Source: Fimbriimonadaceae bacterium (GTDB lineage: Bacteria; Armatimonadota; Fimbriimonadia; Fimbriimonadales; Fimbriimonadaceae). Taken from it: 64,000 bases of DNA. The DNA is taken from positions 372,001-436,000 of the forward strand of contig JAHBTB010000001.1 of assembly GCA_019638795.1 (NCBI GenBank), given 5' to 3'. The translations under genes and the position numbers were made by a program. This document shows, piece by piece, positions 1-64,000 of this stretch; the stretch's first letter is position 1; each line of letters begins with the position of its first letter. A model generated the notes under the pieces. It did no database searches. It was not told the DNA's origin and worked only from the letters and a program-made list of their open reading frames with translations.

Positions 1-594
1 TCGTCACTCACCCTCTATGCCGAGCACGGGTTCAACGCGTCCACCTTCGCCTGCCGGGTCTGCGTCGCGACCCTCAGCGACCTCTACAGCGGCGTCTGCG
101 CCGGCATCGGCACCCTGCGCGGGCCTCTCCACGGCGGCGCCAACGAAGAGGCGATGAGGATGCTTCAGGAGATCGGCACCCCCGAGAACGCCGAACCCTG
201 GATCCGCGACGCCCTGGCCAACAAGAAGAAGATCATGGGCTTCGGTCACCGCGAGTACAAGAAGCGTGACCCGCGCGCCATCTACATGACCAAGGTCGCC
301 AAGGATCTCGGCGAGAAGACCGGCGACACCAAGTGGGGCAAGATCGCCGACACGCTGGAGCACATCATGGAGACGGAGAAGAACATCCACCCCAACGTGG
401 ACTTCCCCGCCGCCTACGCTTACTACCTGCTCGGCATCCCCGTCGACCTCTACACACCCATCTTCGTCATGGCCCGCGTGTCCGGCTGGACGGCGCATAT
501 GGTGGAACAGTTGGCCAACAACCGCCTGATCCGGCCGAAGTGCATCTATGAAGGCCCGACCCACGCGACGTGGGTCCCCGTGGACGAGCGCTGA
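1..594 (+). CDS. gltA: Citrate synthase, C-terminal part (5' end outside window)
   Basis: Condenses acetyl-CoA with oxaloacetate in the cytoplasmic TCA cycle. The frame is open from the first base of the window and ends at TGA 592-594, so only the C-terminal ~197 residues are present. Visible family motifs are AEHGFNAST (first active-site His region), GPLHGGANEEA (second His region) and FGHREYKKRDPRA (substrate-binding His/Arg loop). The tail YEGPTHATWVPVDER is also typical. A strong intrinsic terminator follows at once, so this is the last gene of its transcript. The identification is firm; whether it is a citrate or 2-methylcitrate synthase cannot be settled from the fragment. Confidence 0.93.
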   Translation, partial: SSLTLYAEHGFNASTFACRVCVATLSDLYSGVCAGIGTLRGPLHGGANEEAMRMLQEIGTPENAEPWIRDALANKKKIMGFGHREYKKRDPRAIYMTKVAKDLGEKTGDTKWGKIADTLEHIMETEKNIHPNVDFPAAYAYYLLGIPVDLYTPIFVMARVSGWTAHMVEQLANNRLIRPKCIYEGPTHATWVPVDER

Positions 595-602
595 ACACCG
601 TG

Positions 603-634
603 AAGGGCCCCTGCGAAAAGCTAGGGCCCTTTTT
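603..634 (+). terminator. Intrinsic terminator after citrate synthase
   Basis: A perfect 8-bp stem, AAGGGCCC (603-610) with GGGCCCTT (624-631), encloses a 13-nt loop and runs into a T-tract. It lies 9 bases after the citrate synthase stop and 18 bases before the next start codon. Confidence 0.85.
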
Positions 635-651
635 GTGTCTGACCGGCCACA

Positions 652-1674
652 ATGTCCGACATGAAGCCGATTCTGCTGGCCGCCGCGCTCATCGCCATCG
701 CCCCGGCCGCCGAACAAGTCCCGCCCGCGAGTGCGGACTACCTGCGGGCCCACGAGAAGTTCCTTGCCAGCGACCTGCTCGAAGGCCGAGGGACGCCGAG
801 TCGGGGGCTCGACATCGCCGCCCAGTACATCGCGAGCGAATTTGAGAAGTACGGCCTGAAGCCGGCCGTCGGCGACAGCTACTTTCAGGAGACGACCTAC
901 AAGAGCCGCCAAGGCGTCGAGGGCAAGGTCCGTAACGTCGTCGGCGTGCTACCGGGCAGCGACCCCAAACTCAAGGACACCTACGTCCTCGTCACCGCCC
1001 ACTACGACCACCTGGGCGTCCGCAAGAAGGAGAACCCCGAGCCCGGTGAGGACCTCATCTTCAACGGGGCCAACGACGACGGGAGCGGCACCGCCGGGGT
1101 GATGGAGTGCGCCCGTATCCTCAGCCAGATGAAGACCCGGCCCAAGCGGTCGATCGTCTTCATGTGTTTCTGGGGGGAGGAGCAGGGTCTGCGCGGAAGC
1201 GCCTATTACGGCAAGAACCCCGTGTTCCCCCTGGCGGCGACGACCGCCCAGATCAACCTGGAACAGATCGGCCGGAGCGACAGCGACGAAGGAGTCAAGA
1301 AAGCCGGGTTCAATATCACCGGCGCGACCTACAGCGACCTCCCCCAGATGATCGCCAAGGCGGCCGCGACCGTAGGCGTCAAGTACATCGAAGACCCGCA
1401 GCACAGCGACCCCTACTTCATGGCGAGCGACAACGGCGCCCTCGCCATGGTCGGTGTCCCCGCCCACACCATCAGCGTCGCATACAGCTATTCCGACTAC
1501 CACCGGGTCGGCGACCATTGGGACAAGCTGGACTATCCGAACTTCGCGTTGGTCGTCCGGGCGGCCGCGACCGCAGCCTACGCGGTGGCCGACTCCACTG
1601 CCGAGCCGAAGTGGAACACCGAAAACCCGAGGGCGAAGCGCTATGCCGAGGCCCGGGCAAAAGGCGGCGGCTAG
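652..1674 (+). CDS. Secreted M28-family zinc aminopeptidase
   Basis: A 340-residue exported metallopeptidase, expected to cleave N-terminal residues from peptides outside the cytoplasm. Residues 1-20 form a signal peptide (ILLAAALIAIAPAA). M28 metal and catalytic motifs are in order: AHYDHLG (116-122), NGANDDGSG (138-146), GEEQGLRGS (175-183, catalytic and metal Glu pair), INLEQIGR (about 201-208, where many relatives have Asp instead of Glu) and DYHRVGDHWDKLDY near residue 285. The start may be ATG 652 or the internal ATG 661. It follows the gltA terminator and is 14 bases ahead of the spermidine synthase gene, so the two may share a transcript. Confidence 0.88.
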   Translation: MSDMKPILLAAALIAIAPAAEQVPPASADYLRAHEKFLASDLLEGRGTPSRGLDIAAQYIASEFEKYGLKPAVGDSYFQETTYKSRQGVEGKVRNVVGVLPGSDPKLKDTYVLVTAHYDHLGVRKKENPEPGEDLIFNGANDDGSGTAGVMECARILSQMKTRPKRSIVFMCFWGEEQGLRGSAYYGKNPVFPLAATTAQINLEQIGRSDSDEGVKKAGFNITGATYSDLPQMIAKAAATVGVKYIEDPQHSDPYFMASDNGALAMVGVPAHTISVAYSYSDYHRVGDHWDKLDYPNFALVVRAAATAAYAVADSTAEPKWNTENPRAKRYAEARAKGGG

Positions 1675-1688
1675 GGTTCAATCGGCCC

Positions 1689-2510
1689 GTGCCCCGCGTC
1701 CTTGACTACCCGATCCGTAGCGGCTACTTTGCCCACCGCGTCCAAGTCGAGGAGACTGTCTGCGACGTCCAGACAGAGTTTCAGCGGGTCGAGGTCGTCG
1801 AGACGGTCGAGTTTGGGCGGATGCTCTTGCTTGACGGTCACATCCAACTGGCGACCCGCGACGAGCACGCCTACCACGAGGCCCTCGTCCAAGTGCCCCT
1901 TCTGAGCGTCAGGGAGCCGAAGACAGCCCTCGTGGTCGGCGGCGGTGACGGTGGGGTCGTCCGCGAGATCTGCCGCCACGACAGCGTCCACAGGGTTGAC
2001 ATGGTCGAAATCGACGGCCAAGTCGTCGAACTGGCCAAGAAGCATTTGCCCTCCCTCAGCGCCGGGGCGTTCGACGACCCCCGGGTGAACCTGGTCGTCG
2101 GCGACGCCTTCCCCTGGGTCGCGGCATGCGAGCACCAATACGACTTGGTCGTCGTCGACGCCACCGACACCTACGAGGACGAGGAGGGCGAGCTGAGCGA
2201 GATGCTCTTCACCCAGCCGTTCTACCGCGACTGCCTGCGCTTACTGGCACCGGGCGGATTCGTCGTCACTCAAGCCGACAACCCGATGTACTGCCCCTAC
2301 AGCCTGGACGCGGTCGTCCGCTCGTTCGAGGAGGTCTTTCCCCGTGTCGGCCACTACTGGGGCCTCGTCCCCTCGTTCGGCGGCTTCTCGGCGTACTGCT
2401 GGGCCAGCAAGGGCGCATTGCCCGCCGACGACCTGCCGCCCCACTCCCTTGGGCTCCGCTACCTAGACCAGACCACGTACCGGCTTGGCCTTGGCCCGCT
2501 ACCTTTCTAG
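1689..2510 (+). CDS. speE: Spermidine synthase (polyamine aminopropyltransferase)
   Basis: Transfers the aminopropyl group of decarboxylated SAM to putrescine in the cytoplasm. The 273-residue length fits the family. Visible motifs are LLLDGHIQLATRDEHAYHE (N-terminal substrate pocket), VVGGGDGGVVREICRH (SAM-binding GGGDGG loop), VEIDGQVVELAKKHLP (acidic ribose-binding residue) and VVVDATDTYEDEEG (catalytic Asp loop; many homologues read DSTDP). The frame stays open upstream through the M28 gene, but homology begins at PRVLDYPIRSGYF, so GTG 1689 is chosen. No strong Shine-Dalgarno is visible, and speD is not in the window. Confidence 0.9.
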   Translation: MPRVLDYPIRSGYFAHRVQVEETVCDVQTEFQRVEVVETVEFGRMLLLDGHIQLATRDEHAYHEALVQVPLLSVREPKTALVVGGGDGGVVREICRHDSVHRVDMVEIDGQVVELAKKHLPSLSAGAFDDPRVNLVVGDAFPWVAACEHQYDLVVVDATDTYEDEEGELSEMLFTQPFYRDCLRLLAPGGFVVTQADNPMYCPYSLDAVVRSFEEVFPRVGHYWGLVPSFGGFSAYCWASKGALPADDLPPHSLGLRYLDQTTYRLGLGPLPF

Positions 2511-2600
2511 CTAGGGACCGGACCAGTTTCGTCTCCGGCACGGTGCGCTTACCTGGCCCGCCGGACCGCTCGCACGGCACAAGCCCAACCAGGTGCGAGC

Positions 2601-3308
2601 ATGAAGCGCGCGTTTGTTTGTTTAGCCCTCCTCGTCAGCGGTCTGGCCACCGCAGCCTCGACGGGCAGCGAAGCCCTGCCCTCGATGACCCACCCGTCGT
2701 GGGTCAAGTCGTTCGACCGCGCTTCGGAGGCGGTCGCCAAGAAGGAGTACAACAAGGCCCTCGCGTTCTTGACCGGCGCGGTCTATGAGCATGGGGTCAC
2801 GGTCTCCCTGGACACTTCGTCCTGCCCGGGCGAGGTCGAGCGGGTGAGCAAAGCGGCCCGGCGCGCCCACGCCGCGTGGGAACGTGTCCTAGGGTCTGAC
2901 TGTCCGATCCGCCTCCTGCCTAACGACCAGGCCGCCGACCTGACGATCGTCGTGGTCAGGTCGATCCCCCAAGAAGGGGACGCCTTGGGCCTGATCGACA
3001 TGAAGAAGACTTATGCTTGGGGCGTCGGGAGCCACCGGTCCACCAGCACGGGCAAGATCAAGGTCATGACGTCCTTTCAGGGGAGCGGTTTGGACGACGA
3101 CGAGCTCACCGAGGTCGTCTGCCACGAGATGGGCCACCTGCTCGGCTTGGCCGACCTTGACCACACCGGTTTCCTGATGGGCCCCCTGGTGCGCCACGAC
3201 TCGGTGACCGCTCCGACCCCCGAGGAAGCGCGCGCCGTGCTCCAGATCCGCAAGAAGTTCCGGACGATGATCGACGACGTCCGGGAGACGGCGAGGCGGG
3301 CCGCGTGA
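2601..3308 (+). CDS. Exported metzincin-like zinc protease
   Basis: A 235-residue protein with a signal peptide (KRAFVCLALLVSGLATAAS) and a matrixin-like zinc site. HEMGHLLGLAD spans 175-185, so the ligands would be H175, H179 and probably D185 (or the nearby H188), with E176 as catalytic base. FLMGPL at 191-196 is placed like a Met-turn. The Asp instead of His at the third ligand resembles snapalysin-type enzymes more than classical matrixins. Upstream AGGTGCGAGC provides a weak ribosome site. The stop overlaps the next small gene (GTGA). Confidence 0.72.
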   Translation: MKRAFVCLALLVSGLATAASTGSEALPSMTHPSWVKSFDRASEAVAKKEYNKALAFLTGAVYEHGVTVSLDTSSCPGEVERVSKAARRAHAAWERVLGSDCPIRLLPNDQAADLTIVVVRSIPQEGDALGLIDMKKTYAWGVGSHRSTSTGKIKVMTSFQGSGLDDDELTEVVCHEMGHLLGLADLDHTGFLMGPLVRHDSVTAPTPEEARAVLQIRKKFRTMIDDVRETARRAA

Positions 3309-3502
3309 ACGAAGGCGGTGCGCCGAACCTCGCCAAGACGTTGGACAGCCTCCGGCGTCTGGAGGCACGGATCCTCAGCGCCATCGAAGCGGCTGAAGGC
3401 GGCCCGCCGGGTGAGGAGGGTGGAGGAGAAGACCGTCGGACCCTCGGGACCGCGCCATGGTCTCCGGCCCGGTCTGAAGGCCCCATCGACATCTCCGCAT
3501 GA
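3305..3502 (+). CDS. Small hypothetical protein, coupled to the metzincin-like gene
   Basis: A possible 65-residue protein starting at GTG 3305, overlapping the preceding TGA by the 4-base GTGA arrangement that this genome uses repeatedly. Its first half is predicted helical (AKTLDSLRRLEARILSAIEAA) in style; the second half is Gly/Glu/Pro-rich and disordered-looking. No family is recognised. The coupling and GC-rich third codon positions support expression, but it could be a chance frame. Confidence 0.45.
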   Translation: MNEGGAPNLAKTLDSLRRLEARILSAIEAAEGGPPGEEGGGEDRRTLGTAPWSPARSEGPIDISA

Positions 3503-3539
3503 TCTTCTTGCTTCCTAAGGATTTGGTAACCTGACCTCC

Positions 3540-3971
3540 ATGCCCGAAACCCTGGGTCCACGCGTCGCCACGGTCTACGAACTGCAGTCCGCTTGGCTGA
3601 GCCCCCGCCTCAAGGCGAAGGGGATCAGCTGGACGACGTTCCAATTGATCGCCGCGGTCCACGCGGCAGGGGACGACGCTTCGCAAGTCGAAGTGTCGAG
3701 GCGCTTGGGCGTCTCGGCGGCGACCCTGAGCGAGTCCGTGCGCGACCATGTGGCGAAGGGGATCCTTGAACAGGTGCCGTCGCAGCAGGACCGACGGGTG
3801 AAAGTCTTGCGCCTGACGAGCCGGGCAACCGGATTCTACCGCGACATCTCTTCCCTGGTGAACGAGTGCGAGGCACTGATGAGCGCCGGACTGTCTGCAA
3901 AAGATGTGGAGAGTTGCGCGAAAACCTTAGATCAAATGATCCAAAAGCTCGAACGCGCCGTCGACGCTTGA
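3540..3971 (+). CDS. MarR-family transcriptional regulator
   Basis: A 143-residue winged-helix regulator, probably a dimeric repressor responding to a small molecule. The central part shows the helix-turn-helix and wing: QVEVSRRLGVSAATLSESVR, then LEQVPSQQDRRVKVLRLT, where the DRRV wing is a MarR hallmark. Flanking helices would form the dimer interface. A TAACCT hexamer sits 7 bases before ATG 3540, suggesting a leaderless transcript. Its target is not evident: the neighbours are a peptidase and a small hypothetical gene. Confidence 0.82.
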   Translation: MPETLGPRVATVYELQSAWLSPRLKAKGISWTTFQLIAAVHAAGDDASQVEVSRRLGVSAATLSESVRDHVAKGILEQVPSQQDRRVKVLRLTSRATGFYRDISSLVNECEALMSAGLSAKDVESCAKTLDQMIQKLERAVDA

Positions 3972-4060
3972 CCTACAATGGCTTTACCCCTGACGGCCCA
4001 GTGTTTTTATGAGTCTCATGGGGTTTTCCACACGTCTCTTTTCGTAGCAGGTCTGATCCT

Positions 4061-4429
4061 ATGGTCCGAATCGTCGGTGTGCAAAGGTCCCAGGATGTCG
4101 CGCAGGAGTTCGTCCTCCTGCAGAACCAAGGCGCCATGCGTGTCTGCCTGAGAGGCCATGCGGTCGTCGCGGAAAGCGCCCACGGGGCTGCTTGTCCGTC
4201 GGCCGCGTTCGTGTTGCCCGACTGCGTCGATTTGATGCCCGGCCAGTACGCCCTGCTCCGTTCCGGCCGAGGGACGCCCCGCTGGTGCCACACCGAAGAC
4301 GGCTTGCACATCTTCTACACCTATCTGGGTCGCGAGACGCCGGTCTGGGCGGACCAGACCGGGCCGTTCCACTTGCTCGCCCCCCAGCACTCCTACATCG
4401 AGTGCCAGCGCGAGGTCGTCGCGGTCTAG
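4061..4429 (+). CDS. Small protein, possibly lamin-tail-domain-like
   Basis: A 122-residue protein without signal peptide or membrane segment. Its pattern (IVGVQRSQDVAQEFVLLQNQG, then LRGHAVV, DLMPGQYALLRSG and a Trp-containing strand) recalls the all-beta lamin-tail domain fold, in which short EFV/NxG and LxG motifs mark strands. This is inference from pattern only. The C-terminal half (HIFYTYLGRETPVW) is not recognised. Its TAG stop shares the palindromic CTAG with the stop codon of the convergent pth gene. Confidence 0.6.
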   Translation: MVRIVGVQRSQDVAQEFVLLQNQGAMRVCLRGHAVVAESAHGAACPSAAFVLPDCVDLMPGQYALLRSGRGTPRWCHTEDGLHIFYTYLGRETPVWADQTGPFHLLAPQHSYIECQREVVAV

Positions 4430-5034
4430 CCGCCTGGCTCGCCGGAATTGGCGACCAAGGCCGCCGCTTCGTATCCGTCGGCCAACCAGACCTCCACCGC
4501 CTTCACGCACTTGGCGACGGCGTCGTCGATCAGGGCGCGCTCGTCCTTGTGAAACCGGCTCAGCACATGGTCCACCGTGGCGTCGTCCGACCTTCCGATC
4601 CCGATCTTCAGGCGCGGGTACTCGGTGGTGCCCAGTGCCTCGATCATGGATTTGTGGCCGTTGTGGCCTCCTGAGCTACCCTTGGCCCGCATTCGGACCT
4701 TCCCGGTCGGCAGGTCCAAGTCATCGGCCACGACGAGGATGTCCTCCGGCTTGACGCCGTAGTGCCTTGCAACCGGGCCCACGGCCCGGCCACTCAGGTT
4801 CATGTAGGTGAGCGGCTTGAGCAGGGCGACGGCCACGCCAGCGACTTCGCCCAGGCCGATCTGGGCTTGGTGCCGCATCAGGTCCATCTTGACCTTGTGC
4901 CGGTCGGCCAGCGCCTCGACGACGTCAAAGCCGACATTGTGCCGGGTGCGCCGGTACTGCGGGCCAGGGTTCCCCAAGCCGACGACCAACCGCACGGGGT
5001 GGACGACCGGCTGCTTCTTCCTCAAGAACGACAT
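4426..5034 (-). CDS. pth: Peptidyl-tRNA hydrolase
   Basis: Releases tRNA from stalled or dropped-off peptidyl-tRNA in the cytoplasm. The protein has 202 residues, normal for the family. Motifs are VVGLGNPGPQYRRTRHNVGF (catalytic H32), LLKPLTYMNLSG (tRNA/peptide-binding Asn), VADDLDLPTGKVRMR and KGSSGGHNG. The start at 5034 (MSFLRKKQ) is preferred over a longer upstream frame that runs into uppP. It is the last gene of the minus-strand wec/uppP operon, 17 bases after the uppP stop, and converges on the small gene at 4061-4429. Confidence 0.95.
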   Translation of the reverse strand: MSFLRKKQPVVHPVRLVVGLGNPGPQYRRTRHNVGFDVVEALADRHKVKMDLMRHQAQIGLGEVAGVAVALLKPLTYMNLSGRAVGPVARHYGVKPEDILVVADDLDLPTGKVRMRAKGSSGGHNGHKSMIEALGTTEYPRLKIGIGRSDDATVDHVLSRFHKDERALIDDAVAKCVKAVEVWLADGYEAAALVANSGEPGG

Positions 5035-5051
5035 GGTCCGCCTCGATTCCG

Positions 5052-5864
5052 TCAGGCCGGGGCCCGGAGCCACAGGAGGATCGCCACGCCCAGGGCGATC
5101 CGGTAGACGACGAAGACGTACATCGGCTGGGTGCGCACAAACTTCATAAGGAAGGACACCGCGAACCAACCGACGAAGAAGGACACCACGGTGGCGACGA
5201 CTGTCTGCCCGACCCCGGCGGCGACCAGTTCATGTCGGGCGTCGAAGAGTTCGTAGAGCCCGGCGGCGGTCACGGCCGGGATCGACATGAGGAAGCTCAG
5301 CCGGGCGGCGGCGTCCCGCTCGAACCCTTGGAACAAGCCGCCGCTGATCGACGTGCCGCTCCGGCTTCCTCCGGGCACCAGGGCGATGGCCTGCCACACG
5401 CCCATGACGAGGCCGTCGAGGGGCTTCACGTCGGCGAGGGCGCGCCGGCGCTTGCCCAAGAGCTCGGCGACGCCCAGGACGACAGCGAAGGCGATCAGCA
5501 TCCACGCGGTCAAGGTCAGGTCGCGGGCTTGGCCCTTGATGAAGTGCTTGCACGCCCAGCCGATGGCGATGATCGGGAACGTCGCGACGAACGTGGCCCA
5601 CCCGGCCCGGGCTTCCGGAGTGTCGCGGAGCGCTTTGTCCTTGAGCGACCGGGCCCAACCGGTGAACGAAGACTTGATGTCCGACCAGAAATAGAGGAAC
5701 GTCGCGACGACGGTACCGAGTTGGATGACCGCCGTGAACCCCGCGCCGGGGTCGTTCCAGTGGAAGAGGTGCGGCAGGATGTTGAGATGTCCGCTGCTAC
5801 TGACAGGGAGAAACTCGGTCAGCCCTTGGACGATGCCATAGACTATCGCCTGAATCCAGTCCAC
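5052..5864 (-). CDS. uppP: Undecaprenyl-diphosphatase (BacA type)
   Basis: Integral membrane phosphatase that regenerates undecaprenyl phosphate, the lipid carrier for peptidoglycan and surface glycans. The 270-residue multi-spanning protein carries both signatures: GLTEFLPVSSSGHL near the N-terminus and ALVPGGSRSGTSISGG around residues 165-180. It overlaps wecB by 22 bases. The position downstream of WecA and WecB fits recycling of the carrier those enzymes consume. Confidence 0.95.
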   Translation of the reverse strand: MDWIQAIVYGIVQGLTEFLPVSSSGHLNILPHLFHWNDPGAGFTAVIQLGTVVATFLYFWSDIKSSFTGWARSLKDKALRDTPEARAGWATFVATFPIIAIGWACKHFIKGQARDLTLTAWMLIAFAVVLGVAELLGKRRRALADVKPLDGLVMGVWQAIALVPGGSRSGTSISGGLFQGFERDAAARLSFLMSIPAVTAAGLYELFDARHELVAAGVGQTVVATVVSFFVGWFAVSFLMKFVRTQPMYVFVVYRIALGVAILLWLRAPA

Positions 5865-6973
5865 ATGCCCTCTTCGGGGGAGTCCACCCCCAGTTCGCGG
5901 AGGGCAAGGTACCTGATCCTCAGGGCTGCCTTGCCGTCACCGTAGGGACTGGTCGGGTGCGGGTCCCGGGCGCCGGACAGGGCGACGGCAGCTTCCCTGA
6001 CGATGGTCTGCGGGTCGGTACCGACCAACTTGGCCGCCCCAGCCTCTACACCTTCGGGCCGTTCGGTCGTGTGCCGCAACACCAAGACGGGCACCCCGAA
6101 GGCGGGGGCCTCCTCTTGCACGCCGCCGGAGTCGGTCAAGATGAGAGCGCTTCTTTGCATCAATTTGACGAAGTCGGCGTAGTCGGGGGGCTCGACCAAA
6201 TCGACCCGTGGTTGCCCGCCGAGGACTTTGACGAGCGTCTCGCGCACGGCCGGGTTGCGGTGCATCGGCACGACAAGCATGACGTCAGGATGGGTTCGGG
6301 CGACCTCAAGGGCCGCCCGGGCGATGTCGGCCTGGGGCTCGCCCAGGTTCTCGCGGCGGTGGGTCGTCAGGACGACGACCCGGCCCGGCCACTCGGCGTA
6401 GCAGGTCAGGGTGGTCTGCTCGGCCACGTGCCGCACCGCGTCGATGCCGGTGTTGCCGGTCACAAAGACGGTGTGCCCGAGGTGCCCTTCCCGGATCAGG
6501 TTCTCCGCCGCCCACGGGGTCGGGGCGTAGTGCTGGGCGGCGACCAAGGCGGTGGCCCGGCGGTTGAACTCCTCGGGAAACGGCTCGGCGACCGACTCGG
6601 TACGCAGGCCGGCCTCGATGTGCCCGAACTTCACCCGGCGGTAGAACGCAGCCAACGAGGCGACGAAGGTCGTCGTCGTGTCCCCCTGGGCGAGCACCAG
6701 GTCGGGGCGCAGGCGTTCGACCAAGGGGTCGAGCCCCTCCAAGACCCGACGGGACATGTCGGCCAGGGTCTGGCCATGCTGCATGATCCCCAGGTCGTGG
6801 TCGGGCGCCAGGTCGAAGGCCGCCAGGGCCTGGGCGAGCATCTCGCGGTGCTGGCCCGTGCTGACCAGGATGGTCTCGACTTCGTCGTACCGCCGGAGTT
6901 CACGGACGACCGGCGCGGTCTTGATCGCGTCGGGGCGGGTGCCGACGACCGCGACGACCTTAGGCTTTGCCAC
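5843..6973 (-). CDS. wecB: UDP-N-acetylglucosamine 2-epimerase, non-hydrolysing
   Basis: Interconverts UDP-GlcNAc and UDP-ManNAc. The 376-residue protein has the family N-terminus VVGTRPDAIKTAPVV (usually GTRPEAIKMAPV), then LAQGDTTTTF, FGHIEAGLRT, EEFNRRATA, TTHRRENLGEP, VPMHRNPAVRE and LTDSGGVQEEAPAFGVPVLV. These cover the Rossmann-like UDP-binding halves and the catalytic His/Arg/Glu residues. It sits between wecA and uppP with overlaps on both sides. UDP-ManNAc could feed the TagA/WecG homologue at 47931-48701. Confidence 0.93.
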   Translation of the reverse strand: MAKPKVVAVVGTRPDAIKTAPVVRELRRYDEVETILVSTGQHREMLAQALAAFDLAPDHDLGIMQHGQTLADMSRRVLEGLDPLVERLRPDLVLAQGDTTTTFVASLAAFYRRVKFGHIEAGLRTESVAEPFPEEFNRRATALVAAQHYAPTPWAAENLIREGHLGHTVFVTGNTGIDAVRHVAEQTTLTCYAEWPGRVVVLTTHRRENLGEPQADIARAALEVARTHPDVMLVVPMHRNPAVRETLVKVLGGQPRVDLVEPPDYADFVKLMQRSALILTDSGGVQEEAPAFGVPVLVLRHTTERPEGVEAGAAKLVGTDPQTIVREAAVALSGARDPHPTSPYGDGKAALRIRYLALRELGVDSPEEGMWTGFRR

Positions 6974-7964
6974 GGCTCCTCACCAGGACCAAGAGGGTAC
7001 CGCTCAGAGCCATCGCGACAAGGTAAAGGATCCATACGGTCTGCTTTTGGGTGAACCCCCGGCTGAGCAAAGTGTGATGGACATGCCGCTTGTCCGCCTT
7101 GGCGATGGGTTGGCGGTTCTTGATCCGGCGGAACACGACAAAGAAAGCGTCGAAGAGGGGCACGGCGAAGGGCAGCACGGGCAGCAGCATGGAGAGGGTC
7201 GCCGCCGTCTTCACCGTGGCCACGACGCTGAGGCTGGCGAGCAGGAACCCGATCACCTGGGCCCCGCCGGCCAAGAAGATCCGCGCCGGATTGTAGTTGT
7301 AGCGAAGGAAACCGAGGCAGGCGCCGCCGACGGCCCCCGCCGCCAGGGCCACCCACCGGTGCCCGCCAAAAATGGCCAGGGTCATGATGGTGCCGGCGGC
7401 GATCGCGGCGATGCCGCTGGCCAGGCCGTCGACCCCGTCGATCGTGTCCATCGTCTTGGTGACGACGAAGATGTAGACCGCCGTCAGGCTGACCGCCACC
7501 CAGGCGGGAAAGCTCACCCAACCGACGCCGGGAAGGGTCATGCCGAGCACCTGGACGTGCCCTAAAGCGTCGCTGAAGAACTGCACGGCGACACCCGCGG
7601 CGAGGAGGTACAGCAGCTGCATCTTCGCCGACAACTGCTTGACGTCGTCCACCATGCCCATGACGAGCAAGCCGACCCCGCACACCAGCATGCCGACGAG
7701 GAACATCGGGAACGAGCCCCGTGGCCAAGCGAAGGCGACGGACACGAGGACGGCGGCGAGGAAGCCGGGGAAGACCGCCAGCCCACCCCATCGGGGGGTC
7801 GGTTCCGTGTGGACGCGCCGGTCGTCGCGGGTCGGGTCGTCCATCGCCCCCTTGTTCTTGGCAAACTGGATGACCCAGGGTGTCACCGCGATCGTCGAGA
7901 CAAAGGCGACGAACGCGGACGCCAGGGGCGCGCGAAAACCAGCCAGGGCCTGCCAGGGGTTCAT
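6960..7964 (-). CDS. wecA: Undecaprenyl-phosphate GlcNAc-1-phosphate transferase (MraY/WecA family)
   Basis: Transfers a sugar-1-phosphate, probably GlcNAc-1-P, from UDP-sugar to undecaprenyl phosphate at the cytoplasmic membrane face, starting a lipid-linked glycan. The 334-residue protein has about ten membrane segments. Family acidic motifs are present: GAMDDPTRDDRRVH, MGMVDDVKQL, TIDGVDGLASG, and the C-terminal DKRHVHH histidine loop. It overlaps the upstream dCMP deaminase by ATGA and the downstream wecB by 14 bases. The exact sugar is inferred from the wecB neighbour. Confidence 0.9.
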   Translation of the reverse strand: MNPWQALAGFRAPLASAFVAFVSTIAVTPWVIQFAKNKGAMDDPTRDDRRVHTEPTPRWGGLAVFPGFLAAVLVSVAFAWPRGSFPMFLVGMLVCGVGLLVMGMVDDVKQLSAKMQLLYLLAAGVAVQFFSDALGHVQVLGMTLPGVGWVSFPAWVAVSLTAVYIFVVTKTMDTIDGVDGLASGIAAIAAGTIMTLAIFGGHRWVALAAGAVGGACLGFLRYNYNPARIFLAGGAQVIGFLLASLSVVATVKTAATLSMLLPVLPFAVPLFDAFFVVFRRIKNRQPIAKADKRHVHHTLLSRGFTQKQTVWILYLVAMALSGTLLVLVRSRGKA

Positions 7965-8437
7965 GCGGTCTCCTCCACCGGCACGAGGGCCCCGTCACGA
8001 TAGATGTCGACGGTGACGTGGGAGAGGCCGAACAGTTCAAGGGAGAACGGGTCGGGGTAGTCGCCTTCGTACACCACGTGCCGCACTCCGGCGTTGATGA
8101 TCATTTTCGCGCAGGTGTTGCACGGCTGGCACGTGACGTACATCGTGGAGCCCTCGCAGGGGACGCCGATCATCGCGGCCTGGAGCAGGGCGTTTTGCTC
8201 CGCGTGGAGGGAGCGGGCGCAGTGGCCCGCCATGAGACAACCGTCGGGCCAGGGCAGGTTCTCGCCGTCGGGCGGACAGTGGGGGAGGCCTCGCGGCGCC
8301 CCGTTGTAGCCGGTGGCAAGGATGCGACGGTCACGGACGATGACGGCCCCCACCTGCCGGCGCGGGCAAGTGGCCCGCGTCTTCACCAGATGCGCGATCT
8401 GCATGAAGTAGGCGTCCCAACTGGGGCGTTCCGTCAT
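7961..8437 (-). CDS. dCMP deaminase (ComEB-like)
   Basis: Zinc enzyme converting dCMP to dUMP for thymidylate synthesis. The 158-residue protein contains the cytidine/deoxycytidylate deaminase zinc site: HAEQNAL (His ligand and catalytic Glu) and TCQPCNTCAKMI (two Cys ligands), plus ATCPRRQVGAVIV near the N-terminus. A CATAAT hexamer lies 8 bases before ATG, suggesting a leaderless promoter that would drive the whole dCMP deaminase-wecA-wecB-uppP-pth run. Its metabolic role does not match the envelope genes, so the grouping looks like simple cotranscription. Confidence 0.92.
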   Translation of the reverse strand: MTERPSWDAYFMQIAHLVKTRATCPRRQVGAVIVRDRRILATGYNGAPRGLPHCPPDGENLPWPDGCLMAGHCARSLHAEQNALLQAAMIGVPCEGSTMYVTCQPCNTCAKMIINAGVRHVVYEGDYPDPFSLELFGLSHVTVDIYRDGALVPVEETA

Positions 8438-8505
8438 CGGGCCTGATTATGGAGCCTGTCTGCCCTCGCACAACTACCGATCAGCCCAGATCGGCCCAAA
8501 CACCC

Positions 8506-9582
8506 TCAGACGCGCGCCACTGCTGTCCGCTTGCGCCCAGGCACCAGGCCGTTGACCCACGTCTGGACCGGGCCCTCGACGACAAACGAGACGATAAAGA
8601 GGACGGCGGCATAAGCCGGCAAGGCGACCGCCGCGGGGAGAAAATCGAGGTAGGCCGCGTGGACGACCAGGGGCATGTGAAGGACGTAGATGGCGTACGA
8701 CGCCGGAGCCAGCTTCGTGAAGGGTCTTAGGACACGGTCGAGGCCGGCCTTCCCCTTCGCCGACACCATGCTGGCGACCACCACGATGGCCAAGGCGCTG
8801 CCGAAGTGCCGGGCCTCAAGAAACGGATGGAACCCGAGCTTGATCGGTTGGCCCTGGCCCTTGGCGACGGCCGTCCAAACCAGGAACACCGCGCTCGAGG
8901 CCGCGAGCATCGCGACACCGGGCCACTGGCGGGCCAGACTCAGCCGCTCGCCCCGCCGGTTGGCCCGGGCGATCTCGACACCGGTCCACCAGATCGCGAA
9001 GTAGGCGAGAAACAGGCTGATCTGGTTGGGCACCACGACGTAGAGCGCGAGCCCCGCCGCGGCCAACGAATAGGCGACGACCCGTTGCTTCGCGTCGGGG
9101 ACGAAGCGGTAGATCGGGAAGAACAGCATGTAGAACCACCACTCGTAGGACAACGACCACAGGGCGCTGTTACCGCCGAGGGTGGCGAACCACACCCCAG
9201 GCTTGGCGGTCTTGAAGTCCTGGAGCATGAGGAGGTTCGCCCATAGCTCGCCGTTCTTTGGGGTCAGGAACAGGGTCAGGACAAGGGCAAGGACATAGAT
9301 CGGATAGATCCGCAAGAACCGTTTGCGAAAATATTCGCCAAAAGCGATCTTGGGCTTGTTCGCCACTGAGTAGTAAATGACAAACCCCGAAAGCAGGAAG
9401 AAGACCATGACGGCCTCCTGCCCGAACTGGAAAAGCGGGGCGAACTTTGTGTCGCGGAATCCAAACCGCTCCAAGAAGAGGTGGCCGATGAAGACATAGA
9501 CCGCCGCCAAGCCCCGCATGCCTTCCAGCAATTGGATCTTCGCGCTTCCCTTGGGCTTAGCCGCTTCGGACGGTTTGTCCAT
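8506..9582 (-). CDS. Acyltransferase-3 family membrane protein
   Basis: A 358-residue membrane protein of the AT3 (OafA/Exo-type) family, which O-acylates surface sugars or lipids. The signature is at the N-terminus: LEGMRGLAAVYVFIGHLF, containing the conserved catalytic-type His (about residue 34), followed by FFLLSGFVIYY, RKRFLRIYPIY and WSLSYEWWFY. About ten hydrophobic segments follow. It lies next to, but about 70 bases from, the wec operon and may modify its product. Two GC-rich hairpins occupy its upstream region. Confidence 0.88.
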   Translation of the reverse strand: MDKPSEAAKPKGSAKIQLLEGMRGLAAVYVFIGHLFLERFGFRDTKFAPLFQFGQEAVMVFFLLSGFVIYYSVANKPKIAFGEYFRKRFLRIYPIYVLALVLTLFLTPKNGELWANLLMLQDFKTAKPGVWFATLGGNSALWSLSYEWWFYMLFFPIYRFVPDAKQRVVAYSLAAAGLALYVVVPNQISLFLAYFAIWWTGVEIARANRRGERLSLARQWPGVAMLAASSAVFLVWTAVAKGQGQPIKLGFHPFLEARHFGSALAIVVVASMVSAKGKAGLDRVLRPFTKLAPASYAIYVLHMPLVVHAAYLDFLPAAVALPAYAAVLFIVSFVVEGPVQTWVNGLVPGRKRTAVARV

Positions 9583-9600
9583 TCCCCGTGATTCTTCCCG

Positions 9601-9622
9601 GTCCCGGCCTCAGGCCGGGGAC
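9601..9622. repeat. GC-rich hairpin in the leader of the acyltransferase gene
   Basis: GTCCCGGCCT (9601-9610) and AGGCCGGGGAC (9612-9622) form a near-perfect 10-bp inverted repeat with a one-base centre and one bulged G. It is 19 bases upstream of the acyltransferase start codon on the minus strand. It could be a leader hairpin; no T-tract follows. Confidence 0.55.
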
Positions 9623-9657
9623 TCCTGCAATTTTCGGTTCGACCTTGACACATAGTC

Positions 9658-9689
9658 AGCCCCCGGCCGACGATCGTCTGCCGGGGGCT
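9658..9689. repeat. 32-bp near-perfect palindrome
   Basis: AGCCCCCGGC (9658-9667) pairs perfectly with GCCGGGGGCT (9680-9689), and the central 10 bases GACGATCGTC are themselves a perfect palindrome. Only one pair in the 32-bp structure is mismatched. It lies 21 bases after the metalloprotease stop (minus strand). It may terminate that transcript, though neither side has a T-tract, or it may be a protein-binding site. Confidence 0.6.
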
Positions 9690-9709
9690 GGTCACTCATG
9701 GAGCCCGTC

Positions 9710-12277
9710 TCAGTGCTTTTTCCACCACGACGGTGCGCTGAAGAACTCGCACCCGTCCCCGTCCTGCGGGGCGACGAGATCGTCGATCCCAAGCCGGACG
9801 ACGTTTGTCGCCGGGGCGGGCGGGGGCTCGGGATGGTCGAACGCCGACTGGATGACCTGGTTCAGATCGTCCAAGTGGGCCCTCGTCACCGCGTCGGCGG
9901 CCCTCAGCGACGCCTTCTTGAGGAATTCCTGGGCAAGGTGCAGTTCGCCGCTCGCATAGGCCCGGATGTCCGAACTGGTCTGGGGCAGTTTGGCGATCAG
10001 GGCGGTGACATACGCCCTCTGCAGACTGCGCCGGTAGACGTCGACGCTCACCTTCGGGGCGAACAACTCGCGCCAAACGTTGCCGCGCACGTCGGCCATC
10101 AGCTGGCCGACGCTATAGGCGTTGGAGCCGTTGACCGCCTCGTTCTCCAGCATCCGCGCGAGACGCCCAGAGTTCAGGAGCGTGTTGACGCCTTGGCCTT
10201 GGAGGCTCTGGACGCCAGTCAGGACCGTCGACGGGCCCAGCTTCTGGGTGATCGAGGCGGGCAGGTACCAAGTCGGCGTCTCGAACACCGTGTCCATGAT
10301 CCATTTGGCCGCCCTTCGCTGTTGGTCCTTGGGCACATGGGTGTACTGCTCCTTGCCTCGTCCGCCCAGATAGTTGGTCTCCACGATGCCGCCGACAAGA
10401 GCGCCGACATGACCCACGTACTGACGGAGCTGGCCGCCGACCGCGCCGTACATGTCGCCCAAGACATCGTATTCCTCGCCGAGGCGGACGGTCGCAGGCT
10501 CCAGGTAACCCATCACGCGCTTGAGGTTGAGCACACCGAGCCGTGACGCCTCGACCGCGTCGTCGCCGAGGGCCTCGGAAAGGGCAGTGGGGTCATAGCC
10601 AGCGAAGCCGTTCCGTGCCCTGAGCATCGGCTCGTCCACCTGGCGGGCCGCCCACAGGTCCAGGGTCGCCTTCTCCATCCACGGGTTGGTGGCGAAGGGG
10701 ATCGGCGTGTAAGCCCACATGCAAGCGAACTTGTCGTAGATCGAGACTTGGGGGATCAGGGCCGCGCCGTCGCCAGGTTGGGCGACGTAGTTGAACCGGG
10801 CATAGTCCATGATGCTGGGGCACGTCCCGTTCTCTTTCGTCCACTTGGCGTCACGCAGGAGGCGGATCGGCACCGTCGACGACGACTTGCCGTTGTGGAC
10901 GAAGCCTAGGGTGTGGCCGACCTCGTGGGCGGCGACGAACTCCAAGCAACGTTCCATCACGTCGTCGGGCAACGGCAGGTTCTGGCTCCGAGGGTCGTTG
11001 GGCGACGCCTGGACGAAGTACCACTCGGTCTGGAGCTTGAGGATGTCGTGCCAGAAAATGATGTGGTTGGACATCACCTCGCCGCTCCGTGGGTCGACCG
11101 TGCTGGGGCCAAGCGCGTTGGCGATGGGGAGGGCGGCCCACCGGATCACGTTGGTGTTGGCGTCCTCGGCACTCCAGTTCGGGTCTTCCTCGGGTGTCGG
11201 GGCGTCTAGGCACTTGACCGCGTTGGTGAAGCCCGCCGCCTCAAAGGCGACGTTCCAGTCTTCGACGCCCCGGCGGATCGATTCGCGCCACTTCTTGGGT
11301 ATTTCCCGCCCCAGGTAGTAGATGATCGGCTGGACGGGGTCGGACATTTTCGCGTCGGGATCCTTCTTCTCCAGCCGGTGGCGGCTGACGAAGGAATACT
11401 CCTTGACCCCCAATTTGGAGATGCCAAAGTCTTGGAACCCGGTCGAGAAGAGGGGCACCCGCGAGTCGTAGAGCCGGCCCATCATCGGCTTTTCGGGCAA
11501 GAGGACAAGGCTGTGGCTGATGACCGCGCTGTTTGACGGGCCACCAGACACGGCCCCGAACCCGCCGCGTCGGCCGCCCGCCGCCTGGGCCGCGCCGACA
11601 TAGGTGGCGAAGACCTCGACGTTGACGTTCGACTTAAAGACGTTGACCTTGTCAAGGAACGTCCGGCTCGCGTCCATGCTGCCCCCGCCGAGGCTGCCGC
11701 GGGCGCTCAGCTCGGGCACGTCGGTCTTGTAGAGCCTGGTCACATCGACAAGGAGTCCGCCGTCTTTCGACTTGGCCTTGACATCAAGCGCCGCGATCAC
11801 CGGCATGACATTGCCCTGCCGCACCGCGACCTCGGCGTCGGCCCCTTCTCCCGTGGCGGTGACGGTGTAGTCGACGAGCCGGAGCAGGACCTTGTCGCCA
11901 CGCTGTTCAAAGCGGACGACCCGCTCACCCGCCGCAGAGCCGTTGTAGCCACCGTTGGGGCTCTCCTTGATGTTCGTCACCCACAGAAAGTCACGCCCCA
12001 AGAGCTTGGGCGGTATCTCAAACTGGAGGGTCTCGTCTTTGACGTAGGCATTGAGGACACCCGACTTCTTCTTGAAGTCCTTGACCGATGAATCAAAGTC
12101 GGCTGGCTTGGCCGGTTGCTGGGCCTGGTTGGGGCCGCCGGCCTGGCCCCCGGGCCCACGTTGGGCACGCTGCCCCTGGGCCTGTTGGAGTGCTGTGACA
12201 GCCGTTTCCAGGCTGGTGGCGACTCCAGTCCCCGGGACGACGGCTGCTGAGACAAGCAGGGTGGTGATGAATGACAT
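9710..12277 (-). CDS. Large exported zinc-dependent metalloprotease (DUF5117/DUF4953 type)
   Basis: An 855-residue exported protein of the large zinc-dependent protease group found in Bacteroidetes, Planctomycetes and relatives. The start MSFITTLLVSAAVV at 12277 gives a signal peptide; a Gln/Gly/Pro-rich linker follows. The catalytic centre is AAHEVGHTLGFVHN, a full HExxHxxGxxH metzincin motif, followed by CPSIMDYARFNYV as the Met-turn. Upstream blocks such as IIYYLGREIPKKWRESIRRG and DWNVAFEAAGF match the same family. Substrate is unknown. It is divergent from lpdA. Confidence 0.85.
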   Translation of the reverse strand: MSFITTLLVSAAVVPGTGVATSLETAVTALQQAQGQRAQRGPGGQAGGPNQAQQPAKPADFDSSVKDFKKKSGVLNAYVKDETLQFEIPPKLLGRDFLWVTNIKESPNGGYNGSAAGERVVRFEQRGDKVLLRLVDYTVTATGEGADAEVAVRQGNVMPVIAALDVKAKSKDGGLLVDVTRLYKTDVPELSARGSLGGGSMDASRTFLDKVNVFKSNVNVEVFATYVGAAQAAGGRRGGFGAVSGGPSNSAVISHSLVLLPEKPMMGRLYDSRVPLFSTGFQDFGISKLGVKEYSFVSRHRLEKKDPDAKMSDPVQPIIYYLGREIPKKWRESIRRGVEDWNVAFEAAGFTNAVKCLDAPTPEEDPNWSAEDANTNVIRWAALPIANALGPSTVDPRSGEVMSNHIIFWHDILKLQTEWYFVQASPNDPRSQNLPLPDDVMERCLEFVAAHEVGHTLGFVHNGKSSSTVPIRLLRDAKWTKENGTCPSIMDYARFNYVAQPGDGAALIPQVSIYDKFACMWAYTPIPFATNPWMEKATLDLWAARQVDEPMLRARNGFAGYDPTALSEALGDDAVEASRLGVLNLKRVMGYLEPATVRLGEEYDVLGDMYGAVGGQLRQYVGHVGALVGGIVETNYLGGRGKEQYTHVPKDQQRRAAKWIMDTVFETPTWYLPASITQKLGPSTVLTGVQSLQGQGVNTLLNSGRLARMLENEAVNGSNAYSVGQLMADVRGNVWRELFAPKVSVDVYRRSLQRAYVTALIAKLPQTSSDIRAYASGELHLAQEFLKKASLRAADAVTRAHLDDLNQVIQSAFDHPEPPPAPATNVVRLGIDDLVAPQDGDGCEFFSAPSWWKKH

Positions 12278-12386
12278 AGAGTGTAGGTCTCCCTCAGTTC
12301 CACGGGCGTCGAAGCATGCCCGGTTCGTCAATCTTGACCGACTACGGGACTTTCTCGCCCGTTTTGACCGCAGAATCTGTCCGTCC

Positions 12387-12414
12387 TTGGACCGCCGGAC
12401 GCCACAGGTATCCT
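12387..12414 (+). promoter_or_regulatory. Candidate sigma-70-type promoter of lpdA
   Basis: TTGGAC (12387-12392), a 16-base spacer and TATCCT (12409-12414) give a plausible -35/-10 pair. Transcription would start near 12421, leaving a leader of about 43 bases that contains AAGGA before ATG 12464. The divergent interval 12278-12463 also contains three TTGACC/TTGGAC-like elements; nothing else is recognised there. Confidence 0.5.
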
Positions 12415-12463
12415 GACCGAAGCGTCAAGACCCTTGGCTGACGCTTTGCACAAGGAACCATCT

Positions 12464-13915
12464 ATGGCCGCGCCCCAGACCCTCGAAAAGCCGCTTTCCA
12501 ACGACAATTTCGACGCTGATGTCGTCGTCATTGGGGCCGGGCCCGGCGGTTATGTCACGGCGATCCGGTGCGCCCAGCTTGGGGCGCGGGTCACCTGCAT
12601 CGAGAAGGAGTACCTCGGTGGCACCTGCCTCAACTGGGGGTGTATCCCGAGCAAGGCGATGATCGCCAGTGTCGAGCGGATGCACGACGTCAACCACGCC
12701 GGCGACTTCGGCGTCAACCTTCCCAAGGGCGACGTCACGATGGACTTCGAGAAGATGATGGCCCGCAAGGAGAAGATCGTCCAGACCCAGCGCGGAGGGG
12801 TCGGCTATCTCTTCAAGAAGAACAAGGTCACCCACGTCGAGGGCTTCGCCAAGTTCCTCGACCAGCACACTGTGGAGGTCGAGAAGGACGGCAAGAAGAC
12901 CAAGGTCCGGGGGAAGAACTTCATCCTCGCCATGGGCTCGTCGGTCATCTACCTGCCGATCAACGGCCTCAAGGGCGGGCGCGACGAGGGCGTCTGGACC
13001 AGTGACGACGCCGTCACCGCCCCGTTTGTGCCGAAGCGGATGCTCGTCGTCGGCGGGGGTGCCGTCGGCGTCGAGTTCAGCTACGTATTCAATGGACTTG
13101 GCACCAAGGTCACCCTCGTCGAGATGCTCCCCAACCTCATCCCGATGATGGACGAAGAGCTGGGCAAGGAACTCGGCAAGCTTTTGGCCCGGCAGGGCGT
13201 CGACGTCCGCACCGGGGCGATGACCGAAAAGGTCGAGAAAACCAAGAACGGGTGGAAGTGCACGGTCAACCAGTCCGGCAAGGTCGAAGAGATCGAGGTG
13301 GACGTCATCTTGCTCGGCGTCGGCCGCAAGGCGAACACCGACGGGATGAACCTGGAAAAGGTCGGCGTCAAGCTGCACAAGCGCGGGGTCGAGGTCGTCG
13401 ACGACACCTTGAAGACCCACGCCCCCAACGTCTGGGCGATCGGCGACGTGACCGGCCGGATCCAACTCGCCCACACCGCCATGTACGAGGGACAGGTCGT
13501 CGCCGCCAACATCGTGCAGGGCAAGAGCGAGAAGGCCGACTACAAGGCGGTGCCCAACTGCGTCTACACCGTGCCCGAGGTGGCGGGGGTCGGGTTGACC
13601 GAGTCGGAGGCGATCGGCAAAGGATACGAGGTGAAGATCGGCAAGGCCCAGTTCCGCCCGTTCGGCAAGCCGATGGCGACGGGCCACCAAGACGGCTTCG
13701 TCAAGGTCGTCATCGACAAGAAGTACGGCGAAGTGCTCGGCCTGCACATGATCGGCGCCCACGTGACCGACATGGTCCACGAGGGGGTCGTCGCCCTCAA
13801 CCTCGAAGCCACTCTTGAGTCCATGGTGACCAGCATCCATGCCCACCCGACGATGTCGGAGGCGATCCTCGAGGCCTTTGAGGACGCCCATGGGCTGGCG
13901 ATCCACAAGGCGTAA
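12464..13915 (+). CDS. lpdA: Dihydrolipoamide dehydrogenase (E3)
   Basis: FAD-dependent E3 component that reoxidises dihydrolipoyl groups of 2-oxo acid dehydrogenase or glycine cleavage complexes with NAD+. The 483-residue protein has the FAD-binding VVVIGAGPGGYVTAI, the redox disulfide GGTCLNWGCIPSKA (C55 and C60), the NAD-binding VVGGGAVGVEFSYVF, the second FAD motif WAIGDVTGRIQLAH, and the C-terminal HAHPTMSEAILEA that supplies the active-site His-Glu pair. ATG 12464 with AAGGA upstream is chosen over an in-frame ATG at 12434. A lone E2 gene is at 55040-56314. Confidence 0.95.
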   Translation: MAAPQTLEKPLSNDNFDADVVVIGAGPGGYVTAIRCAQLGARVTCIEKEYLGGTCLNWGCIPSKAMIASVERMHDVNHAGDFGVNLPKGDVTMDFEKMMARKEKIVQTQRGGVGYLFKKNKVTHVEGFAKFLDQHTVEVEKDGKKTKVRGKNFILAMGSSVIYLPINGLKGGRDEGVWTSDDAVTAPFVPKRMLVVGGGAVGVEFSYVFNGLGTKVTLVEMLPNLIPMMDEELGKELGKLLARQGVDVRTGAMTEKVEKTKNGWKCTVNQSGKVEEIEVDVILLGVGRKANTDGMNLEKVGVKLHKRGVEVVDDTLKTHAPNVWAIGDVTGRIQLAHTAMYEGQVVAANIVQGKSEKADYKAVPNCVYTVPEVAGVGLTESEAIGKGYEVKIGKAQFRPFGKPMATGHQDGFVKVVIDKKYGEVLGLHMIGAHVTDMVHEGVVALNLEATLESMVTSIHAHPTMSEAILEAFEDAHGLAIHKA

Positions 13916-13978
13916 GTCCCGGGCCGCTTGGCCCTGGACCGAGGTTGAGTTAAGGTACAAGGCACTTAGGTTCCCTTG

Positions 13979-14701
13979 ATGCAGAGCGACACGCGCCTTG
14001 TGCTCATGCCCGGTCTTGGTGCCGACCACCGTCTGTTCGTCGAGCAGACCCGCCGGTTTCCGGACGCTCACACGTGCGAGTGGATCACTCCGCATCCGGA
14101 CGAAAACTTGCGGACCTATGCGGCCCGGTGGGCTGCCACGCAGGATTGGGAAAAGCCGACACTTTTGGTCGGCTTTGCTTTTGGCGCGATGGTCGCCCTT
14201 GAGGCCTTGGAACACTGCCCGCAGGCCCGTGCCTCGGCCCGTGGCGTCGTCATCATCTCCGGTTGCCGGAGCGGCGCGGCCGTCTCCGAGGCGTTCCGCC
14301 GCCAAGTGGCCATGTCGCGGATGGTCCCCCACGCGATCCTCCGCCAGGGGCTCCTTTGCTTTGCCGAGCGGTTCTCTGAACGAGACGACTTGGCCGACGG
14401 CCATCGCCGCCTCCTCAAGGACATGGCCACCGAGATTGACATCGACCTGTTCCGCTGGTCGACGGCGGCCTGCGCCGAGTGGGACTACCGTGGGCCTGTC
14501 GAACTGAGCAAAGAGGTACCGGTGTTCCAAATCCACGGCGAGCGCGACCAAGTTGTCCCGCTCGTGCCGGGCGACCCCGACACCGTTTTGCCCAATGCCG
14601 GCCACCTGATCCAATTCACCCACGCAGGCGAGGTGAACGCCTACATCGCCCGATGCGCGAAGCAGGTCGGTGCGCGGGTCGCCGTGAAGTCGGTCGTCTG
14701 A
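13979..14701 (+). CDS. Alpha/beta hydrolase-fold protein lacking the nucleophile serine
   Basis: A 240-residue alpha/beta-hydrolase-fold protein. The N-terminal LMPGLGADHRLF is an oxyanion-hole region, and Asp190 in HGERDQVVPL and His209 in NAGHLIQF are in the positions of the acid and base. The nucleophile elbow, normally GxSxG, reads GFAFGA, with Ala67 (GCT) in place of Ser. The protein is therefore probably catalytically dead or uses another chemistry; a TCT-to-GCT change is one base. TAGGTT lies 6 bases before ATG 13979. The in-frame TTG just before is a less likely start. Confidence 0.8.
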   Translation: MQSDTRLVLMPGLGADHRLFVEQTRRFPDAHTCEWITPHPDENLRTYAARWAATQDWEKPTLLVGFAFGAMVALEALEHCPQARASARGVVIISGCRSGAAVSEAFRRQVAMSRMVPHAILRQGLLCFAERFSERDDLADGHRRLLKDMATEIDIDLFRWSTAACAEWDYRGPVELSKEVPVFQIHGERDQVVPLVPGDPDTVLPNAGHLIQFTHAGEVNAYIARCAKQVGARVAVKSVV

Positions 14702-14706
14702 CCGCT

Positions 14707-15300
14707 CTATCGTTCCGTCAGTTCGCGGCCATAGCCGTCGTACTTCACACCGCCGCCCATGATGTAGAGGCCGTCAATGAACGACCATATCCAGCCGACG
14801 CCACAGAACACGGCGGTCATCAGTTGCAAGGCGCCGTGGGCCGAGTACCCCAAATAAAACCGGCCGAAACCTGGCAGGATGTTCAGCAGACCGGCGACCA
14901 TGCGCTTCTTGTCGCTCTTGGGAACGTTGAAGGGCGTCAGCTGCACGGGAGGGACGCCGGGGCCGAATCCCCACAGGCCTTGGACGGGATCGACGACCGG
15001 CGGCTGGTAGCCAGAGTTGACCGGGGCCGTCGGCGCCTGGGGCGGCAGGGTCTGGCCGAACACGGGCGGAGTGAGGTGCGTCTGGGGGGGCAGTTGGGGA
15101 GCCAACTGCGGGAGGAACTGCTGCAACTCCGCCGTTGTCTGCGCCATCTGCCACGCGGACATCCCCGCCTTCCAGACGTAGGTGTCGCGGTCGATGACCC
15201 CGTCCCGGCACAACTCACCCATTTGGTCAAGCGTCAAGGGACCGAGCTGGCCGTAGTGGCCAACGTAAAACCATTCTGCAGTCTCTGGTGTGCTGCCCAT
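14707..15300 (-). CDS. GYF_2 plus TM2 domain membrane protein
   Basis: A 197-residue protein with three parts. Residues 8-65 form a GYF_2 domain (EWFYVGHYGQLGPLTLDQM, then DRDTYVWKAGMSAWQ). Residues 66-125 are a Pro/Gln-rich linker. Residues 130-190 are a TM2 domain of two membrane helices with polar loop (KKRMVAGLLNILPGFGRFYL, then IWSFIDGLYIMGGGV). GYF_2 domains are thought to bind proline-rich peptides, and TM2 proteins sit in the membrane; the cellular role is unknown. GGAAGG precedes ATG. It converges on the hydrolase gene with a 5-base gap. Confidence 0.85.
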   Translation of the reverse strand: MGSTPETAEWFYVGHYGQLGPLTLDQMGELCRDGVIDRDTYVWKAGMSAWQMAQTTAELQQFLPQLAPQLPPQTHLTPPVFGQTLPPQAPTAPVNSGYQPPVVDPVQGLWGFGPGVPPVQLTPFNVPKSDKKRMVAGLLNILPGFGRFYLGYSAHGALQLMTAVFCGVGWIWSFIDGLYIMGGGVKYDGYGRELTER

Positions 15301-15380
15301 GCCTTCCAAATCCTGCCGGGGTCTTAAGATTCTAAACGGTAGCGCCCGCCCAAGGATGCAGGGACCCAGCGAATTCCACC

Positions 15381-16700
15381 CTATTCCACCCGCACAAGAG
15401 CGTCTCGGGCATGTCCCGGGAACCCTTCGGCGTTGGCCAGGGCCGTGATCGTGGGGGCCAGCTTGTGGATGTCTTCGCTGGTCAGCATGGTCACGGACTG
15501 GACCTTGAGAAAATCGAGCACGTTCACGGGGGACCCGAACCGGGCCGCCCCCGACGTCGGCAAGGTGTGGGAGGGGCCGCTGCAGTAGTCGCCCGCGCTC
15601 TGAGGCGTGTTCGGGCCGACTAGGACACAACCGCAATTGACGACCTGCTGGGCCACCGACCCCGCGTTGGCGACCATCAACGTGCAATGCTCGGGGGCGA
15701 ACCGGTTGATGATCTCCACCGCCTCGGACTCCGTGGCCGCGACCACCGCGCAAGACCGCTCCGAGAGCGACCGTCTCAGCACGTCTTGCCGAGGTGAGTC
15801 GGCGACCAGGGCCTCGACCTGATTGGTGACGGCGTCGAGCGTCGTCCGGTCTCGGGCCACCAAGAGCCCGACGTTGTCGGGCGCGTGCTCCAGCTGGCAC
15901 AGCAGGCTCGCCGCCGCCCACCTAGGGTCGGCGCTGGCGTCGGCGTACACCGCCACTTCGCTTGGGCCGGCATATCCGTCCAAGCCGACCGTCCCCCACA
16001 CCTGACGCTTCGCCTCGTTGACGTAGGCGTTGCCCGGCCCCACGACCTTGTCGACGCGGGTCATCCCCTCGATTCCGAAGGCCATCGCCGCCACCGCGCT
16101 GGCGCCTCCCGCTTTGAGGACCAGGTCGACGTCCAGTTCCCGGCACGCCACAAGCACTTCCGGGCAGACTGTGCCGTCCTTCCGGACCGGCGTCGCGACG
16201 ACGACGAACGGGACGCCGGCGACCTGCGCCGGCACGACGTTCATGACGACCGAACTGGGATATGAGGCCAAGCCCCCGGGGACGTAGACCCCGACCCGGG
16301 CGAGGGGGAGATACCTCTGGCCCTCGAAACCGGTGTCATCGGCGTCGGTCGCGTCAGTACGCCAACCCCAGCCCGGTTCAAGCTCGTCCATGTCCTCGGT
16401 GAGCACTTGCAACTGCAGTTCATGGAAGTCCTGCACGCGCTGGATTGCGGTTTTGATCGCAAAGTGGACTTCCGGGTCTACCGTGGCTTCCGCGAGTTCC
16501 TCGTCGGTGACATAGAGGCTCTTGATGTCGGGTGAGTCGAACGCCACTGCCGACGACAGCACCGCCTCGGCTCCCCGCGAGCGCACGTCGGCGACGATCG
16601 CCGCCACCGTCGCGACCAGGCCGGGGTCAAATGAGGGCGACCGGTCGAGGAACCGCACCATCTCCGGATGGCCGTACTCGACGACGGGGAGAAGGCTCAC
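15381..16700 (-). CDS. hisD: Histidinol dehydrogenase
   Basis: Catalyses the last two oxidations of histidine biosynthesis, L-histidinol to L-histidine, using NAD+ and zinc. The protein has 439 residues. Motifs are VGVYVPGGLASYPSSVVMNV, VVGPGNAYVNEAKRQV, LDGYAGPSEVAVYAD, QLEHAPD (Gln/His zinc region), NRFAPEHCTL (catalytic Glu-His) and GPNTPQSAGDYCSGPSHTLP. GTG 16700 overlaps the gltX TGA as GTGA, so translation is coupled. A longer upstream frame lies inside gltX and is rejected. No other his genes are in the window. Confidence 0.95.
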   Translation of the reverse strand: MSLLPVVEYGHPEMVRFLDRSPSFDPGLVATVAAIVADVRSRGAEAVLSSAVAFDSPDIKSLYVTDEELAEATVDPEVHFAIKTAIQRVQDFHELQLQVLTEDMDELEPGWGWRTDATDADDTGFEGQRYLPLARVGVYVPGGLASYPSSVVMNVVPAQVAGVPFVVVATPVRKDGTVCPEVLVACRELDVDLVLKAGGASAVAAMAFGIEGMTRVDKVVGPGNAYVNEAKRQVWGTVGLDGYAGPSEVAVYADASADPRWAAASLLCQLEHAPDNVGLLVARDRTTLDAVTNQVEALVADSPRQDVLRRSLSERSCAVVAATESEAVEIINRFAPEHCTLMVANAGSVAQQVVNCGCVLVGPNTPQSAGDYCSGPSHTLPTSGAARFGSPVNVLDFLKVQSVTMLTSEDIHKLAPTITALANAEGFPGHARDALVRVE

Positions 16701-18238
16701 CGAAGCATCCCCTTGGCCCGTTGGAGCCGGGCCGACATGCGCGCCGGGCCGAGGACACTCATCAGTTCGAAGAGCCCAGGGCCGGCCGTCTTGCCCGTCA
16801 GGGCGACGCGGGTGGGGTGGACGACCGGCCCGAGCTTCTCGATGGCGTTGGCCGCCGCGTAGCCTCGGACGAGGTTTTCGCACCAGTCCGGGCTTACGGC
16901 CGACTCTCCGGACAAGGCCGTCAAGAAGGAGTCGAACATCGGGCCGACGTGCGCCTCACCAAACCACTTCTCCACCGCCTTGGGGTCGAACTGGACTTCG
17001 TCCACCATGAAGAACTCGCAGGCCGGGCCGAAGTCCGCGAGCGTGGTCACGCGCTCCTGCTCCAGCACCACGGCGGCGAGGGCGTACTCACGGTCTGCGC
17101 GCGCCCGGTCGGCAAGGGCCACGAGAGCGTTCCACGTCTTTTCGGGAGTCGTCTTGCCCAATTCTTCGTCCACCTCGGACCAGTACTGTTGGGCGTGCAC
17201 CGACTCGGTCAAAGAGACGATCGCGTCCAAGAGTTCCGGTGGGGACATCGACCGGATCGCGACACCGTTCATCCAGGTCAACTTGGCCATATCAAACCGG
17301 CCGGGGGACGCCTGAAGGCCCTTGACGTCGAACGTCTCGACAAGTTCGGTCGGCGTCATCACTTCCCTGTCCTCGCCCGGGGCCCAACCGATCAGGGCGA
17401 CAAAGTTTTTGAGCGGGTCGGGCAGGATGCCCATGGCGGCGTAGTCCAGGACGCGCGTCGCCCCGTGCCGCTTGCTCAGCTTCTTTCCGTCCGCCCCGGT
17501 GATGACGCTGCAGTGGACCCATACCGGTTGCTCCCAGCCAAAGGCCGCGATCAGGGCGGCGTGCTTCGGTGCGCTGGGAATCCATTCCTCGCCCCGGAAG
17601 ACGTGGGTGATCCCCATCAGGTGGTCGTCGACGATCGCGGCGAAATGGTAGGTGGGCATACCGTCGGCCTTGATGAGCACGGGGTCGTCGACGACGTCGG
17701 AGTCCCATTCCAGCCTGCCCCGGACGGCGTCCTCGACGGCGATCTTCTGCCCGCGGGGCACCCGGAGGCGGAGCACCGACCTCCGCCCCTCGGCTTCCGC
17801 CTGGGCGACCTTCTCCGGCGATGCGTCGCGCCAGTCACCGCCAAAGTAGCCTGTCGGTAGCTTGTTCACTTGCTGGAACGTCCGCATCTCGTCCAGTTCC
17901 TCGGGGGTGTCGTAGGCTCGGTAGGCGTGCCCGGACTCAAGGAGGCGGTCGATCCACGGTTGGTAAAGCCCGGCGGCCTGTCGCTCGCTCTGTCGGTACG
18001 GGCCGTGGGGTCCGCCCACATGGGGGCCCTCGTCGAACTCGATGCCGACCCACGCGAGGGTGCTGACGAACTCCTCCTCCGACTCGGGGTTATAGCGCGT
18101 CCGGTCGGTGTCTTCGATCCGCAGGATGTTCTGGCCCCCGTGCCGCCGACTGAACAGGTGGTCGAAGAGCGCCGTCCTCAGGGCACCGACGTGGAGAAGG
18201 CCGGTGGGCGAGGGAGCAAATCGGACGCGGACGGACAT
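16697..18238 (-). CDS. gltX: Glutamyl-tRNA synthetase
   Basis: Class I synthetase charging tRNA-Glu (and possibly tRNA-Gln for later amidation). The 513-residue protein begins VRFAPSPTGLLHVGALRTAL, containing the HIGH-type HVGA, and has LRIEDTDRTRY, GMPTYHFAAIVDDHLMGITH and the KMSKS-type KLSKRHGA. The C-terminal anticodon-binding region follows. A TACAAT hexamer 8 bases before ATG 18238 suggests leaderless transcription. hisD is coupled downstream. A longer in-frame start at 18397 would overlap the divergent gene and is rejected. Confidence 0.96.
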   Translation of the reverse strand: MSVRVRFAPSPTGLLHVGALRTALFDHLFSRRHGGQNILRIEDTDRTRYNPESEEEFVSTLAWVGIEFDEGPHVGGPHGPYRQSERQAAGLYQPWIDRLLESGHAYRAYDTPEELDEMRTFQQVNKLPTGYFGGDWRDASPEKVAQAEAEGRRSVLRLRVPRGQKIAVEDAVRGRLEWDSDVVDDPVLIKADGMPTYHFAAIVDDHLMGITHVFRGEEWIPSAPKHAALIAAFGWEQPVWVHCSVITGADGKKLSKRHGATRVLDYAAMGILPDPLKNFVALIGWAPGEDREVMTPTELVETFDVKGLQASPGRFDMAKLTWMNGVAIRSMSPPELLDAIVSLTESVHAQQYWSEVDEELGKTTPEKTWNALVALADRARADREYALAAVVLEQERVTTLADFGPACEFFMVDEVQFDPKAVEKWFGEAHVGPMFDSFLTALSGESAVSPDWCENLVRGYAAANAIEKLGPVVHPTRVALTGKTAGPGLFELMSVLGPARMSARLQRAKGMLR

Positions 18239-18264
18239 CGGCAGTGATTGTAGCGGTTCTGGCG

Positions 18265-18293
18265 TTGCGTCCCGGCGACGAGGGCTGTAAGAT
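18265..18293 (+). promoter_or_regulatory. Promoter for a leaderless transcript of the 18300 gene
   Basis: TTGCGT (18265-18270), an exact 17-base spacer and TAAGAT (18288-18293) precede ATG 18300 by only 6 bases. Transcription would start at or within a base or two of the A of ATG, leaving no room for a ribosome-binding site. It is the clearest two-element example of the window's leaderless pattern. Confidence 0.6.
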
Positions 18294-18299
18294 AGACCC

Positions 18300-18773
18300 A
18301 TGGACTGGATCCGCACCGGCGCGGTGGCGACGGCGGCCTTCGCCGCGGGCACATACGTCACTCTCCTACAGGCCGAGCAAAGTCCGGCCCTGGACATCGC
18401 TGGGCTGAAGACGATGGTGCAAGGCCTGGGTTACGAGACCAAGGACATCAACAAGGAGCCCGGCAAAGAGAAGTTCGAGTTTGTGACCAAGTCCGCCAAC
18501 TTCAACGTGCCGATCGGGGTGGAGATCAGCCCCAGCAAGAACTACGTGTGGCTGACCGTCTTTCTCGGGGCCAATTCACCGACCAAGAAGCATGAGGCCC
18601 TCTTGAAGGAAAACGCCAATATCCAACCCAGTTTCTTCTACATCACATCAAGCGGGAACTTGATGATGGCGGAAGCGATGGACAACCGCGGGATCACCGC
18701 CCCCATCATGAAGCGGTGCGTTGAGAAGCTCATCAAGGACGTCGACCGGACATCGACGTCATGGAAGGACTGA
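18300..18773 (+). CDS. Exported protein with YbjN-like fold (inferred)
   Basis: A 157-residue protein with a hydrophobic N-terminus (VATAAFAAGTYVTLLQAEQS) that could be a signal peptide. The rest has the helix-strand pattern of YbjN/type III chaperone-like proteins: an early helix LKTMVQGLGYETKDI, antiparallel strands (EFVTK, VPIGVEISPS, YVWLTVFLG), then a helix ending MKRCVEKLIKDV. The fold assignment is inference and no function is claimed. It is divergent from gltX and ends at a strong hairpin shared with the convergent PEP-CTERM gene. Confidence 0.65.
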   Translation: MDWIRTGAVATAAFAAGTYVTLLQAEQSPALDIAGLKTMVQGLGYETKDINKEPGKEKFEFVTKSANFNVPIGVEISPSKNYVWLTVFLGANSPTKKHEALLKENANIQPSFFYITSSGNLMMAEAMDNRGITAPIMKRCVEKLIKDVDRTSTSWKD

Positions 18774-18793
18774 GTCGGGCAGTTCGCCGATCA

Positions 18794-18832
18794 TTTGGCC
18801 CCGCCGCTTGGAGACCGTGCGGCGGGGCCAAA
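18794..18832. terminator. Probable bidirectional terminator hairpin
   Basis: A perfect 14-bp stem, TTTGGCCCCGCCGC (18794-18807) with GCGGCGGGGCCAAA (18819-18832), and an 11-base loop lie between two convergent genes. The stem ends are A/T pairs, but no long T-tract is present on either strand. Position and symmetry argue for termination in both directions. Confidence 0.65.
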
Positions 18833-18852
18833 ATTCGTTGCTTGGGTGACTT

Positions 18853-19506
18853 CTATTTCTTGCGGCGACGCAAGAGGGCCAGCCCACCGACCGCCATGAC
18901 CGACAGACTGGCGGGCTCGGGAACCGACTCGACACCGTATTCAAAGTTGTCGAGCCCCCAACCACCGACACCCGACCCATCGAATTGGATCTTCGTGAAG
19001 TTCAGGCCGTTCTCGGCGACCAAACCGAAGAACTCCGCTGAGTCACCCGAGGCCCCGGTCGATTCGGTTGAGAACACGTGCGTCGAGCCGTCCGAAAAGG
19101 TGACCTTGATGTCGGTTCCCGAGGAGTCAATGTCATACGCCCCGAAGTAGAGGGCGGGGGTTGCAAAGTTCAAATCCACGTACGACGATTCGTTATGGAA
19201 AAGCCCGCGGTCACCGATGGGGTTGGAACCACCAAAGGCGCCAGCACCCTTGATCAGGAGGCCTCCCGTACCCGAGTTGTGCAGGGTCGCCCCACCTCCG
19301 ATTGCCGCCCCTTCCATATCCGTGTCCAAGTCGTAGGACTCAAAGTCCTGCAGATACTGCCCGTTGGCCACTCCGGCCGCAGCCAAAAAGGCGGTGCGAC
19401 TGGAGGCATTGTTGGCAGGTTCAATGGCGTTGAAGAACTGCGTGGCGTTGGCCGACGCACAGACGACTAAGGTTATTCCCGTTAATGTTAGTTTTGCTTG
19501 CATCAT
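18853..19506 (-). CDS. PEP-CTERM sorting-signal protein
   Basis: A 217-residue secreted protein, probably cell-surface or extracellular. It has an N-terminal signal peptide (KLTLTGITLVVCASANA). The middle is a beta-rich, Gly/Ser/Asp-rich domain ending with GWGLDNFEYG, which resembles other PEP-CTERM domains. The C-terminus is VPEPASLSVMAVGGLALLRRRKK-like: a VPEP motif, one hydrophobic helix and a basic tail, the recognition signal of exosortase-type systems. No exosortase gene is in the window. GGGAGAG lies just before the two consecutive ATG codons at 19506 and 19503. Confidence 0.85.
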   Translation of the reverse strand: MMQAKLTLTGITLVVCASANATQFFNAIEPANNASSRTAFLAAAGVANGQYLQDFESYDLDTDMEGAAIGGGATLHNSGTGGLLIKGAGAFGGSNPIGDRGLFHNESSYVDLNFATPALYFGAYDIDSSGTDIKVTFSDGSTHVFSTESTGASGDSAEFFGLVAENGLNFTKIQFDGSGVGGWGLDNFEYGVESVPEPASLSVMAVGGLALLRRRKK

Positions 19507-19643
19507 CGCTCTCCCGAACTGACAAAGCAAGGTTAATTTACTACAAGAATCGTCTCGGGATGGCCCGCAAATTCACTGGGTCTGCCGCCGCCGTCGGCGC
19601 TCGCTCGCGCCGGGCGTCCGACCGGGTAAAAAACGCAGACCAT

Positions 19644-20510
19644 ATGGCGCGGGTCGGCTTTGTCGGATTGGGGGTGATGGGCGGGCCGATGGCCGCCCAC
19701 CTGGCACGGGCCGGACACCAGGTGACGGTATGGAACCGCACCGCCGGCAAAGCGTCTTTGGCCATCGAAGCGGGTGCCCGTGAGTCCGAAAGCCTGGCCA
19801 AGTTGCCGAAGGACTGCGACATCGTCTGCATCTGCGTGGGCCGGACCGAGGACGTCCAGGAGGTCTTGGCCCAGATGCTCCCCGCCTCCGCACCCGGCAC
19901 GCTGTTCATCGACCATTCCACGATCTCGCCGAAGGGCGCCCAGCAGATCCACTCCCACCTCGCCGCCCGGGAGCGCAGGTTCCTCGACGCTCCGATCACG
20001 GGCGGCTCGATGGGAGCCCAGAAGGGTCAACTGACCATCTTTGTCGGTGGGGCCCAAAAGGACTTCGACGAAGCGGCCCCGGTCCTTGACGCTTATGCCA
20101 GGCGGGCCGCCTTGGTCGGCGGGCCCGGGGCCGGCCAAATGATGAAAGCGGCCAACCAGATCGCTGTCGGAGGGGCGTTGCTCGCCCTGTGCGAGAGCCT
20201 TGCCTTTGCCCAAAAGGCCGGGCTCGACCTTGCGACGACCCGGGAGCTGCTTGCCACCGGGGCGGCCGGGTCTTGGGCGTTCGAAAACTACGGGCCCAAG
20301 ATCCTTGCCCGCGACTGGTCACCCGGCTTCTCTGTCGACAACCAACTCAAGGACTTCGGTTACTGCCATGAGGCGGCGGCCCTGACCGGCGCGGCACTGC
20401 CGGGCATGACGGCGGTGGAGGACTACCTCAAGCAGTTGCAGGCCGAGGGACGCGGAGCCGACACGACCGCCGCCGTCTTTGAAGTCCTCGAACGAGAAGG
20501 CCGGCAGTGA
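19644..20510 (+). CDS. 3-hydroxyisobutyrate dehydrogenase-family oxidoreductase
   Basis: A 288-residue NAD(P)-dependent beta-hydroxyacid dehydrogenase. The N-terminal Rossmann motif is VGFVGLGVMGGPMAAHLARA (4-23). DAPITGGSMGAQKGQL is the substrate-binding signature, and GPGAGQMMKAANQ contains the catalytic Lys near residue 172. Which hydroxyacid it oxidises (3-hydroxyisobutyrate, tartronate semialdehyde, glyoxylate or succinic semialdehyde) cannot be told. It overlaps the ABC ATPase gene by GTGA and so heads a four-gene operon with a nucleoside-type importer. Confidence 0.88.
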   Translation: MARVGFVGLGVMGGPMAAHLARAGHQVTVWNRTAGKASLAIEAGARESESLAKLPKDCDIVCICVGRTEDVQEVLAQMLPASAPGTLFIDHSTISPKGAQQIHSHLAARERRFLDAPITGGSMGAQKGQLTIFVGGAQKDFDEAAPVLDAYARRAALVGGPGAGQMMKAANQIAVGGALLALCESLAFAQKAGLDLATTRELLATGAAGSWAFENYGPKILARDWSPGFSVDNQLKDFGYCHEAAALTGAALPGMTAVEDYLKQLQAEGRGADTTAAVFEVLEREGRQ

Positions 20511-22030
20511 CCGAGGGCCGACACCTCCCGCCGGGAGGACCGCGCGTGGAAATGCGGGGGGTGACCCAAGACTTCGGCCCGGTGAGGGCTTTGGACGCGG
20601 TCGACCTGACGGTCGAAAAGGGCACCGTCCACGCCTTGCTCGGCGAGAACGGCGCGGGCAAGACGACCCTGATGCGCGTTCTCTACGGGGCATTGCGGCC
20701 GACTGCCGGAGAGGTGAGGCTGGACGGGGTGGCGGTGCGCTTTCGCAACCCGGCCGAAGCCATCGCCGCCGGAGTCGGTATGGTCAGCCAGCATTACGCG
20801 ATCATTCCTGAACTTTCCGCCATCGACAACTTGATGCTGGGCGCCGAGCCAGGTGCCTTGCTCAACCGGCCTGAGGCAGTGTTGCGGGCCGACCAACTGG
20901 CCCAAGACATGGGCTTTTCGTTTGAGTGGGACGCCCCGGCGGCCGGGCTGGGGCCGGCCGGCGCCCAGAAACTAGAGATCCTCAAGCTCTTGTGGCGACA
21001 GGCCGACATCATGGTCCTCGACGAACCGACCGCGATGCTGTCGCCCGAGGACGCCGACTCCTTGTACGGCAGCTTGCGCAAACTGGCCGGCCAAGGCCGC
21101 AGCGTCATCGTCGTCACCCATCGACTCGCCGAAGTCACCCAGTACTGCGACCATGTCACCGTCCTGCGCCAGGGCAAGAACGTCGCGTCGTTCCCGGTCG
21201 GGGAGAAGACACAAGACGAGACCGCCGAGTTGATCGTCGGGAAAGCGCTCACTCAAACCACCCGACCCGACGTGTCCGCAGGCACCCCCGTCCTCGTCGC
21301 CCACGACCTGCGGGTCCGTGGTGACCGGGGCGACATGGCCGTCAACGGCACGTCGCTGACCCTCGCGGCCGGTGAGGTCGTCGGGCTGGCCGGTGTCGAC
21401 GGCAGCGGTCAACGAGAGCTGGTCCAGGCCCTGGTCGGAGTCCGTCCGCTCGTGACCGGGCAAGTGACCTTGGGCGGACACGACGTCAGCCGTGCCACGG
21501 CACGGGCGCGCATCGAAAGCGGCCTCCGCTGCATCCCGGAAGACCGCCACGAAGAGGGGGTCGTCGACGACTTCGACCTGGTCGCGAACGCCCTGCTGGG
21601 TCACCAACGGCTCGCCGCGTTCCGACGCGGCCCGGTCCTGGACAAGGCGGCGTCGCTGGCCCTGGCCACGCGGGTGGCCAGCCGCTTCGAGACCAAGCAT
21701 TCCAGCCTTGGTCAAAAGATGAGCGAACTGAGCGGCGGCAACCAGCAGCGGTTTGTGAACGCCCGCGCCATGGCCCACGAGGCCAGGGCCCTTGTCGCGT
21801 TCCAACCTGTCCGCGGTCTCGACATCGAAGCGACCCGGCGGGTCTACGCTGCCTTCAGGGAGTTTGTCAGTGCGGGCGGCACGGTGCTGGTGGTCTCGTT
21901 CGACCTTGACGAGCTCCTTGAGTTTTGCGACCGGATGCTGGTGATGCACCACGGTCGATTGGCCAGCCCGCCCGAGGGTAAGGGACGTGACCGGGTCACG
22001 ATCGGCGCGATGATGGTGGGGACGGCATGA
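20507..22030 (+). CDS. ABC importer ATPase, nucleoside/simple-sugar type, two fused NBDs
   Basis: A 507-residue ATPase with two nucleotide-binding domains, as in NupO/YufO and RbsA. NBD1 has a good Walker A (GENGAGKTT) and Walker B (IMVLDEPTAML), but its signature region reads LGPAGAQKLEIL instead of the usual SVGxQQRVEIL. NBD2 has LSGGNQQRF intact but a non-canonical Walker A (VDGSGQREL). One composite ATP site therefore looks complete and the other degenerate. The GTG start overlaps the preceding stop, and the end overlaps the permease gene by ATGA. Confidence 0.9.
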   Translation: MTEGRHLPPGGPRVEMRGVTQDFGPVRALDAVDLTVEKGTVHALLGENGAGKTTLMRVLYGALRPTAGEVRLDGVAVRFRNPAEAIAAGVGMVSQHYAIIPELSAIDNLMLGAEPGALLNRPEAVLRADQLAQDMGFSFEWDAPAAGLGPAGAQKLEILKLLWRQADIMVLDEPTAMLSPEDADSLYGSLRKLAGQGRSVIVVTHRLAEVTQYCDHVTVLRQGKNVASFPVGEKTQDETAELIVGKALTQTTRPDVSAGTPVLVAHDLRVRGDRGDMAVNGTSLTLAAGEVVGLAGVDGSGQRELVQALVGVRPLVTGQVTLGGHDVSRATARARIESGLRCIPEDRHEEGVVDDFDLVANALLGHQRLAAFRRGPVLDKAASLALATRVASRFETKHSSLGQKMSELSGGNQQRFVNARAMAHEARALVAFQPVRGLDIEATRRVYAAFREFVSAGGTVLVVSFDLDELLEFCDRMLVMHHGRLASPPEGKGRDRVTIGAMMVGTA

Positions 22031-23025
22031 ACGCCCGACTTGGGTGGCTTGTCCTCGCCGGGGCGGGACTCGTGTGGGCGGTGGTCGCGAGCACGGGGAC
22101 TCCCGTACCGGACGCCTTGCGCGAGATGTTCACGGGTGCGTTCGGTACCCCCGCCGGTTGGCGCGAGACCTTCAAGGAGTCCACCCCGTTGCTGGTCCTT
22201 GGCGCTTCAGTCTTCTGGGCCCTAAAGGCCGGTTTGTTTAACATTGGGGCCGACGGCCAGTACGTAGTCGGTGGACTGGCCGCCGCCGTCGTGGGGCTCC
22301 GCGTCCCCGGGCCGGCCGGCGTCTTGACCGGCACTTTGGCCGGGGTAGGTGCCGGGGCGGCATGGGCGTTCCTGCCCGGATGGATCAAGGCTTACCGGGG
22401 CGGGCACGAGGTCATCACCACGATCATGATGAACAACATCGGCCGCCTGATGGCGACGGCCTTGGCCGCTGGCGTCCTCAAGGCCCCGGGCCAGCAGAAC
22501 GCGGAGACGCCCCTCCTACCCGACGCCACGACCCTCCCTAACCTTGTCCACAACGGGGCGTTCCGGCTCAGTTGGGCGTTCCCCATCGGCCTCTTGGTCG
22601 TCGTCGGCATGGCTTTCTACTTTGGCCGGACGGTCGGCGGATTCGAGGCTTCGGCGACCGGCGCCAACCCGCGGGCGTCGCGCTTCGCCGGGATCGACGT
22701 GCGCACCGCCACGTTGCGGGCGATGCTGGCCAGCGGCGCGGTGGCCGGATTGGCCGGGGCTCTCCAGGTCTTTGCGGTCAAGCACCAGTTCAACGCCGAC
22801 TTCAGTCCAGGGTACGGGTTCGACGCCTTGGGCGTCGCCCTCCTCGCCGCCGGACAGGCTTGGATCGTGATCCCGAGCGCCCTCCTCTTCGGCGCGCTCG
22901 CGCGAGGCACGTCCGCCCTGTCGATTTTGGGCGTCCCCAAGGGGCTTAACGGGGTGCTGCTCGGCATCGTCGTGCTTGTCTTTGCCGCGGTGCGGTACCG
23001 GAAGGAGGTGGCGGCCCGTGGTTAG
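22027..23025 (+). CDS. ABC transporter permease, NupP/YufP type
   Basis: A 332-residue membrane permease of the branched-chain/simple-sugar superfamily, close in pattern to the first nucleoside permease. Family blocks are LKAGLFNIGADGQYVVGG, the coupling-helix region GGHEVITTIMMNNIG (usually HEVIxTIMLN), and FGRTVGGFEASATGANPRAS with ARFAGI-like continuation. About eight to ten hydrophobic segments are present. It pairs with the following permease as a heterodimer and is coupled on both sides by overlaps. Confidence 0.88.
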   Translation: MNARLGWLVLAGAGLVWAVVASTGTPVPDALREMFTGAFGTPAGWRETFKESTPLLVLGASVFWALKAGLFNIGADGQYVVGGLAAAVVGLRVPGPAGVLTGTLAGVGAGAAWAFLPGWIKAYRGGHEVITTIMMNNIGRLMATALAAGVLKAPGQQNAETPLLPDATTLPNLVHNGAFRLSWAFPIGLLVVVGMAFYFGRTVGGFEASATGANPRASRFAGIDVRTATLRAMLASGAVAGLAGALQVFAVKHQFNADFSPGYGFDALGVALLAAGQAWIVIPSALLFGALARGTSALSILGVPKGLNGVLLGIVVLVFAAVRYRKEVAARG

Positions 23026-23872
23026 CCCGATCGTCCAACTCGCCGTGAGCACGGCGATCTTTAGCGCCCCGTTGGTGCTGGGCGGTCTCGGCGCCCTGGC
23101 CAGTGAGCGGTCCGGGGTCATCAACATCGGCATCGAGGGCAAGATGCTCTTCGCCGCTTGGGCGGCGGCGTTCGGCGGCCTCGTCTCGGGCAACCCGGTG
23201 GTCGGGCTGGTGTGCGCCATCTTGGCCGCGACGGTGGTCAGCCAGGCCCACTGGGCGCTCACCCAACTCTTTGGTATCGACCATGTCATCAGCGGCATGG
23301 GCCTCAACGCGGTGGCGGCCGGGGCGACCTCGTTGCTCAGCAAGACCTTGCTGGCGCCATACGCCGGGGCCAAGGCGGCGGCACTACCCTTACCGTTCTT
23401 CTGGGTGGCCGCCGTCCTCGCCGCCCTGGGGGCGGCCTTTGTCCTCCATCGGACGCGGGGCGGCCTGCACCTTTTGGCGGTGGGTCACGACCCCGACAAG
23501 GCCCGCCAAGCCGGATTGCGACCGGTCGCCGTCCGGTTCAAGGCCCTCTTATTCACCGGCCTCCTCGCCGGACTGGCGGGGGCCTTGCTGATCAGCAACG
23601 CGAGGGGCTTCACCGACAACATGACCTCCGGCAGAGGCTATATCGCCCTTGCCGCGCTCATCCTGGGCGGGTGGCGGCCCTGGCCGACGTTCGCCGCCTG
23701 CCTCCTCTTTGGGTTCGCCGACGCCTTACAACTCCAGTTCCAAGGCACGCCCTTGTGGGGGGCGTCGATCCCCGTGGAGGCTTGGCAGTGCCTCCCCTAT
23801 GTCGCGACGGTCGTCGCCCTGGCCGCCAAGTGGGGTGGCACGAAGGCCCCTGCCGGCCTCGGTCGCCCCTAG
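23018..23872 (+). CDS. ABC transporter permease, NupQ/YufQ type
   Basis: A 284-residue second permease. Its motifs include LGALASERSGVINIGIEGKM, a hallmark of the second nucleoside-type permease, then GIDHVISGMGLNAVAAG, LHLLAVGHDPDKARQAG and SGRGYIALAALILGGWRPW. GTG 23018 has a strong AGGAGG 9 bases upstream and overlaps the first permease gene by 8 bases. An in-frame ATG at 22976 is rejected because it would add residues inside the neighbouring gene. No BMP-type substrate-binding lipoprotein is adjacent. Confidence 0.88.
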   Translation: MVSPIVQLAVSTAIFSAPLVLGGLGALASERSGVINIGIEGKMLFAAWAAAFGGLVSGNPVVGLVCAILAATVVSQAHWALTQLFGIDHVISGMGLNAVAAGATSLLSKTLLAPYAGAKAAALPLPFFWVAAVLAALGAAFVLHRTRGGLHLLAVGHDPDKARQAGLRPVAVRFKALLFTGLLAGLAGALLISNARGFTDNMTSGRGYIALAALILGGWRPWPTFAACLLFGFADALQLQFQGTPLWGASIPVEAWQCLPYVATVVALAAKWGGTKAPAGLGRP

Positions 23873-23904
23873 ATTTCCACCGAACGGCTTATAATCAGGT
23901 CAAG

Positions 23905-25158
23905 ATGGTGATCGGACTGCTGCTCTTGGCGACCAAGGGCGACACGGTGGACCAGACGTTGCTCCGGGTCGCGGCGGTGCACGAGGCGCTGGGCACGGCC
24001 GTCTTCCGGGCCGACTCCAAGTCCGTCGTCGACGGGGTTGCCCAGTCGGTGCGCTACGAAGTCAGCTACATGCGGCCCGGCGACTTCACGATCAAGCAGA
24101 CGACCCTCGGCTCCGCCGACCCGGTCCGCATCCTGAGCAAGTCCGGGAACAGGCTTCTCGTCTTTGACCCGCGCACCAAACAGTACGCCCGCCGCATCTT
24201 CAAGGGCGAGGTGGGCATCGTCGACGCCGTCGGGGCTTCGGGGTTCCAAATCGACCCCTTGGTCATCGAGATGATCAAGCCGGGCGGGATGGGCGAATGG
24301 GTCGAGCAGTTCAAGCAACTCCGCAACTGGAAGCTTCAACCCACCGGGCCGAACTGGAAACTGACCCTGACGGGCGGCGCCGGAGAAGCCACCATCGACG
24401 TCCAAGCCGCGACAGGACGGCTCGCCGGACTGCACGCCAAGGTGGGCAGTAAGACGACCGACTGGACCATCACCTACCCGTCGGGCAAACACGCCGCGTT
24501 CCGCACGCCGAGCGGTTCATACGAGGTCGCCGAAATCGACCCGTCGCTGCTCAATCCTACTTACGCCGACTCGGAAGCCCGTCGTGCGATTGAGAAGGTC
24601 TTCAGAGCATTTGACCGACCGAAGGCCTTGGCCGTCAAAGTCTCCTCTGGCGAGCGCCAGTACAGCGTCTGGTATCGGCCCGGCGGCATCCGACAGAGCG
24701 ACGGGAACACCGACTGGAGCCTGGTGAAAGGCGAACTGACCGTGGTCGACCACGCCACCACGTACCGCGGCAAGAGCAGCGTCCGCGAGACCATCGACCG
24801 GCTGCCCCAGACCCGGAGCCGGGTCGAACCCTTGACCAGGGCGCTCATGAAGGGCCAGAACTATTTCCGACTTCTACTCGGTTCGGGTGAGCGCGTGAAG
24901 ACTTCGGGCAAAACCCAGATCGAGGGGTCTGAGTGCACCATCCTCACCGCCAACGGGAGGGTCGCCGAGACCACCTTGATCGTCCGCGACCGCGACGGGT
25001 ACGTCCTCAGTCTTTCCACCCGGCCGCTGGGTAGCGGCAATGTGACGGGCACAGACACCTCGTTTTCTTATTTGCCAACGTCCGACGCCGGTGCCCTGAG
25101 GGTCTCGGGGACGGGCCGGGAACGTCCGATCAGCGACCTGCGGCTTTCTCGGGACTGA
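23905..25158 (+). CDS. Exported protein of LolA-like / DUF2092-like pattern
   Basis: A 417-residue protein. A short hydrophobic start (MVIGLLLLATKGD) may be a weak export signal. It seems to contain two similar beta-rich units: one around residues 40-210 (YEVSYMRPGDFTIKQ, LLVFDPRTKQYARR, IDVQAATGRLAGLHA) and one around 230-410 (QYSVWYRPGG, ILTANGRVAETTLIVRDRDG). Such 'lipoprotein-sorting' curved sheets are known from LolA/LolB-like proteins; the assignment is inference. TATAAT lies 9 bases before ATG. Its 3' end overlaps the convergent S41 gene by 29 bases. Confidence 0.6.
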   Translation: MVIGLLLLATKGDTVDQTLLRVAAVHEALGTAVFRADSKSVVDGVAQSVRYEVSYMRPGDFTIKQTTLGSADPVRILSKSGNRLLVFDPRTKQYARRIFKGEVGIVDAVGASGFQIDPLVIEMIKPGGMGEWVEQFKQLRNWKLQPTGPNWKLTLTGGAGEATIDVQAATGRLAGLHAKVGSKTTDWTITYPSGKHAAFRTPSGSYEVAEIDPSLLNPTYADSEARRAIEKVFRAFDRPKALAVKVSSGERQYSVWYRPGGIRQSDGNTDWSLVKGELTVVDHATTYRGKSSVRETIDRLPQTRSRVEPLTRALMKGQNYFRLLLGSGERVKTSGKTQIEGSECTILTANGRVAETTLIVRDRDGYVLSLSTRPLGSGNVTGTDTSFSYLPTSDAGALRVSGTGRERPISDLRLSRD

Positions 25159-26407
25159 TCGTCGCCAGCCAAGACTTGGCGTCGACCAGGGCCACGTCCG
25201 GCTCGCCGTAGCGAGGGGTCGGGGCGACCTTGTCGGGCACGAGCCCGTGCCCTTCCAGGCGGAGTCCGCTGATCGTCACGTAGTCGGTGAGGGGGTACTG
25301 CAGCCAGAACCCTTTGCCACGAGGGATCTCGGTGAGGATGGAGGCCAAGACCGCACCGGCCGTCTTGGTGCCGAAGAGCTCGGAACCCTTGATCTCCTTG
25401 AACGCCGCGGCGAGCATCTCGGAAGCGCTGCCCGTGCCGCCGTCCACGAGGACGGCGACCTTCCCGGTGAACTTGGGCTGGGTCGTCAGCATGGCCCGGA
25501 CGTTGGGGCGGGAGGCGGCGGCGATCGCGACGACGTCGTCAGTCGGCGGGTTGTCGCGCTCGTACATCGTCACCAGGTTCCGGGTCACAAAGGTGCCGAG
25601 GGGCTCCTTCTCGCGGTCGAAGAAGAACGCGGCAAGGTGGAGCAGGTTGGCGACCCGCCCGCCGCCGTTGCCACGCAGGTCGATGACCAGGCTCTTGGCA
25701 CGGGACGCCTCGCCCATCAACTTGTCGACGCGGGCCTGGTTGTAGCCAACGTCAAAGGTGGGTATCCGCAGCACGGCGACATTGCCTTCCCAGGTCAGGG
25801 TCTCGGGCACGACCGCGACGTAATCGCGCCGGGTGACCCGGAAGGACAATTCCTTGTCACCCCGCTTGACCTTGATGTTCGAAGTGGATCCCTTGGCTCC
25901 CTGGAGGTCGGGCTGCTGACGGACCTTCTTCCCGTCGGACTCGAAGATCAAGTCACCGGGCTGCAGGCCGACTTCGGAGGCCGGAGAGTCCTCGAAGACG
26001 TTGACCACGCGCAGGCCGTCCTCCTCAATCTGGATCATGATGCCGATCCCCGCCCGGGTCTGGGTGGTCCGCTGGGTGCCGAACTCGGGGGGAAAGAGGC
26101 TGATGTGGCTGAGGCCGTACTGACGCATCGCCCGGCTGACCGCCAAGGCGAACTCGCTTTCGGTCTTGGCCTTCTCAATGGCGTCTTTCTGGCTCGCCAA
26201 GATCGTGTCGAACTTGGTGAAGTCCACGCCGGGGACAAACGCCTGACGGCTCAGGACCTCTTCGACCCGCTTGATGACGACCGCCTTGTCCTCCGGCGTG
26301 ATCGTCCGTGCCTGGTCTCGCCCCTGCTGGGCATAGGCAAAGGGAGAGGCGACGGCCAGCGCGAGCATGAGGGCGCTGACGGCGGATCGGTGGCGGCTCC
26401 AGTCCAT
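25130..26407 (-). CDS. S41-family periplasmic C-terminal processing protease
   Basis: A 425-residue exported serine protease with a PDZ domain. The signal peptide is SALMLALAVASPFAYAQ. The PDZ domain spans about 115-205 (GIGIMIQIEEDGLRVVNVFE, ASEVGLQPGDLIFESDG). The peptidase core has VIDLRGNGGG, the catalytic Ser in DGGTGSASEMLAAA and the catalytic Lys in FGTKTAG. Sequence and length match Ctp/Tsp-like proteases that trim exported proteins. It converges on the LolA-like gene with overlapping 3' ends. Confidence 0.9.
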   Translation of the reverse strand: MDWSRHRSAVSALMLALAVASPFAYAQQGRDQARTITPEDKAVVIKRVEEVLSRQAFVPGVDFTKFDTILASQKDAIEKAKTESEFALAVSRAMRQYGLSHISLFPPEFGTQRTTQTRAGIGIMIQIEEDGLRVVNVFEDSPASEVGLQPGDLIFESDGKKVRQQPDLQGAKGSTSNIKVKRGDKELSFRVTRRDYVAVVPETLTWEGNVAVLRIPTFDVGYNQARVDKLMGEASRAKSLVIDLRGNGGGRVANLLHLAAFFFDREKEPLGTFVTRNLVTMYERDNPPTDDVVAIAAASRPNVRAMLTTQPKFTGKVAVLVDGGTGSASEMLAAAFKEIKGSELFGTKTAGAVLASILTEIPRGKGFWLQYPLTDYVTISGLRLEGHGLVPDKVAPTPRYGEPDVALVDAKSWLATISPEKAAGR

Positions 26408-26537
26408 AGTTGTCTCAGGCCTTACTTACTGTCCATTGACGCCGGAGAGTGCCGGCCGGTTCGACAGGTCCGTTCGCAAGACAGTGTGGACCGATTCTGG
26501 CCCGGCGCGCCTGCGAGGGGTCGGTAATCTGGGGAAT

Positions 26538-27956
26538 GTGCTGGAGAGGTTCGCCACCCACCTTCAGGATTCCGGCTTGGTGCCGCCTGGTTCCCGGGTC
26601 GCCGTGGCTCTGTCGGGCGGCGCCGACTCGCTGTGCCTCCTCCACTTGACCGTGCGACTGGGCCTCGACGTGGTCGCCCTGCACCTGGACCATGGGCAGA
26701 GGCCGGAGTCGGCGGACGAGGCCCGGAGGCTGGGCGAGTTTTGCGACCGGCTGAACGTCCCGTTTGCCTCGGGACGGGCCGACGTCCCCGCGCTCGCCGA
26801 GGCCTACAAGGTGGGCGTCGAGGAAGCGGGGCGGACCGCCCGGTACGACTTCTTCCGCCAAGCCGCCTACCGGACGGGGTGCGACCTCGTCGCCACCGGC
26901 CACACCCGGGACGACCTCGCCGAGACCGTGCTGTTCAACCTGGTCCGGGGCACGGGCATGGCGGGATTGGCTGGCATCCCAGCCGTCCGGGACGGGATCG
27001 TCCGCCCCCTGCTCCCCTTCACCCGCGCCGAGACCCGTGCCTATTGTCACCGCCAAGGCCTGGAGCCGCTCGAAGACCCGGGCAACCTTGACTTGCAGTT
27101 CTCGCGTGTCCGCATCAGGCAAAACGTCATGCCCGAGTTGGAGCAGGCCCATCCCGGCGCCGCGGCGAACATCGCCCGCACCGCAAAGGTCGTCGGCGAA
27201 GAGAGCGCCTTCCTCGACAGCATGGCCGCCGCCGTCCTTGAGAAGGCCGAGACGCCACTGAACGGCCCCCTCCGCTTCCTGACCTCTGAAGTCGAGGTGG
27301 CCCTCGACCTCGGTGTTCTCCTTAGCCACCCCGACGTCCTGGTCCGCCGGGGCCTGCGCTTGGCGGCGGCCGTCCTGGGAGCGAGCCTGGACCACGGCCA
27401 GACCGAGACCTTGCACCTTGGCGTCCGCTGCACACCAAGCGGCTCGGTCACCAGCGACGGGGGCCGGGTCGTCGCCCAATGGTCGGGCGACAGGCTCCAC
27501 TTTGCCCGCGCCGACACCGACGGCCCGTTCCGGTTCAACCTAGCGACCCCGGGAATCACCGAAAGCGACGTCTTTGGCTGGCAGATCACCGTCCAGCCTT
27601 GGCCGCCCGCCGACTTGCTGCGTGACCCCGACAACCTGGACGTGGCGATGGACGCGGCGAAGCTGCATGGCGGCCTTCACTTCCGGAGCACCGACCCGGG
27701 CGACGCCATGGTCCCCCTGGGGATGACGGGGAGCAAGTCAGTGGCCGACATGATGCGGGAAGCCGGCTTGACCGCCAGTGCGCGGCGGCGCCTGCCCGTC
27801 GTCTGCGACATGGTCGGTGCCGTGTGGGTACCCGGATGTCGTATAGCGGAACGGGTCAAAATAACCGATACGACCGCTAGGGCCTTTCGCCTGACGTTTG
27901 GGCCGCTCGACTTGGGCAGGCGTCAGGAAGAACAGGAACGGACCGCAGGCGCTTAG
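26538..27956 (+). CDS. tilS: tRNA(Ile)-lysidine synthase
   Basis: Modifies C34 of the CAU-anticodon tRNA-Ile to lysidine so that it reads AUA. The 472-residue protein has the PP-loop ATP motif VALSGGADSLCLLH (26-31 core), LHLDHGQRPES, EEAGRTARYDFF, ATGHTRDDLAETVLFNLVRG and QFSRVRIRQNVMPELE, followed by the less conserved C-terminal TilS domains (AGLTASARRRLPVV). The start is uncertain: GTG 26538 with GGGG just upstream gives the normal N-terminus, while the frame is open further upstream. ftsH follows, the classic tilS-ftsH order (hpt absent). Confidence 0.93.
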   Translation: MLERFATHLQDSGLVPPGSRVAVALSGGADSLCLLHLTVRLGLDVVALHLDHGQRPESADEARRLGEFCDRLNVPFASGRADVPALAEAYKVGVEEAGRTARYDFFRQAAYRTGCDLVATGHTRDDLAETVLFNLVRGTGMAGLAGIPAVRDGIVRPLLPFTRAETRAYCHRQGLEPLEDPGNLDLQFSRVRIRQNVMPELEQAHPGAAANIARTAKVVGEESAFLDSMAAAVLEKAETPLNGPLRFLTSEVEVALDLGVLLSHPDVLVRRGLRLAAAVLGASLDHGQTETLHLGVRCTPSGSVTSDGGRVVAQWSGDRLHFARADTDGPFRFNLATPGITESDVFGWQITVQPWPPADLLRDPDNLDVAMDAAKLHGGLHFRSTDPGDAMVPLGMTGSKSVADMMREAGLTASARRRLPVVCDMVGAVWVPGCRIAERVKITDTTARAFRLTFGPLDLGRRQEEQERTAGA

Positions 27957-28000
27957 CGTAAGCTAAAGCTAGTCCTCGGACCGGCGGACAAGGTGGAAGT

Positions 28001-29950
<1,950 letters not shown>

Positions 29951-30013
29951 CCCTAGACCAGCTTCCACCCGCGTCCGGTATATTAGGCCAGACGCGGGGG
30001 CAGTCGGATTGGC

Positions 30014-30361
30014 ATGAGCGTCCAAGTTCTGTACCAAGAGGGATTCCAGCTACGTTGCGACGGGCGATATCGTGAGGCGAAGGTGAAGCTGGAGCAGGCC
30101 CTGAGTCTTGACCCCGGCCATGCCGACTCGTTGTGGCAGTTGGGCCTTGTGCAAGGCTTTGAAGGTGACTTTGACGGGTCTCTCGCCACGCTGCAGAAGG
30201 TGGTCGAAGCCAATCCCAACCACGTCAACGCCCGGTTCGACCTTGGCATGACCATGACGATGCTCGGCATGCAAGACGAAGCATGCGCCCAGTTCCGCGA
30301 GGTCGTCCGGATCCAACCCGGACACGAGAAAGCGAAGCAACAGCTCGTCTATTGCCCGTGA
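30014..30361 (+). CDS. TPR-repeat protein
   Basis: A 115-residue protein made of about three tetratricopeptide repeats: LYQEGFQLRCDGRYREAKVK, then ADSLWQLGLVQGFEGDFDGS, then VNARFDLGMTMTMLGMQDEA, each closed by the LDPGH, ANPNH or IQPGH element typical of TPR helix B to A turns. It has no signal peptide and probably acts as a small cytoplasmic adaptor. TATATT at about 29978 may be its -10 element. It is 4 bases upstream of the YfhO-like gene, so the two are likely cotranscribed. Confidence 0.8.
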   Translation: MSVQVLYQEGFQLRCDGRYREAKVKLEQALSLDPGHADSLWQLGLVQGFEGDFDGSLATLQKVVEANPNHVNARFDLGMTMTMLGMQDEACAQFREVVRIQPGHEKAKQQLVYCP

Positions 30362-30365
30362 GGCG

Positions 30366-32597
30366 ATGAAGCGCCCCTTCCCCTGGACTTGGGCGTTGCT
30401 GGCCCTGATACCGCTGGTCCCCCTGTGGAGGTGCGTGTTCCTAGGCGAGGTGGTCGGCCCGTGGGACCAGATCAGCCACTTCTGGCCGTTCCAACCGCAA
30501 CCGCTCCGAGGCTCGTGGGACGTGTTACAGGCCGATTCGGCCCTGCAGTTCTACGGCTGGCGGGACCTTGTCTTCCGGGCATGGGGTTCGGGCCAACTGC
30601 CACTCTGGAACCCCTACCAACTTTGCGGTTCGCCCCTCCTTGCCAACTCACAGTCGGCGGGCTTTTATCCTCTGCACATCTTGATGGGGGTGCTCCATGT
30701 GCCGACCGGAGTGGCGATCACCCTCCTTGCTTGGTTCCATTTGGCGTGGGCGGGCTTCGGCGTCCGCTATCTCGCCCTTCGGTGCGGCGCCCAGGAGACC
30801 GGGGCGAGCCTGGGTGGGGTGTTCTTCGCCTTGTCGGCGTTCACGCTGGGTTGGTTGCCCCTGGCCAGCGTGCTCACCACCGTGGCATGGATCCCCTGGG
30901 TGCTGGGGACCGGCCTCTCCCTCTTTGAACGGCCGACCCCGCGCGGTGCCGCCGCCCTAGCGGGCTGTGTCGGGATGATGGCCCTGGGTGGACACGTCCA
31001 GTTCATGTTCTACGGGCTGCTCGCCCTCATGGTCGTCGCCGTCCTCAGGCTCGTCACCGCGGCGCGGGCGGCCCAGTCTGCCGGCATGGCGGTGGGCTGG
31101 GGCGTCGTCGGCGTGACGGTGGGCCTCGCCCTGGCGTCGGCCCAACTTGTCCCCGTGCTCACATTGTCCAAGGACGGGCACCGCCAAGCCGCCGCGGGCG
31201 AGGCGGGATACGCCGCTTACGTCGCGGGTGCCCCCAAACCCTACGAGTTGGCCGGGCTGGTCTACCCGGGAGCCCTGGGGTTCCCGGGCCGGGCCGAGGT
31301 GCAAGCCGAAGGCCCGCCCTACCCCCAGCATTGGCCCGCCTCGGCCCGGATCGGGGCGTCCTTCGCCGAGTCGGCCCTCAGCATCGGTCCCGCCGTCCTC
31401 CTGCTGCTCGGTGGATTGAGAAAGCGCCGGTCGTGGTTTGTGGCCGGGCCGGTCGCGGCAGCGGGGGTCGTCGGCCTCCTCTTGGCCCTGGGGACTCCCT
31501 TGGACGCTGCCCTTTATTTCGGCGTGCCAGGCTGGGCGGCGACGGGTAGCCCAGGACGTGCCGGAGTGTTGTTCGTCCTCGCCGCGTGCACGGTCGCGGC
31601 ACTCGGATGGCCAGAAGAAGGCGAAGAACCACCTTCTAAGGTGGTGCTTGGTGTCGCGGTGGCCGGCGCGGTGATCACAGTGGCCGCCCTCATGTCCGCT
31701 CGAGGCGTCCCCACATGGGCCAATCCTGCCACCACGGTCGAAAGCCTGGTGTCGGCCCGGATGCTCGACGTCTTGCCGACCGCCCTCCTGGGTCTCGTCC
31801 TCGCCGGGGTGTTCCTGTGGGCGTTCAAGGCCAAGATGGCCCCCGTCGCCGTCGGCGCCCTGCTCCTGGCCCACCTGGCGACCCAAGTGACGACCGTCGT
31901 ACCCTCTGGCACCTTGCCGACCCTCAAGCCGGACGTTTCCTTTGACCCGACCCAACGGTATGCCTTCGAGAACAACGGCTGGTCGCTTCTCTTTGCCGTG
32001 CCAGGGGCCAAAATGCCACCCGACCTCGCGACGGCGTACCGCGTCATGGACGTCGGCGGTTACGATTCGCTGATGCACCGCGACGCCGTGGCCCTGCTCC
32101 ACGAGATCGACGGCAAGGACTCCGCTCCTGACGCGAACGGCAACATGATGTTCGTCAAACCGGGCGCGGACGCCGGAAAGCTGGCCGACGCCGGCGTCTC
32201 CACCTTGGTCATGGGACGTGAGGCGGACCCGGTCGCACTTCCGGGGGCCAAGGGCGTCCTCGACATGACGGCCGGCGAAGCCAAGGTGTCCGCGCTCCGC
32301 GCCGACGGCGTCGACCTGGACGTCATCGGCCCTGCCACCGGGACCGTGAAGTTCCTGAACCTGCCGGGATGGACGGTGACCGCAGACGGACGCACCGCCG
32401 CGGCTCCCCATGGCCGTTGGATCGAGATCGGGACGTCGTCGACCGGCCCCGGTAAGGTCGCCTTGCGATACCGGCCCCCCGGCCTCGACCGTGGGTTGAT
32501 GCTATCCGGCGTGGGCGTCCTCGCCTTGGCCGCCCTCCTCCTCGTCAAGCCAAGGGCAAGTGTCCGCGTGGACCCTGCACCACTTCCCGCCGCGTGA
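30366..32597 (+). CDS. YfhO-family multi-spanning membrane protein
   Basis: A 743-residue membrane protein with about a dozen hydrophobic segments. The N-terminal third matches the YfhO pattern: GPWDQISHFWPF after the first helix, LQADSALQFYGWRD, LPLWNPYQLCGSPLLANSQS and FYPLHILM. These loops resemble GT-C glycosyltransferases, and YfhO proteins are proposed to add sugars to teichoic-acid-type polymers or lipids. The last 200 residues form an extracytoplasmic beta-rich domain (VKFLNLPGWTVTADG) ending in a final helix. The acceptor here is unknown. Confidence 0.75.
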   Translation: MKRPFPWTWALLALIPLVPLWRCVFLGEVVGPWDQISHFWPFQPQPLRGSWDVLQADSALQFYGWRDLVFRAWGSGQLPLWNPYQLCGSPLLANSQSAGFYPLHILMGVLHVPTGVAITLLAWFHLAWAGFGVRYLALRCGAQETGASLGGVFFALSAFTLGWLPLASVLTTVAWIPWVLGTGLSLFERPTPRGAAALAGCVGMMALGGHVQFMFYGLLALMVVAVLRLVTAARAAQSAGMAVGWGVVGVTVGLALASAQLVPVLTLSKDGHRQAAAGEAGYAAYVAGAPKPYELAGLVYPGALGFPGRAEVQAEGPPYPQHWPASARIGASFAESALSIGPAVLLLLGGLRKRRSWFVAGPVAAAGVVGLLLALGTPLDAALYFGVPGWAATGSPGRAGVLFVLAACTVAALGWPEEGEEPPSKVVLGVAVAGAVITVAALMSARGVPTWANPATTVESLVSARMLDVLPTALLGLVLAGVFLWAFKAKMAPVAVGALLLAHLATQVTTVVPSGTLPTLKPDVSFDPTQRYAFENNGWSLLFAVPGAKMPPDLATAYRVMDVGGYDSLMHRDAVALLHEIDGKDSAPDANGNMMFVKPGADAGKLADAGVSTLVMGREADPVALPGAKGVLDMTAGEAKVSALRADGVDLDVIGPATGTVKFLNLPGWTVTADGRTAAAPHGRWIEIGTSSTGPGKVALRYRPPGLDRGLMLSGVGVLALAALLLVKPRASVRVDPAPLPAA

Positions 32598-32622
32598 ACG
32601 TTAGAATGAATGAGGCGACGTC

Positions 32623-32898
32623 ATGGACGCACGACCGATCAACATCCCGGAGTGCCTGACACCAGGCACGTCCGACCACGTCCTTGTGATCTTCAACAAC
32701 GACGTGACGCCGATCGACATCGTCGTCCATGCCCTCATGCTCGCCACCCAGTGCGGACCGCAGGAGGCGATCGAGGAGACGATGGAGGCCCACGAGAAAG
32801 GGTCGGCGGTCGTCCACGCCGGCTCCCAGGAAGTGTGCGAGACCGCAGCCCGCACGATGGAAAGCGTCGGCGTCCGAACCCTGGTCCGCCCAGACTGA
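32623..32898 (+). CDS. clpS: ClpS-like adaptor, copy 1
   Basis: A 91-residue ClpS-type adaptor, expected to bind N-degron substrates and hand them to ClpA/ClpC. After a 19-residue tail the core reads VLVIFNNDVTPIDIVVHALM. Compared with E. coli ClpS (VNDDYTP, H66) it keeps the Asn, the second Asp, Thr-Pro and the pocket His (AHEKGSAVV), so N-degron binding is plausible. A TAGAAT hexamer lies 15 bases before ATG. A second, more divergent ClpS-like gene follows 43 bases downstream. No clp ATPase gene is in the window. Confidence 0.85.
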   Translation: MDARPINIPECLTPGTSDHVLVIFNNDVTPIDIVVHALMLATQCGPQEAIEETMEAHEKGSAVVHAGSQEVCETAARTMESVGVRTLVRPD

Positions 32899-32941
32899 AC
32901 CATACGTCGTACAATAGCCGTAGCGCAAACCGCCTTGGCTT

Positions 32942-33244
32942 ATGCTGGAAACCCTCGACTCGTCGCCGATCACGTCGCCCGACCTAGACCTTGACCAGTC
33001 GGCCGTCGCCGAGCCTGATTGGATGGTCGTCGTCTACGACAACGACAAGAACACCTACGAAGAGGTCGTCACCATCCTGGTCCTCGCCACGGGTTGCGAC
33101 GTCGAAGAGGCCTACATCGAGGCCTGGGAGATCGACCACTACGGCCAGTGTGTGGTCCACCGGGCTTCGAGCGGCGAGTGCCGGGGCGTGGCCGACGTGG
33201 TCGCCACGATCGGGATACGCGTCGAAGCCCTGCCCGGCGACTGA
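32942..33244 (+). CDS. ClpS-like adaptor, copy 2, altered pocket
   Basis: A 100-residue protein with a 27-residue acidic N-terminal tail and a ClpS-like core: WMVVVYDNDKNTYEEVVTIL, then EAWEIDHYGQCVVHRA and a C-terminal helix and strand. At the degron pocket the E. coli NDDYTP is replaced by DNDKNT, and the His is shifted by one position (IDHYG against VHYQG). It may therefore bind another class of substrate or act as an anti-adaptor. TACAAT at 32910-32915 could be its own -10. The fold assignment is confident, the function is not. Confidence 0.75.
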   Translation: MLETLDSSPITSPDLDLDQSAVAEPDWMVVVYDNDKNTYEEVVTILVLATGCDVEEAYIEAWEIDHYGQCVVHRASSGECRGVADVVATIGIRVEALPGD

Positions 33245-33253
33245 CGGGACTCC

Positions 33254-34141
33254 CTACGTCACCGGGTTCTCGACGTAGGCCCCGCCCCGACAGGACTGCA
33301 GATATTTCAGCGCATGGACCTGACCAGTCATCTCAAGCTCGTCACGGTAGATCGGGTCGTGCCATCCCTCGATATCGATAGCTCCGGTGAACCCACCTTG
33401 TCGTAACACGGTGATGACGTCGGTCCAATTGGTGTCGCCAAAGCCCGGCGTCCGGTGCCAGACGTAGGGCTTGCCCCCGCGCAAGCCTGAGGTCTTCAGG
33501 ACGTCCCATGCAATCGTCGCGTCCTTACCGTGGACGTGATAAACCCGGTCGACGATCCCGCGCAGTTGGGCGACCGGGTCGATCAGTGAGACCATCTGGT
33601 GGCACGGCTCCCACTCCAGACCGATGGAGGTGCTCGCGACCTCGTTGAACATCATGTTCCAGGCCGTCGGGCTATGGGCGATGTTCCACGCCGGTCTGTC
33701 CCACGTACCGCCCATGTCGCAGTTCTCAAAGGCGATCCGACAACCTTCGCCCTCGGCCACCTTGGCCAAGTGACCGAAGACCTCCTTGTACTTGGGCATG
33801 CTTTGGTCGACCGGCCGGTCTTCCAAGGCACCGGCGAAACCACAGACGACGTCGCAACCAAAGTGCTTGGCGCCCTTGATCAACCTCTCCCAGTCAGCCG
33901 CGGTCTTCTCGTCCTGCAGGGGATTGCCGTAGATACCGACACTGCTGATGACCGCCTGGCCGGCGACGATGTCCTGCACCTTCTTACCCGTCTCGGCGAG
34001 GTCGATGTCACCCAGGTACTGCCAGTTGGTGAGCTCGAAACTCTCGAACCCGTGGGGCAAGACCTGGGGCAAATAGGTGGTGGCGTTGGCCATGCCCGCC
34101 AGGGTGCCGATGCGGATGTCTTGGTGGTTCTCGCGTCCCAT
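33254..34141 (-). CDS. Sugar phosphate isomerase/epimerase (xylose isomerase-like TIM barrel)
   Basis: A 295-residue cytoplasmic TIM-barrel protein of the AP-endonuclease-2/xylose-isomerase-like family. Metal-site strands are visible: VVCGFAGALEDR, RIAFENCDMGGTW (Glu ligand), IGLEWEPCHQMV (Glu and His), RVYHVHGKDATI (His-x-His-x-Lys-Asp) and GAIDIEGWHDPIY (final Glu). Such enzymes isomerise or epimerise sugars or inositols, or act on related ketoses; substrate is unknown. It is downstream of the M1-like peptidase on the same strand with a 72-base gap. Confidence 0.82.
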   Translation of the reverse strand: MGRENHQDIRIGTLAGMANATTYLPQVLPHGFESFELTNWQYLGDIDLAETGKKVQDIVAGQAVISSVGIYGNPLQDEKTAADWERLIKGAKHFGCDVVCGFAGALEDRPVDQSMPKYKEVFGHLAKVAEGEGCRIAFENCDMGGTWDRPAWNIAHSPTAWNMMFNEVASTSIGLEWEPCHQMVSLIDPVAQLRGIVDRVYHVHGKDATIAWDVLKTSGLRGGKPYVWHRTPGFGDTNWTDVITVLRQGGFTGAIDIEGWHDPIYRDELEMTGQVHALKYLQSCRGGAYVENPVT

Positions 34142-34213
34142 GGTTGTCAGCAGGCAGGTTACCAGCGGAGTGCCCCAGGCCCAGGTTCGGCTCTTACCTG
34201 GGCCAGGCCCTGG

Positions 34214-36373
34214 TCACTTTACGACAAGCGCGTTCGCGCCGGTCCGCACGGGATGGGTCGTGCCTCTGATGAACCGGCCCAGCTTGTCCACCACCGCGAC
34301 GGCCGCGTCGCCGACCACCGCGTCACGGCGGAGCCCGCCGACCTGGAAGGCCGTCGTCTTTCCGCCCGTTTGGACGACCCCGACGACGGAGTAGTCCTTG
34401 AGGTCGAACCTTTGCCCCTTGAACGTGAAAGTGTCACCAAAAAACGCCACTCCCGCCTTCTCGAGGACTGGCTTCAAGGCGGGCATCGTGTCTGGGTGAC
34501 CGACCAACTTGACGTGGTCCAAGTCGTCGTCGACCATCTGGGGCGTACCCTTCTCCGCCCAGTCGGCATGGCGGCTGTCGACAACCGACTTGAACCGCAT
34601 ACTCGCTGCAAATGTCAGCGGTGCGCCTGCTCCCGACCGGCGCGAGGCCAAGGTCCGGCGGTACGGGTCGACCACGACGAGGTCTGGCTTGGCGGCGACA
34701 GCGAAGTGCACGGTCCCCTTCGACTCCCTGCCTTCCCCACCGACGGTGAACTTGTGCAGGCTCCCCCCCTTTGCGTCCTCGACCCAGACCTCGAGCGTCA
34801 TGCGGTAGGGCTGACCGGTGAACTCGTAGTCCAGGGAGACGCGGCCGTCTCCGTACCTGGCGTCGGTGAACTTGACCTCCGGCCAACCCGTCCGGTCAAG
34901 CCACTGGCTGAAGAACCACTTCCAGTTGTCGCCCAACGAGCGCTCAAAGTCGTCCCACTCCGAGGGAGTGCCGTTCTTACGGTCGGCCACCCAGTGGGCC
35001 AAGGCGCTGTCCATCGCCTCGGGCCCCATCTCCAACTCCAATTGTTGCAAGACGAAGCCACCCTTGCCGTAGCCCAGTTCGGACCCCACCGCACCCTTCT
35101 GCGCCCCAGAATCGCGGCATGTCGCGGTGTCCCACAAGCGACCAGGCGACGGATGGGTGAGGAAGGCCCGGTCTTGCTCGACGGCGTTGCCCAGCGACGA
35201 CCTCCGCGCCGACCGTGGCCCGGCGTAGTCAGCAAACGACTCGTTCCAAAAACTCTTCAGGTAGGTGTTGGAGAGCATGCCGCCGAACCAGGTGTGGCTG
35301 GGCTCGTGGCGGTCGTCGTCGGGCAGCCATCCATGCCCATACGTGGCGAAGGAATAGGCTTCGAGGGCACCACCGACATACAAGGTGCTGTCGACGGCCC
35401 CCCAGCGTGAGAACGGGTAGCGCCCATATCGTGAGAGGTCCTTGGTCACCTGGGGCATCAACTCCAACTGGAGCCGCATTTCTTCGTCCGTCATCTTGGT
35501 CGAGGCGACGAAGAACTCGATTCCATTGACCTTTTTGCGGGCGACTTTATATTTCCCCGCCGAGAAGCTCAGATAGCTCACCGCAAGGTCCATCTTGGTG
35601 ACGACCGTCTTCTCGCCTCCGACCGTCTTAGACGACACCGGCTCGCCCATCGCCATGACCTCCCAGTCGGCGGGCACGTGGGCCGTGGTGGTGTGAGTGA
35701 GAGGCAAACGCCCGGTGTGGAGCCAAAAGTAGTCGTTGGTCAACAAGGCTTCGTCGTCGCGGATCGCCCCGGCAAATCCGAGTTGGTCCACTACCGCGTC
35801 GTACGCGACCCGGAACACCGCCGATGGCTCGTGCGGTGTCGGCAGGGCGACCACGCCGCCAGCCTGGGCATAGGGCACGGTCTGTCCTTCACGGGTTACG
35901 GACTTGACCCGGTAATTCGGCGATATGCGCAGGAAGAACGAGGGCCCCGCCGTCGCCTCGCGCGAGACTCGGACGTCGGCCACGATGTGGGCGGTGCGCT
36001 TGGTCGGCTCGAACCTGATGTCCAGGTCTTCGTGGACGGCCCGGACGCCCAGGACGTCGCTCTCGGGGATGTACCGGGTGAGTTTGCCGTCGGCCCAAGT
36101 GAAGACCAAGTCACCGTAGTCTTCGCACGTTTGGGGGCTGGTGAAGACCACGTAACTCTGCCCACCCGCCGGTGCGACCAGCGACAAGGCGTGCCAGCCC
36201 TTGCTCCCTCCGCCGTAAGCCCCGTTGACCTTGACCGGGGTAAGGGCCTTGGCCGCTTCGGGGCTCGCCACGGCCCCGATCGAGGCGATGTCGCGCTTGG
36301 TCGCCCAGTCGTCGAGTTGGGCGACGTCCGCGCCTGGACGGGCGAGGGAGAGGACGGTGAAGACAGCGACCAT
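34214..36373 (-). CDS. M1-like metallopeptidase (gluzincin), variant spacing
   Basis: A 719-residue protein of the M1 aminopeptidase superfamily. The beta-rich N-terminal half includes EDLDIRFEPTKRTAHIVADV; the catalytic helix carries HEPSHTWFGG and then FWNESFADY. The zinc ligands would be the two His and the Glu of NES. Between the second His and that Glu there are 17 residues, one fewer than the usual 18, because WLNE is replaced by WNE. A Leu-rich N-terminus may be a weak signal. TAAACT is 9 bases before ATG 36373. It is probably exported; substrate unknown. Confidence 0.75.
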   Translation of the reverse strand: MVAVFTVLSLARPGADVAQLDDWATKRDIASIGAVASPEAAKALTPVKVNGAYGGGSKGWHALSLVAPAGGQSYVVFTSPQTCEDYGDLVFTWADGKLTRYIPESDVLGVRAVHEDLDIRFEPTKRTAHIVADVRVSREATAGPSFFLRISPNYRVKSVTREGQTVPYAQAGGVVALPTPHEPSAVFRVAYDAVVDQLGFAGAIRDDEALLTNDYFWLHTGRLPLTHTTTAHVPADWEVMAMGEPVSSKTVGGEKTVVTKMDLAVSYLSFSAGKYKVARKKVNGIEFFVASTKMTDEEMRLQLELMPQVTKDLSRYGRYPFSRWGAVDSTLYVGGALEAYSFATYGHGWLPDDDRHEPSHTWFGGMLSNTYLKSFWNESFADYAGPRSARRSSLGNAVEQDRAFLTHPSPGRLWDTATCRDSGAQKGAVGSELGYGKGGFVLQQLELEMGPEAMDSALAHWVADRKNGTPSEWDDFERSLGDNWKWFFSQWLDRTGWPEVKFTDARYGDGRVSLDYEFTGQPYRMTLEVWVEDAKGGSLHKFTVGGEGRESKGTVHFAVAAKPDLVVVDPYRRTLASRRSGAGAPLTFAASMRFKSVVDSRHADWAEKGTPQMVDDDLDHVKLVGHPDTMPALKPVLEKAGVAFFGDTFTFKGQRFDLKDYSVVGVVQTGGKTTAFQVGGLRRDAVVGDAAVAVVDKLGRFIRGTTHPVRTGANALVVK

Positions 36374-36405
36374 GGCCTGTCCAGTTTAGGCGATGGGGAC
36401 CATGC

Positions 36406-36434
36406 TTGCGCTCGGTGCCGTCTGGGGGCATAAT
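36406..36434 (+). promoter_or_regulatory. Promoter of the tRNA gene
   Basis: TTGCGC (36406-36411), a 17-base spacer and CATAAT (36429-36434) end 10 bases before the first base of the tRNA. Its -35 resembles the TTGCGT at 18265, hinting at a local -35 preference of TTGCG. Confidence 0.6.
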
Positions 36435-36444
36435 AGAGACGGAC

Positions 36445-36521
36445 GGCGACGTAGCTCAGTTGGTTAGAGCGAACGGTTCATACCCGTTAGGTCCGCGGTT
36501 CAAGTCCGCGCGTCGCTACCA
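36445..36521 (+). tRNA. tRNA-Met (CAT anticodon)
   Basis: A complete 77-base cloverleaf with encoded CCA. The acceptor stem GGCGACG pairs with CGTCGCT (one G-T pair), D-stem GCTC/GAGC, anticodon stem AACGG/CCGTT with CAT at 36479-36481, and T-arm CGCGG-TTCAAGT-CCGCG. The anticodon stem lacks the three G-C pairs of initiator tRNA, and the first pair is formed, so this is an elongator Met or the tRNA-Ile that TilS (26538-27956) converts to lysidine. The bases alone do not separate these two. Confidence 0.93.
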
Positions 36522-36568
36522 TAACAGCCATTCCTCCAACATCATACAAACACCAACTGCCATACCTT

Positions 36569-36601
36569 AGCCCTGCTATCCCCAGCAGGGCTTTCTTTCT
36601 T
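36569..36601 (+). terminator. Intrinsic terminator after the tRNA
   Basis: AGCCCTGCT (36569-36577) and AGCAGGGCT (36584-36592) form a 9-bp stem with a 6-base loop, followed by TTCTTTCTT. It separates the tRNA from livF. Confidence 0.85.
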
Positions 36602-36634
36602 GAGGAGGGCCCGAAGGGGGATAATAGGCGACCT

Positions 36635-37336
36635 ATGCTGACGATCGACGGCCTCCACGTGTACTACGGCGCCATCCGCGCCCTGCACAACGTGAGCCTG
36701 GAAGTAAGGGAGGGCGAAGTGGTCTCGATCATCGGGAGCAACGGGGCGGGCAAGAGCACCCTCCTGCGCACGATCAGCGGCCTCCAGCGGCCGCGCGAGG
36801 GCACGATCACATTCATGGGGGAGCAGATCCAAGAGACCTCACCCGACCAGATCGTCCGCTTGGGCATCAGCCAGAGCCCAGAGGGGCGCAAGATCTTCAC
36901 GAACATGACGGTCTATGAAAACCTCCAGCTGGGGGCCTACATCCGCAAGGACAAAGAGATCGAGGCGGACATGGACAAGATCATGAAGCGGTTCCCCCGT
37001 GTCCGCGAGCGCCTGAAACAGAGCGCGGGGACGATGAGCGGAGGCGAGCAGCAGATGCTCGCGATCTGCCGCGCCCTGATGAGCCGTCCCAAGCTCCTCC
37101 TCCTCGACGAACCCAGCATGGGCCTGGCCCCGAACCTGGTCACGGAGATTTTCAGCATCATCCGCGACCTAAACGCCGACGGTTGCACGATCCTGCTCGT
37201 CGAGCAGAACGCCCACCGGGCCTTGGAGGTCGCCCACCGTGCCTACGTCCTCGAGACTGGCGACGTCGTCCTCAGCGGCGTCGGCAAAGACCTGCTGACC
37301 GATCCCAAGGTCAAAGAGGCGTATCTCGGTGGCTGA
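36635..37336 (+). CDS. livF: Branched-chain amino-acid-type ABC transporter ATPase (LivF)
   Basis: A 233-residue ATPase of the LivF type, energising uptake of branched-chain amino acids, amides or urea. Motifs are GSNGAGKST (Walker A), the LivF-typical QSPEGRKIFTNMTVYENL, MSGGEQQMLAI (signature) and LLLLDEPSMGLAPNLV (Walker B). The C-terminal VLETGDVVLSGVGKDLL is also typical. GATAAT lies 9 bases before ATG. livG, livH, livM and livK are not adjacent, so this gene is separated from its partners. It overlaps rimI by 8 bases. Confidence 0.9.
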   Translation: MLTIDGLHVYYGAIRALHNVSLEVREGEVVSIIGSNGAGKSTLLRTISGLQRPREGTITFMGEQIQETSPDQIVRLGISQSPEGRKIFTNMTVYENLQLGAYIRKDKEIEADMDKIMKRFPRVRERLKQSAGTMSGGEQQMLAICRALMSRPKLLLLDEPSMGLAPNLVTEIFSIIRDLNADGCTILLVEQNAHRALEVAHRAYVLETGDVVLSGVGKDLLTDPKVKEAYLGG

Positions 37337-37817
37337 GGCGGGCACACCGCTCAAGCACGTCCAAATCGTCCCGTTGGCCGAACGGCACATCGGCCCGGTC
37401 GTCGAGATCGAAAAAGCGTCCAACTCTGCCCCATGGTCCGAGCGGTCGTTCCGCAACGAACTGGGCCATCCCGACGGCATCTTCTTGGTCATGGAGGGCT
37501 CGGGGCGTCCGGTGGGGTTCGCCGCCGGTTGGGTGCTCGCCGACGAACTGCATGTCATCAACGTCGCCGTCGACCCGGCCTACCGCCGCGCCGGCCACGG
37601 CCGCAAGCTCGTGGTCGAACTCCTGTTGCACGCCCAAGAGCGAGGGGCGACGTGCGCGACGCTTGAGGTGAGGGCCGGCAACACCGCCGCGTCCAGGCTG
37701 TACGAGGCCCTCGGCTTCCATTCCTGTGGTTTGCGAAAGAACTACTACCCGGACAACAAGGAAGACGCGGTCGTCATGTGGATGCACGGACTCGACAAGT
37801 GGTCTCCAGAGGGATGA
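37329..37817 (+). CDS. rimI: Ribosomal-protein-alanine N-acetyltransferase (RimI-type GNAT)
   Basis: A 162-residue GNAT acetyltransferase, by family and context the enzyme that acetylates the N-terminus of ribosomal protein S18. Motifs are APWSERSFRNEL (RimI N-terminal block), LHVINVAVDPAYRRAGHGRK (acetyl-CoA pyrophosphate loop), LEVRAGNTAASRLYEALGF and RKNYYPDNKEDAVVMWM. GTG 37329 overlaps livF by 8 bases, and tsaD starts 3 bases downstream, matching the widespread rimI-tsaD pairing. Confidence 0.88.
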   Translation: MAEAGTPLKHVQIVPLAERHIGPVVEIEKASNSAPWSERSFRNELGHPDGIFLVMEGSGRPVGFAAGWVLADELHVINVAVDPAYRRAGHGRKLVVELLLHAQERGATCATLEVRAGNTAASRLYEALGFHSCGLRKNYYPDNKEDAVVMWMHGLDKWSPEG

Positions 37818-37820
37818 TCC

Positions 37821-38828
37821 GTGTGGTTTCCTGATCATCTGCTTGCCATAGAGACCAGCTGCGACGAGACCGCCGCCGCCGTCGTCCGGGGTCGGACGGT
37901 GCTCAGCAATGTGGTGGCGAGCCAGGCGGAGATGCACGCCAAGTGGGGTGGGGTGGTGCCCGAGGCCGCCGCCCGCGCCCATGTCGAGTCGATCATCCCG
38001 GTGATCGACGAGGCCCTGTCGTCGGCCGGGCGTCCCGACATCAAGGGCGTCGCCGTCACGAACCGTCCGGGGCTCGTCGGCGCGCTCAGCGTCGGGCTGA
38101 CCGCGGCCAAGGCCCTTGCGACGGCTTGGGACGTTCCCTTGGTCGGCGTCCACCACCTGGAGGGCCACCTCCTCTCACCGTTCGTCCTCGAAGGCCCCGA
38201 GCCGACCGTCCCCGCGCTGGCCCTGACCGTCTCCGGGGGACACACCGAGCTCGTCGCCGTCGACGCCGTTGGCGATTACCGGCTGCTGGGCGAGACCCTG
38301 GACGACGCGGCAGGCGAAGCCTTCGACAAAGGTGCCCGCCTCCTCGGCCTTGGCTATCCGGGCGGTCGTGCCGTCCAAGAGTGCGCCAAGCAAGGCGACC
38401 CGGCCCGCTACAACCTTCCTCGTGCGCTCCCCAAGGACCCTTACCATTGGAGTTTCAGCGGGCTCAAGACCGCGATGTTGAGACTAGTCGAAGCCGAGGG
38501 CGACAAGCTGAGCGTGCCCGACGCGGCGGCCAGCCTACAGGCCGCCGTCGTGGACGCCCTGGCCGGAAAGGTCGCTTCGGTCCTCGACGAGGTCGGCCCC
38601 CGCTCGTTCTTTCTTGTCGGCGGCGTGGCGGCCAACCAGTCTCTCCGCGACCGGTTGGCCGGCGAGTGTCGGCGACGCGGCGTCGAGTTTTGGACCCCGA
38701 AGATCGAGTTGTGCACCGACAATGCCGCCATGATCGGGGTCGCCGGGTCGTTCCGGCTCGCCCGCGGCGAGCGCGACACCCTGGACCTTGACGTGAAGGC
38801 GGGCGACCCCTTGCCGGGACTCCGCTAA
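37821..38828 (+). CDS. tsaD: tRNA N6-threonylcarbamoyladenosine synthase subunit TsaD
   Basis: Transfers the threonylcarbamoyl group to A37 of ANN-decoding tRNAs, together with TsaB and TsaE. The 335-residue protein has the ASKHA fold with LAIETSCDETAAAVV, VPEAAARAHVE, the metal-binding HHLEGH (111-116), LTVSGGHTEL, DDAAGEAFDKGARLLGLGYP, FSGLKTA and LVGGVAANQSLR. The GTG start sits 3 bases after the rimI stop. tsaB and tsaE are not in the window. Confidence 0.95.
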   Translation: MWFPDHLLAIETSCDETAAAVVRGRTVLSNVVASQAEMHAKWGGVVPEAAARAHVESIIPVIDEALSSAGRPDIKGVAVTNRPGLVGALSVGLTAAKALATAWDVPLVGVHHLEGHLLSPFVLEGPEPTVPALALTVSGGHTELVAVDAVGDYRLLGETLDDAAGEAFDKGARLLGLGYPGGRAVQECAKQGDPARYNLPRALPKDPYHWSFSGLKTAMLRLVEAEGDKLSVPDAAASLQAAVVDALAGKVASVLDEVGPRSFFLVGGVAANQSLRDRLAGECRRRGVEFWTPKIELCTDNAAMIGVAGSFRLARGERDTLDLDVKAGDPLPGLR

Positions 38829-38837
38829 ACTGCACGT

Positions 38838-39299
38838 ATGAGCGACGATCAGACCCCTCCTCCGGTGAAGAAGCCGATGGCCACCTGGTTGCGCCAGATT
38901 GTCCTGACCGGCATTTGCCTGCTCATCATTCTCCTCGTCTTCTGGTCGTCCATGCTCCGGATGGAAAGTGTCCGCCGCAAGGAGCTTTCGCGCGGTGTGG
39001 ACGCCCTCTCGCCGCTTCTCGCGTCTTCGTTGCTCGAACGCAAACCCGACAAGTTGCGCCAGACCCTCCAGGCCTTGGCCGCCTCGGGCCGCTACGAGCG
39101 GGTGACGGTGACCGACGCCCAAGGTGCCGTCATCGCAAGCACCGACCGGACTGTCGAGGGGACGGCCCGGCCCGACTTGGTCAAGGCCCCGACCCCGGCG
39201 ATGACCGACCTGAAGCAGGGCCGCTACATCATCACACGGGCAGTCAACCTCGGCGAAAGCAATATGATCGGCGCGGTCGAAGTCGTCGTGGTCCCTTAA
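38838..39299 (+). CDS. Single-pass membrane protein with PAS/Cache-like outer domain (inferred)
   Basis: A 153-residue protein with a cytoplasmic Pro-rich N-terminus, one membrane helix (about 20-40, IVLTGICLLIILLVFW), then a basic and helical stretch (RMESVRRKELSRGVDALS) and a small mixed domain (YERVTVTDAQGAVIASTD, then GRYIITRAVNLGES). The VTDAQGxVIAST pattern is common in Cache/PAS-like extracytoplasmic sensor domains, but no output domain is attached. TAAACT, 6 bases before ATG, overlaps the tsaD stop codon. Function unknown. Confidence 0.6.
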   Translation: MSDDQTPPPVKKPMATWLRQIVLTGICLLIILLVFWSSMLRMESVRRKELSRGVDALSPLLASSLLERKPDKLRQTLQALAASGRYERVTVTDAQGAVIASTDRTVEGTARPDLVKAPTPAMTDLKQGRYIITRAVNLGESNMIGAVEVVVVP

Positions 39300-39300
39300 G

Positions 39301-40200
39301 CTACTTGCGAGGGTGAGACCGTCGGTAGTCGTCGGCCACGGCTTCGGTGTCCAGTTGGGTGTAGACCTGGGTGGTGTCGATGCTGGCGTGGCCGAGCAGT
39401 TCTTGGACGGCCCGGAGGTCGGCCCCACCCTTCACGAGGTGGACGGCATACGTATGTCGCAGCGTGTGGGGGCTGGCATGCTTTTCGACCCCACTCCGGA
39501 CCAGCGACCGCCGGACCACGTGGTAGGCGGACTGGCGCGTCATGGGGCGGCCATTTGGCCCGATAAAGACTTCGCTGACCGCCTTCTTCACGAGCACGGG
39601 CCGCCCTTCCGCCAAGTACCTCTGCAGCCACGCCAGCGTCTCGGCGGGAAGCGGCACCCACCGCACCTTGCCCCGCTTGCCCAGGACCATGACGGCCTGG
39701 TCTTCGGGCCTGACCTCGCCCACGCGGAGTCCGCAGGCCTCGCTGACCCGCAGGCCACCGCCATAGACAAGCTCCAAGAACGCCCGGTCGCGTAACGAGA
39801 CCGCCGTGTCGCCGGGGGCCGTGGCCAGGATCTTCTCCATGTCATCCCAAGAAAGGGCCTTGGGAAGCCGCTTGGGTGACCGGATTCCCGCGGCCGACGG
39901 CAGCGGCCCCTCAGGTCCCCGCCCTTCGCGCTTCAACCACTTGAGCAGCGATCGGAGGCTGCTGACCCGCCGGCGGGCCGTGGCCGGAGCGACCGGCGGG
40001 GCCAGGGAGGCCTGGTAGCGGAAGAGGTCGTCAGGCCCCAAGTCGGCCCAAGAGCCCTTGCCCAAGCGCACAAAGAACCCTTCGGCCACGGCCAAGTCGT
40101 TCGTGTAGGCCGTCAGGGTGTGCCGGCTGGCGCCGCGCTCGAACTCGAGGTGGTCGAGGAAGCGGCGGGATTCCCTTCGATAAGCGTTTTCCTTTTCCAC
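39301..40200 (-). CDS. xerD: Tyrosine recombinase XerC/XerD
   Basis: A 299-residue site-specific recombinase resembling XerC/XerD, which resolve chromosome dimers at dif. The N-terminal SAM-like domain (FLDHLEFERGASRHTLTAY) is followed by the catalytic domain with R151 (GGLRVSEACGL), Lys in GKRGKVR, H245 and R248 (HTLRHT), H271 (LGHASIDTTQ) and nucleophile Y280. The core is complete and of normal length. There are no phage or integron neighbours, so a housekeeping role is likely. Its first 88 bases overlap the C-terminal coding region of the upstream GT39 gene. Confidence 0.9.
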   Translation of the reverse strand: MEKENAYRRESRRFLDHLEFERGASRHTLTAYTNDLAVAEGFFVRLGKGSWADLGPDDLFRYQASLAPPVAPATARRRVSSLRSLLKWLKREGRGPEGPLPSAAGIRSPKRLPKALSWDDMEKILATAPGDTAVSLRDRAFLELVYGGGLRVSEACGLRVGEVRPEDQAVMVLGKRGKVRWVPLPAETLAWLQRYLAEGRPVLVKKAVSEVFIGPNGRPMTRQSAYHVVRRSLVRSGVEKHASPHTLRHTYAVHLVKGGADLRAVQELLGHASIDTTQVYTQLDTEAVADDYRRSHPRK

Positions 40201-41882
40201 ACGTAAAGGGTAGGACGGATGTACATGAGGTCTTCGACGCTCGGCCCACCGGGCGCGAATACCTGCTCTTCAACGTAGTCTTGGGTTAGGGCCCGGACGA
40301 ACTCCTTGTAATCGTCCACTTGAGACTGGAACGCGGATGGTACGGCCTTCAGGTCGGTGAGGCGGTCAAGGTTGTCGCGTTCAAAGCTACTGTAGACGAT
40401 CCGGTCGGGCTTGAGCTCGGTGACAAGCCGGGCGTCCCAGGGTTTGCGGGCGGTAGGGTTGTCCGGCACGAACTGGAGGATGCGCGGGCTCTCCACCGCC
40501 TGTTGGAAGTCCAGGCGCTTCTGGAACGAGACCCCGCGGGAAAGACTGACCTCGGGGAATAGGGTCGGCGTGTAGAACCAAGCGTCGCTGACGAGACCGA
40601 GCGTGCCGCCCTTCTCCTTCAATTCCTTGCCGACCACGTCGCGCGGGTCGGGCGAGGCCATCCATGAAGTCCATGTCGCCGCGGCGTTCAGCCCGCCGCC
40701 GGCGATACCGGCAAGCCCCAAGATCGGCAATAGGTTGGCGGTGCGCCACCTGGTTTCGGGATTGGTGTGGAACCGGTCGAACACCCAACCCACCCCGACC
40801 GCCAGCACCGGGACCAGGGGGAGCACGTACCGGAAGAACTTCACCTCCGCCCGGCCGATGAGGAGGTAGTACACCACGGCGAAGACGAGCAGGACGCCGA
40901 GCCAGGCGTGCTTGCGCACGCACCCCCAGACCAGGCCACCGGCCCCGAGGACGGTGAGCAAGAAGCCGAAGCCCAGAAACAAGTTGGCGAGGTGATAGCC
41001 AAAGCCGCTGGACGTCCCGGCAAAGACAAGCCCGTGTCCTTGTGACGTGTGCGACAACTCAAAGGAGAAGTCTCGTTGGAACGCCTGGGGTTCCAGGAGT
41101 GCCCCCGGGGTCGTGACGAAGAACACCGCGACCGCCGCGGCCAAGGCCGCCCCAAACGTTTTGGCCGCCCATCCCCATCCTTGTCCGCCGCGCGCCCACA
41201 CGACGACCGGAACCGCCAACCCGACCAAGGCCAGCGCGCCGTTGTACTTGGTGCCTGCCGCCAAGCCCGCGCAGACACCGGCGTACAAGGCGTGGCGCAT
41301 GAGCGCCTTACCGTCGGGAGTCCCACCGTCGGGCGGCAGCATCCGGGCCGCCCAGTACAGCGACAAGACGACAAAGAACGCCCCGAGGACGTCGACCGTC
41401 GCAAACCGGGAATGGACGACGTGCCCGGGCGCGACCGCCACGGCCAAGGCTCCGGCGAGCGCGGCCAAGTCGTGCACCCGACGATAGAGGAGGGCGAAAA
41501 CCACGAAGACGGCCCCCGCACCGGCCAACGCGCTGACCCAGCGTCCGACGAGGATGTGCCGGGCCCGCACGGCCGCGGCGGCTGCGGGCGTCTTGACTTC
41601 GCCAGGCGGGGCGTACCCGTCGGCGACCATCGCGCCGACCCTTGCCAGGGTCAGATAGAACGTCGGGTAGTTGTAAAAGCCGGTGGTGAACTTGCCTGCC
41701 GCCGGGTTGACCTGCTGGCTGACCGCGATGTTCAGGTCTTCGTCGGGGTGCAGGCTGGTGTAGCGGTCGGCCGACGGCAGACCCCAATCTATGCCGATCA
41801 GTCTGAAAACGAGCGCACCGACAAAGAGCGCCAGGCCCCAGCGGGTCAGTTTGGGGTCGAGTCGCTGGAACCAGGCGAGCAC
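40113..41882 (-). CDS. GT39/ArnT-like membrane glycosyltransferase
   Basis: A 589-residue GT-C fold protein with about a dozen membrane helices. The first outer loop holds SLHPDEDLNIAV (HPDED 45-49), the acidic metal/catalytic site of PMT/ArnT-like enzymes that use polyprenyl-phosphate sugars. A soluble domain follows the helices. The last 29 residues (SSTTSSSSAAPAGTP-like) are low-complexity and encoded by DNA that also encodes the XerD N-terminus. GTG 41882 has no ribosome site, and TATCAT lies 6 bases upstream. Substrate unknown. Confidence 0.8.
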   Translation of the reverse strand: MLAWFQRLDPKLTRWGLALFVGALVFRLIGIDWGLPSADRYTSLHPDEDLNIAVSQQVNPAAGKFTTGFYNYPTFYLTLARVGAMVADGYAPPGEVKTPAAAAAVRARHILVGRWVSALAGAGAVFVVFALLYRRVHDLAALAGALAVAVAPGHVVHSRFATVDVLGAFFVVLSLYWAARMLPPDGGTPDGKALMRHALYAGVCAGLAAGTKYNGALALVGLAVPVVVWARGGQGWGWAAKTFGAALAAAVAVFFVTTPGALLEPQAFQRDFSFELSHTSQGHGLVFAGTSSGFGYHLANLFLGFGFLLTVLGAGGLVWGCVRKHAWLGVLLVFAVVYYLLIGRAEVKFFRYVLPLVPVLAVGVGWVFDRFHTNPETRWRTANLLPILGLAGIAGGGLNAAATWTSWMASPDPRDVVGKELKEKGGTLGLVSDAWFYTPTLFPEVSLSRGVSFQKRLDFQQAVESPRILQFVPDNPTARKPWDARLVTELKPDRIVYSSFERDNLDRLTDLKAVPSAFQSQVDDYKEFVRALTQDYVEEQVFAPGGPSVEDLMYIRPTLYVWKRKTLIEGNPAASSTTSSSSAAPAGTP

Positions 41883-41898
41883 GGGGGGATGATATCCG

Positions 41899-42849
41899 TT
41901 ATCGGTCGGCCCGTTTCAGGCTGCTCTCCCCGGTGATCTGCTCTTCGACGGCCGGCTGGTCGCCCAAGCGGACCAGATACAGACTCCAGCTTCCCTTCGA
42001 CTTGGCGGTGGCCCGGATTGTCGCGAACGTCTTGGGGTCCAGGTCAAATGTGAGGGTGGAGTCCATTTTCAGCTTGAACGCCTTCAGCCCCGACTGACCG
42101 GGCTTTGCTCCGAGGAGTTGGTCGATGAACGGGGCCGCGTCCGTGTCTAGGTGCACGGTGGCGGTCACACGCTCGACCTCTTGGCCCTTGCTCTGGGTCC
42201 TGCCCTCGTACTTATAGGTCATGTCCAGACGCTGCACCGCCTGCTTGCCGTTGCCACCCTTGAGGGCTTGGGGCTGGTAACTGACCGTCCGCTTCCAGGT
42301 CGCCCCCGGCTTGACCTCTTCAAACGGCAGCTTCGGGTTGAACTCCAGGCTTGTGTCGAGCGAGTTGATCCACAAGGCGAGGCGATACAGCTCGCCTTGG
42401 AACCCGGACAACGCCTGTGCGGTGGCCGGACTCACCGGCATTCCGGCGTATCCCCGCAGCAGTTTGTCCGTCCCGCCTTTCTTGCCGTCGATCTTGGTCA
42501 CGTCGGTGATCTCGTTGATCGGCGACATCGTCATGGTGAAGGCGAGATCGACCTTGTCCGTCTTTGACTTCGGGGGTGAGGCCGCTGTCTCGCCCTGGAT
42601 CTCCGTCATCGTGGGCCGGTAGTACTCGATCGTCGCAAAACCGGTCGGCTTGACGTCCTTGAAGACAACTTTGGAGTCGTAGTTGATGTCCAGTTCCTCG
42701 GGAATCCCGATGGGTTGGTTGTATTGGGAGTGCTCGACGAGGATGTGGGAACGGACAGAATAGTTCACCGTCTCGCCCTTGGTGAACTTACGTTGCAACT
42801 CAATGTCGCCCTGGTTGAGGAGGGCGGCGATGGCGACCGCGGTGACCAT
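41899..42849 (-). CDS. Exported protein of unknown function
   Basis: A 316-residue protein, starting at ATG 42849 with a short signal-like sequence (MVTAVAIAALLNQGD). The rest is beta-rich and moderately charged, with repeated hydrophilic strands (TVNYSVRSHILVEHSQ, GFATIEYYRPTMTE, TATVHLDTDAAPFIDQ, TLTFDLDPKTFATI), like several exported Armatimonadota or Planctomycete proteins of a DUF6263-like pattern. No function is recognised. It is cotranscribable with the downstream GT39 gene (17-base gap). TACACT lies 10 bases before ATG, just after a terminator. Confidence 0.55.
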   Translation of the reverse strand: MVTAVAIAALLNQGDIELQRKFTKGETVNYSVRSHILVEHSQYNQPIGIPEELDINYDSKVVFKDVKPTGFATIEYYRPTMTEIQGETAASPPKSKTDKVDLAFTMTMSPINEITDVTKIDGKKGGTDKLLRGYAGMPVSPATAQALSGFQGELYRLALWINSLDTSLEFNPKLPFEEVKPGATWKRTVSYQPQALKGGNGKQAVQRLDMTYKYEGRTQSKGQEVERVTATVHLDTDAAPFIDQLLGAKPGQSGLKAFKLKMDSTLTFDLDPKTFATIRATAKSKGSWSLYLVRLGDQPAVEEQITGESSLKRADR

Positions 42850-42865
42850 AGGTTGAACCAGTGTA

Positions 42866-42896
42866 ACAAACGCCGGGCCCGTCACCGGGCCCGGCG
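42866..42896 (-). terminator. Intrinsic terminator after acyl-CoA dehydrogenase
   Basis: On the minus strand an 11-bp perfect stem (CGCCGGGCCCG with CGGGCCCGGCG) and a 4-base loop are followed by TTTGTT. It sits 20 bases after the acyl-CoA dehydrogenase stop codon and directly before the promoter-like TACACT of the next gene. Confidence 0.8.
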
Positions 42897-42916
42897 TAGG
42901 GTCTTCGGCCCCTAGG

Positions 42917-44068
42917 TCACTTCGTCAGTTGCTTGGCGATGACCATCCGCTGGATCTCGCTGCAACCCTCACCGATCTCGGTGAGCTTGGCGTCGCGCCA
43001 GAGTTTCTCGGCCAGGAAGAAGCGGGTCATACCCCTTCCTCCATGGATCTGGACGGCGTTGTTGGTGCACCGGTTGGCCGCCTCGCTCGCAAAGAGCTTG
43101 GCCATCGAGGAGATGGAGACGACGTTCTCGCCCCGGTCGTACATGGCGGCGCCGCGATAGAGGAGCAACTTGGCCGCCTCGACGTCGGTGGCGTTGTCGG
43201 CCAACATGTTCTGGACGCTCTGCATGTCGCACAACCGACGGTTGAACTGTTCGCGTTGCTTGCTGTATTCGACCGCCAACCGGGTCGCCTGTTCGGCGAT
43301 ACCCACCGCCATCCCGGCGATACCCAGTCTGCCGCGATACAGGAGGCCGATGGCCTGGTCAAACGTGCACGGCGTGTGCCATGCGCGGGCGTTGTCGAGG
43401 GTGAACCGCACCGTGTTGCTGGCCTTGACGCCGACGGTGTGGATGCGCTCGACCACCTGGAACCCGGGCTGGTCGGTCTCCAACAGGAACGCGCTGAGCC
43501 CACCTTCGCCCATGCGGGCCATGATGACGATCAGGTCGGCCCGGCCACCGTTGGTGATGAACATTTTTTCGCCGTCCAGCCTCACCCATCCCGGTTCGCC
43601 TTCGAGCGGGGTCGCGACCGTCTTCACCCGGCGGGCGTCGGAGCCCGCGTCAGGTTCGGTCAGGCCCCAAGCCATACGGATCTCGCCCTTGCGGGCCCCG
43701 GCGAGATACTTGGCGCGTTGCACGTCGGTGCTGAAGTGGACAAGGTGCCCCAGGCACAGGCCGTTGACGGCGGCGACGTTCATCGCGAGGGCGGGGTCGC
43801 CCGTCGCCAGGAGCCGGATGCAGTCGACGTAGACCCGGCACGACCATCCCGGCCCGCCCAGTTCCTTCGGCACCGCCAGGTCCAGTAAGCCGGCGGCGCC
43901 AAGCTTCTGCCAGATGTCGTCGGGGAACGCGGTGGCGTCTTCCCAGTCGCGGGTGAAGGGCGCGACCTCGCGGGCGACGAACTCTTCGACCTTGCCCAGG
44001 AAGTTCGCCTCGGCAGGGGTCAGCGCGGGGACAAGCGCGTCGGACTCCGTTGTCAGGACAGTGCTCAT
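42917..44068 (-). CDS. Acyl-CoA dehydrogenase
   Basis: FAD enzyme that introduces an alpha-beta double bond into an acyl-CoA in fatty acid or branched-chain catabolism. The 383-residue protein has MAWGLTEPDAGSDARRVKT (FAD/substrate signature), KMFITNGGRADLIVIMAR, GRLGIAGMAVGIAEQA, QIHGGRGMTRFF and the C-terminal catalytic Glu in TEIGEGCSEIQRMVIAKQL (about residue 367). Chain-length preference cannot be read. TACACT lies 8 bases before ATG. A terminator follows, so it is probably monocistronic. Confidence 0.92.
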   Translation of the reverse strand: MSTVLTTESDALVPALTPAEANFLGKVEEFVAREVAPFTRDWEDATAFPDDIWQKLGAAGLLDLAVPKELGGPGWSCRVYVDCIRLLATGDPALAMNVAAVNGLCLGHLVHFSTDVQRAKYLAGARKGEIRMAWGLTEPDAGSDARRVKTVATPLEGEPGWVRLDGEKMFITNGGRADLIVIMARMGEGGLSAFLLETDQPGFQVVERIHTVGVKASNTVRFTLDNARAWHTPCTFDQAIGLLYRGRLGIAGMAVGIAEQATRLAVEYSKQREQFNRRLCDMQSVQNMLADNATDVEAAKLLLYRGAAMYDRGENVVSISSMAKLFASEAANRCTNNAVQIHGGRGMTRFFLAEKLWRDAKLTEIGEGCSEIQRMVIAKQLTK

Positions 44069-44134
44069 AAGGTGTCAGTGTACTTGTCGGCCGACCCGCT
44101 CTCGTCATCAGTCCTTGACGAGGCCCAAACGCGC

Positions 44135-46279
44135 CTATGCGCCGCCGACCGCCTTGCCGACGAAGTTGATCGCCACCGACACCACGTAGGCGAGCACCGT
44201 CATGTAGGTGAAGGCAAAGGCCGCCCACTTCCAACTGCCGGTCTCCCGGCGGATGGTCGCCAGCGTCGCCATGCACTGGCAACACAAGGCGAAGAAGACC
44301 ATAAAGCTGACCGCGCTCCATGGGGTGACGAGCGGCTTGCCGTCGGGCCAGGTCGCCCGGGCGATGGACTTTTCAACCGTGTCCTGGTTGTCGGTGTCCC
44401 CAGTGCCAAAGAGGATGCTCATCGCGGGCACCACGACCTCGCGGGCCGGGAACGCGGCCAGTACCGCGGTGGTGAGGCGCCAGTCGAATCCGGCCGGGCG
44501 GAAGGCTGGCTCAAGCGCCTTGCCAAAACGGCCGAGGGCAGAATCCTCGCGCTGCCGCTCGGCGAGATAGTTCTCTTCGCTCACCGACTGCTGCCGGGCG
44601 GCAGGAAGCTGGGCGTACTCGGCCTTGTAGGCCGACTTGTCGCCACGCGGGAACTCCAGCAGGGCCCACATCGCGACTGACATGACGACGATGATCGTGC
44701 CGGCGGTCTTGACAAAGACCTTGACGCGGCTTTGGATCGTCAGCCAGATGTCACGGCCCTTGGGCCGTTGGTAACGCGGCAGTTCCAGCATGAAGGGCAG
44801 GCGGCGACCCTTGAAGACGCCCTTGTTCAGCACAAAAACCGTCGGGATCGCAAAGGCCATGCCGACAAAGTGCATGGCAAACAGGGCGAAGGCGGCCCAG
44901 CCCGGCCCGAACTTGGGCGCGATCACCGCGCCGATCATGATCGTGTAGACCGGCAGGCGGGCCGAGCAACTCATCAGGGGGGCGACGAGCGACGTGAGAA
45001 GTCGGCTCCGTTGGTCCGGCATGACCCGGGCCGCCATGATCCCAGGGACGGCGCATGCGAAGCTGCTCAGCAGGGGGATGAACGCACGCCCGTTCAGGCC
45101 GCACCATCCCAGCAGCCGGTCCATCAGGAACGCCGCGCGGGCCAGATATCCCGTGCCCTCGAGGATCGATATCCACAAGAACAAGATCGCGATCTGAGGC
45201 AGAAAGACCAGCACGGCCCCGACCCCGTTCAGGATCCCGCCGACGACCAAGGACTGCACAAACGGCCAGGGGGCGAGCACCTTGGACACCAAGTCGCTGA
45301 CCGTGTCCACCCCAAGCTGGATGAGGTCCATGAGCGGCGGCGCGGCGACGTAGATCGAATAGAAGACGCCGTACATGACGGCCAGGAAGATGAACAGACC
45401 GAAGACACGGTGGGTCAGCCAGACGTCGAGCCGGTCGGACCACCCACGCCGGTTCGGGTCTAGGTCGCCGACGACCTCGCGGCGCACCCGGCTGGCCCAC
45501 GCGTACCGTGCCTGGGCGTCCACCGTCTTTCCTCTGGCATGGGCCCCGAGGACGGCCGTCCGCGCATCGTCGATCGCCTGCTTGAGTTCCGCCTGTTCGA
45601 TAAACCGCTGGTACGTGCTGCAATGCTCCTCCAAGATCACGCAGCGCGCCTCCTTCCGCGTCAGTTCGACCCCCCCGCGGCTGAAGGTCTCGACCAGGCC
45701 GTCCGCGGCGTCCATGACGACCTGGGGAAAACCCAGGTCGATGCTCGGGACGTCGGGGTCGTCGACCGCGTTGTAAACCGCTTCCCGCAGGTCGGCGACG
45801 CCGACGCCTTTATGGGGGACGATGGGCACCACAGGGACGCCGAGCATGGAGGACAACTTGATGAGGTCGACGGCCCGCTGGTCACGGGCGAGCACGTCGG
45901 TCATGGTCAGGGCGACAATGGTCGGCTTCTCCACCTCGACCACCTGGGAAAAGAGGAAGAGGTTCCGCTCGATGTTCGTCGCGTCCATGACGTAAACGAG
46001 CAGGTCGGGCGCGTCGGGCCCCTCGCCGCGCAAGACGCTGGTGGCCATCTGCTCGTCCACCGAGACCGGTTCGACGCTGTAGAGCCCGGGCACGTCGACG
46101 ACGTTGAATTCCGTGCCCTCGACGGTCATCTTCCCCGTCACCCGCTCAACGGTGACACCCGGGTAGTTTCCCGTCTTCTGCCGGGAACCGGTCAGGGCGT
46201 TGAACACACTGGTCTTGCCGGCGTTGGGGTTGCCGACCAAGGCCACCGTCACGGTGCCAGTGGGTTGGGTGGTAAGCAC
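44135..46279 (-). CDS. feoB: Ferrous iron transporter FeoB
   Basis: Membrane Fe(II) importer with an N-terminal G-protein domain. The 714-residue protein has G1 GNPNAGKTS (16-24), G2 GVTVE, G3 DVPGLYS and, at the G4 position, TMTD (125-128) where NxxD is normal. Two Gate regions and the core membrane region follow (LLSSFACAVPGIMAARVM, VAPLMSCSARLPVYT, AFPAREVVVPAMSI). GTG 46279 begins one base after the feoA stop. A longer in-frame start lies inside feoA and is rejected. Confidence 0.94.
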   Translation of the reverse strand: MLTTQPTGTVTVALVGNPNAGKTSVFNALTGSRQKTGNYPGVTVERVTGKMTVEGTEFNVVDVPGLYSVEPVSVDEQMATSVLRGEGPDAPDLLVYVMDATNIERNLFLFSQVVEVEKPTIVALTMTDVLARDQRAVDLIKLSSMLGVPVVPIVPHKGVGVADLREAVYNAVDDPDVPSIDLGFPQVVMDAADGLVETFSRGGVELTRKEARCVILEEHCSTYQRFIEQAELKQAIDDARTAVLGAHARGKTVDAQARYAWASRVRREVVGDLDPNRRGWSDRLDVWLTHRVFGLFIFLAVMYGVFYSIYVAAPPLMDLIQLGVDTVSDLVSKVLAPWPFVQSLVVGGILNGVGAVLVFLPQIAILFLWISILEGTGYLARAAFLMDRLLGWCGLNGRAFIPLLSSFACAVPGIMAARVMPDQRSRLLTSLVAPLMSCSARLPVYTIMIGAVIAPKFGPGWAAFALFAMHFVGMAFAIPTVFVLNKGVFKGRRLPFMLELPRYQRPKGRDIWLTIQSRVKVFVKTAGTIIVVMSVAMWALLEFPRGDKSAYKAEYAQLPAARQQSVSEENYLAERQREDSALGRFGKALEPAFRPAGFDWRLTTAVLAAFPAREVVVPAMSILFGTGDTDNQDTVEKSIARATWPDGKPLVTPWSAVSFMVFFALCCQCMATLATIRRETGSWKWAAFAFTYMTVLAYVVSVAINFVGKAVGGA

Positions 46280-46280
46280 G

Positions 46281-46520
46281 TCACTCCACGCATTCGACCC
46301 GGAGGCACTCGCACTCGCTGCGACGCAGACAGAGTTTGTAGCCTCGTAGGTTGATCTCGACCGGGTCACCGAGGGGTGCGACTCTGGTCACCGTGAACTC
46401 GGCGTCGGGCGTCAGCCCCAGCTCAAGCAAGCGGCCACAGAACGGGGCACCCTCCGTCACCCCGGCAATACGGACGTGCATGCCTTTTTTCAGCTTGTCA
46501 AAAGTGAGGATTTCCGGCAT
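46281..46520 (-). CDS. feoA: FeoA-family SH3-like iron transport protein
   Basis: A 79-residue SH3-like protein that binds and regulates FeoB. Typical patterns are VRIAGVTEGAPFCGRLLELG near the N-terminus and GDPVEINLRGYKLCLRRSEC at the C-terminus, the FeoA LGDPvairVrG motif. It is directly upstream of feoB with one base between stop and start. No Fur box was identified in the region upstream of 46520. Confidence 0.92.
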   Translation of the reverse strand: MPEILTFDKLKKGMHVRIAGVTEGAPFCGRLLELGLTPDAEFTVTRVAPLGDPVEINLRGYKLCLRRSECECLRVECVE

Positions 46521-46582
46521 CGACGTCCATGTGTGATGGTACTTCAGATGCGTCCGTCTGTCTGCCTCAATGGGGCCGAATG

Positions 46583-47395
46583 TCAGCCACCAAGGAACTT
46601 CGTCACGTCTTTGCCGTTTGCTTTCAAGTCCTGGATGACTTTTTTGACGGTCGCCATGTCCAAATCATATTTTTCACGCGCGACTTTCTCGCCTAGCTTG
46701 ATCGAAACGTCGAACGTGTAGGTGACCTCGACAAAGTTGGTGGCGTCTCCCGGCCGGTTGCTGAACCGTTCGCGAAGTTCGTACTTGGCGATCTCGAACT
46801 GGGGCGTCACCGCCATGCGCCAATGCCCGGCGACATAGGTGCCGACCGGCTTGTAATCACCGCCGATCCAGGTGACCTCGTTGCCGTTCACCTTGTCCTT
46901 CCCTTCGGTTTGGAACGAGCCCCATTGGTTGCGGAGGAACTCCAAATGCTCCTTGCGGGAGAAGGCGATGTCGAGGGGAGGGTTGTCGGCTGTCGGCAGC
47001 AAGGGTCGGAACAGACCGAACAAGTCGGGCACGGTGCGCAAATACCCGTCGTCACGCCGCACCGTGTCGAGGATCGGGGTCGGGTCGGCACGCAAGCCCA
47101 CGACTTGCCTTGCCAAGGGCGCGTCATAGAGCACCAAGCGTCCGTCGCAGGCCGCCTTGTACGTCCAGCCACCGGGGCCGGTCTGGGATTGGGTCACAAA
47201 GAGGAGGGACGGCTTCTCGTAAGCAAACTCGGTCTTGATCTCCTTCGAACCCCGCCCGTCTGATATCGTCAGGTTGACGGTTCCCGACGCGGCGACCTGG
47301 TTTCGGTACGTCAAGATCACCTTAGACAACATCTCGACGGCTTGGTCGTCCCCACGAAGGACAGAGGCGAGGGCGACTGTGGCGATCAGGCTCAT
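46583..47395 (-). CDS. Exported LolA-like / DUF2092-like protein
   Basis: A 270-residue exported protein (signal MSLIATVALASV). The core shows the beta-strand pattern of LolA-like lipoprotein-sorting proteins: AASGTVNLTISDGRGSKEIK, FAYEKPSLLFVTQSQ, AACDGRLVLYDAPLARQV, then EVTYTFDVSIKLGEKVAREK and a C-terminal FLGG. ATG 47395 overlaps the upstream adenosyltransferase TGA as ATGA, so translation is coupled. The functional link to cobalamin adenosylation is unclear; lipoprotein carriage is inference only. Confidence 0.6.
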   Translation of the reverse strand: MSLIATVALASVLRGDDQAVEMLSKVILTYRNQVAASGTVNLTISDGRGSKEIKTEFAYEKPSLLFVTQSQTGPGGWTYKAACDGRLVLYDAPLARQVVGLRADPTPILDTVRRDDGYLRTVPDLFGLFRPLLPTADNPPLDIAFSRKEHLEFLRNQWGSFQTEGKDKVNGNEVTWIGGDYKPVGTYVAGHWRMAVTPQFEIAKYELRERFSNRPGDATNFVEVTYTFDVSIKLGEKVAREKYDLDMATVKKVIQDLKANGKDVTKFLGG

Positions 47396-47934
47396 CGGGG
47401 TTCCCACTCGACATCGCCGACGCCCTGGTCGCGGTTCGTCCACCGGGCGGCTGTGAACAGCCAGTCAGAGAGCCGGTTGAGATAGGCGACAGTTTCGGGG
47501 CGTACCGACTGGTCTTGAGCCCAGTGTACCACTGCCCGTTCGGCACGGCGGCAGACGCTCCGGGCGTGGTGCAGGGAGGCGCCAGCAGGAGTTCCGCCCG
47601 GCAAGACGAACCGACGGAGGGCGGGGAGGTCCGCCGTCAGCGCGTCGATCGAGGCCTCCAGGCCGGCGGTCTCCGCCGCAAGGTCGGCCTGGTACCTTGC
47701 CCGGTCCTCGGGCGGCGCGGCGATCTCAGCGCCCACCGCAAGCAGGACGGCCTGGGCCTCGGCGACGACCGCCACCACCGAGGGCGACAATCCCTGGGCG
47801 CGGGCCACGCCAAGACTACTGTTGAGTTCGTCGAGGGCGCCCAAGGCTTCGAACACCGGGTCCGACTTGGGCAGGCGACGACCGCCGATCAGTCCGGACG
47901 TGCCGTCGTCACCTCGGCGCGTGTAGATGTTCAA
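47392..47934 (-). CDS. Cob(I)alamin adenosyltransferase, PduO type
   Basis: A 180-residue enzyme that makes adenosylcobalamin from cob(I)alamin and ATP. It starts with the family motif IYTRRGDDGTSGLIGGRR, then ALGALDELNSSLGVAR, FVLPGGTPAGASLHHARSVC and CRRAERAVV, and YLNRLSDWLFTAARW at the end. TTG 47934 is chosen because the homology starts there. It overlaps the upstream glycosyltransferase stop (TTGA) and has GCGAGGGG just upstream, a good ribosome site. It is followed by an exported LolA-like gene. Confidence 0.9.
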   Translation of the reverse strand: MNIYTRRGDDGTSGLIGGRRLPKSDPVFEALGALDELNSSLGVARAQGLSPSVVAVVAEAQAVLLAVGAEIAAPPEDRARYQADLAAETAGLEASIDALTADLPALRRFVLPGGTPAGASLHHARSVCRRAERAVVHWAQDQSVRPETVAYLNRLSDWLFTAARWTNRDQGVGDVEWEPR

Positions 47935-48701
47935 CGCCCCTCGCGGAGCACATGCCACACGAACCGGGGCAACATCTTGACCTTGTGGATCTTCTTGGGG
48001 TTCAGCATGAGGCGCCAGGCCCACTCCATGTGCAGCCGCTGGATGAGTTTGGGCGCACGTTTCACTTGCCCGCTGAACACGTCTAGGGAACCCCCGACCC
48101 CCATGGCCACCTTGGCCCCGGTGATCGCCTGGGTCCGGAAGATGAACTTTTCCTGCCGTGGGATTCCCATGGCGACAAAGAGAAGGTCGGGCTTGGCTTC
48201 AGCGACCTCACGGGCGACAACGTCGTCGTCGGTGGCCGGGAAGTAGCCGTGCCGGGTGCCGACGATGTTGCACCCGGGGTGGCGAAGACGGATTTTCTCC
48301 GCCGCCGTCTCCGCGACGCCGGGGGCCGACCCCAAGAAAAAGATGCGGTAGCCCTTCTCGGCGCTCAGCGCGCAGAGGCGGTCGACCAGATCGACGCCGC
48401 TGACCCGCTTGACGTGGTGGCCTCGGCGACGCAATGCCCACACCACGCCGATGCTGTCGGCGGTGGCCATGGCCGACCGCAGGTAGATGTCCCGCAGTTC
48501 AGGGTCGTCTTGGGCCGCGGCAAGGCCCGATGAGTCGGCCGTCACCACCATCGAACCTGCTGCCGACCCCACCATCGCCTCGATCGCGCTGACGGTGGCG
48601 TCCATGCCGAGAAGGGAGACCGGTACACCCAAGACGGGACAGGTGTCCGCAGGTCGTTCTGTCGCTGGCGTCGTGCTGGCCATTGTCGTGGGATCTGACA
48701 T
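47931..48701 (-). CDS. WecG/TagA/CpsF-family glycosyltransferase
   Basis: A 256-residue membrane-associated GT26 enzyme. Motifs are VTADSSGLAAAQDDPELRDI, ATADSIGVVWALRRRG (catalytic Asp region of TagA), FFLGSAPGVAETAAEKIR, DLLFVAMGIPRQEKFI, GVGGSLDVFSGQVKRAP and AWRLMLNPKKIHK. TagA and WecG add ManNAc or ManNAcA to GlcNAc-PP-undecaprenol; WecA and WecB homologues are at 5843-7964. TACAAT lies 4 bases before ATG 48701. The TTGA overlap couples it to the adenosyltransferase gene. Confidence 0.88.
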   Translation of the reverse strand: MSDPTTMASTTPATERPADTCPVLGVPVSLLGMDATVSAIEAMVGSAAGSMVVTADSSGLAAAQDDPELRDIYLRSAMATADSIGVVWALRRRGHHVKRVSGVDLVDRLCALSAEKGYRIFFLGSAPGVAETAAEKIRLRHPGCNIVGTRHGYFPATDDDVVAREVAEAKPDLLFVAMGIPRQEKFIFRTQAITGAKVAMGVGGSLDVFSGQVKRAPKLIQRLHMEWAWRLMLNPKKIHKVKMLPRFVWHVLREGR

Positions 48702-48778
48702 CGCTATTGTAACCGGGCCCCATCGTTGATGGTCGGTACGTCCGGGGCCCGTTTCCGCGTAGAATGGGGCCACCAGCC

Positions 48779-49549
48779 ATGGCGAAGACGATTCGCTTCC
48801 GCATCAGGCGACAATCCGGCAAAGGAGCGCCGGTCCGTTGGGACACGTTTGAGGTGCCGTACCACGACAACGCGAACGTCATCTCGTGCTTGATGGAGAT
48901 CCGAAAGAACCCGGTGACGACGGACGGGAAGGCGGTCGAACCACCCGCATGGGAGGCGGCGTGTCTGGAAGAAGTCTGCGGCACGTGCACGATGGTCATT
49001 AACGGCCGGGTCCGCCAGGCTTGCACGGCGCTGGTCGACGAGGTCGGGGTGGAAAACGGCGACGCCATTGAGATCGAACTCCATCCGATGACCAAGTTCC
49101 CCCTGGTGCGCGACCTCATCGTCGACCGCGCCAAGATGTTTGAGAGCCTCATCGAGGTCAAGGCTTGGGTGCCCATTGACGGATCGTACGACCTGGGCAT
49201 GGCGCAAGCCCAAGACGACGAGGTGCGCAAGTTGCGCTATGAGCTGTCGCGGTGCATGACGTGCGGTTGCTGCATGGAGGCGTGCCCGCAGTACAGCGAG
49301 AAAACGACCTTCATCGGTCCGGCCCCCATCGCACAGGCCCTGCTCTTCAACCTGCACCCGGTCGGCAAGACCCTTGCCCCAGACCGGCTCGACGTCCTGA
49401 CAAGCGAAGAGGGCGTCACCGGCTGCGGCAACGCCCAAAACTGCGTCAAGGTGTGCCCGAACGGTGTCCCCTTGACCCAGTCGATTGCCGAGATCAACCG
49501 CCAGACCACGGTGCACAAGTTCAAAAAGTGGTTCGGCCTGACATCCTGA
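48779..49549 (+). CDS. sdhB: Succinate dehydrogenase/fumarate reductase iron-sulfur subunit
   Basis: A 256-residue SdhB/FrdB-type protein that relays electrons between the flavoprotein and quinone. The 2Fe-2S motif is CLEEVCGTCTMVINGRVRQAC; the 4Fe-4S motif is CMTCGCCMEACPQ; the third is CGNAQNCVKVCPNGVPL, the usual 3Fe-4S region. The length and N-terminus (IRFRIRRQSGKG) fit SdhB of the non-classical type. ATG 48779 is chosen over ATG 48764. No sdhA, sdhC or sdhD is adjacent; the partner subunits must be elsewhere. TAGAAT is 13 bases upstream. Confidence 0.9.
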   Translation: MAKTIRFRIRRQSGKGAPVRWDTFEVPYHDNANVISCLMEIRKNPVTTDGKAVEPPAWEAACLEEVCGTCTMVINGRVRQACTALVDEVGVENGDAIEIELHPMTKFPLVRDLIVDRAKMFESLIEVKAWVPIDGSYDLGMAQAQDDEVRKLRYELSRCMTCGCCMEACPQYSEKTTFIGPAPIAQALLFNLHPVGKTLAPDRLDVLTSEEGVTGCGNAQNCVKVCPNGVPLTQSIAEINRQTTVHKFKKWFGLTS

Positions 49550-49611
49550 CGATTTGGGCCTAATAGGCCTGATGCGGTCGGCTTGGGCGGCGTCTGCATT
49601 AGGGAGTACAG

Positions 49612-50136
49612 TTGAGTGACCTTATGACGACCGCGATCCTCGCCCTGGGGTTGGCATCAGCGTTGGCCCAAGACCACACACCGACCATCACGGTGGCCCC
49701 TGCGAAGGGCAACATCGTCGCCGGAGGGCTGGCCCGCATAGACGTGAAAGTCAGTATCAAGGACGGCCTCCACGCCTACCAAAACCCGCCTTCGCAGGAC
49801 TATATGATCCCGCTGTCCATTGAGGCAGGGGACGGCACCGTCGTCGAAAAGGTCAAGTATCCCAAGGGGACCATGGCCGCAGTCGGCGGCGAGACGGAGA
49901 AAGCCGCGGTCTACGAAGGTGACGTCGTCGTGCCCGTCTACGTGCGACTTGGCAACCAGGCAGGCCACACCTCGGTGAAGCTGAAGGTCACGATCCAGCA
50001 GTGCACAGACGCCAACTGCTTCCCCCCGGAGTCCAAGGCGATTGAGTTCGGTTTGGACGCTGGCCCGGCGTCTGGCTCGGCGGTGTCACGCAAGGCGGCC
50101 GACATCGCCGTCTTGGCCATGCGGAGGCCCCATTGA
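49612..50136 (+). CDS. Exported DsbD-alpha-like (DsbC/DsbD N-terminal) domain protein
   Basis: A 174-residue exported protein with signal MSDLMTTAILALGLASALAQ. The remainder is an immunoglobulin-like DsbD N-terminal domain: VAPAKGNIVAGGLARIDVKV, KDGLHAYQNPPSQDYMIPLS and the redox pair QQCTDANCFPPES, matching DsbD-alpha's CxxxxC. TTG 49612 has AGGGAG 5 bases upstream; ATG 49624 is an alternative. It overlaps dsbD by TTGA. Because dsbD has its own alpha domain, this looks like an extra electron donor or acceptor. Confidence 0.8.
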   Translation: MSDLMTTAILALGLASALAQDHTPTITVAPAKGNIVAGGLARIDVKVSIKDGLHAYQNPPSQDYMIPLSIEAGDGTVVEKVKYPKGTMAAVGGETEKAAVYEGDVVVPVYVRLGNQAGHTSVKLKVTIQQCTDANCFPPESKAIEFGLDAGPASGSAVSRKAADIAVLAMRRPH

Positions 50137-52043
50137 GGCGCCTGCTCTTCGTCTTTGTCCTCGTCGCCCTGGCCCTCGTGTCGCTGGCCCAAGCTCCCGA
50201 GCGGGTCAAGTGGTCGGCCAAGTTTTCGCGTGACGACGTCCGGCCCGGCGAACACGCCCAGCTGCTGATCACCGCCGAGACGGCCGAGGGTTGGCACATC
50301 TACGACGCCCTACGCGACGGTGACTGGACCAAGACCACCTTCACCATCGCCGACGGCCAACCGTGGAAGGCCGACGGGCCGCCGGTCCAACCCAAGCCGA
50401 CGACGAAGTTTGACCAGGGATTCCAAGTCGACGTCGACACCTTCGAAGGCACCGTGGTCTTTGCCCTCCCGGTGAGTCTTGATACTGGGGCCAGCGGGTC
50501 GGGGACGCTCAAGGTCAGCACAAAGAGCCAGGCCTGCGACGCCCGGAGTTGTGACATGCCCCGGACCGTCGACCTTGAGGTGCCTTACACCGTCGCCTCC
50601 GGCCCTGTCCGTCCTGAGTTCACCGCGGCGATCACCACCGTCCCGCCCCAGTCGGGGCTCAAGTCTGGCGCACCGGAACCGGCCAAGGCGGCTTCGGACG
50701 CCCCGGTCGACCCGACCACCGCGAGCGTCAACAAGGCAAAGCAGTCGGGCCTCCTCGCCTACATGGGGCTTGCGTTCTCGGCGGGCCTGCTCGCCCTCCT
50801 CACACCCTGCGTCTGGCCGATGGTGCCGATCACAGTCAGCTTCTTCAGCAAAAAGAAAGGGGACGACAAGAAGGGCAACCTGAAGGGCGCGGTCTGGTAC
50901 TGCGTCGGCATCATGGGGACCTTCACATTGCTTGGGCTGCTGACGACCCTCGCGTTCGGCGCCAGTGGCATCCAACGCCTTGCCGCGAACCCGTGGGTGA
51001 ACCTGGGCCTCGGCGTCCTCTTCGTCGTGCTTGCCCTGAACCTGTTCGGCGTCTTCGAGATCGTCATCCCCCAGAAGTTCGTCAACAAGGCCCAGCAAGG
51101 CACGAAAGCGGGCGGCATCGCCGGCCCGTTGCTCATGGGCCTCACGTTCAGCCTGACCAGCTTCACCTGCACAGTGCCGTTCGTGGGCACCCTGCTCGTC
51201 TCCGCCACGACCGGCGACATCGTGTGGCCGGTGCTCGGCATGCTGGCGTTCAGCTTGGCCTTCGCCCTGCCGTTCTTCTTCCTTGCCATGTTCCCGGGCT
51301 ACCTGGCCAAACTGCCACGGTCGGGCGCATGGCTCGTGTCGGTCAAGGCCTACATGGGCTTCTTGGAGCTGGCCGCCGCCCTGAAGTTCTTCTCCAACAT
51401 CGACGTCACGGTCGCCAAGCAGCCGCTCGGCTTGTTGCCCCAAGAGGTCTTCCTTTCGGTGTGGGCGACGATCTTCGTCCTCGCTTCCCTTTACCTGCTC
51501 GGCTGGATCCACTTGGCCACCGATCCGGGCGAGGTGAAGGCGGGATGGTCAAGGCGGCTGTTCGGCATCGCCAACATTGCCGTGGCCGTCTACCTGCTGG
51601 CCGCCATCGGTGGCAAGGCGACGCTGGGGCCGTTGACTGGCTTCTTGCCCGCCTATCAGGTCGGCAAGAGTGACGCGGCCCTGACATGGCATGAAAAGCT
51701 GGAGCCGGCGGTCACCGAAGCTGAAGGCGAGGGCAAGTTAGTCTTTATCAATTTTACCGGACAAACCTGCACGAATTGCCGAGTCATGGAGAAGACGGTG
51801 TTCCCTCGGCCGGAAGTCAAGGACGCCCTGAAGGGGTTTGCCCGGGCGGAGCTCTTCACTGACCGTGAGTTCCCTGAGGACCAGGCGAACGCCAAGCTCC
51901 GCGAAGAACTGACGAAGAGCTCGACAAACCCGGTCTACGTTGTGATGACCCCGGACCGCAAGGTCCTCGGTGTCCTGCCCGGCCTTTCGTCACCCGAGGA
52001 GTTCTTGGGCTTCATCCAGAAAGCCAAGGGAGCCGCGAACTGA
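50133..52043 (+). CDS. dsbD: Thiol:disulfide interchange protein DsbD
   Basis: Membrane protein that carries electrons from cytoplasmic thioredoxin to periplasmic disulfide isomerases or cytochrome maturation. The 636-residue protein has a signal peptide, an alpha domain with KSQACDARSCDMP, eight membrane helices with TPCVWPMVPI and SFTCTVPFVG as the central Cys pair, and a C-terminal thioredoxin-like gamma domain with GQTCTNCRVMEKTVF. All three redox Cys pairs are present. TTG 50133 overlaps the upstream stop (TTGA); kdsA overlaps the end by CTGA. Confidence 0.93.
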   Translation: MRRLLFVFVLVALALVSLAQAPERVKWSAKFSRDDVRPGEHAQLLITAETAEGWHIYDALRDGDWTKTTFTIADGQPWKADGPPVQPKPTTKFDQGFQVDVDTFEGTVVFALPVSLDTGASGSGTLKVSTKSQACDARSCDMPRTVDLEVPYTVASGPVRPEFTAAITTVPPQSGLKSGAPEPAKAASDAPVDPTTASVNKAKQSGLLAYMGLAFSAGLLALLTPCVWPMVPITVSFFSKKKGDDKKGNLKGAVWYCVGIMGTFTLLGLLTTLAFGASGIQRLAANPWVNLGLGVLFVVLALNLFGVFEIVIPQKFVNKAQQGTKAGGIAGPLLMGLTFSLTSFTCTVPFVGTLLVSATTGDIVWPVLGMLAFSLAFALPFFFLAMFPGYLAKLPRSGAWLVSVKAYMGFLELAAALKFFSNIDVTVAKQPLGLLPQEVFLSVWATIFVLASLYLLGWIHLATDPGEVKAGWSRRLFGIANIAVAVYLLAAIGGKATLGPLTGFLPAYQVGKSDAALTWHEKLEPAVTEAEGEGKLVFINFTGQTCTNCRVMEKTVFPRPEVKDALKGFARAELFTDREFPEDQANAKLREELTKSSTNPVYVVMTPDRKVLGVLPGLSSPEEFLGFIQKAKGAAN

Positions 52044-52855
52044 AGACCTTTTCGGTCAGCGGGGTCACCTTCGGCGGTCCCCAAATGGTGGTCATCGGGG
52101 GGCCATGCCTCGCCGAGTCGGCCGAGTTATGCCACCAGGTGTGCGGCTCACTGCAGGACATTTGCGCCGACCTTGGGTTCGGCTATGTTTTCAAGGCTAG
52201 CTTTGATAAAGCCAATCGGACATCGGCCTCTTCGGTACGGGGGGCGGGGATCGACGCCGGCCTGTCTGTCCTCGCCGACGTCAAAGAGCAGTTCGGTGTC
52301 CCGGTGACCACTGACGTCCACCTTCCGGAGCAGTGCGCCGTGGCGGCCTCCGTCGTCGACATCCTCCAGATCCCCGCGTTCTTGTGCCGCCAGAGCGACT
52401 TGCTGGAGGCCGCTGCCGAAACTGGTCGTCCGGTAAACGTCAAGAAGGGACAGTTCCTCGCTCCGTGGGACACCAAGAACATCGTGGAGAAGTTGGAGTC
52501 TTATCACGCCCAAGGGATTCTCCTGACCGAACGCGGCACCAGCTTTGGCTACAACACCTTGGTCGTCGACATGCCTGGCCTGGAGACGATGCGCGCCTAT
52601 GGCCATCCGGTGTGCTTCGACGCCACCCATTCGGCCCAACGCCCCGGCGGGGCAGGTTCGTCGACCGGCGGCGTCCGTGAATCGGTGCCTGCCATGGCCC
52701 GGGCCGCGGTGGCCGTGGGGATCGACGCCCTGTTCCTGGAAGTCCATCCCGACCCGGCAAACGCGCTCAGCGACGCCGCGACCCAGTGGCCCCTCGACCG
52801 AGCCAGGGAGTTGTTGACTTCCTTGGCCAGGGTCAGGGCCGCGGTCAGCGAGTGA
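52040..52855 (+). CDS. kdsA: 3-deoxy-8-phosphooctulonate (KDO 8-P) synthase, CTG start
   Basis: Condenses arabinose 5-phosphate with PEP to make KDO 8-P for lipopolysaccharide. The 271-residue protein has GGPCLAESAEL (Cys of the metal-dependent class), FKASFDKANRTS, QIPAFLCRQSDLL, NVKKGQFLAPWDTKNIVEKL, TERGTSFGYN and CFDATHSAQRPGG. The homologous N-terminus KTFSVSGVTFGG precedes the first ATG (52085) and begins at CTG 52040, within CTGA overlapping the dsbD stop. AAGGGAG is centred ~10 bases upstream with a 7-base gap. The enzyme appears to be a class II, metal-dependent KdsA. Confidence 0.93.
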   Translation: MKTFSVSGVTFGGPQMVVIGGPCLAESAELCHQVCGSLQDICADLGFGYVFKASFDKANRTSASSVRGAGIDAGLSVLADVKEQFGVPVTTDVHLPEQCAVAASVVDILQIPAFLCRQSDLLEAAAETGRPVNVKKGQFLAPWDTKNIVEKLESYHAQGILLTERGTSFGYNTLVVDMPGLETMRAYGHPVCFDATHSAQRPGGAGSSTGGVRESVPAMARAAVAVGIDALFLEVHPDPANALSDAATQWPLDRARELLTSLARVRAAVSE

Positions 52856-53894
52856 CTCCAGAGGTTAGAACGTGGTAGGCCTCGGTGAGGCGTCGGGCCA
52901 TGTGCACGGGCGTGTACGTGGCGAAGAACTTTGACTTTGCGGCCCTCCCGAGCCGTGCCGCCCTCTCTGGGTCGTCGACCATCCACCTGATGGCACCAGC
53001 CAGCGCCGTGGCCTGCCCAGGCTGGACCAGAACGGCCTCTGTGCCGTCCGCCACTGCTTCGGGGACGCCGCCCACCGCCGAAGCGACGATCGGCTTGCCC
53101 AAGGACATGGCCTCCAGTAAAGCGACGCTGAACGCCTCCGCCCACAAGCTGGGAAGCACCACCGCGTCGACCGCTGCCATCGCGTCGGCGACGCCGTCGA
53201 CCTTGCCGTGGACGCTGATGTGTCCCATTGACTGCAGTTCGGGGCGTAGCGGCCCGTCACCAAACACGTGGAGGCGGGCACCAGGCACGGAGCGGAGGGC
53301 CTCGGCGGCGACGAGCACCCCCTTTTCCTCCACCAACCGTCCGAAGAAGCCGACGCAGAACCCGTCCATGCCGAAGTTGCGCCTCGTCACCACAGCGTCT
53401 GATTGGGGTCGAAGGGGTTCGCAGCCGCCGTGGACGGCGGCGACCCGTTCGGGGTCGATGCCCGAGGCGACCAACGAGTCCGCCGCCGCTTGGCTGACCC
53501 CGACAAATCCGTCGGCCAGCCGGGCGAGGGAGCGGGCCCGCGACCGTCTCAGGGGTAGGGCAAGATGGCGCGTCACCACGACCCCCCGCTGCCCGCAGAG
53601 CCGCGCGGCGACAAGGGGCACGTCGTAGTCAGGTGAGAAGTGGGGGACAACCACGTCGTACCTTTGGCGCGAGAAGAGCCGGAGGTAGTCAGGCAGACCG
53701 GCAAGACGAAACTTGCGGGGTACCCGGGCCGGTACTTGGGGGACGAGCAGCCGTCTCGACAAGGGGGACCCTGGCCAAGCCGCCACCTCGACCTCGACAC
53801 CCTGAGCGGCCTGGGCGGCAGAAAGGGTCGCGACGTAACGCTCGATACCGCCCCAGTCGTCGGGCATCGACGAGGCGATGTGCAAGACCTTCAT
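52845..53894 (-). CDS. GT4-family glycosyltransferase
   Basis: A 349-residue GT-B glycosyltransferase of family 4, probably acting on a lipid-linked or surface glycan. The N-terminal domain has SMPDDWGGIERYVATLSAAQ and the C-terminal domain has VGFFGRLVEEKGVLVAAEAL, LHVFGDGPLRPELQ, VLPSLWAEAFSVALLEAMSL and the E-x7-E-like stretch AFSVALLEA. Donor and acceptor are unknown. ATG 53894 overlaps the upstream esterase TGA (ATGA). Its 3' end overlaps convergent kdsA by 11 bases. Confidence 0.88.
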   Translation of the reverse strand: MKVLHIASSMPDDWGGIERYVATLSAAQAAQGVEVEVAAWPGSPLSRRLLVPQVPARVPRKFRLAGLPDYLRLFSRQRYDVVVPHFSPDYDVPLVAARLCGQRGVVVTRHLALPLRRSRARSLARLADGFVGVSQAAADSLVASGIDPERVAAVHGGCEPLRPQSDAVVTRRNFGMDGFCVGFFGRLVEEKGVLVAAEALRSVPGARLHVFGDGPLRPELQSMGHISVHGKVDGVADAMAAVDAVVLPSLWAEAFSVALLEAMSLGKPIVASAVGGVPEAVADGTEAVLVQPGQATALAGAIRWMVDDPERAARLGRAAKSKFFATYTPVHMARRLTEAYHVLTSGVTR

Positions 53895-54769
53895 GACGTC
53901 AGGTGGCGGTCGAGCCAGTCGAGGTTGCGCTGGACCATGCTGGGGTGCCAGTCGTGCCCCCAGTCCAGCCTGACCAACTCCTTTGGTCCCGACAGGGCGT
54001 CATAGACCGCCTCGGCCTGGAACGGACGGACAGCTGGGTCACGGAGCCCTAGGGTCACAAGGGTGGGCACGCGGCAATAGGCGGCTTGGACGGCCGTGTC
54101 GTAGACGGATAAGGTCCGCGCGAGTTGTGCCGGTCGCTCAGGCGCGGCCGACCGCCAGTCGGCGAGTTCTTTCAGCGGGTAGCGGAACGGTCGGTCTTCG
54201 GCCATGACCTCGTTGATCTTGCCCAGGAACGGCATGTCGGCGACGACGGCGCCGACCGCACCGGACCACGCGCCTAACCACACCGAGACACCCCCTCCTT
54301 GGCTCATCCCCATGGCCCCGGTGCGACGGTGGTCGAAGCCGGTCAACGCTTGGAGGACGCGGGTCGCCAAGAGAGAGTCTTGGTAGAGTCGGCGGAACAC
54401 CCAGGTGGCCGGCGACGCCGCGCCGTCGGCAAAGTAACCCCGAGCCGGGGTGTAGACCTCGTCGTGGAACGCGGACTCGCCCAGCAAGTTGGGGGACAAG
54501 GACACGTAGCCGTCGCGAGTCCCGTATTCGTTGGGCTTCATCGACCAGCGGCTGTAAGGCGGGACCCAGAGGAAGGAGCCCCGGGGGGCCTCGTGGGGGA
54601 AGGCGACCCAAGCGTGCCGCTCACTACCGCCCATGCCCCGGAACGTGAGGACTTCGACCCGATGGGTGTCGGTGTCGCGGCCGCTGGGAAATGGGCCGGA
54701 GTAGTCGAGCGGAGCCGACCCTGCCTCGTCGGTGGTCTCGTGCCAAAAGGACTCGAGGTCGGCGGGCAT
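53891..54769 (-). CDS. Acetyl-xylan-esterase-like alpha/beta hydrolase
   Basis: A 292-residue alpha/beta hydrolase of the acetyl xylan esterase/cephalosporin-C deacetylase group. MPADLESFWHETTDEAG is the family N-terminus, then VPPYSRWSMKPNEY, the nucleophile elbow GAMGMSQGGG (Ser), and later LGLRDPAVRPFQAEAVYD (Asp) and WGHDWHPSMV (His). No signal peptide with the start at 54769, so it is probably cytoplasmic. It is coupled to the GT4 gene by ATGA and follows the NIL gene by 11 bases. Confidence 0.83.
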   Translation of the reverse strand: MPADLESFWHETTDEAGSAPLDYSGPFPSGRDTDTHRVEVLTFRGMGGSERHAWVAFPHEAPRGSFLWVPPYSRWSMKPNEYGTRDGYVSLSPNLLGESAFHDEVYTPARGYFADGAASPATWVFRRLYQDSLLATRVLQALTGFDHRRTGAMGMSQGGGVSVWLGAWSGAVGAVVADMPFLGKINEVMAEDRPFRYPLKELADWRSAAPERPAQLARTLSVYDTAVQAAYCRVPTLVTLGLRDPAVRPFQAEAVYDALSGPKELVRLDWGHDWHPSMVQRNLDWLDRHLTS

Positions 54770-54780
54770 GGCCAAGACGC

Positions 54781-55020
54781 TCAGGCCGAGACCGACCGTT
54801 GCAACGCGTCGACGTGCATGCCGGTCGTCATGAGCCAAGCGGTGGCACGCTGGATTTCTTCGACCGGGCCCTCGAGCCGGAGTTGGACGGTGCCGAAATC
54901 GGTGTCGACGTTGGCCTTTTCGATGTGCACACGCACATCGAACTCCTTGCACAGACGCCAGATCCAGGGTTCCTTTGTCTGGGCGTCGCGAGCGGTCAGC
55001 CTAATGTCGACGGATTGCAT
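54781..55020 (-). CDS. Stand-alone NIL-domain protein
   Basis: A 79-residue protein made entirely of a NIL domain: VDIRLTARDAQTKEPWIWRL, then FDVRVHIEKANVDTDFGTV and EEIQRATAWLMTTGMHVDAL. NIL domains normally sit at the C-terminus of MetN-type methionine ABC ATPases, or fused to ferredoxins, and bind or sense amino acids. Here it stands alone between the E2 gene and the esterase. TAGAAT is 9 bases before ATG, next to GGGTGGG. The role is unknown. Confidence 0.82.
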   Translation of the reverse strand: MQSVDIRLTARDAQTKEPWIWRLCKEFDVRVHIEKANVDTDFGTVQLRLEGPVEEIQRATAWLMTTGMHVDALQRSVSA

Positions 55021-55039
55021 AGCCCACCCATTCTACCGG

Positions 55040-56314
55040 TCACCGGAGAAAATCGAAGGTCTCCAACTTCTGCTTGACGGCCTGAAGGAACCGGCCCGCC
55101 GTCATGCCGTCGACGAGACGGTGGTCGTAGGTCAGCACGCAGTTCAGCATGTGCCGGACTGCGATCATCCCGTTGACGACCTGCACCTGCTCCTTGATCC
55201 CGTAGACGCCGGCGATGCCAGCCTGCGGCGCGTTGATCATCGGCGTGCCGAGGACCGCGCCATAGGAGCCGGGGTTCGTGAGAGTGAACGTGCCCCCCTG
55301 GATGTCGGGCACACCCAACTGGTTGGCCCGGGCCCGTGCGGCGATCGAGTCGAGGTCGCGCGCGATCTCGACGATCGTCTTGCTGTCGCAGTCCCGGACG
55401 ACGGGCACGATCAGTCCACCAGAACCGTCCTTGCCCAACGACACTGCCACGCCCATGTGGACCTTGTGGTGGGTGGTCACCATGTTGTCGGTCAGGCTGG
55501 AGTTCAGCATCGGGAACTGGAGAAGGGTCTCGGCCAAGGCCTTGATGAAGAACGGCGTGTAGGTGAGCTTGACCCCGTTTTGCTCCAGGAAAGCGTCCTT
55601 GTTGCGCGAGCGGAAGTTCACCATGTTGGTGACATCGATGTCGATGAGGGTGCTGACGACCGGCACGCTGGCGTTCCGCAACATCGCGTCGGCGATCATC
55701 TTGCGCAGTCCCGTCAGTTGGACGGTGGTCGACTCGGCACCGTCAGCGGGCCTCGTGACCGGGGCCTCGACCGCAACGGCCGCGGTAGGCGTCGGGGCGG
55801 CACCACGCGAGGTCAAGTAGCCCTGAAGGTCTTTCTTGGTGACCCGGCCCCCTTCCCCACTGCCGGAGAGGGCGGCCAACTCTTCTTGGCTGACCCCATG
55901 CTCCTTGGCCATGGTGCGGACCAGAGGCGTGAAGAACCGGCGGCCACCCGCAGCGGCGGCCGGTTGGGCCGGTTGCGCCGGCTGAGGTGCGGATTGCGCC
56001 GGGACCGGGGCCGACGGAGCCGGAGCTGGCGCGGCGGCCTCTCCCCCACCCGCGATCGCCGCCTTGGCGGCGGCCTCGTCGGGCTCGATCACGCCCATGG
56101 CATGGAAGACTTCGACTTCGTCGCCTTCGGGAATGTTGATCTTGACCAGGATCCCGCTGGCGGGCGACGGAAGTTCGGTGTTGACCTTGTCGGTCATGAT
56201 CTCGACGACCGGCTCGTCTTCTTTGACGAATTCACCCACTTTTTTGAGCCAGCGGCTGACCGTGCCCGAGTGCACGGACTCGCCGAGTTCCGGCATCAAG
56301 ATCTCGACAGGCAT
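55040..56314 (-). CDS. 2-oxo acid dehydrogenase E2 component (lipoyl acyltransferase)
   Basis: A 424-residue E2 core enzyme. The N-terminal lipoyl domain (1-76) carries the lipoylated K43 in MTDKVNTE. An Ala/Pro linker (90-123) leads to the E1/E3-binding domain (126-165, FTPLVRTMAKEHGVSQEELA). The catalytic domain has LRKMIADAMLRNASVPVVS and the C-terminal YDHRLVDGM (H398, D402). The E1 partner is not adjacent, so pyruvate, 2-oxoglutarate and branched-chain complexes all remain possible. CATAAT lies 6 bases before ATG. A lone E3 gene is at 12464-13915. Confidence 0.93.
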   Translation of the reverse strand: MPVEILMPELGESVHSGTVSRWLKKVGEFVKEDEPVVEIMTDKVNTELPSPASGILVKINIPEGDEVEVFHAMGVIEPDEAAAKAAIAGGGEAAAPAPAPSAPVPAQSAPQPAQPAQPAAAAGGRRFFTPLVRTMAKEHGVSQEELAALSGSGEGGRVTKKDLQGYLTSRGAAPTPTAAVAVEAPVTRPADGAESTTVQLTGLRKMIADAMLRNASVPVVSTLIDIDVTNMVNFRSRNKDAFLEQNGVKLTYTPFFIKALAETLLQFPMLNSSLTDNMVTTHHKVHMGVAVSLGKDGSGGLIVPVVRDCDSKTIVEIARDLDSIAARARANQLGVPDIQGGTFTLTNPGSYGAVLGTPMINAPQAGIAGVYGIKEQVQVVNGMIAVRHMLNCVLTYDHRLVDGMTAGRFLQAVKQKLETFDFLR

Positions 56315-56321
56315 AGCGAGA

Positions 56322-56951
56322 TTATGGCTGAAGGGACGCGCCCTTGGATGGTCCCGAAGACCGTCCCGACCAGGCGGCGACCCGACCCTCAAGCATGGCT
56401 CTGACCCCGGGCCACTCTTCGTCGGTGACGCTGTACATCGCCGTGTCCCGGACGTAACCGTTGGGCTGGACACCGTGCTTGCGCAATGTCCCCTCGAAAA
56501 CAGCCCCGGCCTTCAGGATCGCGGCGCGGGACTGCAGGTTGCGCATGTCGGTCTTGAGCTGGACTCGGACGCACCCGAGAGTCTCGAAGGCGTGCCGCAT
56601 CATCGCAAGCTTCATCTCGGGATTGACAAAGGTGCCCTGCCACGCCGGGGCGATCCAAGTCGCCCCGATCTCCAGGCTTCGGTGGGCGGGCCGGAGGTCG
56701 AGGTAGGAACTCTTCGCGACGACTTCGCCGGTGTCACGGAGCCGGGCGACGAAGCTGACAAACGACGGGTCGGCCAAGGTCGCGGCGATGAACGAGGCAA
56801 ACGCCTGGGGCGTCGTGTCGGCTGGCATGTGCCCCATGTAGAAGTCGAACGTGTGGTCGTCGACCGTCGCCCGAAGGGCTTCGGCGTCTTCCTGGACCAT
56901 CGGGGACAAGTCCAGGTGGGGCGTTTGTAGGGTCACCGGCACGACATTCAT
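56322..56951 (-). CDS. GNAT-family N-acetyltransferase
   Basis: A 209-residue GNAT acetyltransferase of the RimJ/RimL-like type. It has TLQTPHLDLSPMVQEDAEAL at the start, EIGATWIAPAWQGTFVNPEM in the position of the RimL substrate block, LGCVRVQLKTDMRNLQSRAA and the acetyl-CoA-facing KAGAVFEGTLRKHGVQPNGY. Substrate unknown (a protein N-terminus or a small molecule). The start lies 4 bases after the phhA stop, so it is translated from the same message. Confidence 0.83.
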   Translation of the reverse strand: MNVVPVTLQTPHLDLSPMVQEDAEALRATVDDHTFDFYMGHMPADTTPQAFASFIAATLADPSFVSFVARLRDTGEVVAKSSYLDLRPAHRSLEIGATWIAPAWQGTFVNPEMKLAMMRHAFETLGCVRVQLKTDMRNLQSRAAILKAGAVFEGTLRKHGVQPNGYVRDTAMYSVTDEEWPGVRAMLEGRVAAWSGRSSGPSKGASLQP

Positions 56952-56955
56952 GGTT

Positions 56956-57879
56956 CTAGGCTTCCAGAAAACTAGCGATGTCCGCTTCGCTGAGATGCGG
57001 CTCGCCGGGGGCGACGTTGTCCAGCTTGCCGTCCTTCATCCACTGCTCCAGGTCACCGACCAGGGTGAACAGGTGGTCAAAGGATTCGACGACGAAGAGG
57101 AGCGGCTGGTAGTGGTCGATCTCAAAGTACTGGTTGACGACCCACTCCAATTGGACCGGATAACGCTGGACCAGGGGCGACTCGATGGAGTGCTGGATCT
57201 CGCCATGGCTGGAGAGGAGTCCACTGCCGTACACCTTGAGCCCCGACGGGCCGCGCATCAGGCCGAACTCGATCGTGAACCAGAAGAACCGCGCCATCGC
57301 CTTGATGACGCTGGTCAGCCGGGCGACCCTCACCTCGGGGTCCTTGATGTCCTTGACGACCATCGCCGCAGTGCGGGCGCACTCGCCGAACCGGACCAGC
57401 GTGTCGGCAAACGCCGGGTCGGTGTGCATGGGCACATGGCCGGCGATGTCGTGGAAGATGTCGGGCTCGGGCAGGTAGTCGAGGTTGTCGTGCTTGCGGA
57501 CGGTGATCGTCGTCGGGAAGTCGCGGTTTCGCAGACAGTCAAAGAACAAGTAGGCGGGGACGTATCCAGCCACGGGCTTCGCCCGGAACCCGGTCAGGGG
57601 GTTCAGGAACTTGTTGACGTCGTCGAGCCGGGGTACCCGCTCCGGGTCGAGGCACAGGTTAGAGATGCCCTTGAGGAAGTGTTCGTTCGCGTACTTCTCC
57701 CAACTCGGAAGCATCCTGGCGTAGAGGTCGTGCCAAGTGCGGTGGTTCTCCTCGGAATAGAGGTTGTAGGGCTGGGTGATGTACAGGCGGCCTTCGGCGA
57801 CGGCCTTTTCAATGAACGGGGCTTCGGTCGTCGTCATGCCGACGCCGTCGGGAAACTCGGGGTTGAGAACGTGCGCCAT
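56956..57879 (-). CDS. phhA: Phenylalanine 4-hydroxylase
   Basis: Pterin- and iron-dependent aromatic amino acid hydroxylase making tyrosine from phenylalanine. The 307-residue protein has the iron site FHDIAGHVPMH (H143, H148) and E204 in FWFTIEFGLM, a complete 2-His-1-Glu triad. Flanking motifs are PLTGFRAKPVAGYVPAYLFF and DPAFADT. CACAAT and GGAGGG lie upstream of ATG. A GNAT gene follows 4 bases downstream. No pterin-recycling gene is adjacent. Confidence 0.93.
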   Translation of the reverse strand: MAHVLNPEFPDGVGMTTTEAPFIEKAVAEGRLYITQPYNLYSEENHRTWHDLYARMLPSWEKYANEHFLKGISNLCLDPERVPRLDDVNKFLNPLTGFRAKPVAGYVPAYLFFDCLRNRDFPTTITVRKHDNLDYLPEPDIFHDIAGHVPMHTDPAFADTLVRFGECARTAAMVVKDIKDPEVRVARLTSVIKAMARFFWFTIEFGLMRGPSGLKVYGSGLLSSHGEIQHSIESPLVQRYPVQLEWVVNQYFEIDHYQPLLFVVESFDHLFTLVGDLEQWMKDGKLDNVAPGEPHLSEADIASFLEA

Positions 57880-57981
57880 TGCCTTCTCTACCCTCCATTG
57901 TGGCGCGGCTGGCGCGGCGGCGTTGGTCCGTCTGATGAAGAGACGGCAGGCCCGGCCACCGACCCCAGGCCCGCTGTCTGG

Positions 57982-58281
57982 CTAGCGACCTGCCCGGGGG
58001 TCGCCGGGGAACTGCGCCTCACCGCCCCCTGCACCGGCACCGGCACCAGGGTCAGGGAGGTTGTACTTCTTCCGGATCTCGGCGATCTTTTTCGCCTTCT
58101 CGGCCGGCGGGGCGGGTGATGCCTCCCACATCTTGATCTGTTCTTCCGGCTTCTGCTGCTCGACGTACGACTTCATCTCGTCCGCCGACTTGCCCGCCGG
58201 GGCGTTGCCAATGTTGTCGCACGCGACGAGGCTGGACCCGAAGGTGGCCAGTACGGCAAAAATGAGTGTCTTGGTTTTCAT
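57982..58281 (-). CDS. Small putative lipoprotein
   Basis: A 99-residue protein with a lipoprotein signal: MKTKTLIFAVLATFGSSL then LVAC with Cys at about position 21. The mature part has DEMKSYVEQQKPEEQIKMWE and PAEKAKKIAEIRKKYN, likely helical and charged, and a Gly/Ala-rich tail. No domain is recognised. ATG 58281 is chosen because it gives the lipobox; a longer frame lacks one. It is downstream of the pseudopilin gene with a 55-base gap. Confidence 0.72.
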   Translation of the reverse strand: MKTKTLIFAVLATFGSSLVACDNIGNAPAGKSADEMKSYVEQQKPEEQIKMWEASPAPPAEKAKKIAEIRKKYNLPDPGAGAGAGGGEAQFPGDPRAGR

Positions 58282-58336
58282 GGGAGTCTCTTTGGGGGGC
58301 GGGTGACTGGCGTCCTCCGCCCCCTTGGTCATGGCC

Positions 58337-59245
58337 TTACTGGTTCGCCGCGTCGGCGTAGTTGGTCCCCCACCAGATGAAGCACTCACCGGCATGGGGG
58401 TCACCGCTCCACGCGTTGGCGGGCGGGCAGGTGTCCCAGTCGCCAAAGCTACCGTTCCACCGCTTGCCGTACGTCCCCATCATCTGGGAGGTCTTGTGGA
58501 ACTTGGCGTGGCTGTCGACAAAGGCCAGGTTGTTGCCGTCGCCGTGCATGCCCTTGTAGCTGGAACCCCAGAAGGCCGGTCCAGGCCAGTCGGTGTTGTC
58601 CGGCTCGAAGGTGTAGAAGATGACGGCCTTGGCCACCGAAGTGAAGGTCTTCGCCGGCGAGGGGCCGATGCCCTCGTTGCCCTCCGCGCTCACCGAACCG
58701 GTCGTCAGGTTGAAGCCCGGCTGCGTGTAGTTACCCGTCCGGGCCGAGACGCACAGGCGGCTGTCGTAGCCAAACTGGCGGATGTTGACGTCGTAGTCCG
58801 AAGCCGGATAGATGTCGTCGAAGTAGTGGCTGTTGGCGTTGTCGTCGCCGGAGCCGTACTTCGAGGTGCCGACGCCGATGCACCCGTCGTCGGGCGGGGT
58901 CATGTAGTAGCCGAAGCCGTTGTCGTGCTGTTTGCGCTGCAGCATGCCCTGCTTGGCCGGCGACGCCGGGTCGGCGAACATCTGCTTGCTCTTCACATAC
59001 GGCATCAGGCGGGCGTGGAACACGTAGCCTTCGTAGATCTTGGTGTGCGGCGACATGTCGTCGTAGTCGCCTCCGTAGATCTGGAGGGCGGTGCCCAACT
59101 GCTTGATGTTCGACAGGGACGAGGTCTTCTTCGCGGCGGCTTTCGCCTGGGCGAAGACCGGGAAGAGAATGGCCGCGAGAATCGCGATGATCGCGATCAC
59201 GACGAGCAATTCGATCAACGTGAATGCTTTGTTGGTTTGCTTCAT
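58337..59245 (-). CDS. Type II secretion/pilin-like protein with N-methylation signal and H-X9-DG-type domain
   Basis: A 302-residue pseudopilin. The N-terminus has the prepilin cleavage and methylation signal [19 protein letters not shown], with Ala rather than Gly before the [25 protein letters not shown] follows, then a Ser/Asp/Tyr-rich globular part and, near the C-terminus, [17 protein letters not shown], a hallmark of the large DUF1559-like family in Planctomycetes and Armatimonadota. AGGTGA precedes ATG 59245. The C-terminus is Trp/Cys-rich. It probably forms part of a surface pseudopilus or remains membrane-anchored. Confidence 0.88.
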
Positions 59246-59286
59246 TGCGTTATCACCTAGCAATTCGCTGTCAGGGCGAACAGTTT

Positions 59287-61380
59287 CTATGCGGAGCTGC
59301 GGAGCCGCCCCTTGGCCGGTACCACGACGGCGCCAGAAAGCGGGGCGAGGGTCAGGCGGAGCTTTCCGTCGGCAAAAGCTGAGACAGCCTTGCCCGACAG
59401 GGCTTCGACACAGGGACGGGTCAGAGCCGGCCGAAGGCTAGCCGGGAGTTTGACCTCCACGGTCTGCTCTCGGTCCGAGCGGTTGAGGATGACGAGGGCG
59501 GCGTCCTTTTCATAGACGCGACCAAAGGAGACGATGCCACGTTGGTCGTCGGCCAGCACCCGGACCGGGTCACCGACCATCAGGGCCTCCGAGCCAAGCC
59601 GGACGCGGGCCAACGTTTTGTAGTAGGAAAGCATTTCGTTCTGGGGGTCCGCCGTGTCCCACCGCATGCCCCGGCGGTTGTCGGGGTCCTTCCCCCCTTC
59701 CATGCCCAGTTCGTCGCCGTAGTAGACGCAAGGGGCGCCGACCCAGGTGAACTGGACGAACGCGCCGAGCTTGGCCAAGCGACGGTCCCCGCCGCACTCG
59801 TTCATGAACCGCGGGGTGTCGTGACTGCCGATCAGGTTCATCATGTTGCGGCTGACCTGGGGCACGTAGCTGGTGTAGACGCGGGTCAGTTCGTCGAGAA
59901 ACGCGGTGGGCGAGGTTGATCCCTTGGCGACAAAGTCCACCACCGCAGACCGGAACCGGTAGTTCATGACCGAGTCGAACTGGTCGCCCTGCAACCACGG
60001 CGACCCGTCCCCCCAGATCTCCCCCACGATCCACTTGTCGGCCCCATGGCTCTTCACCCGCGGCCGAAACCGACGCCAAAAACGAGGGTCGACCTCGTTC
60101 GCCACGTCCAACCGCCACCCGTCGACATGGGCCTCGCGGTCCCAAAAATCAATCGTGTCCAAGACATACCGGCTCGGGCCGGGGGCGTAGGTGTTCAGCT
60201 TCGGCAGGCTGGGAAAACCGTACCAAGCCTCGTACGGGGGGTTCTCCTTGGCCACGACCGGGTACGACTTGATGAAGTACCAGTCGGTGAACTTGCTGTC
60301 CCTGCCCTTCTCGATGATGTCCTTGAACGGGGCAAAGTCAGGGGCGGTGTGGTTGAACACGCCGTCCAGGACCACCTTCATGCCGGCCCGGTGCATCGCG
60401 GCGGCGAGATCCTTGAACTCCTCGTTGGTGCCGAACCGGGGGTCGACCCGGTGATAGTCGGTGGTCTCGTAGCGGTGGTTGCTAGGCCCGACGAAGATCG
60501 GGTTGAAATAGACCGCACCGACCCCCAGGCTGCGCAGGTATCCAAGACGACGCTTCACCCCCGCCGCGTCGCCTCCGAACCAGGTTAAGTAGGTAGGGGC
60601 CGAGTCCCACGGGACGACGCCGGCCGGGTCATTGGACGGGTCGCCGTTGTCAAACCGGTCGGGAAAGATTTGGTAGAGGACGCTGCGCTCGACCCACCGT
60701 GGCACGGTGAACGGCTTGAACTCGCCGGGACGGAGGACAAAGTCACCCTTCCTGCCGACGCCGTCAGGGCCGACACGGAGCCTCGTCCGTCCGTCGACCA
60801 CCTCAAAGTGGAACCTAAGCTCAGACCGGCCGGACCACGGGACCGACACCGCCCACTCCGTGGACAGTTCGTCCGCGGCGACCGGTTCGGCCTCGTGCCG
60901 GCCTCCCGCCGTGACCACGACGACCCTTTCGACGTCGTCCCGACGGGTGTCGATATGCAAGGTCAGTCGGCCCCGGTCAAGGTTGACCCGGGGGATACCG
61001 GTCGTGAACACCACCGCCGAACCGGTGACGACCCCGTCACCCTTTCGGCCGGGACGGAGAGAATAGTCAGGCGGCACGACGAGGAGCACCGAGTTCGTGT
61101 TGCCGTTGCCGTCGTCGACGTTGGTCTTGGCCCGAGGGTCCACCGTCCAGGTGTCGCCGTCCAGGACAAATTTGTACTGGTACTTGCCTGGCCTCAGCAC
61201 CTTGCTCAGCCGCCATGTGCGCCCGTCGGAGTCGACCTTCATCGGGTCTCTCTCCTTGTGCCAGTCGTTGAACGTGCCGACGACGCTCACTGAATGAAGG
61301 GCGCGGTCGGCGATGAATACGAAATCATGCGCAGTGCCTTGCGCCGTCGCCACAAGGGCCATGGTCGTCAGTAGTGTCAC
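59287..61380 (-). CDS. GH13 alpha-amylase-family glycosidase (neopullulanase/cyclomaltodextrinase-like)
   Basis: A 697-residue GH13 enzyme. The N-terminus is a CBM48-like domain ([14 protein letters not shown] and [14 protein letters not shown]), followed by a CBM34-like beta domain and the catalytic barrel. Catalytic residues are D425 ([10 protein letters not shown]), E454 (IVGEIWGD) and D521 (IGSHDTPR). A signal-like start ([13 protein letters not shown]) suggests export. GTG 61380 overlaps the LacI stop (GTGA), so the two are coupled. Expected substrates are maltodextrins, pullulan or cyclodextrins. Confidence 0.9.
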
Positions 61381-62399
61381 CGGGCCACCCCCAGCGGTCG
61401 GCGGGACGAACCTCGGACCATCAGCTCACAGGGTATGACGATCCGGCCCGGGACAGACGGACCCTTACTCTCAATAATCTGGATGAGTTTGCGGCATGCT
61501 TCCTGGACTAATTGTTCAAAATTCATGTTGACGCTTGTGATGCCGCCGTCGACAAGGTCGCACAAAGAGCTGTCATTGAAGCTCACGAGGCCGAGGTCAC
61601 CCGGCAAAACCAAGCCCAGTTGTCGCGCCGTGCGCGCGACACCCATCGCCATGAAGTCGTCGAGGACGACGAAGGCGTCCGGTCGGTCGGCCGAGTCCAG
61701 CACCGCCCGCGAGGCGGCAAGGGCGGCGGCAAAGCCGAAGTCGCTCGACCAAACCCGGGGCACCAGACCGTGCTCGTTCATGACCATCCGATAACCAGTC
61801 AGCCGGTCCTCGCTGACGGCGACGCCGGCGGGCCCGCCGAGGAAGCCGATCTTCCGATAGCCGTTCTCGACCAGGTGCTGGGTGGCGATGCGAGCGGCCA
61901 GGACGTTGTCGTTGTCCACGCTGTGCATGACCGACGTCCGCGGGTTGCCGATGACGACAAAGGGGAACCGGTCGTCCTGGAGCTTGTGGAGCCGTTCGTC
62001 CTCCGACTCCGGCTCGACCAAGATCACGCCGTCGACCCTACGGGTGCGCAGGAGCTCGTCGTAGACCGCGGACTGCTGCTCGCTGCCGGACGCGACGTCA
62101 AGGCACAGATGGTAGTTCGACTTGCTCAGTACCTGGGTGATCTCGGAGATCAGGGCGCTGTAGAACGGATCGTCTTTCAGGCCGCCGTCGGGCCGCTTGA
62201 GGACAAGGCCCACCAGACTGGTGCGGCGGCGGCGCAAGGCCTGGGCGCGCACGTCCGGACGGTAGTTGGATTGCTTGATGACGCTGAGCACGCGCTCCCG
62301 CTTGTCGCGTTCGACGCGTTCGTCACCCGCCAAGACGCGGCTGACCGTCGCTTGCGAGACGGCCGCCAGTCTGGCGATGTCCTGTTGCGTGACCCTCAT
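61377..62399 (-). CDS. LacI-family transcriptional regulator
   Basis: A 340-residue LacI-type repressor with an N-terminal helix-turn-helix (RVTQQDIARLAAVSQATVSR, then VLAGDERVERDKRERV) and a periplasmic-binding-like effector domain (SLVGLVLKRPDGG, VDGVILVEPES, RKIGFLGGPAGVAVSEDRL). The start could be ATG 62399 or ATG 62417; the former has GGGGAC 10 bases upstream and the normal N-terminus. It precedes and is coupled to the GH13 gene, so it probably represses itself and that enzyme from the operator at 62422-62441 in response to a maltodextrin-like effector. Confidence 0.9.
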   Translation of the reverse strand: MRVTQQDIARLAAVSQATVSRVLAGDERVERDKRERVLSVIKQSNYRPDVRAQALRRRRTSLVGLVLKRPDGGLKDDPFYSALISEITQVLSKSNYHLCLDVASGSEQQSAVYDELLRTRRVDGVILVEPESEDERLHKLQDDRFPFVVIGNPRTSVMHSVDNDNVLAARIATQHLVENGYRKIGFLGGPAGVAVSEDRLTGYRMVMNEHGLVPRVWSSDFGFAAALAASRAVLDSADRPDAFVVLDDFMAMGVARTARQLGLVLPGDLGLVSFNDSSLCDLVDGGITSVNMNFEQLVQEACRKLIQIIESKGPSVPGRIVIPCELMVRGSSRRPLGVAR

Positions 62400-62421
62400 T
62401 GGTCGACGTGTCCCCATTGAC

Positions 62422-62441
62422 GAATACGTGCATACGTATTC
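62422..62441. promoter_or_regulatory. Putative LacI-family operator
   Basis: GAATACGT (62422-62429) and ACGTATTC (62434-62441) are perfect inverted arms around GCAT. The 20-bp site is just downstream of the promoter at 62454-62482 and just upstream of the regulator's start, so a bound repressor would block early transcription. The site resembles the size and symmetry of LacI-family operators. Confidence 0.7.
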
Positions 62442-62453
62442 ACAACTCGGGGA

Positions 62454-62482
62454 ATGATATCACAGGAATCGCCGGACGGCAA
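62454..62482 (-). promoter_or_regulatory. Promoter of the lacI-GH13 operon
   Basis: On the minus strand TTGCCG (62482-62477), a 17-base spacer and TATCAT (62459-62454) form a sigma-70-type promoter. Transcription would start near 62447, placing the operator at about +6 to +25. Confidence 0.65.
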
Positions 62483-62513
62483 GGGGGCCGCGCAAAAAAG
62501 CCGGTGGCGGAGC

Positions 62514-62876
62514 TCAGTAGTTGACGCGCTGGCGGCCACGGCCGAACTTTTCCCACAGGAACAGTCCGACGCCCACCAGGATGGGGAGCACCCACATCGC
62601 GATGAACAAGAGGCTGATCTTGCGGCCGAAGTCGCCGAAGTCGCGCACGCCCGGTCGGGTGGAGTCAAACCAGGCGACCAAGCCGAGGACCGCGCCCAGG
62701 GCCAGGGGGATGTAGGCGGAGTTTTTCAACTCGGGACGGCGCTGGGCGAACCAGAAATAGAGGCCGACCGCCACCAAGGTCGGGGCAAGAGCGAGGGTGC
62801 CGACTATGGTCTGGTCCCAGGTTTCAACAAGTCCGAGGGGCATCCGAGCCAAATCGGTGACGAACATCATGTCCAT
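62514..62876 (-). CDS. Small membrane protein of unknown function
   Basis: A 120-residue membrane protein starting at ATG 62876. Three hydrophobic segments are visible: about 24-42 (GTLALAPTLVAVGLYFWF), 53-72 (AYIPLALGAVLGLVAWF) and 88-108 (ISLLFIAMWVLPILVGVG), ending in a basic tail GRGRQRVNY. AGGAAC lies upstream. No family is recognised. A longer upstream frame is possible but begins in sequence without homology hints. The neighbouring response regulator is 109 bases upstream on the same strand. Confidence 0.6.
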   Translation of the reverse strand: MDMMFVTDLARMPLGLVETWDQTIVGTLALAPTLVAVGLYFWFAQRRPELKNSAYIPLALGAVLGLVAWFDSTRPGVRDFGDFGRKISLLFIAMWVLPILVGVGLFLWEKFGRGRQRVNY

Positions 62877-62985
62877 AAGGTTGTTCCTCAGTTGGGGCAC
62901 AAACCGTGCCACCCCGACGTCCTGGCCAAAAGGATACCTCGGGGGCCATAGGCTCCCCGAGGCACCTAGATTCTTCACCGACTCT

Positions 62986-63393
62986 TTACAGGTCGTACTT
63001 CTTGGGGCCGCCGCCCTCGTCGCCGCCCTGGGTGATGCGCTTGACAAAAGCGACGAGTTCCATCGGGTTGAACGGCTTGGTCAAATACATGTCCGCGCCG
63101 TAGTGGTAGCCCTCGAAAACGTCCTTGTCCTGCGCCTTGGCCGTCAGCATGATGACAGGCAGGGTCTCGGTGGCGGCGTCCCGCCGCAACGTCTTGAGGA
63201 CCTCGAATCCGTCCATGTAGGGCATCATCACGTCGAGGACCATCAGGTCGGGCTTCTCGGCCTTCACCTTTTCCAAGCCCTCCTTGCCGTCGTAGGCGGT
63301 CACAACCTGGTAGCCCTGCTTCTCCAGGTTCACCTGGATCAGGCGCACGATGTGCCGTTCGTCGTCACAGACCAAAATCTTCAGCGGAGGCAT
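62986..63393 (-). CDS. Single-domain response regulator (CheY-like)
   Basis: A 135-residue receiver domain without an output domain. The acidic pocket is D10/D11 (VCDDERH), the phosphorylated Asp is D54 (LMVLDVMMP), T84 in MLTAKA and K106 in YLTKPF. The final Gly-rich tail GGDEGGGPKKYDL is not part of the receiver fold. It presumably acts through protein contacts in motility, signalling or stress; its histidine kinase is not in the window. Confidence 0.9.
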   Translation of the reverse strand: MPPLKILVCDDERHIVRLIQVNLEKQGYQVVTAYDGKEGLEKVKAEKPDLMVLDVMMPYMDGFEVLKTLRRDAATETLPVIMLTAKAQDKDVFEGYHYGADMYLTKPFNPMELVAFVKRITQGGDEGGGPKKYDL

Positions 63394-63543
63394 TGATGAA
63401 ACCCCGTCCCGGGCACACGCCCTTGGACACCTGCGGATGCTACCTCATGCCCCGCCGAGAGCGACAGGGGCTATGGACTCGCAAACGTCGGCCAAGGTCA
63501 GATGACGGGAGCGGCCCGACCGATCCCGGTACCCTTCCCGCCG

Positions 63544-64000
63544 ATGAAACTCGTCCGCTTCGAACTGGCCGGGCAACCTGGCCTGGCCCGCTCGGGCATT
63601 TTCCATGACAACCGGGTGTACGAGACCGACGGGGAGAAGGCCGTCGGCATCCATGACCCCGGCGCATATCGCCTGCTCGCCCCCATCGGCCAGGCCGCCG
63701 CCCTGCGGGTGTTCCACACCGTCACCGACAGCGGCGGCGACCGCTACCTTACCTACGGCCACCGGCACCCGGGCCTCGTGCACGGCCCGCTCAGCGAGAT
63801 CGAAATGGCCCCCGATGTGGACGGTCTCGACTTTGACGTCCATGTCGCCGCCGTCGTCCAGGCCAGCGGCATGGCCGTGGAACAGGGGGAGGCCTCCAGC
63901 TTCCTGCTCGGCTACACCCTGCTCGTCTCGTTCTATGTCCCCGGCGTCGTCGAAGACGACGTCATGAGGGGCGGCACCGGCGCGCCCGGACGGGACGTCG
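63544..64000 (+). CDS. Fumarylacetoacetate hydrolase-family protein (3' end outside window)
   Basis: The N-terminal 152 residues of a protein resembling the FAH/MhpD-type family, which cleaves or decarboxylates beta-dicarbonyl acids. The start MKLVRFELAGQPGLARSGIF is common in the family, and ASSFLLGYTLLVSFYVPGVV followed by GRDV matches the FAH core (usually with Glu and Asp metal ligands). The catalytic metal residues are only partly present, so the call is moderate. TACCCT lies 8 bases before ATG. The gene runs off the right edge. Confidence 0.7.
   Translation, partial: MKLVRFELAGQPGLARSGIFHDNRVYETDGEKAVGIHDPGAYRLLAPIGQAAALRVFHTVTDSGGDRYLTYGHRHPGLVHGPLSEIEMAPDVDGLDFDVHVAAVVQASGMAVEQGEASSFLLGYTLLVSFYVPGVVEDDVMRGGTGAPGRDV

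Follow-up and report, generated by a model that had tools for sequence, protein, structure and literature searches.

A very probable CTG start for kdsA in a CTGA overlap with dsbD in a Fimbriimonadaceae bacterium and its sister species

The dsbD/kdsA junction

The window analysed here is a 64,000-nucleotide stretch of the 2.7 Mb genome of a Fimbriimonadaceae bacterium (G000), and all coordinates are positions within it. Four co-directional genes lie in the order sdhB-like gene, DsbD_N-domain gene, dsbD, and kdsA, with kdsA last. The dsbD gene (50133–52043, + strand) encodes DsbD_N, DsbD_TM, and thioredoxin-like domains (Pfam PF11412, PF02683, and PF13899); the small separate gene directly before it (49624–50136) has a DsbD_N domain too. 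The start of dsbD is a TTG at 50133, in a TTGA overlap with the preceding gene, and this TTG is retained in G001, the only other genome of the genus compared. With the putative start of kdsA described below, dsbD and kdsA would present two successive non-ATG overlap starts.

The kdsA gene (3-deoxy-8-phosphooctulonate synthase; 52040–52855, + strand) comprises 271 codons when read from CTG and ends at the TGA at 52853–52855. Its product scored above the cut-offs of two equivalog models, NF003543 (382.9 bits, cut-off 242) and TIGR01362 (359.8 bits, cut-off 314), and below that of a third, NF009109 (276.6 vs 457). The TIM-barrel is intact, as judged from the translation and the invariant columns, including the GPC, KASFDKANR, VNVKKGQF, and DATHS regions, which we take to be the KdsA motif regions, and its structure model had a mean pLDDT of 92.4.

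The CTG of kdsA occupies 52040–52042 and the TGA of dsbD 52041–52043, so that the two genes share four bases of the same strand (CTGA, 52040–52043, +), which is the −4 geometry. A first-pass annotation of this DNA had proposed this overlap, together with an AAGGGAG 7 bases ahead of the CTG; both are present, the Shine-Dalgarno-like AAGGGAG within the C-terminal codons of dsbD at 52026–52032 (+ strand), one base earlier than the 52027 from which that annotation had counted. The kdsA frame translates as L-KTFSVSGVTFGGPQ-M(52085)-VVIGGPC, and its first in-frame ATG, codon 16 (52085–52087, + strand), is the gene start in a list of open reading frames limited to ATG, GTG, and TTG, and hence the candidate rival or secondary start. 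The annotation had found no ATG, GTG, or TTG nearby upstream, and we found that none occurs in this frame anywhere from the upstream in-frame stop, at codon −54, to ATG 52085. Only two codons between that stop and codon 16 are one base off ATG, namely CTG (codon 1) and AAG (codon 2).

Conservation of the start position and of the N-terminal segment

The junction was compared across 96 kdsA loci, of which 76 come from the family (the source genome and 75 more) and 20 from other families of the order. The family search covered 85 genomes, of which 8 gave no match at E≤1e-50 and one (G107) has a sequence that begins inside the gene, leaving 76; among 24 order-level genomes, G052, G054, G057, and G060 lacked the N-terminal part and were dropped, leaving 20. 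Columns of the start region were anchored on the GPC motif, and a start was assigned at column 1 or, failing that, at the nearest canonical codon in codons −5 to 5.

The sister genome G001, whose KdsA is 89% identical, has the junction ...AAAGCCAAGGGAGCGGCGAA-CTG-AAGACC..., with an identical CTGA and an identical AAGGGAG, although its DNA is only 80% identical to that of the source over 221 bases and differs at 22.8% of 1,110 bases round the junction. Beyond the genus, most loci have another NTG in the CTG column, which holds an NTG in 65 of the 96 (GTG in 26, ATG in 22, TTG in 15, and CTG in 2). Starts assigned by the rule to 94 loci were ATG in 40, GTG in 33, TTG in 19, and CTG in 2, with G064 and G071 unassigned. 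Many relatives have the identical four-base junction as GTGA, TTGA, or ATGA, and in 43 of 94 loci the NTGA takes in the stop codon of an upstream frame that shows some dsbD match (31 of them at E≤1e-5), some of these 43 matches spanning the DsbD_N part only. An ATG, GTG, or TTG lies within codons −6 to 5 in 92 of the 96 loci, and a long KdsA is thus the rule in the order; the four loci that lack one all have a CTGA junction. Of the 96, the source genome alone lacks any canonical codon over the stretch that runs from the upstream stop through codon 14; G001 has two that are absent from the source, a TTG at −21 (22 codons ahead of its CTG) and a GTG at 9. Each of the 80 best among 423 further KdsA stretches, which again take in the G001 record and other genomes from the earlier count, has at least one canonical codon no later than codon 14, a count of presence and not of use.

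The tree places both CTG loci in a single clade (support 100/99); the nearest row, G002, has ATG and is attached by a weakly supported fork (97/39). In total, the tree requires 35 changes of start label; it comes from a single search, with 34 of 93 inner branches weak and the bootstrap not settled. As a counterpoint to the agreement between G000 and G001, the evidence for CTG comes from two genomes and one evolutionary event. Extra nucleotide conservation round the CTG between them is unsupported; the 34-base windows with at most one mismatch lie about 500 bases into kdsA.

Codons 2–15 (52043–52084, + strand) are the segment that would be lost with an ATG start. Between G000 and G001 they differ at 3, 2, and 9 sites in codon positions 1, 2, and 3, respectively, corresponding to 6 silent, 4 replacement, and 4 identical codons with no indel or stop, and by this substitution pattern they evolve as coding sequence between both members of the genus. 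The residues are also conserved across the 96 loci, with Gly12 in 95, V, I, F, or L at column 11 in all, and V at column 6 in 60, which bears out the first-pass claim that the family N-terminus is encoded upstream of ATG 52085. This segment aligns to the solved KdsA 3fs2, and the structure model has strands at residues 4–6 and 9–11 (pLDDT about 94) ahead of a first barrel strand at 17–21; residues 2–15 are thus confidently modelled as a hairpin ahead of the barrel. The relatives check that the first-pass annotation had suggested favored its reading, giving a CTGA and an AAGGGAG kept in the sister genome, an NTG in most loci, and conserved first residues.

Initiation at CTG and its alternatives

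Pairing with the anti-Shine-Dalgarno sequence, which matches the organism's own 16S 3' end (GGATCACCTCCTTA), was computed over the 20 bases upstream of each candidate start. In the source genome it was −7.6 kcal/mol for the CTG vs −6.2 for ATG16, and in G001 −8.0 vs −5.5. The pairing ahead of ATG16 comes from a GGCGG. Of 4000 20-mers drawn at random from the window, 10.75% pair at −7.6 or better and 33% at −5.5 or better, and the site of the CTG is unexceptional among relatives, since −7.6 or better is found in 16 of 94 loci. The earlier statement that ATG 52085 has no comparable ribosome site therefore stands insofar as its site is the weaker one, but not as regards absence, as −6.2 kcal/mol is still some pairing. 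Median pairing by start codon was −3.9 for ATG, −4.8 for GTG, −5.7 for TTG, and −7.8 for CTG. The correlation of site strength with a weaker start (Spearman −0.20) had p 0.052 across the 92 loci without CTG and p 0.021 when CTG was included, and when restricted to the 41 overlapping non-CTG loci the same trend had p 0.17, kinship being uncorrected throughout; that the ribosome site strengthens as the start codon weakens is thus a hint only. The CTG region is base-paired in the fold predicted round the start, a fold no stronger than that of shuffled sequences (z −0.85). An altered initiator tRNA as the cause is unsupported, as the one match in the genome to the canonical GGG/CCC anticodon arm is a tRNA-Met. 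IF3 is present in the source genome.

Taken with the sister genome, the NTG column, and the coding character of the N-terminus, these data favor the reading first proposed, and we conclude that kdsA very probably starts at CTG in both the source bacterium and its sister species. Whether or not ATG 52085 is also used, we put the probability that full-length KdsA starts at CTG 52040 at about 0.86. We infer that a ribosome ending dsbD at TGA 52041–52043, or a 30S subunit recruited by AAGGGAG, would meet the overlapping CUG in its P site and initiate KdsA using the ordinary initiator tRNA and its fMet, to yield fMet-KTFSVSGVTFGGPQ-MVVIGGPC, a protein that would begin (f)M-KTF and contain TFSVSGVTFGGPQ; relatives would initiate likewise at GTGA, TTGA, or ATGA. 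If the ancestral codon was TTG, its change to CTG would have been silent in dsbD (Asn AAT to AAC). The weak codon is plausibly sufficient because of the close ribosome site and the stop/start overlap. Nevertheless, CUG complexes are described as less stable in E. coli in the part of PMC11497404 available, and the available text of PMC11983097 cites Hecht et al. for about 10-fold less product from CTG than from TTG, so the yield of KdsA should be low unless coupling helps.

Methionine occurs at the codon 16 column in 2 of the 96 loci, both of them the CTG genomes, which is as expected if ATG16 were used. It may accordingly be asked whether the CTG supplies full-length KdsA at a low rate while the genus-specific ATG16 tops up the supply with a short form, a reading that overlaps the preferred one, which requires only that the CTG be used. 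The presence of CTG1 and ATG16 together in two genomes and nowhere else among the 96 loci, as well as some pairing sequence ahead of ATG16, would fit two starts. So would the existence of naturally short enzymes: in all 14 Aquificota-type loci checked (L062, L071, L074–L076, L079, L087, L089, L091, L096, L100, L104, L106, and L107) the start can lie no earlier than codon 8 to 15 and is in most cases an ATG at codon 13, which indicates that KdsA works without the hairpin in Aquificota. However, the co-occurrence may be due to chance, as it amounts to one event in the phylogeny and a Leu-to-Met replacement is conservative, and the short form would lack a hairpin that the whole order conserves. 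We therefore regard two functional starts as unlikely, although not negligibly so.

Initiation at ATG 52085 alone, which would make this KdsA a short enzyme like that of Aquificota and the upstream codons a relic of a longer gene, draws on much of the same evidence. The solved short chain 1fwn, which we take to be KdsA from Aquifex, aligns from query residue 16 with three residues preceding, and a short KdsA is natural in Aquificota, so structure alone does not decide against a short form; ATG16 is present in both members of the genus, with no Met at this column in any of the remaining 94 loci, and the GGCGG provides pairing. Against this, codons 2–15 still look like coding sequence free of indels and stops, canonical codons lie at −6 to 5 in nearly all loci of the order, and the pairing at ATG16 is weaker than that at the CTG and in G001 no better than that reached by a third of random 20-mers. 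We consider ATG-only initiation quite improbable. Apart from this question, Aquificota-type KdsA begin just ahead of the first barrel strand.

Because kdsA lies in the −1 frame of dsbD, a frameshift fusion from dsbD could also be imagined, as could other non-ATG initiation upstream, but we hold either to be very improbable: from the upstream stop to the CTG there is no other codon one base off ATG, no X_XXY_YYZ slippery heptamer was found by reading just before the dsbD stop, and upstream gene or spacing differs in relatives (an sdhB-like gene in G064 and G071; a dsbD-like stop set back by 7 to 28 bases in G002, G040, G042, and G044), which indicates that no fusion is conserved. Finally, a base-call or assembly error, by which a real GTG or TTG, one base away and commoner as starts of relatives, was read as CTG, is scarcely credible, as the identical CTG in the sister genome despite 22.8% base differences argues against it. 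The description of this junction as a well-supported CTG case is thus upheld at the level of sequence, with an additional start at ATG 52085 still conceivable.

Known CTG starts and other CTGA junctions

CTG starts as such are already known, and kdsA appears to be a well-supported native addition to them. That they are rare, as the first-pass annotation had noted, agrees with 20 annotated cases in nearly 85,000 genes (Hecht et al., cited in the available part of PMC11983097) and, by our own sums from the part of PMC5622118 at hand, with 4 changes to CUG reconstructed across 68,906 ancestral starts. In the available portions of the respective articles, a mycobacterial selection showed no enrichment of CTG as a leadered start (0.03%; PMC4633059), the CUG of Caulobacter dnaA gave a toeprint yet was unused in vivo (PMC8443254), and the CTG start of E. 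coli ano is given as less certain (PMC5960689). The further remark that such starts are usually mis-annotated fits the precedent of RepFIB repA of F-like plasmids, for which we draw on the accessible text of PMC11983097. Like kdsA, repA has a CTG with a ribosome site, and it is mostly annotated at a GTG 14 codons downstream, the next canonical codon of kdsA being 15 downstream; unlike kdsA, its start was proved by N-terminal analysis and a CTG to CTC mutation. It is a plasmid replication gene, and that text mentions no overlap with an upstream stop.

Other near-cognate chromosomal starts have been mapped experimentally, including the CTG of Deinococcus deserti rpsL, a different gene from kdsA (PMC5960689), and the AUU or AUA of infC, ccpN, and cvfC1, which differ from kdsA in codon and for which a regulatory role has been proposed (PMC13009471), again as given in the parts of these sources available. 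Also close to the present case are the other Fimbriimonadales kdsA genes with GTGA, TTGA, or ATGA junctions, which start at the same column or a few codons off, with the same four-base overlap and often a dsbD-like gene upstream, and differ in the canonical first base of the start codon. The geometry is also that of −4 termination-reinitiation pairs, although the dsbD/kdsA coupling is itself a prediction. According to the available text of PMC10666635, the −4 overlap (ATGA or GTGA) is the commonest configuration among gene pairs counted in one genome; ATGA and GTGA are named there, and the word CUG is absent from the main text. Among the literature matches listed, a set covering few subscription journals, no title concerned CTGA junctions.

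The remaining two loci that lack a nearby canonical codon, G064 (L164) and G071 (L161), form a separate clade (support 100/100). In both, an sdhB-like gene ends GTC-TGA and the kdsA frame has a CTG at codon −2, again giving CTGA. A competing open ATG lies five codons upstream, with pairing of −1.5/−0.7 there vs −4.3 kcal/mol at the CTG, and this sdhB-CTGA-kdsA arrangement is possibly a second, independent CTG start. In L126 (G028), the start column holds an ATA whose ATAA overlaps an sdhB-like gene, and the sole canonical codon in the vicinity, a GTG six codons ahead of it, pairs poorly (−0.7 vs −5.1).

These junctions raise the speculative possibility, which we regard as rather doubtful, that the NTGA overlap itself relaxes start choice, a first-position C being tolerated because the terminating ribosome is already on the next start. 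CTGA would then be a fourth, systematically unseen junction class that arose at least twice in the order, as dsbD-CTGA-kdsA in this genus and as sdhB-CTGA-kdsA in G064 and G071, and gene callers limited to ATG, GTG, and TTG would mis-start the genes concerned. In the present case, such a gene finder would drop KdsA residues 1–15, and the rarity of CTG starts may partly reflect this blindness of callers that accept three codons. Because ATGA, GTGA, and TTGA all occur at kdsA in the same order, they form a natural series with CTGA, which at a single gene could measure how far termination-reinitiation relaxes start choice. The kdsA case concerns a core enzyme of the lipopolysaccharide pathway and is common to two species, but by itself it alters 15 residues of one annotation; its general interest is modest and would be greater if CTGA junctions prove common.

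Within the window, a scan found CTGA joining two open GC3-rich frames at 9 candidate sites, kdsA among them, and 3 of the other 8 were read (40116 on the − strand, 12413, and 27258). At 40116 (−), the XerC/D-like gene plainly extends upstream, as the N-terminal Pfam match of the form cut at the CTG starts at profile position 20. At 12413, a dihydrolipoamide-dehydrogenase-like gene has an ATG at 12464 ahead of its domains, so the CTG is unneeded; these two were rejected, and 27258 stays a candidate.

Two observations concern the presence of kdsA itself. G029 and G092, of the same family (1.5 Mb, 97% complete), had no KdsA match at E≤1e-50, the only match in G029 (E 1e-22) lying in the range of DAHP-synthase-like paralogues, and Kdo synthesis may have been lost there with genome reduction. 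In G012, a second match to the last 42 aligned KdsA residues (C23:46332–46457; 71% identity) lies about 1.2 kb downstream of the full kdsA and is possibly a partial duplicate of it.
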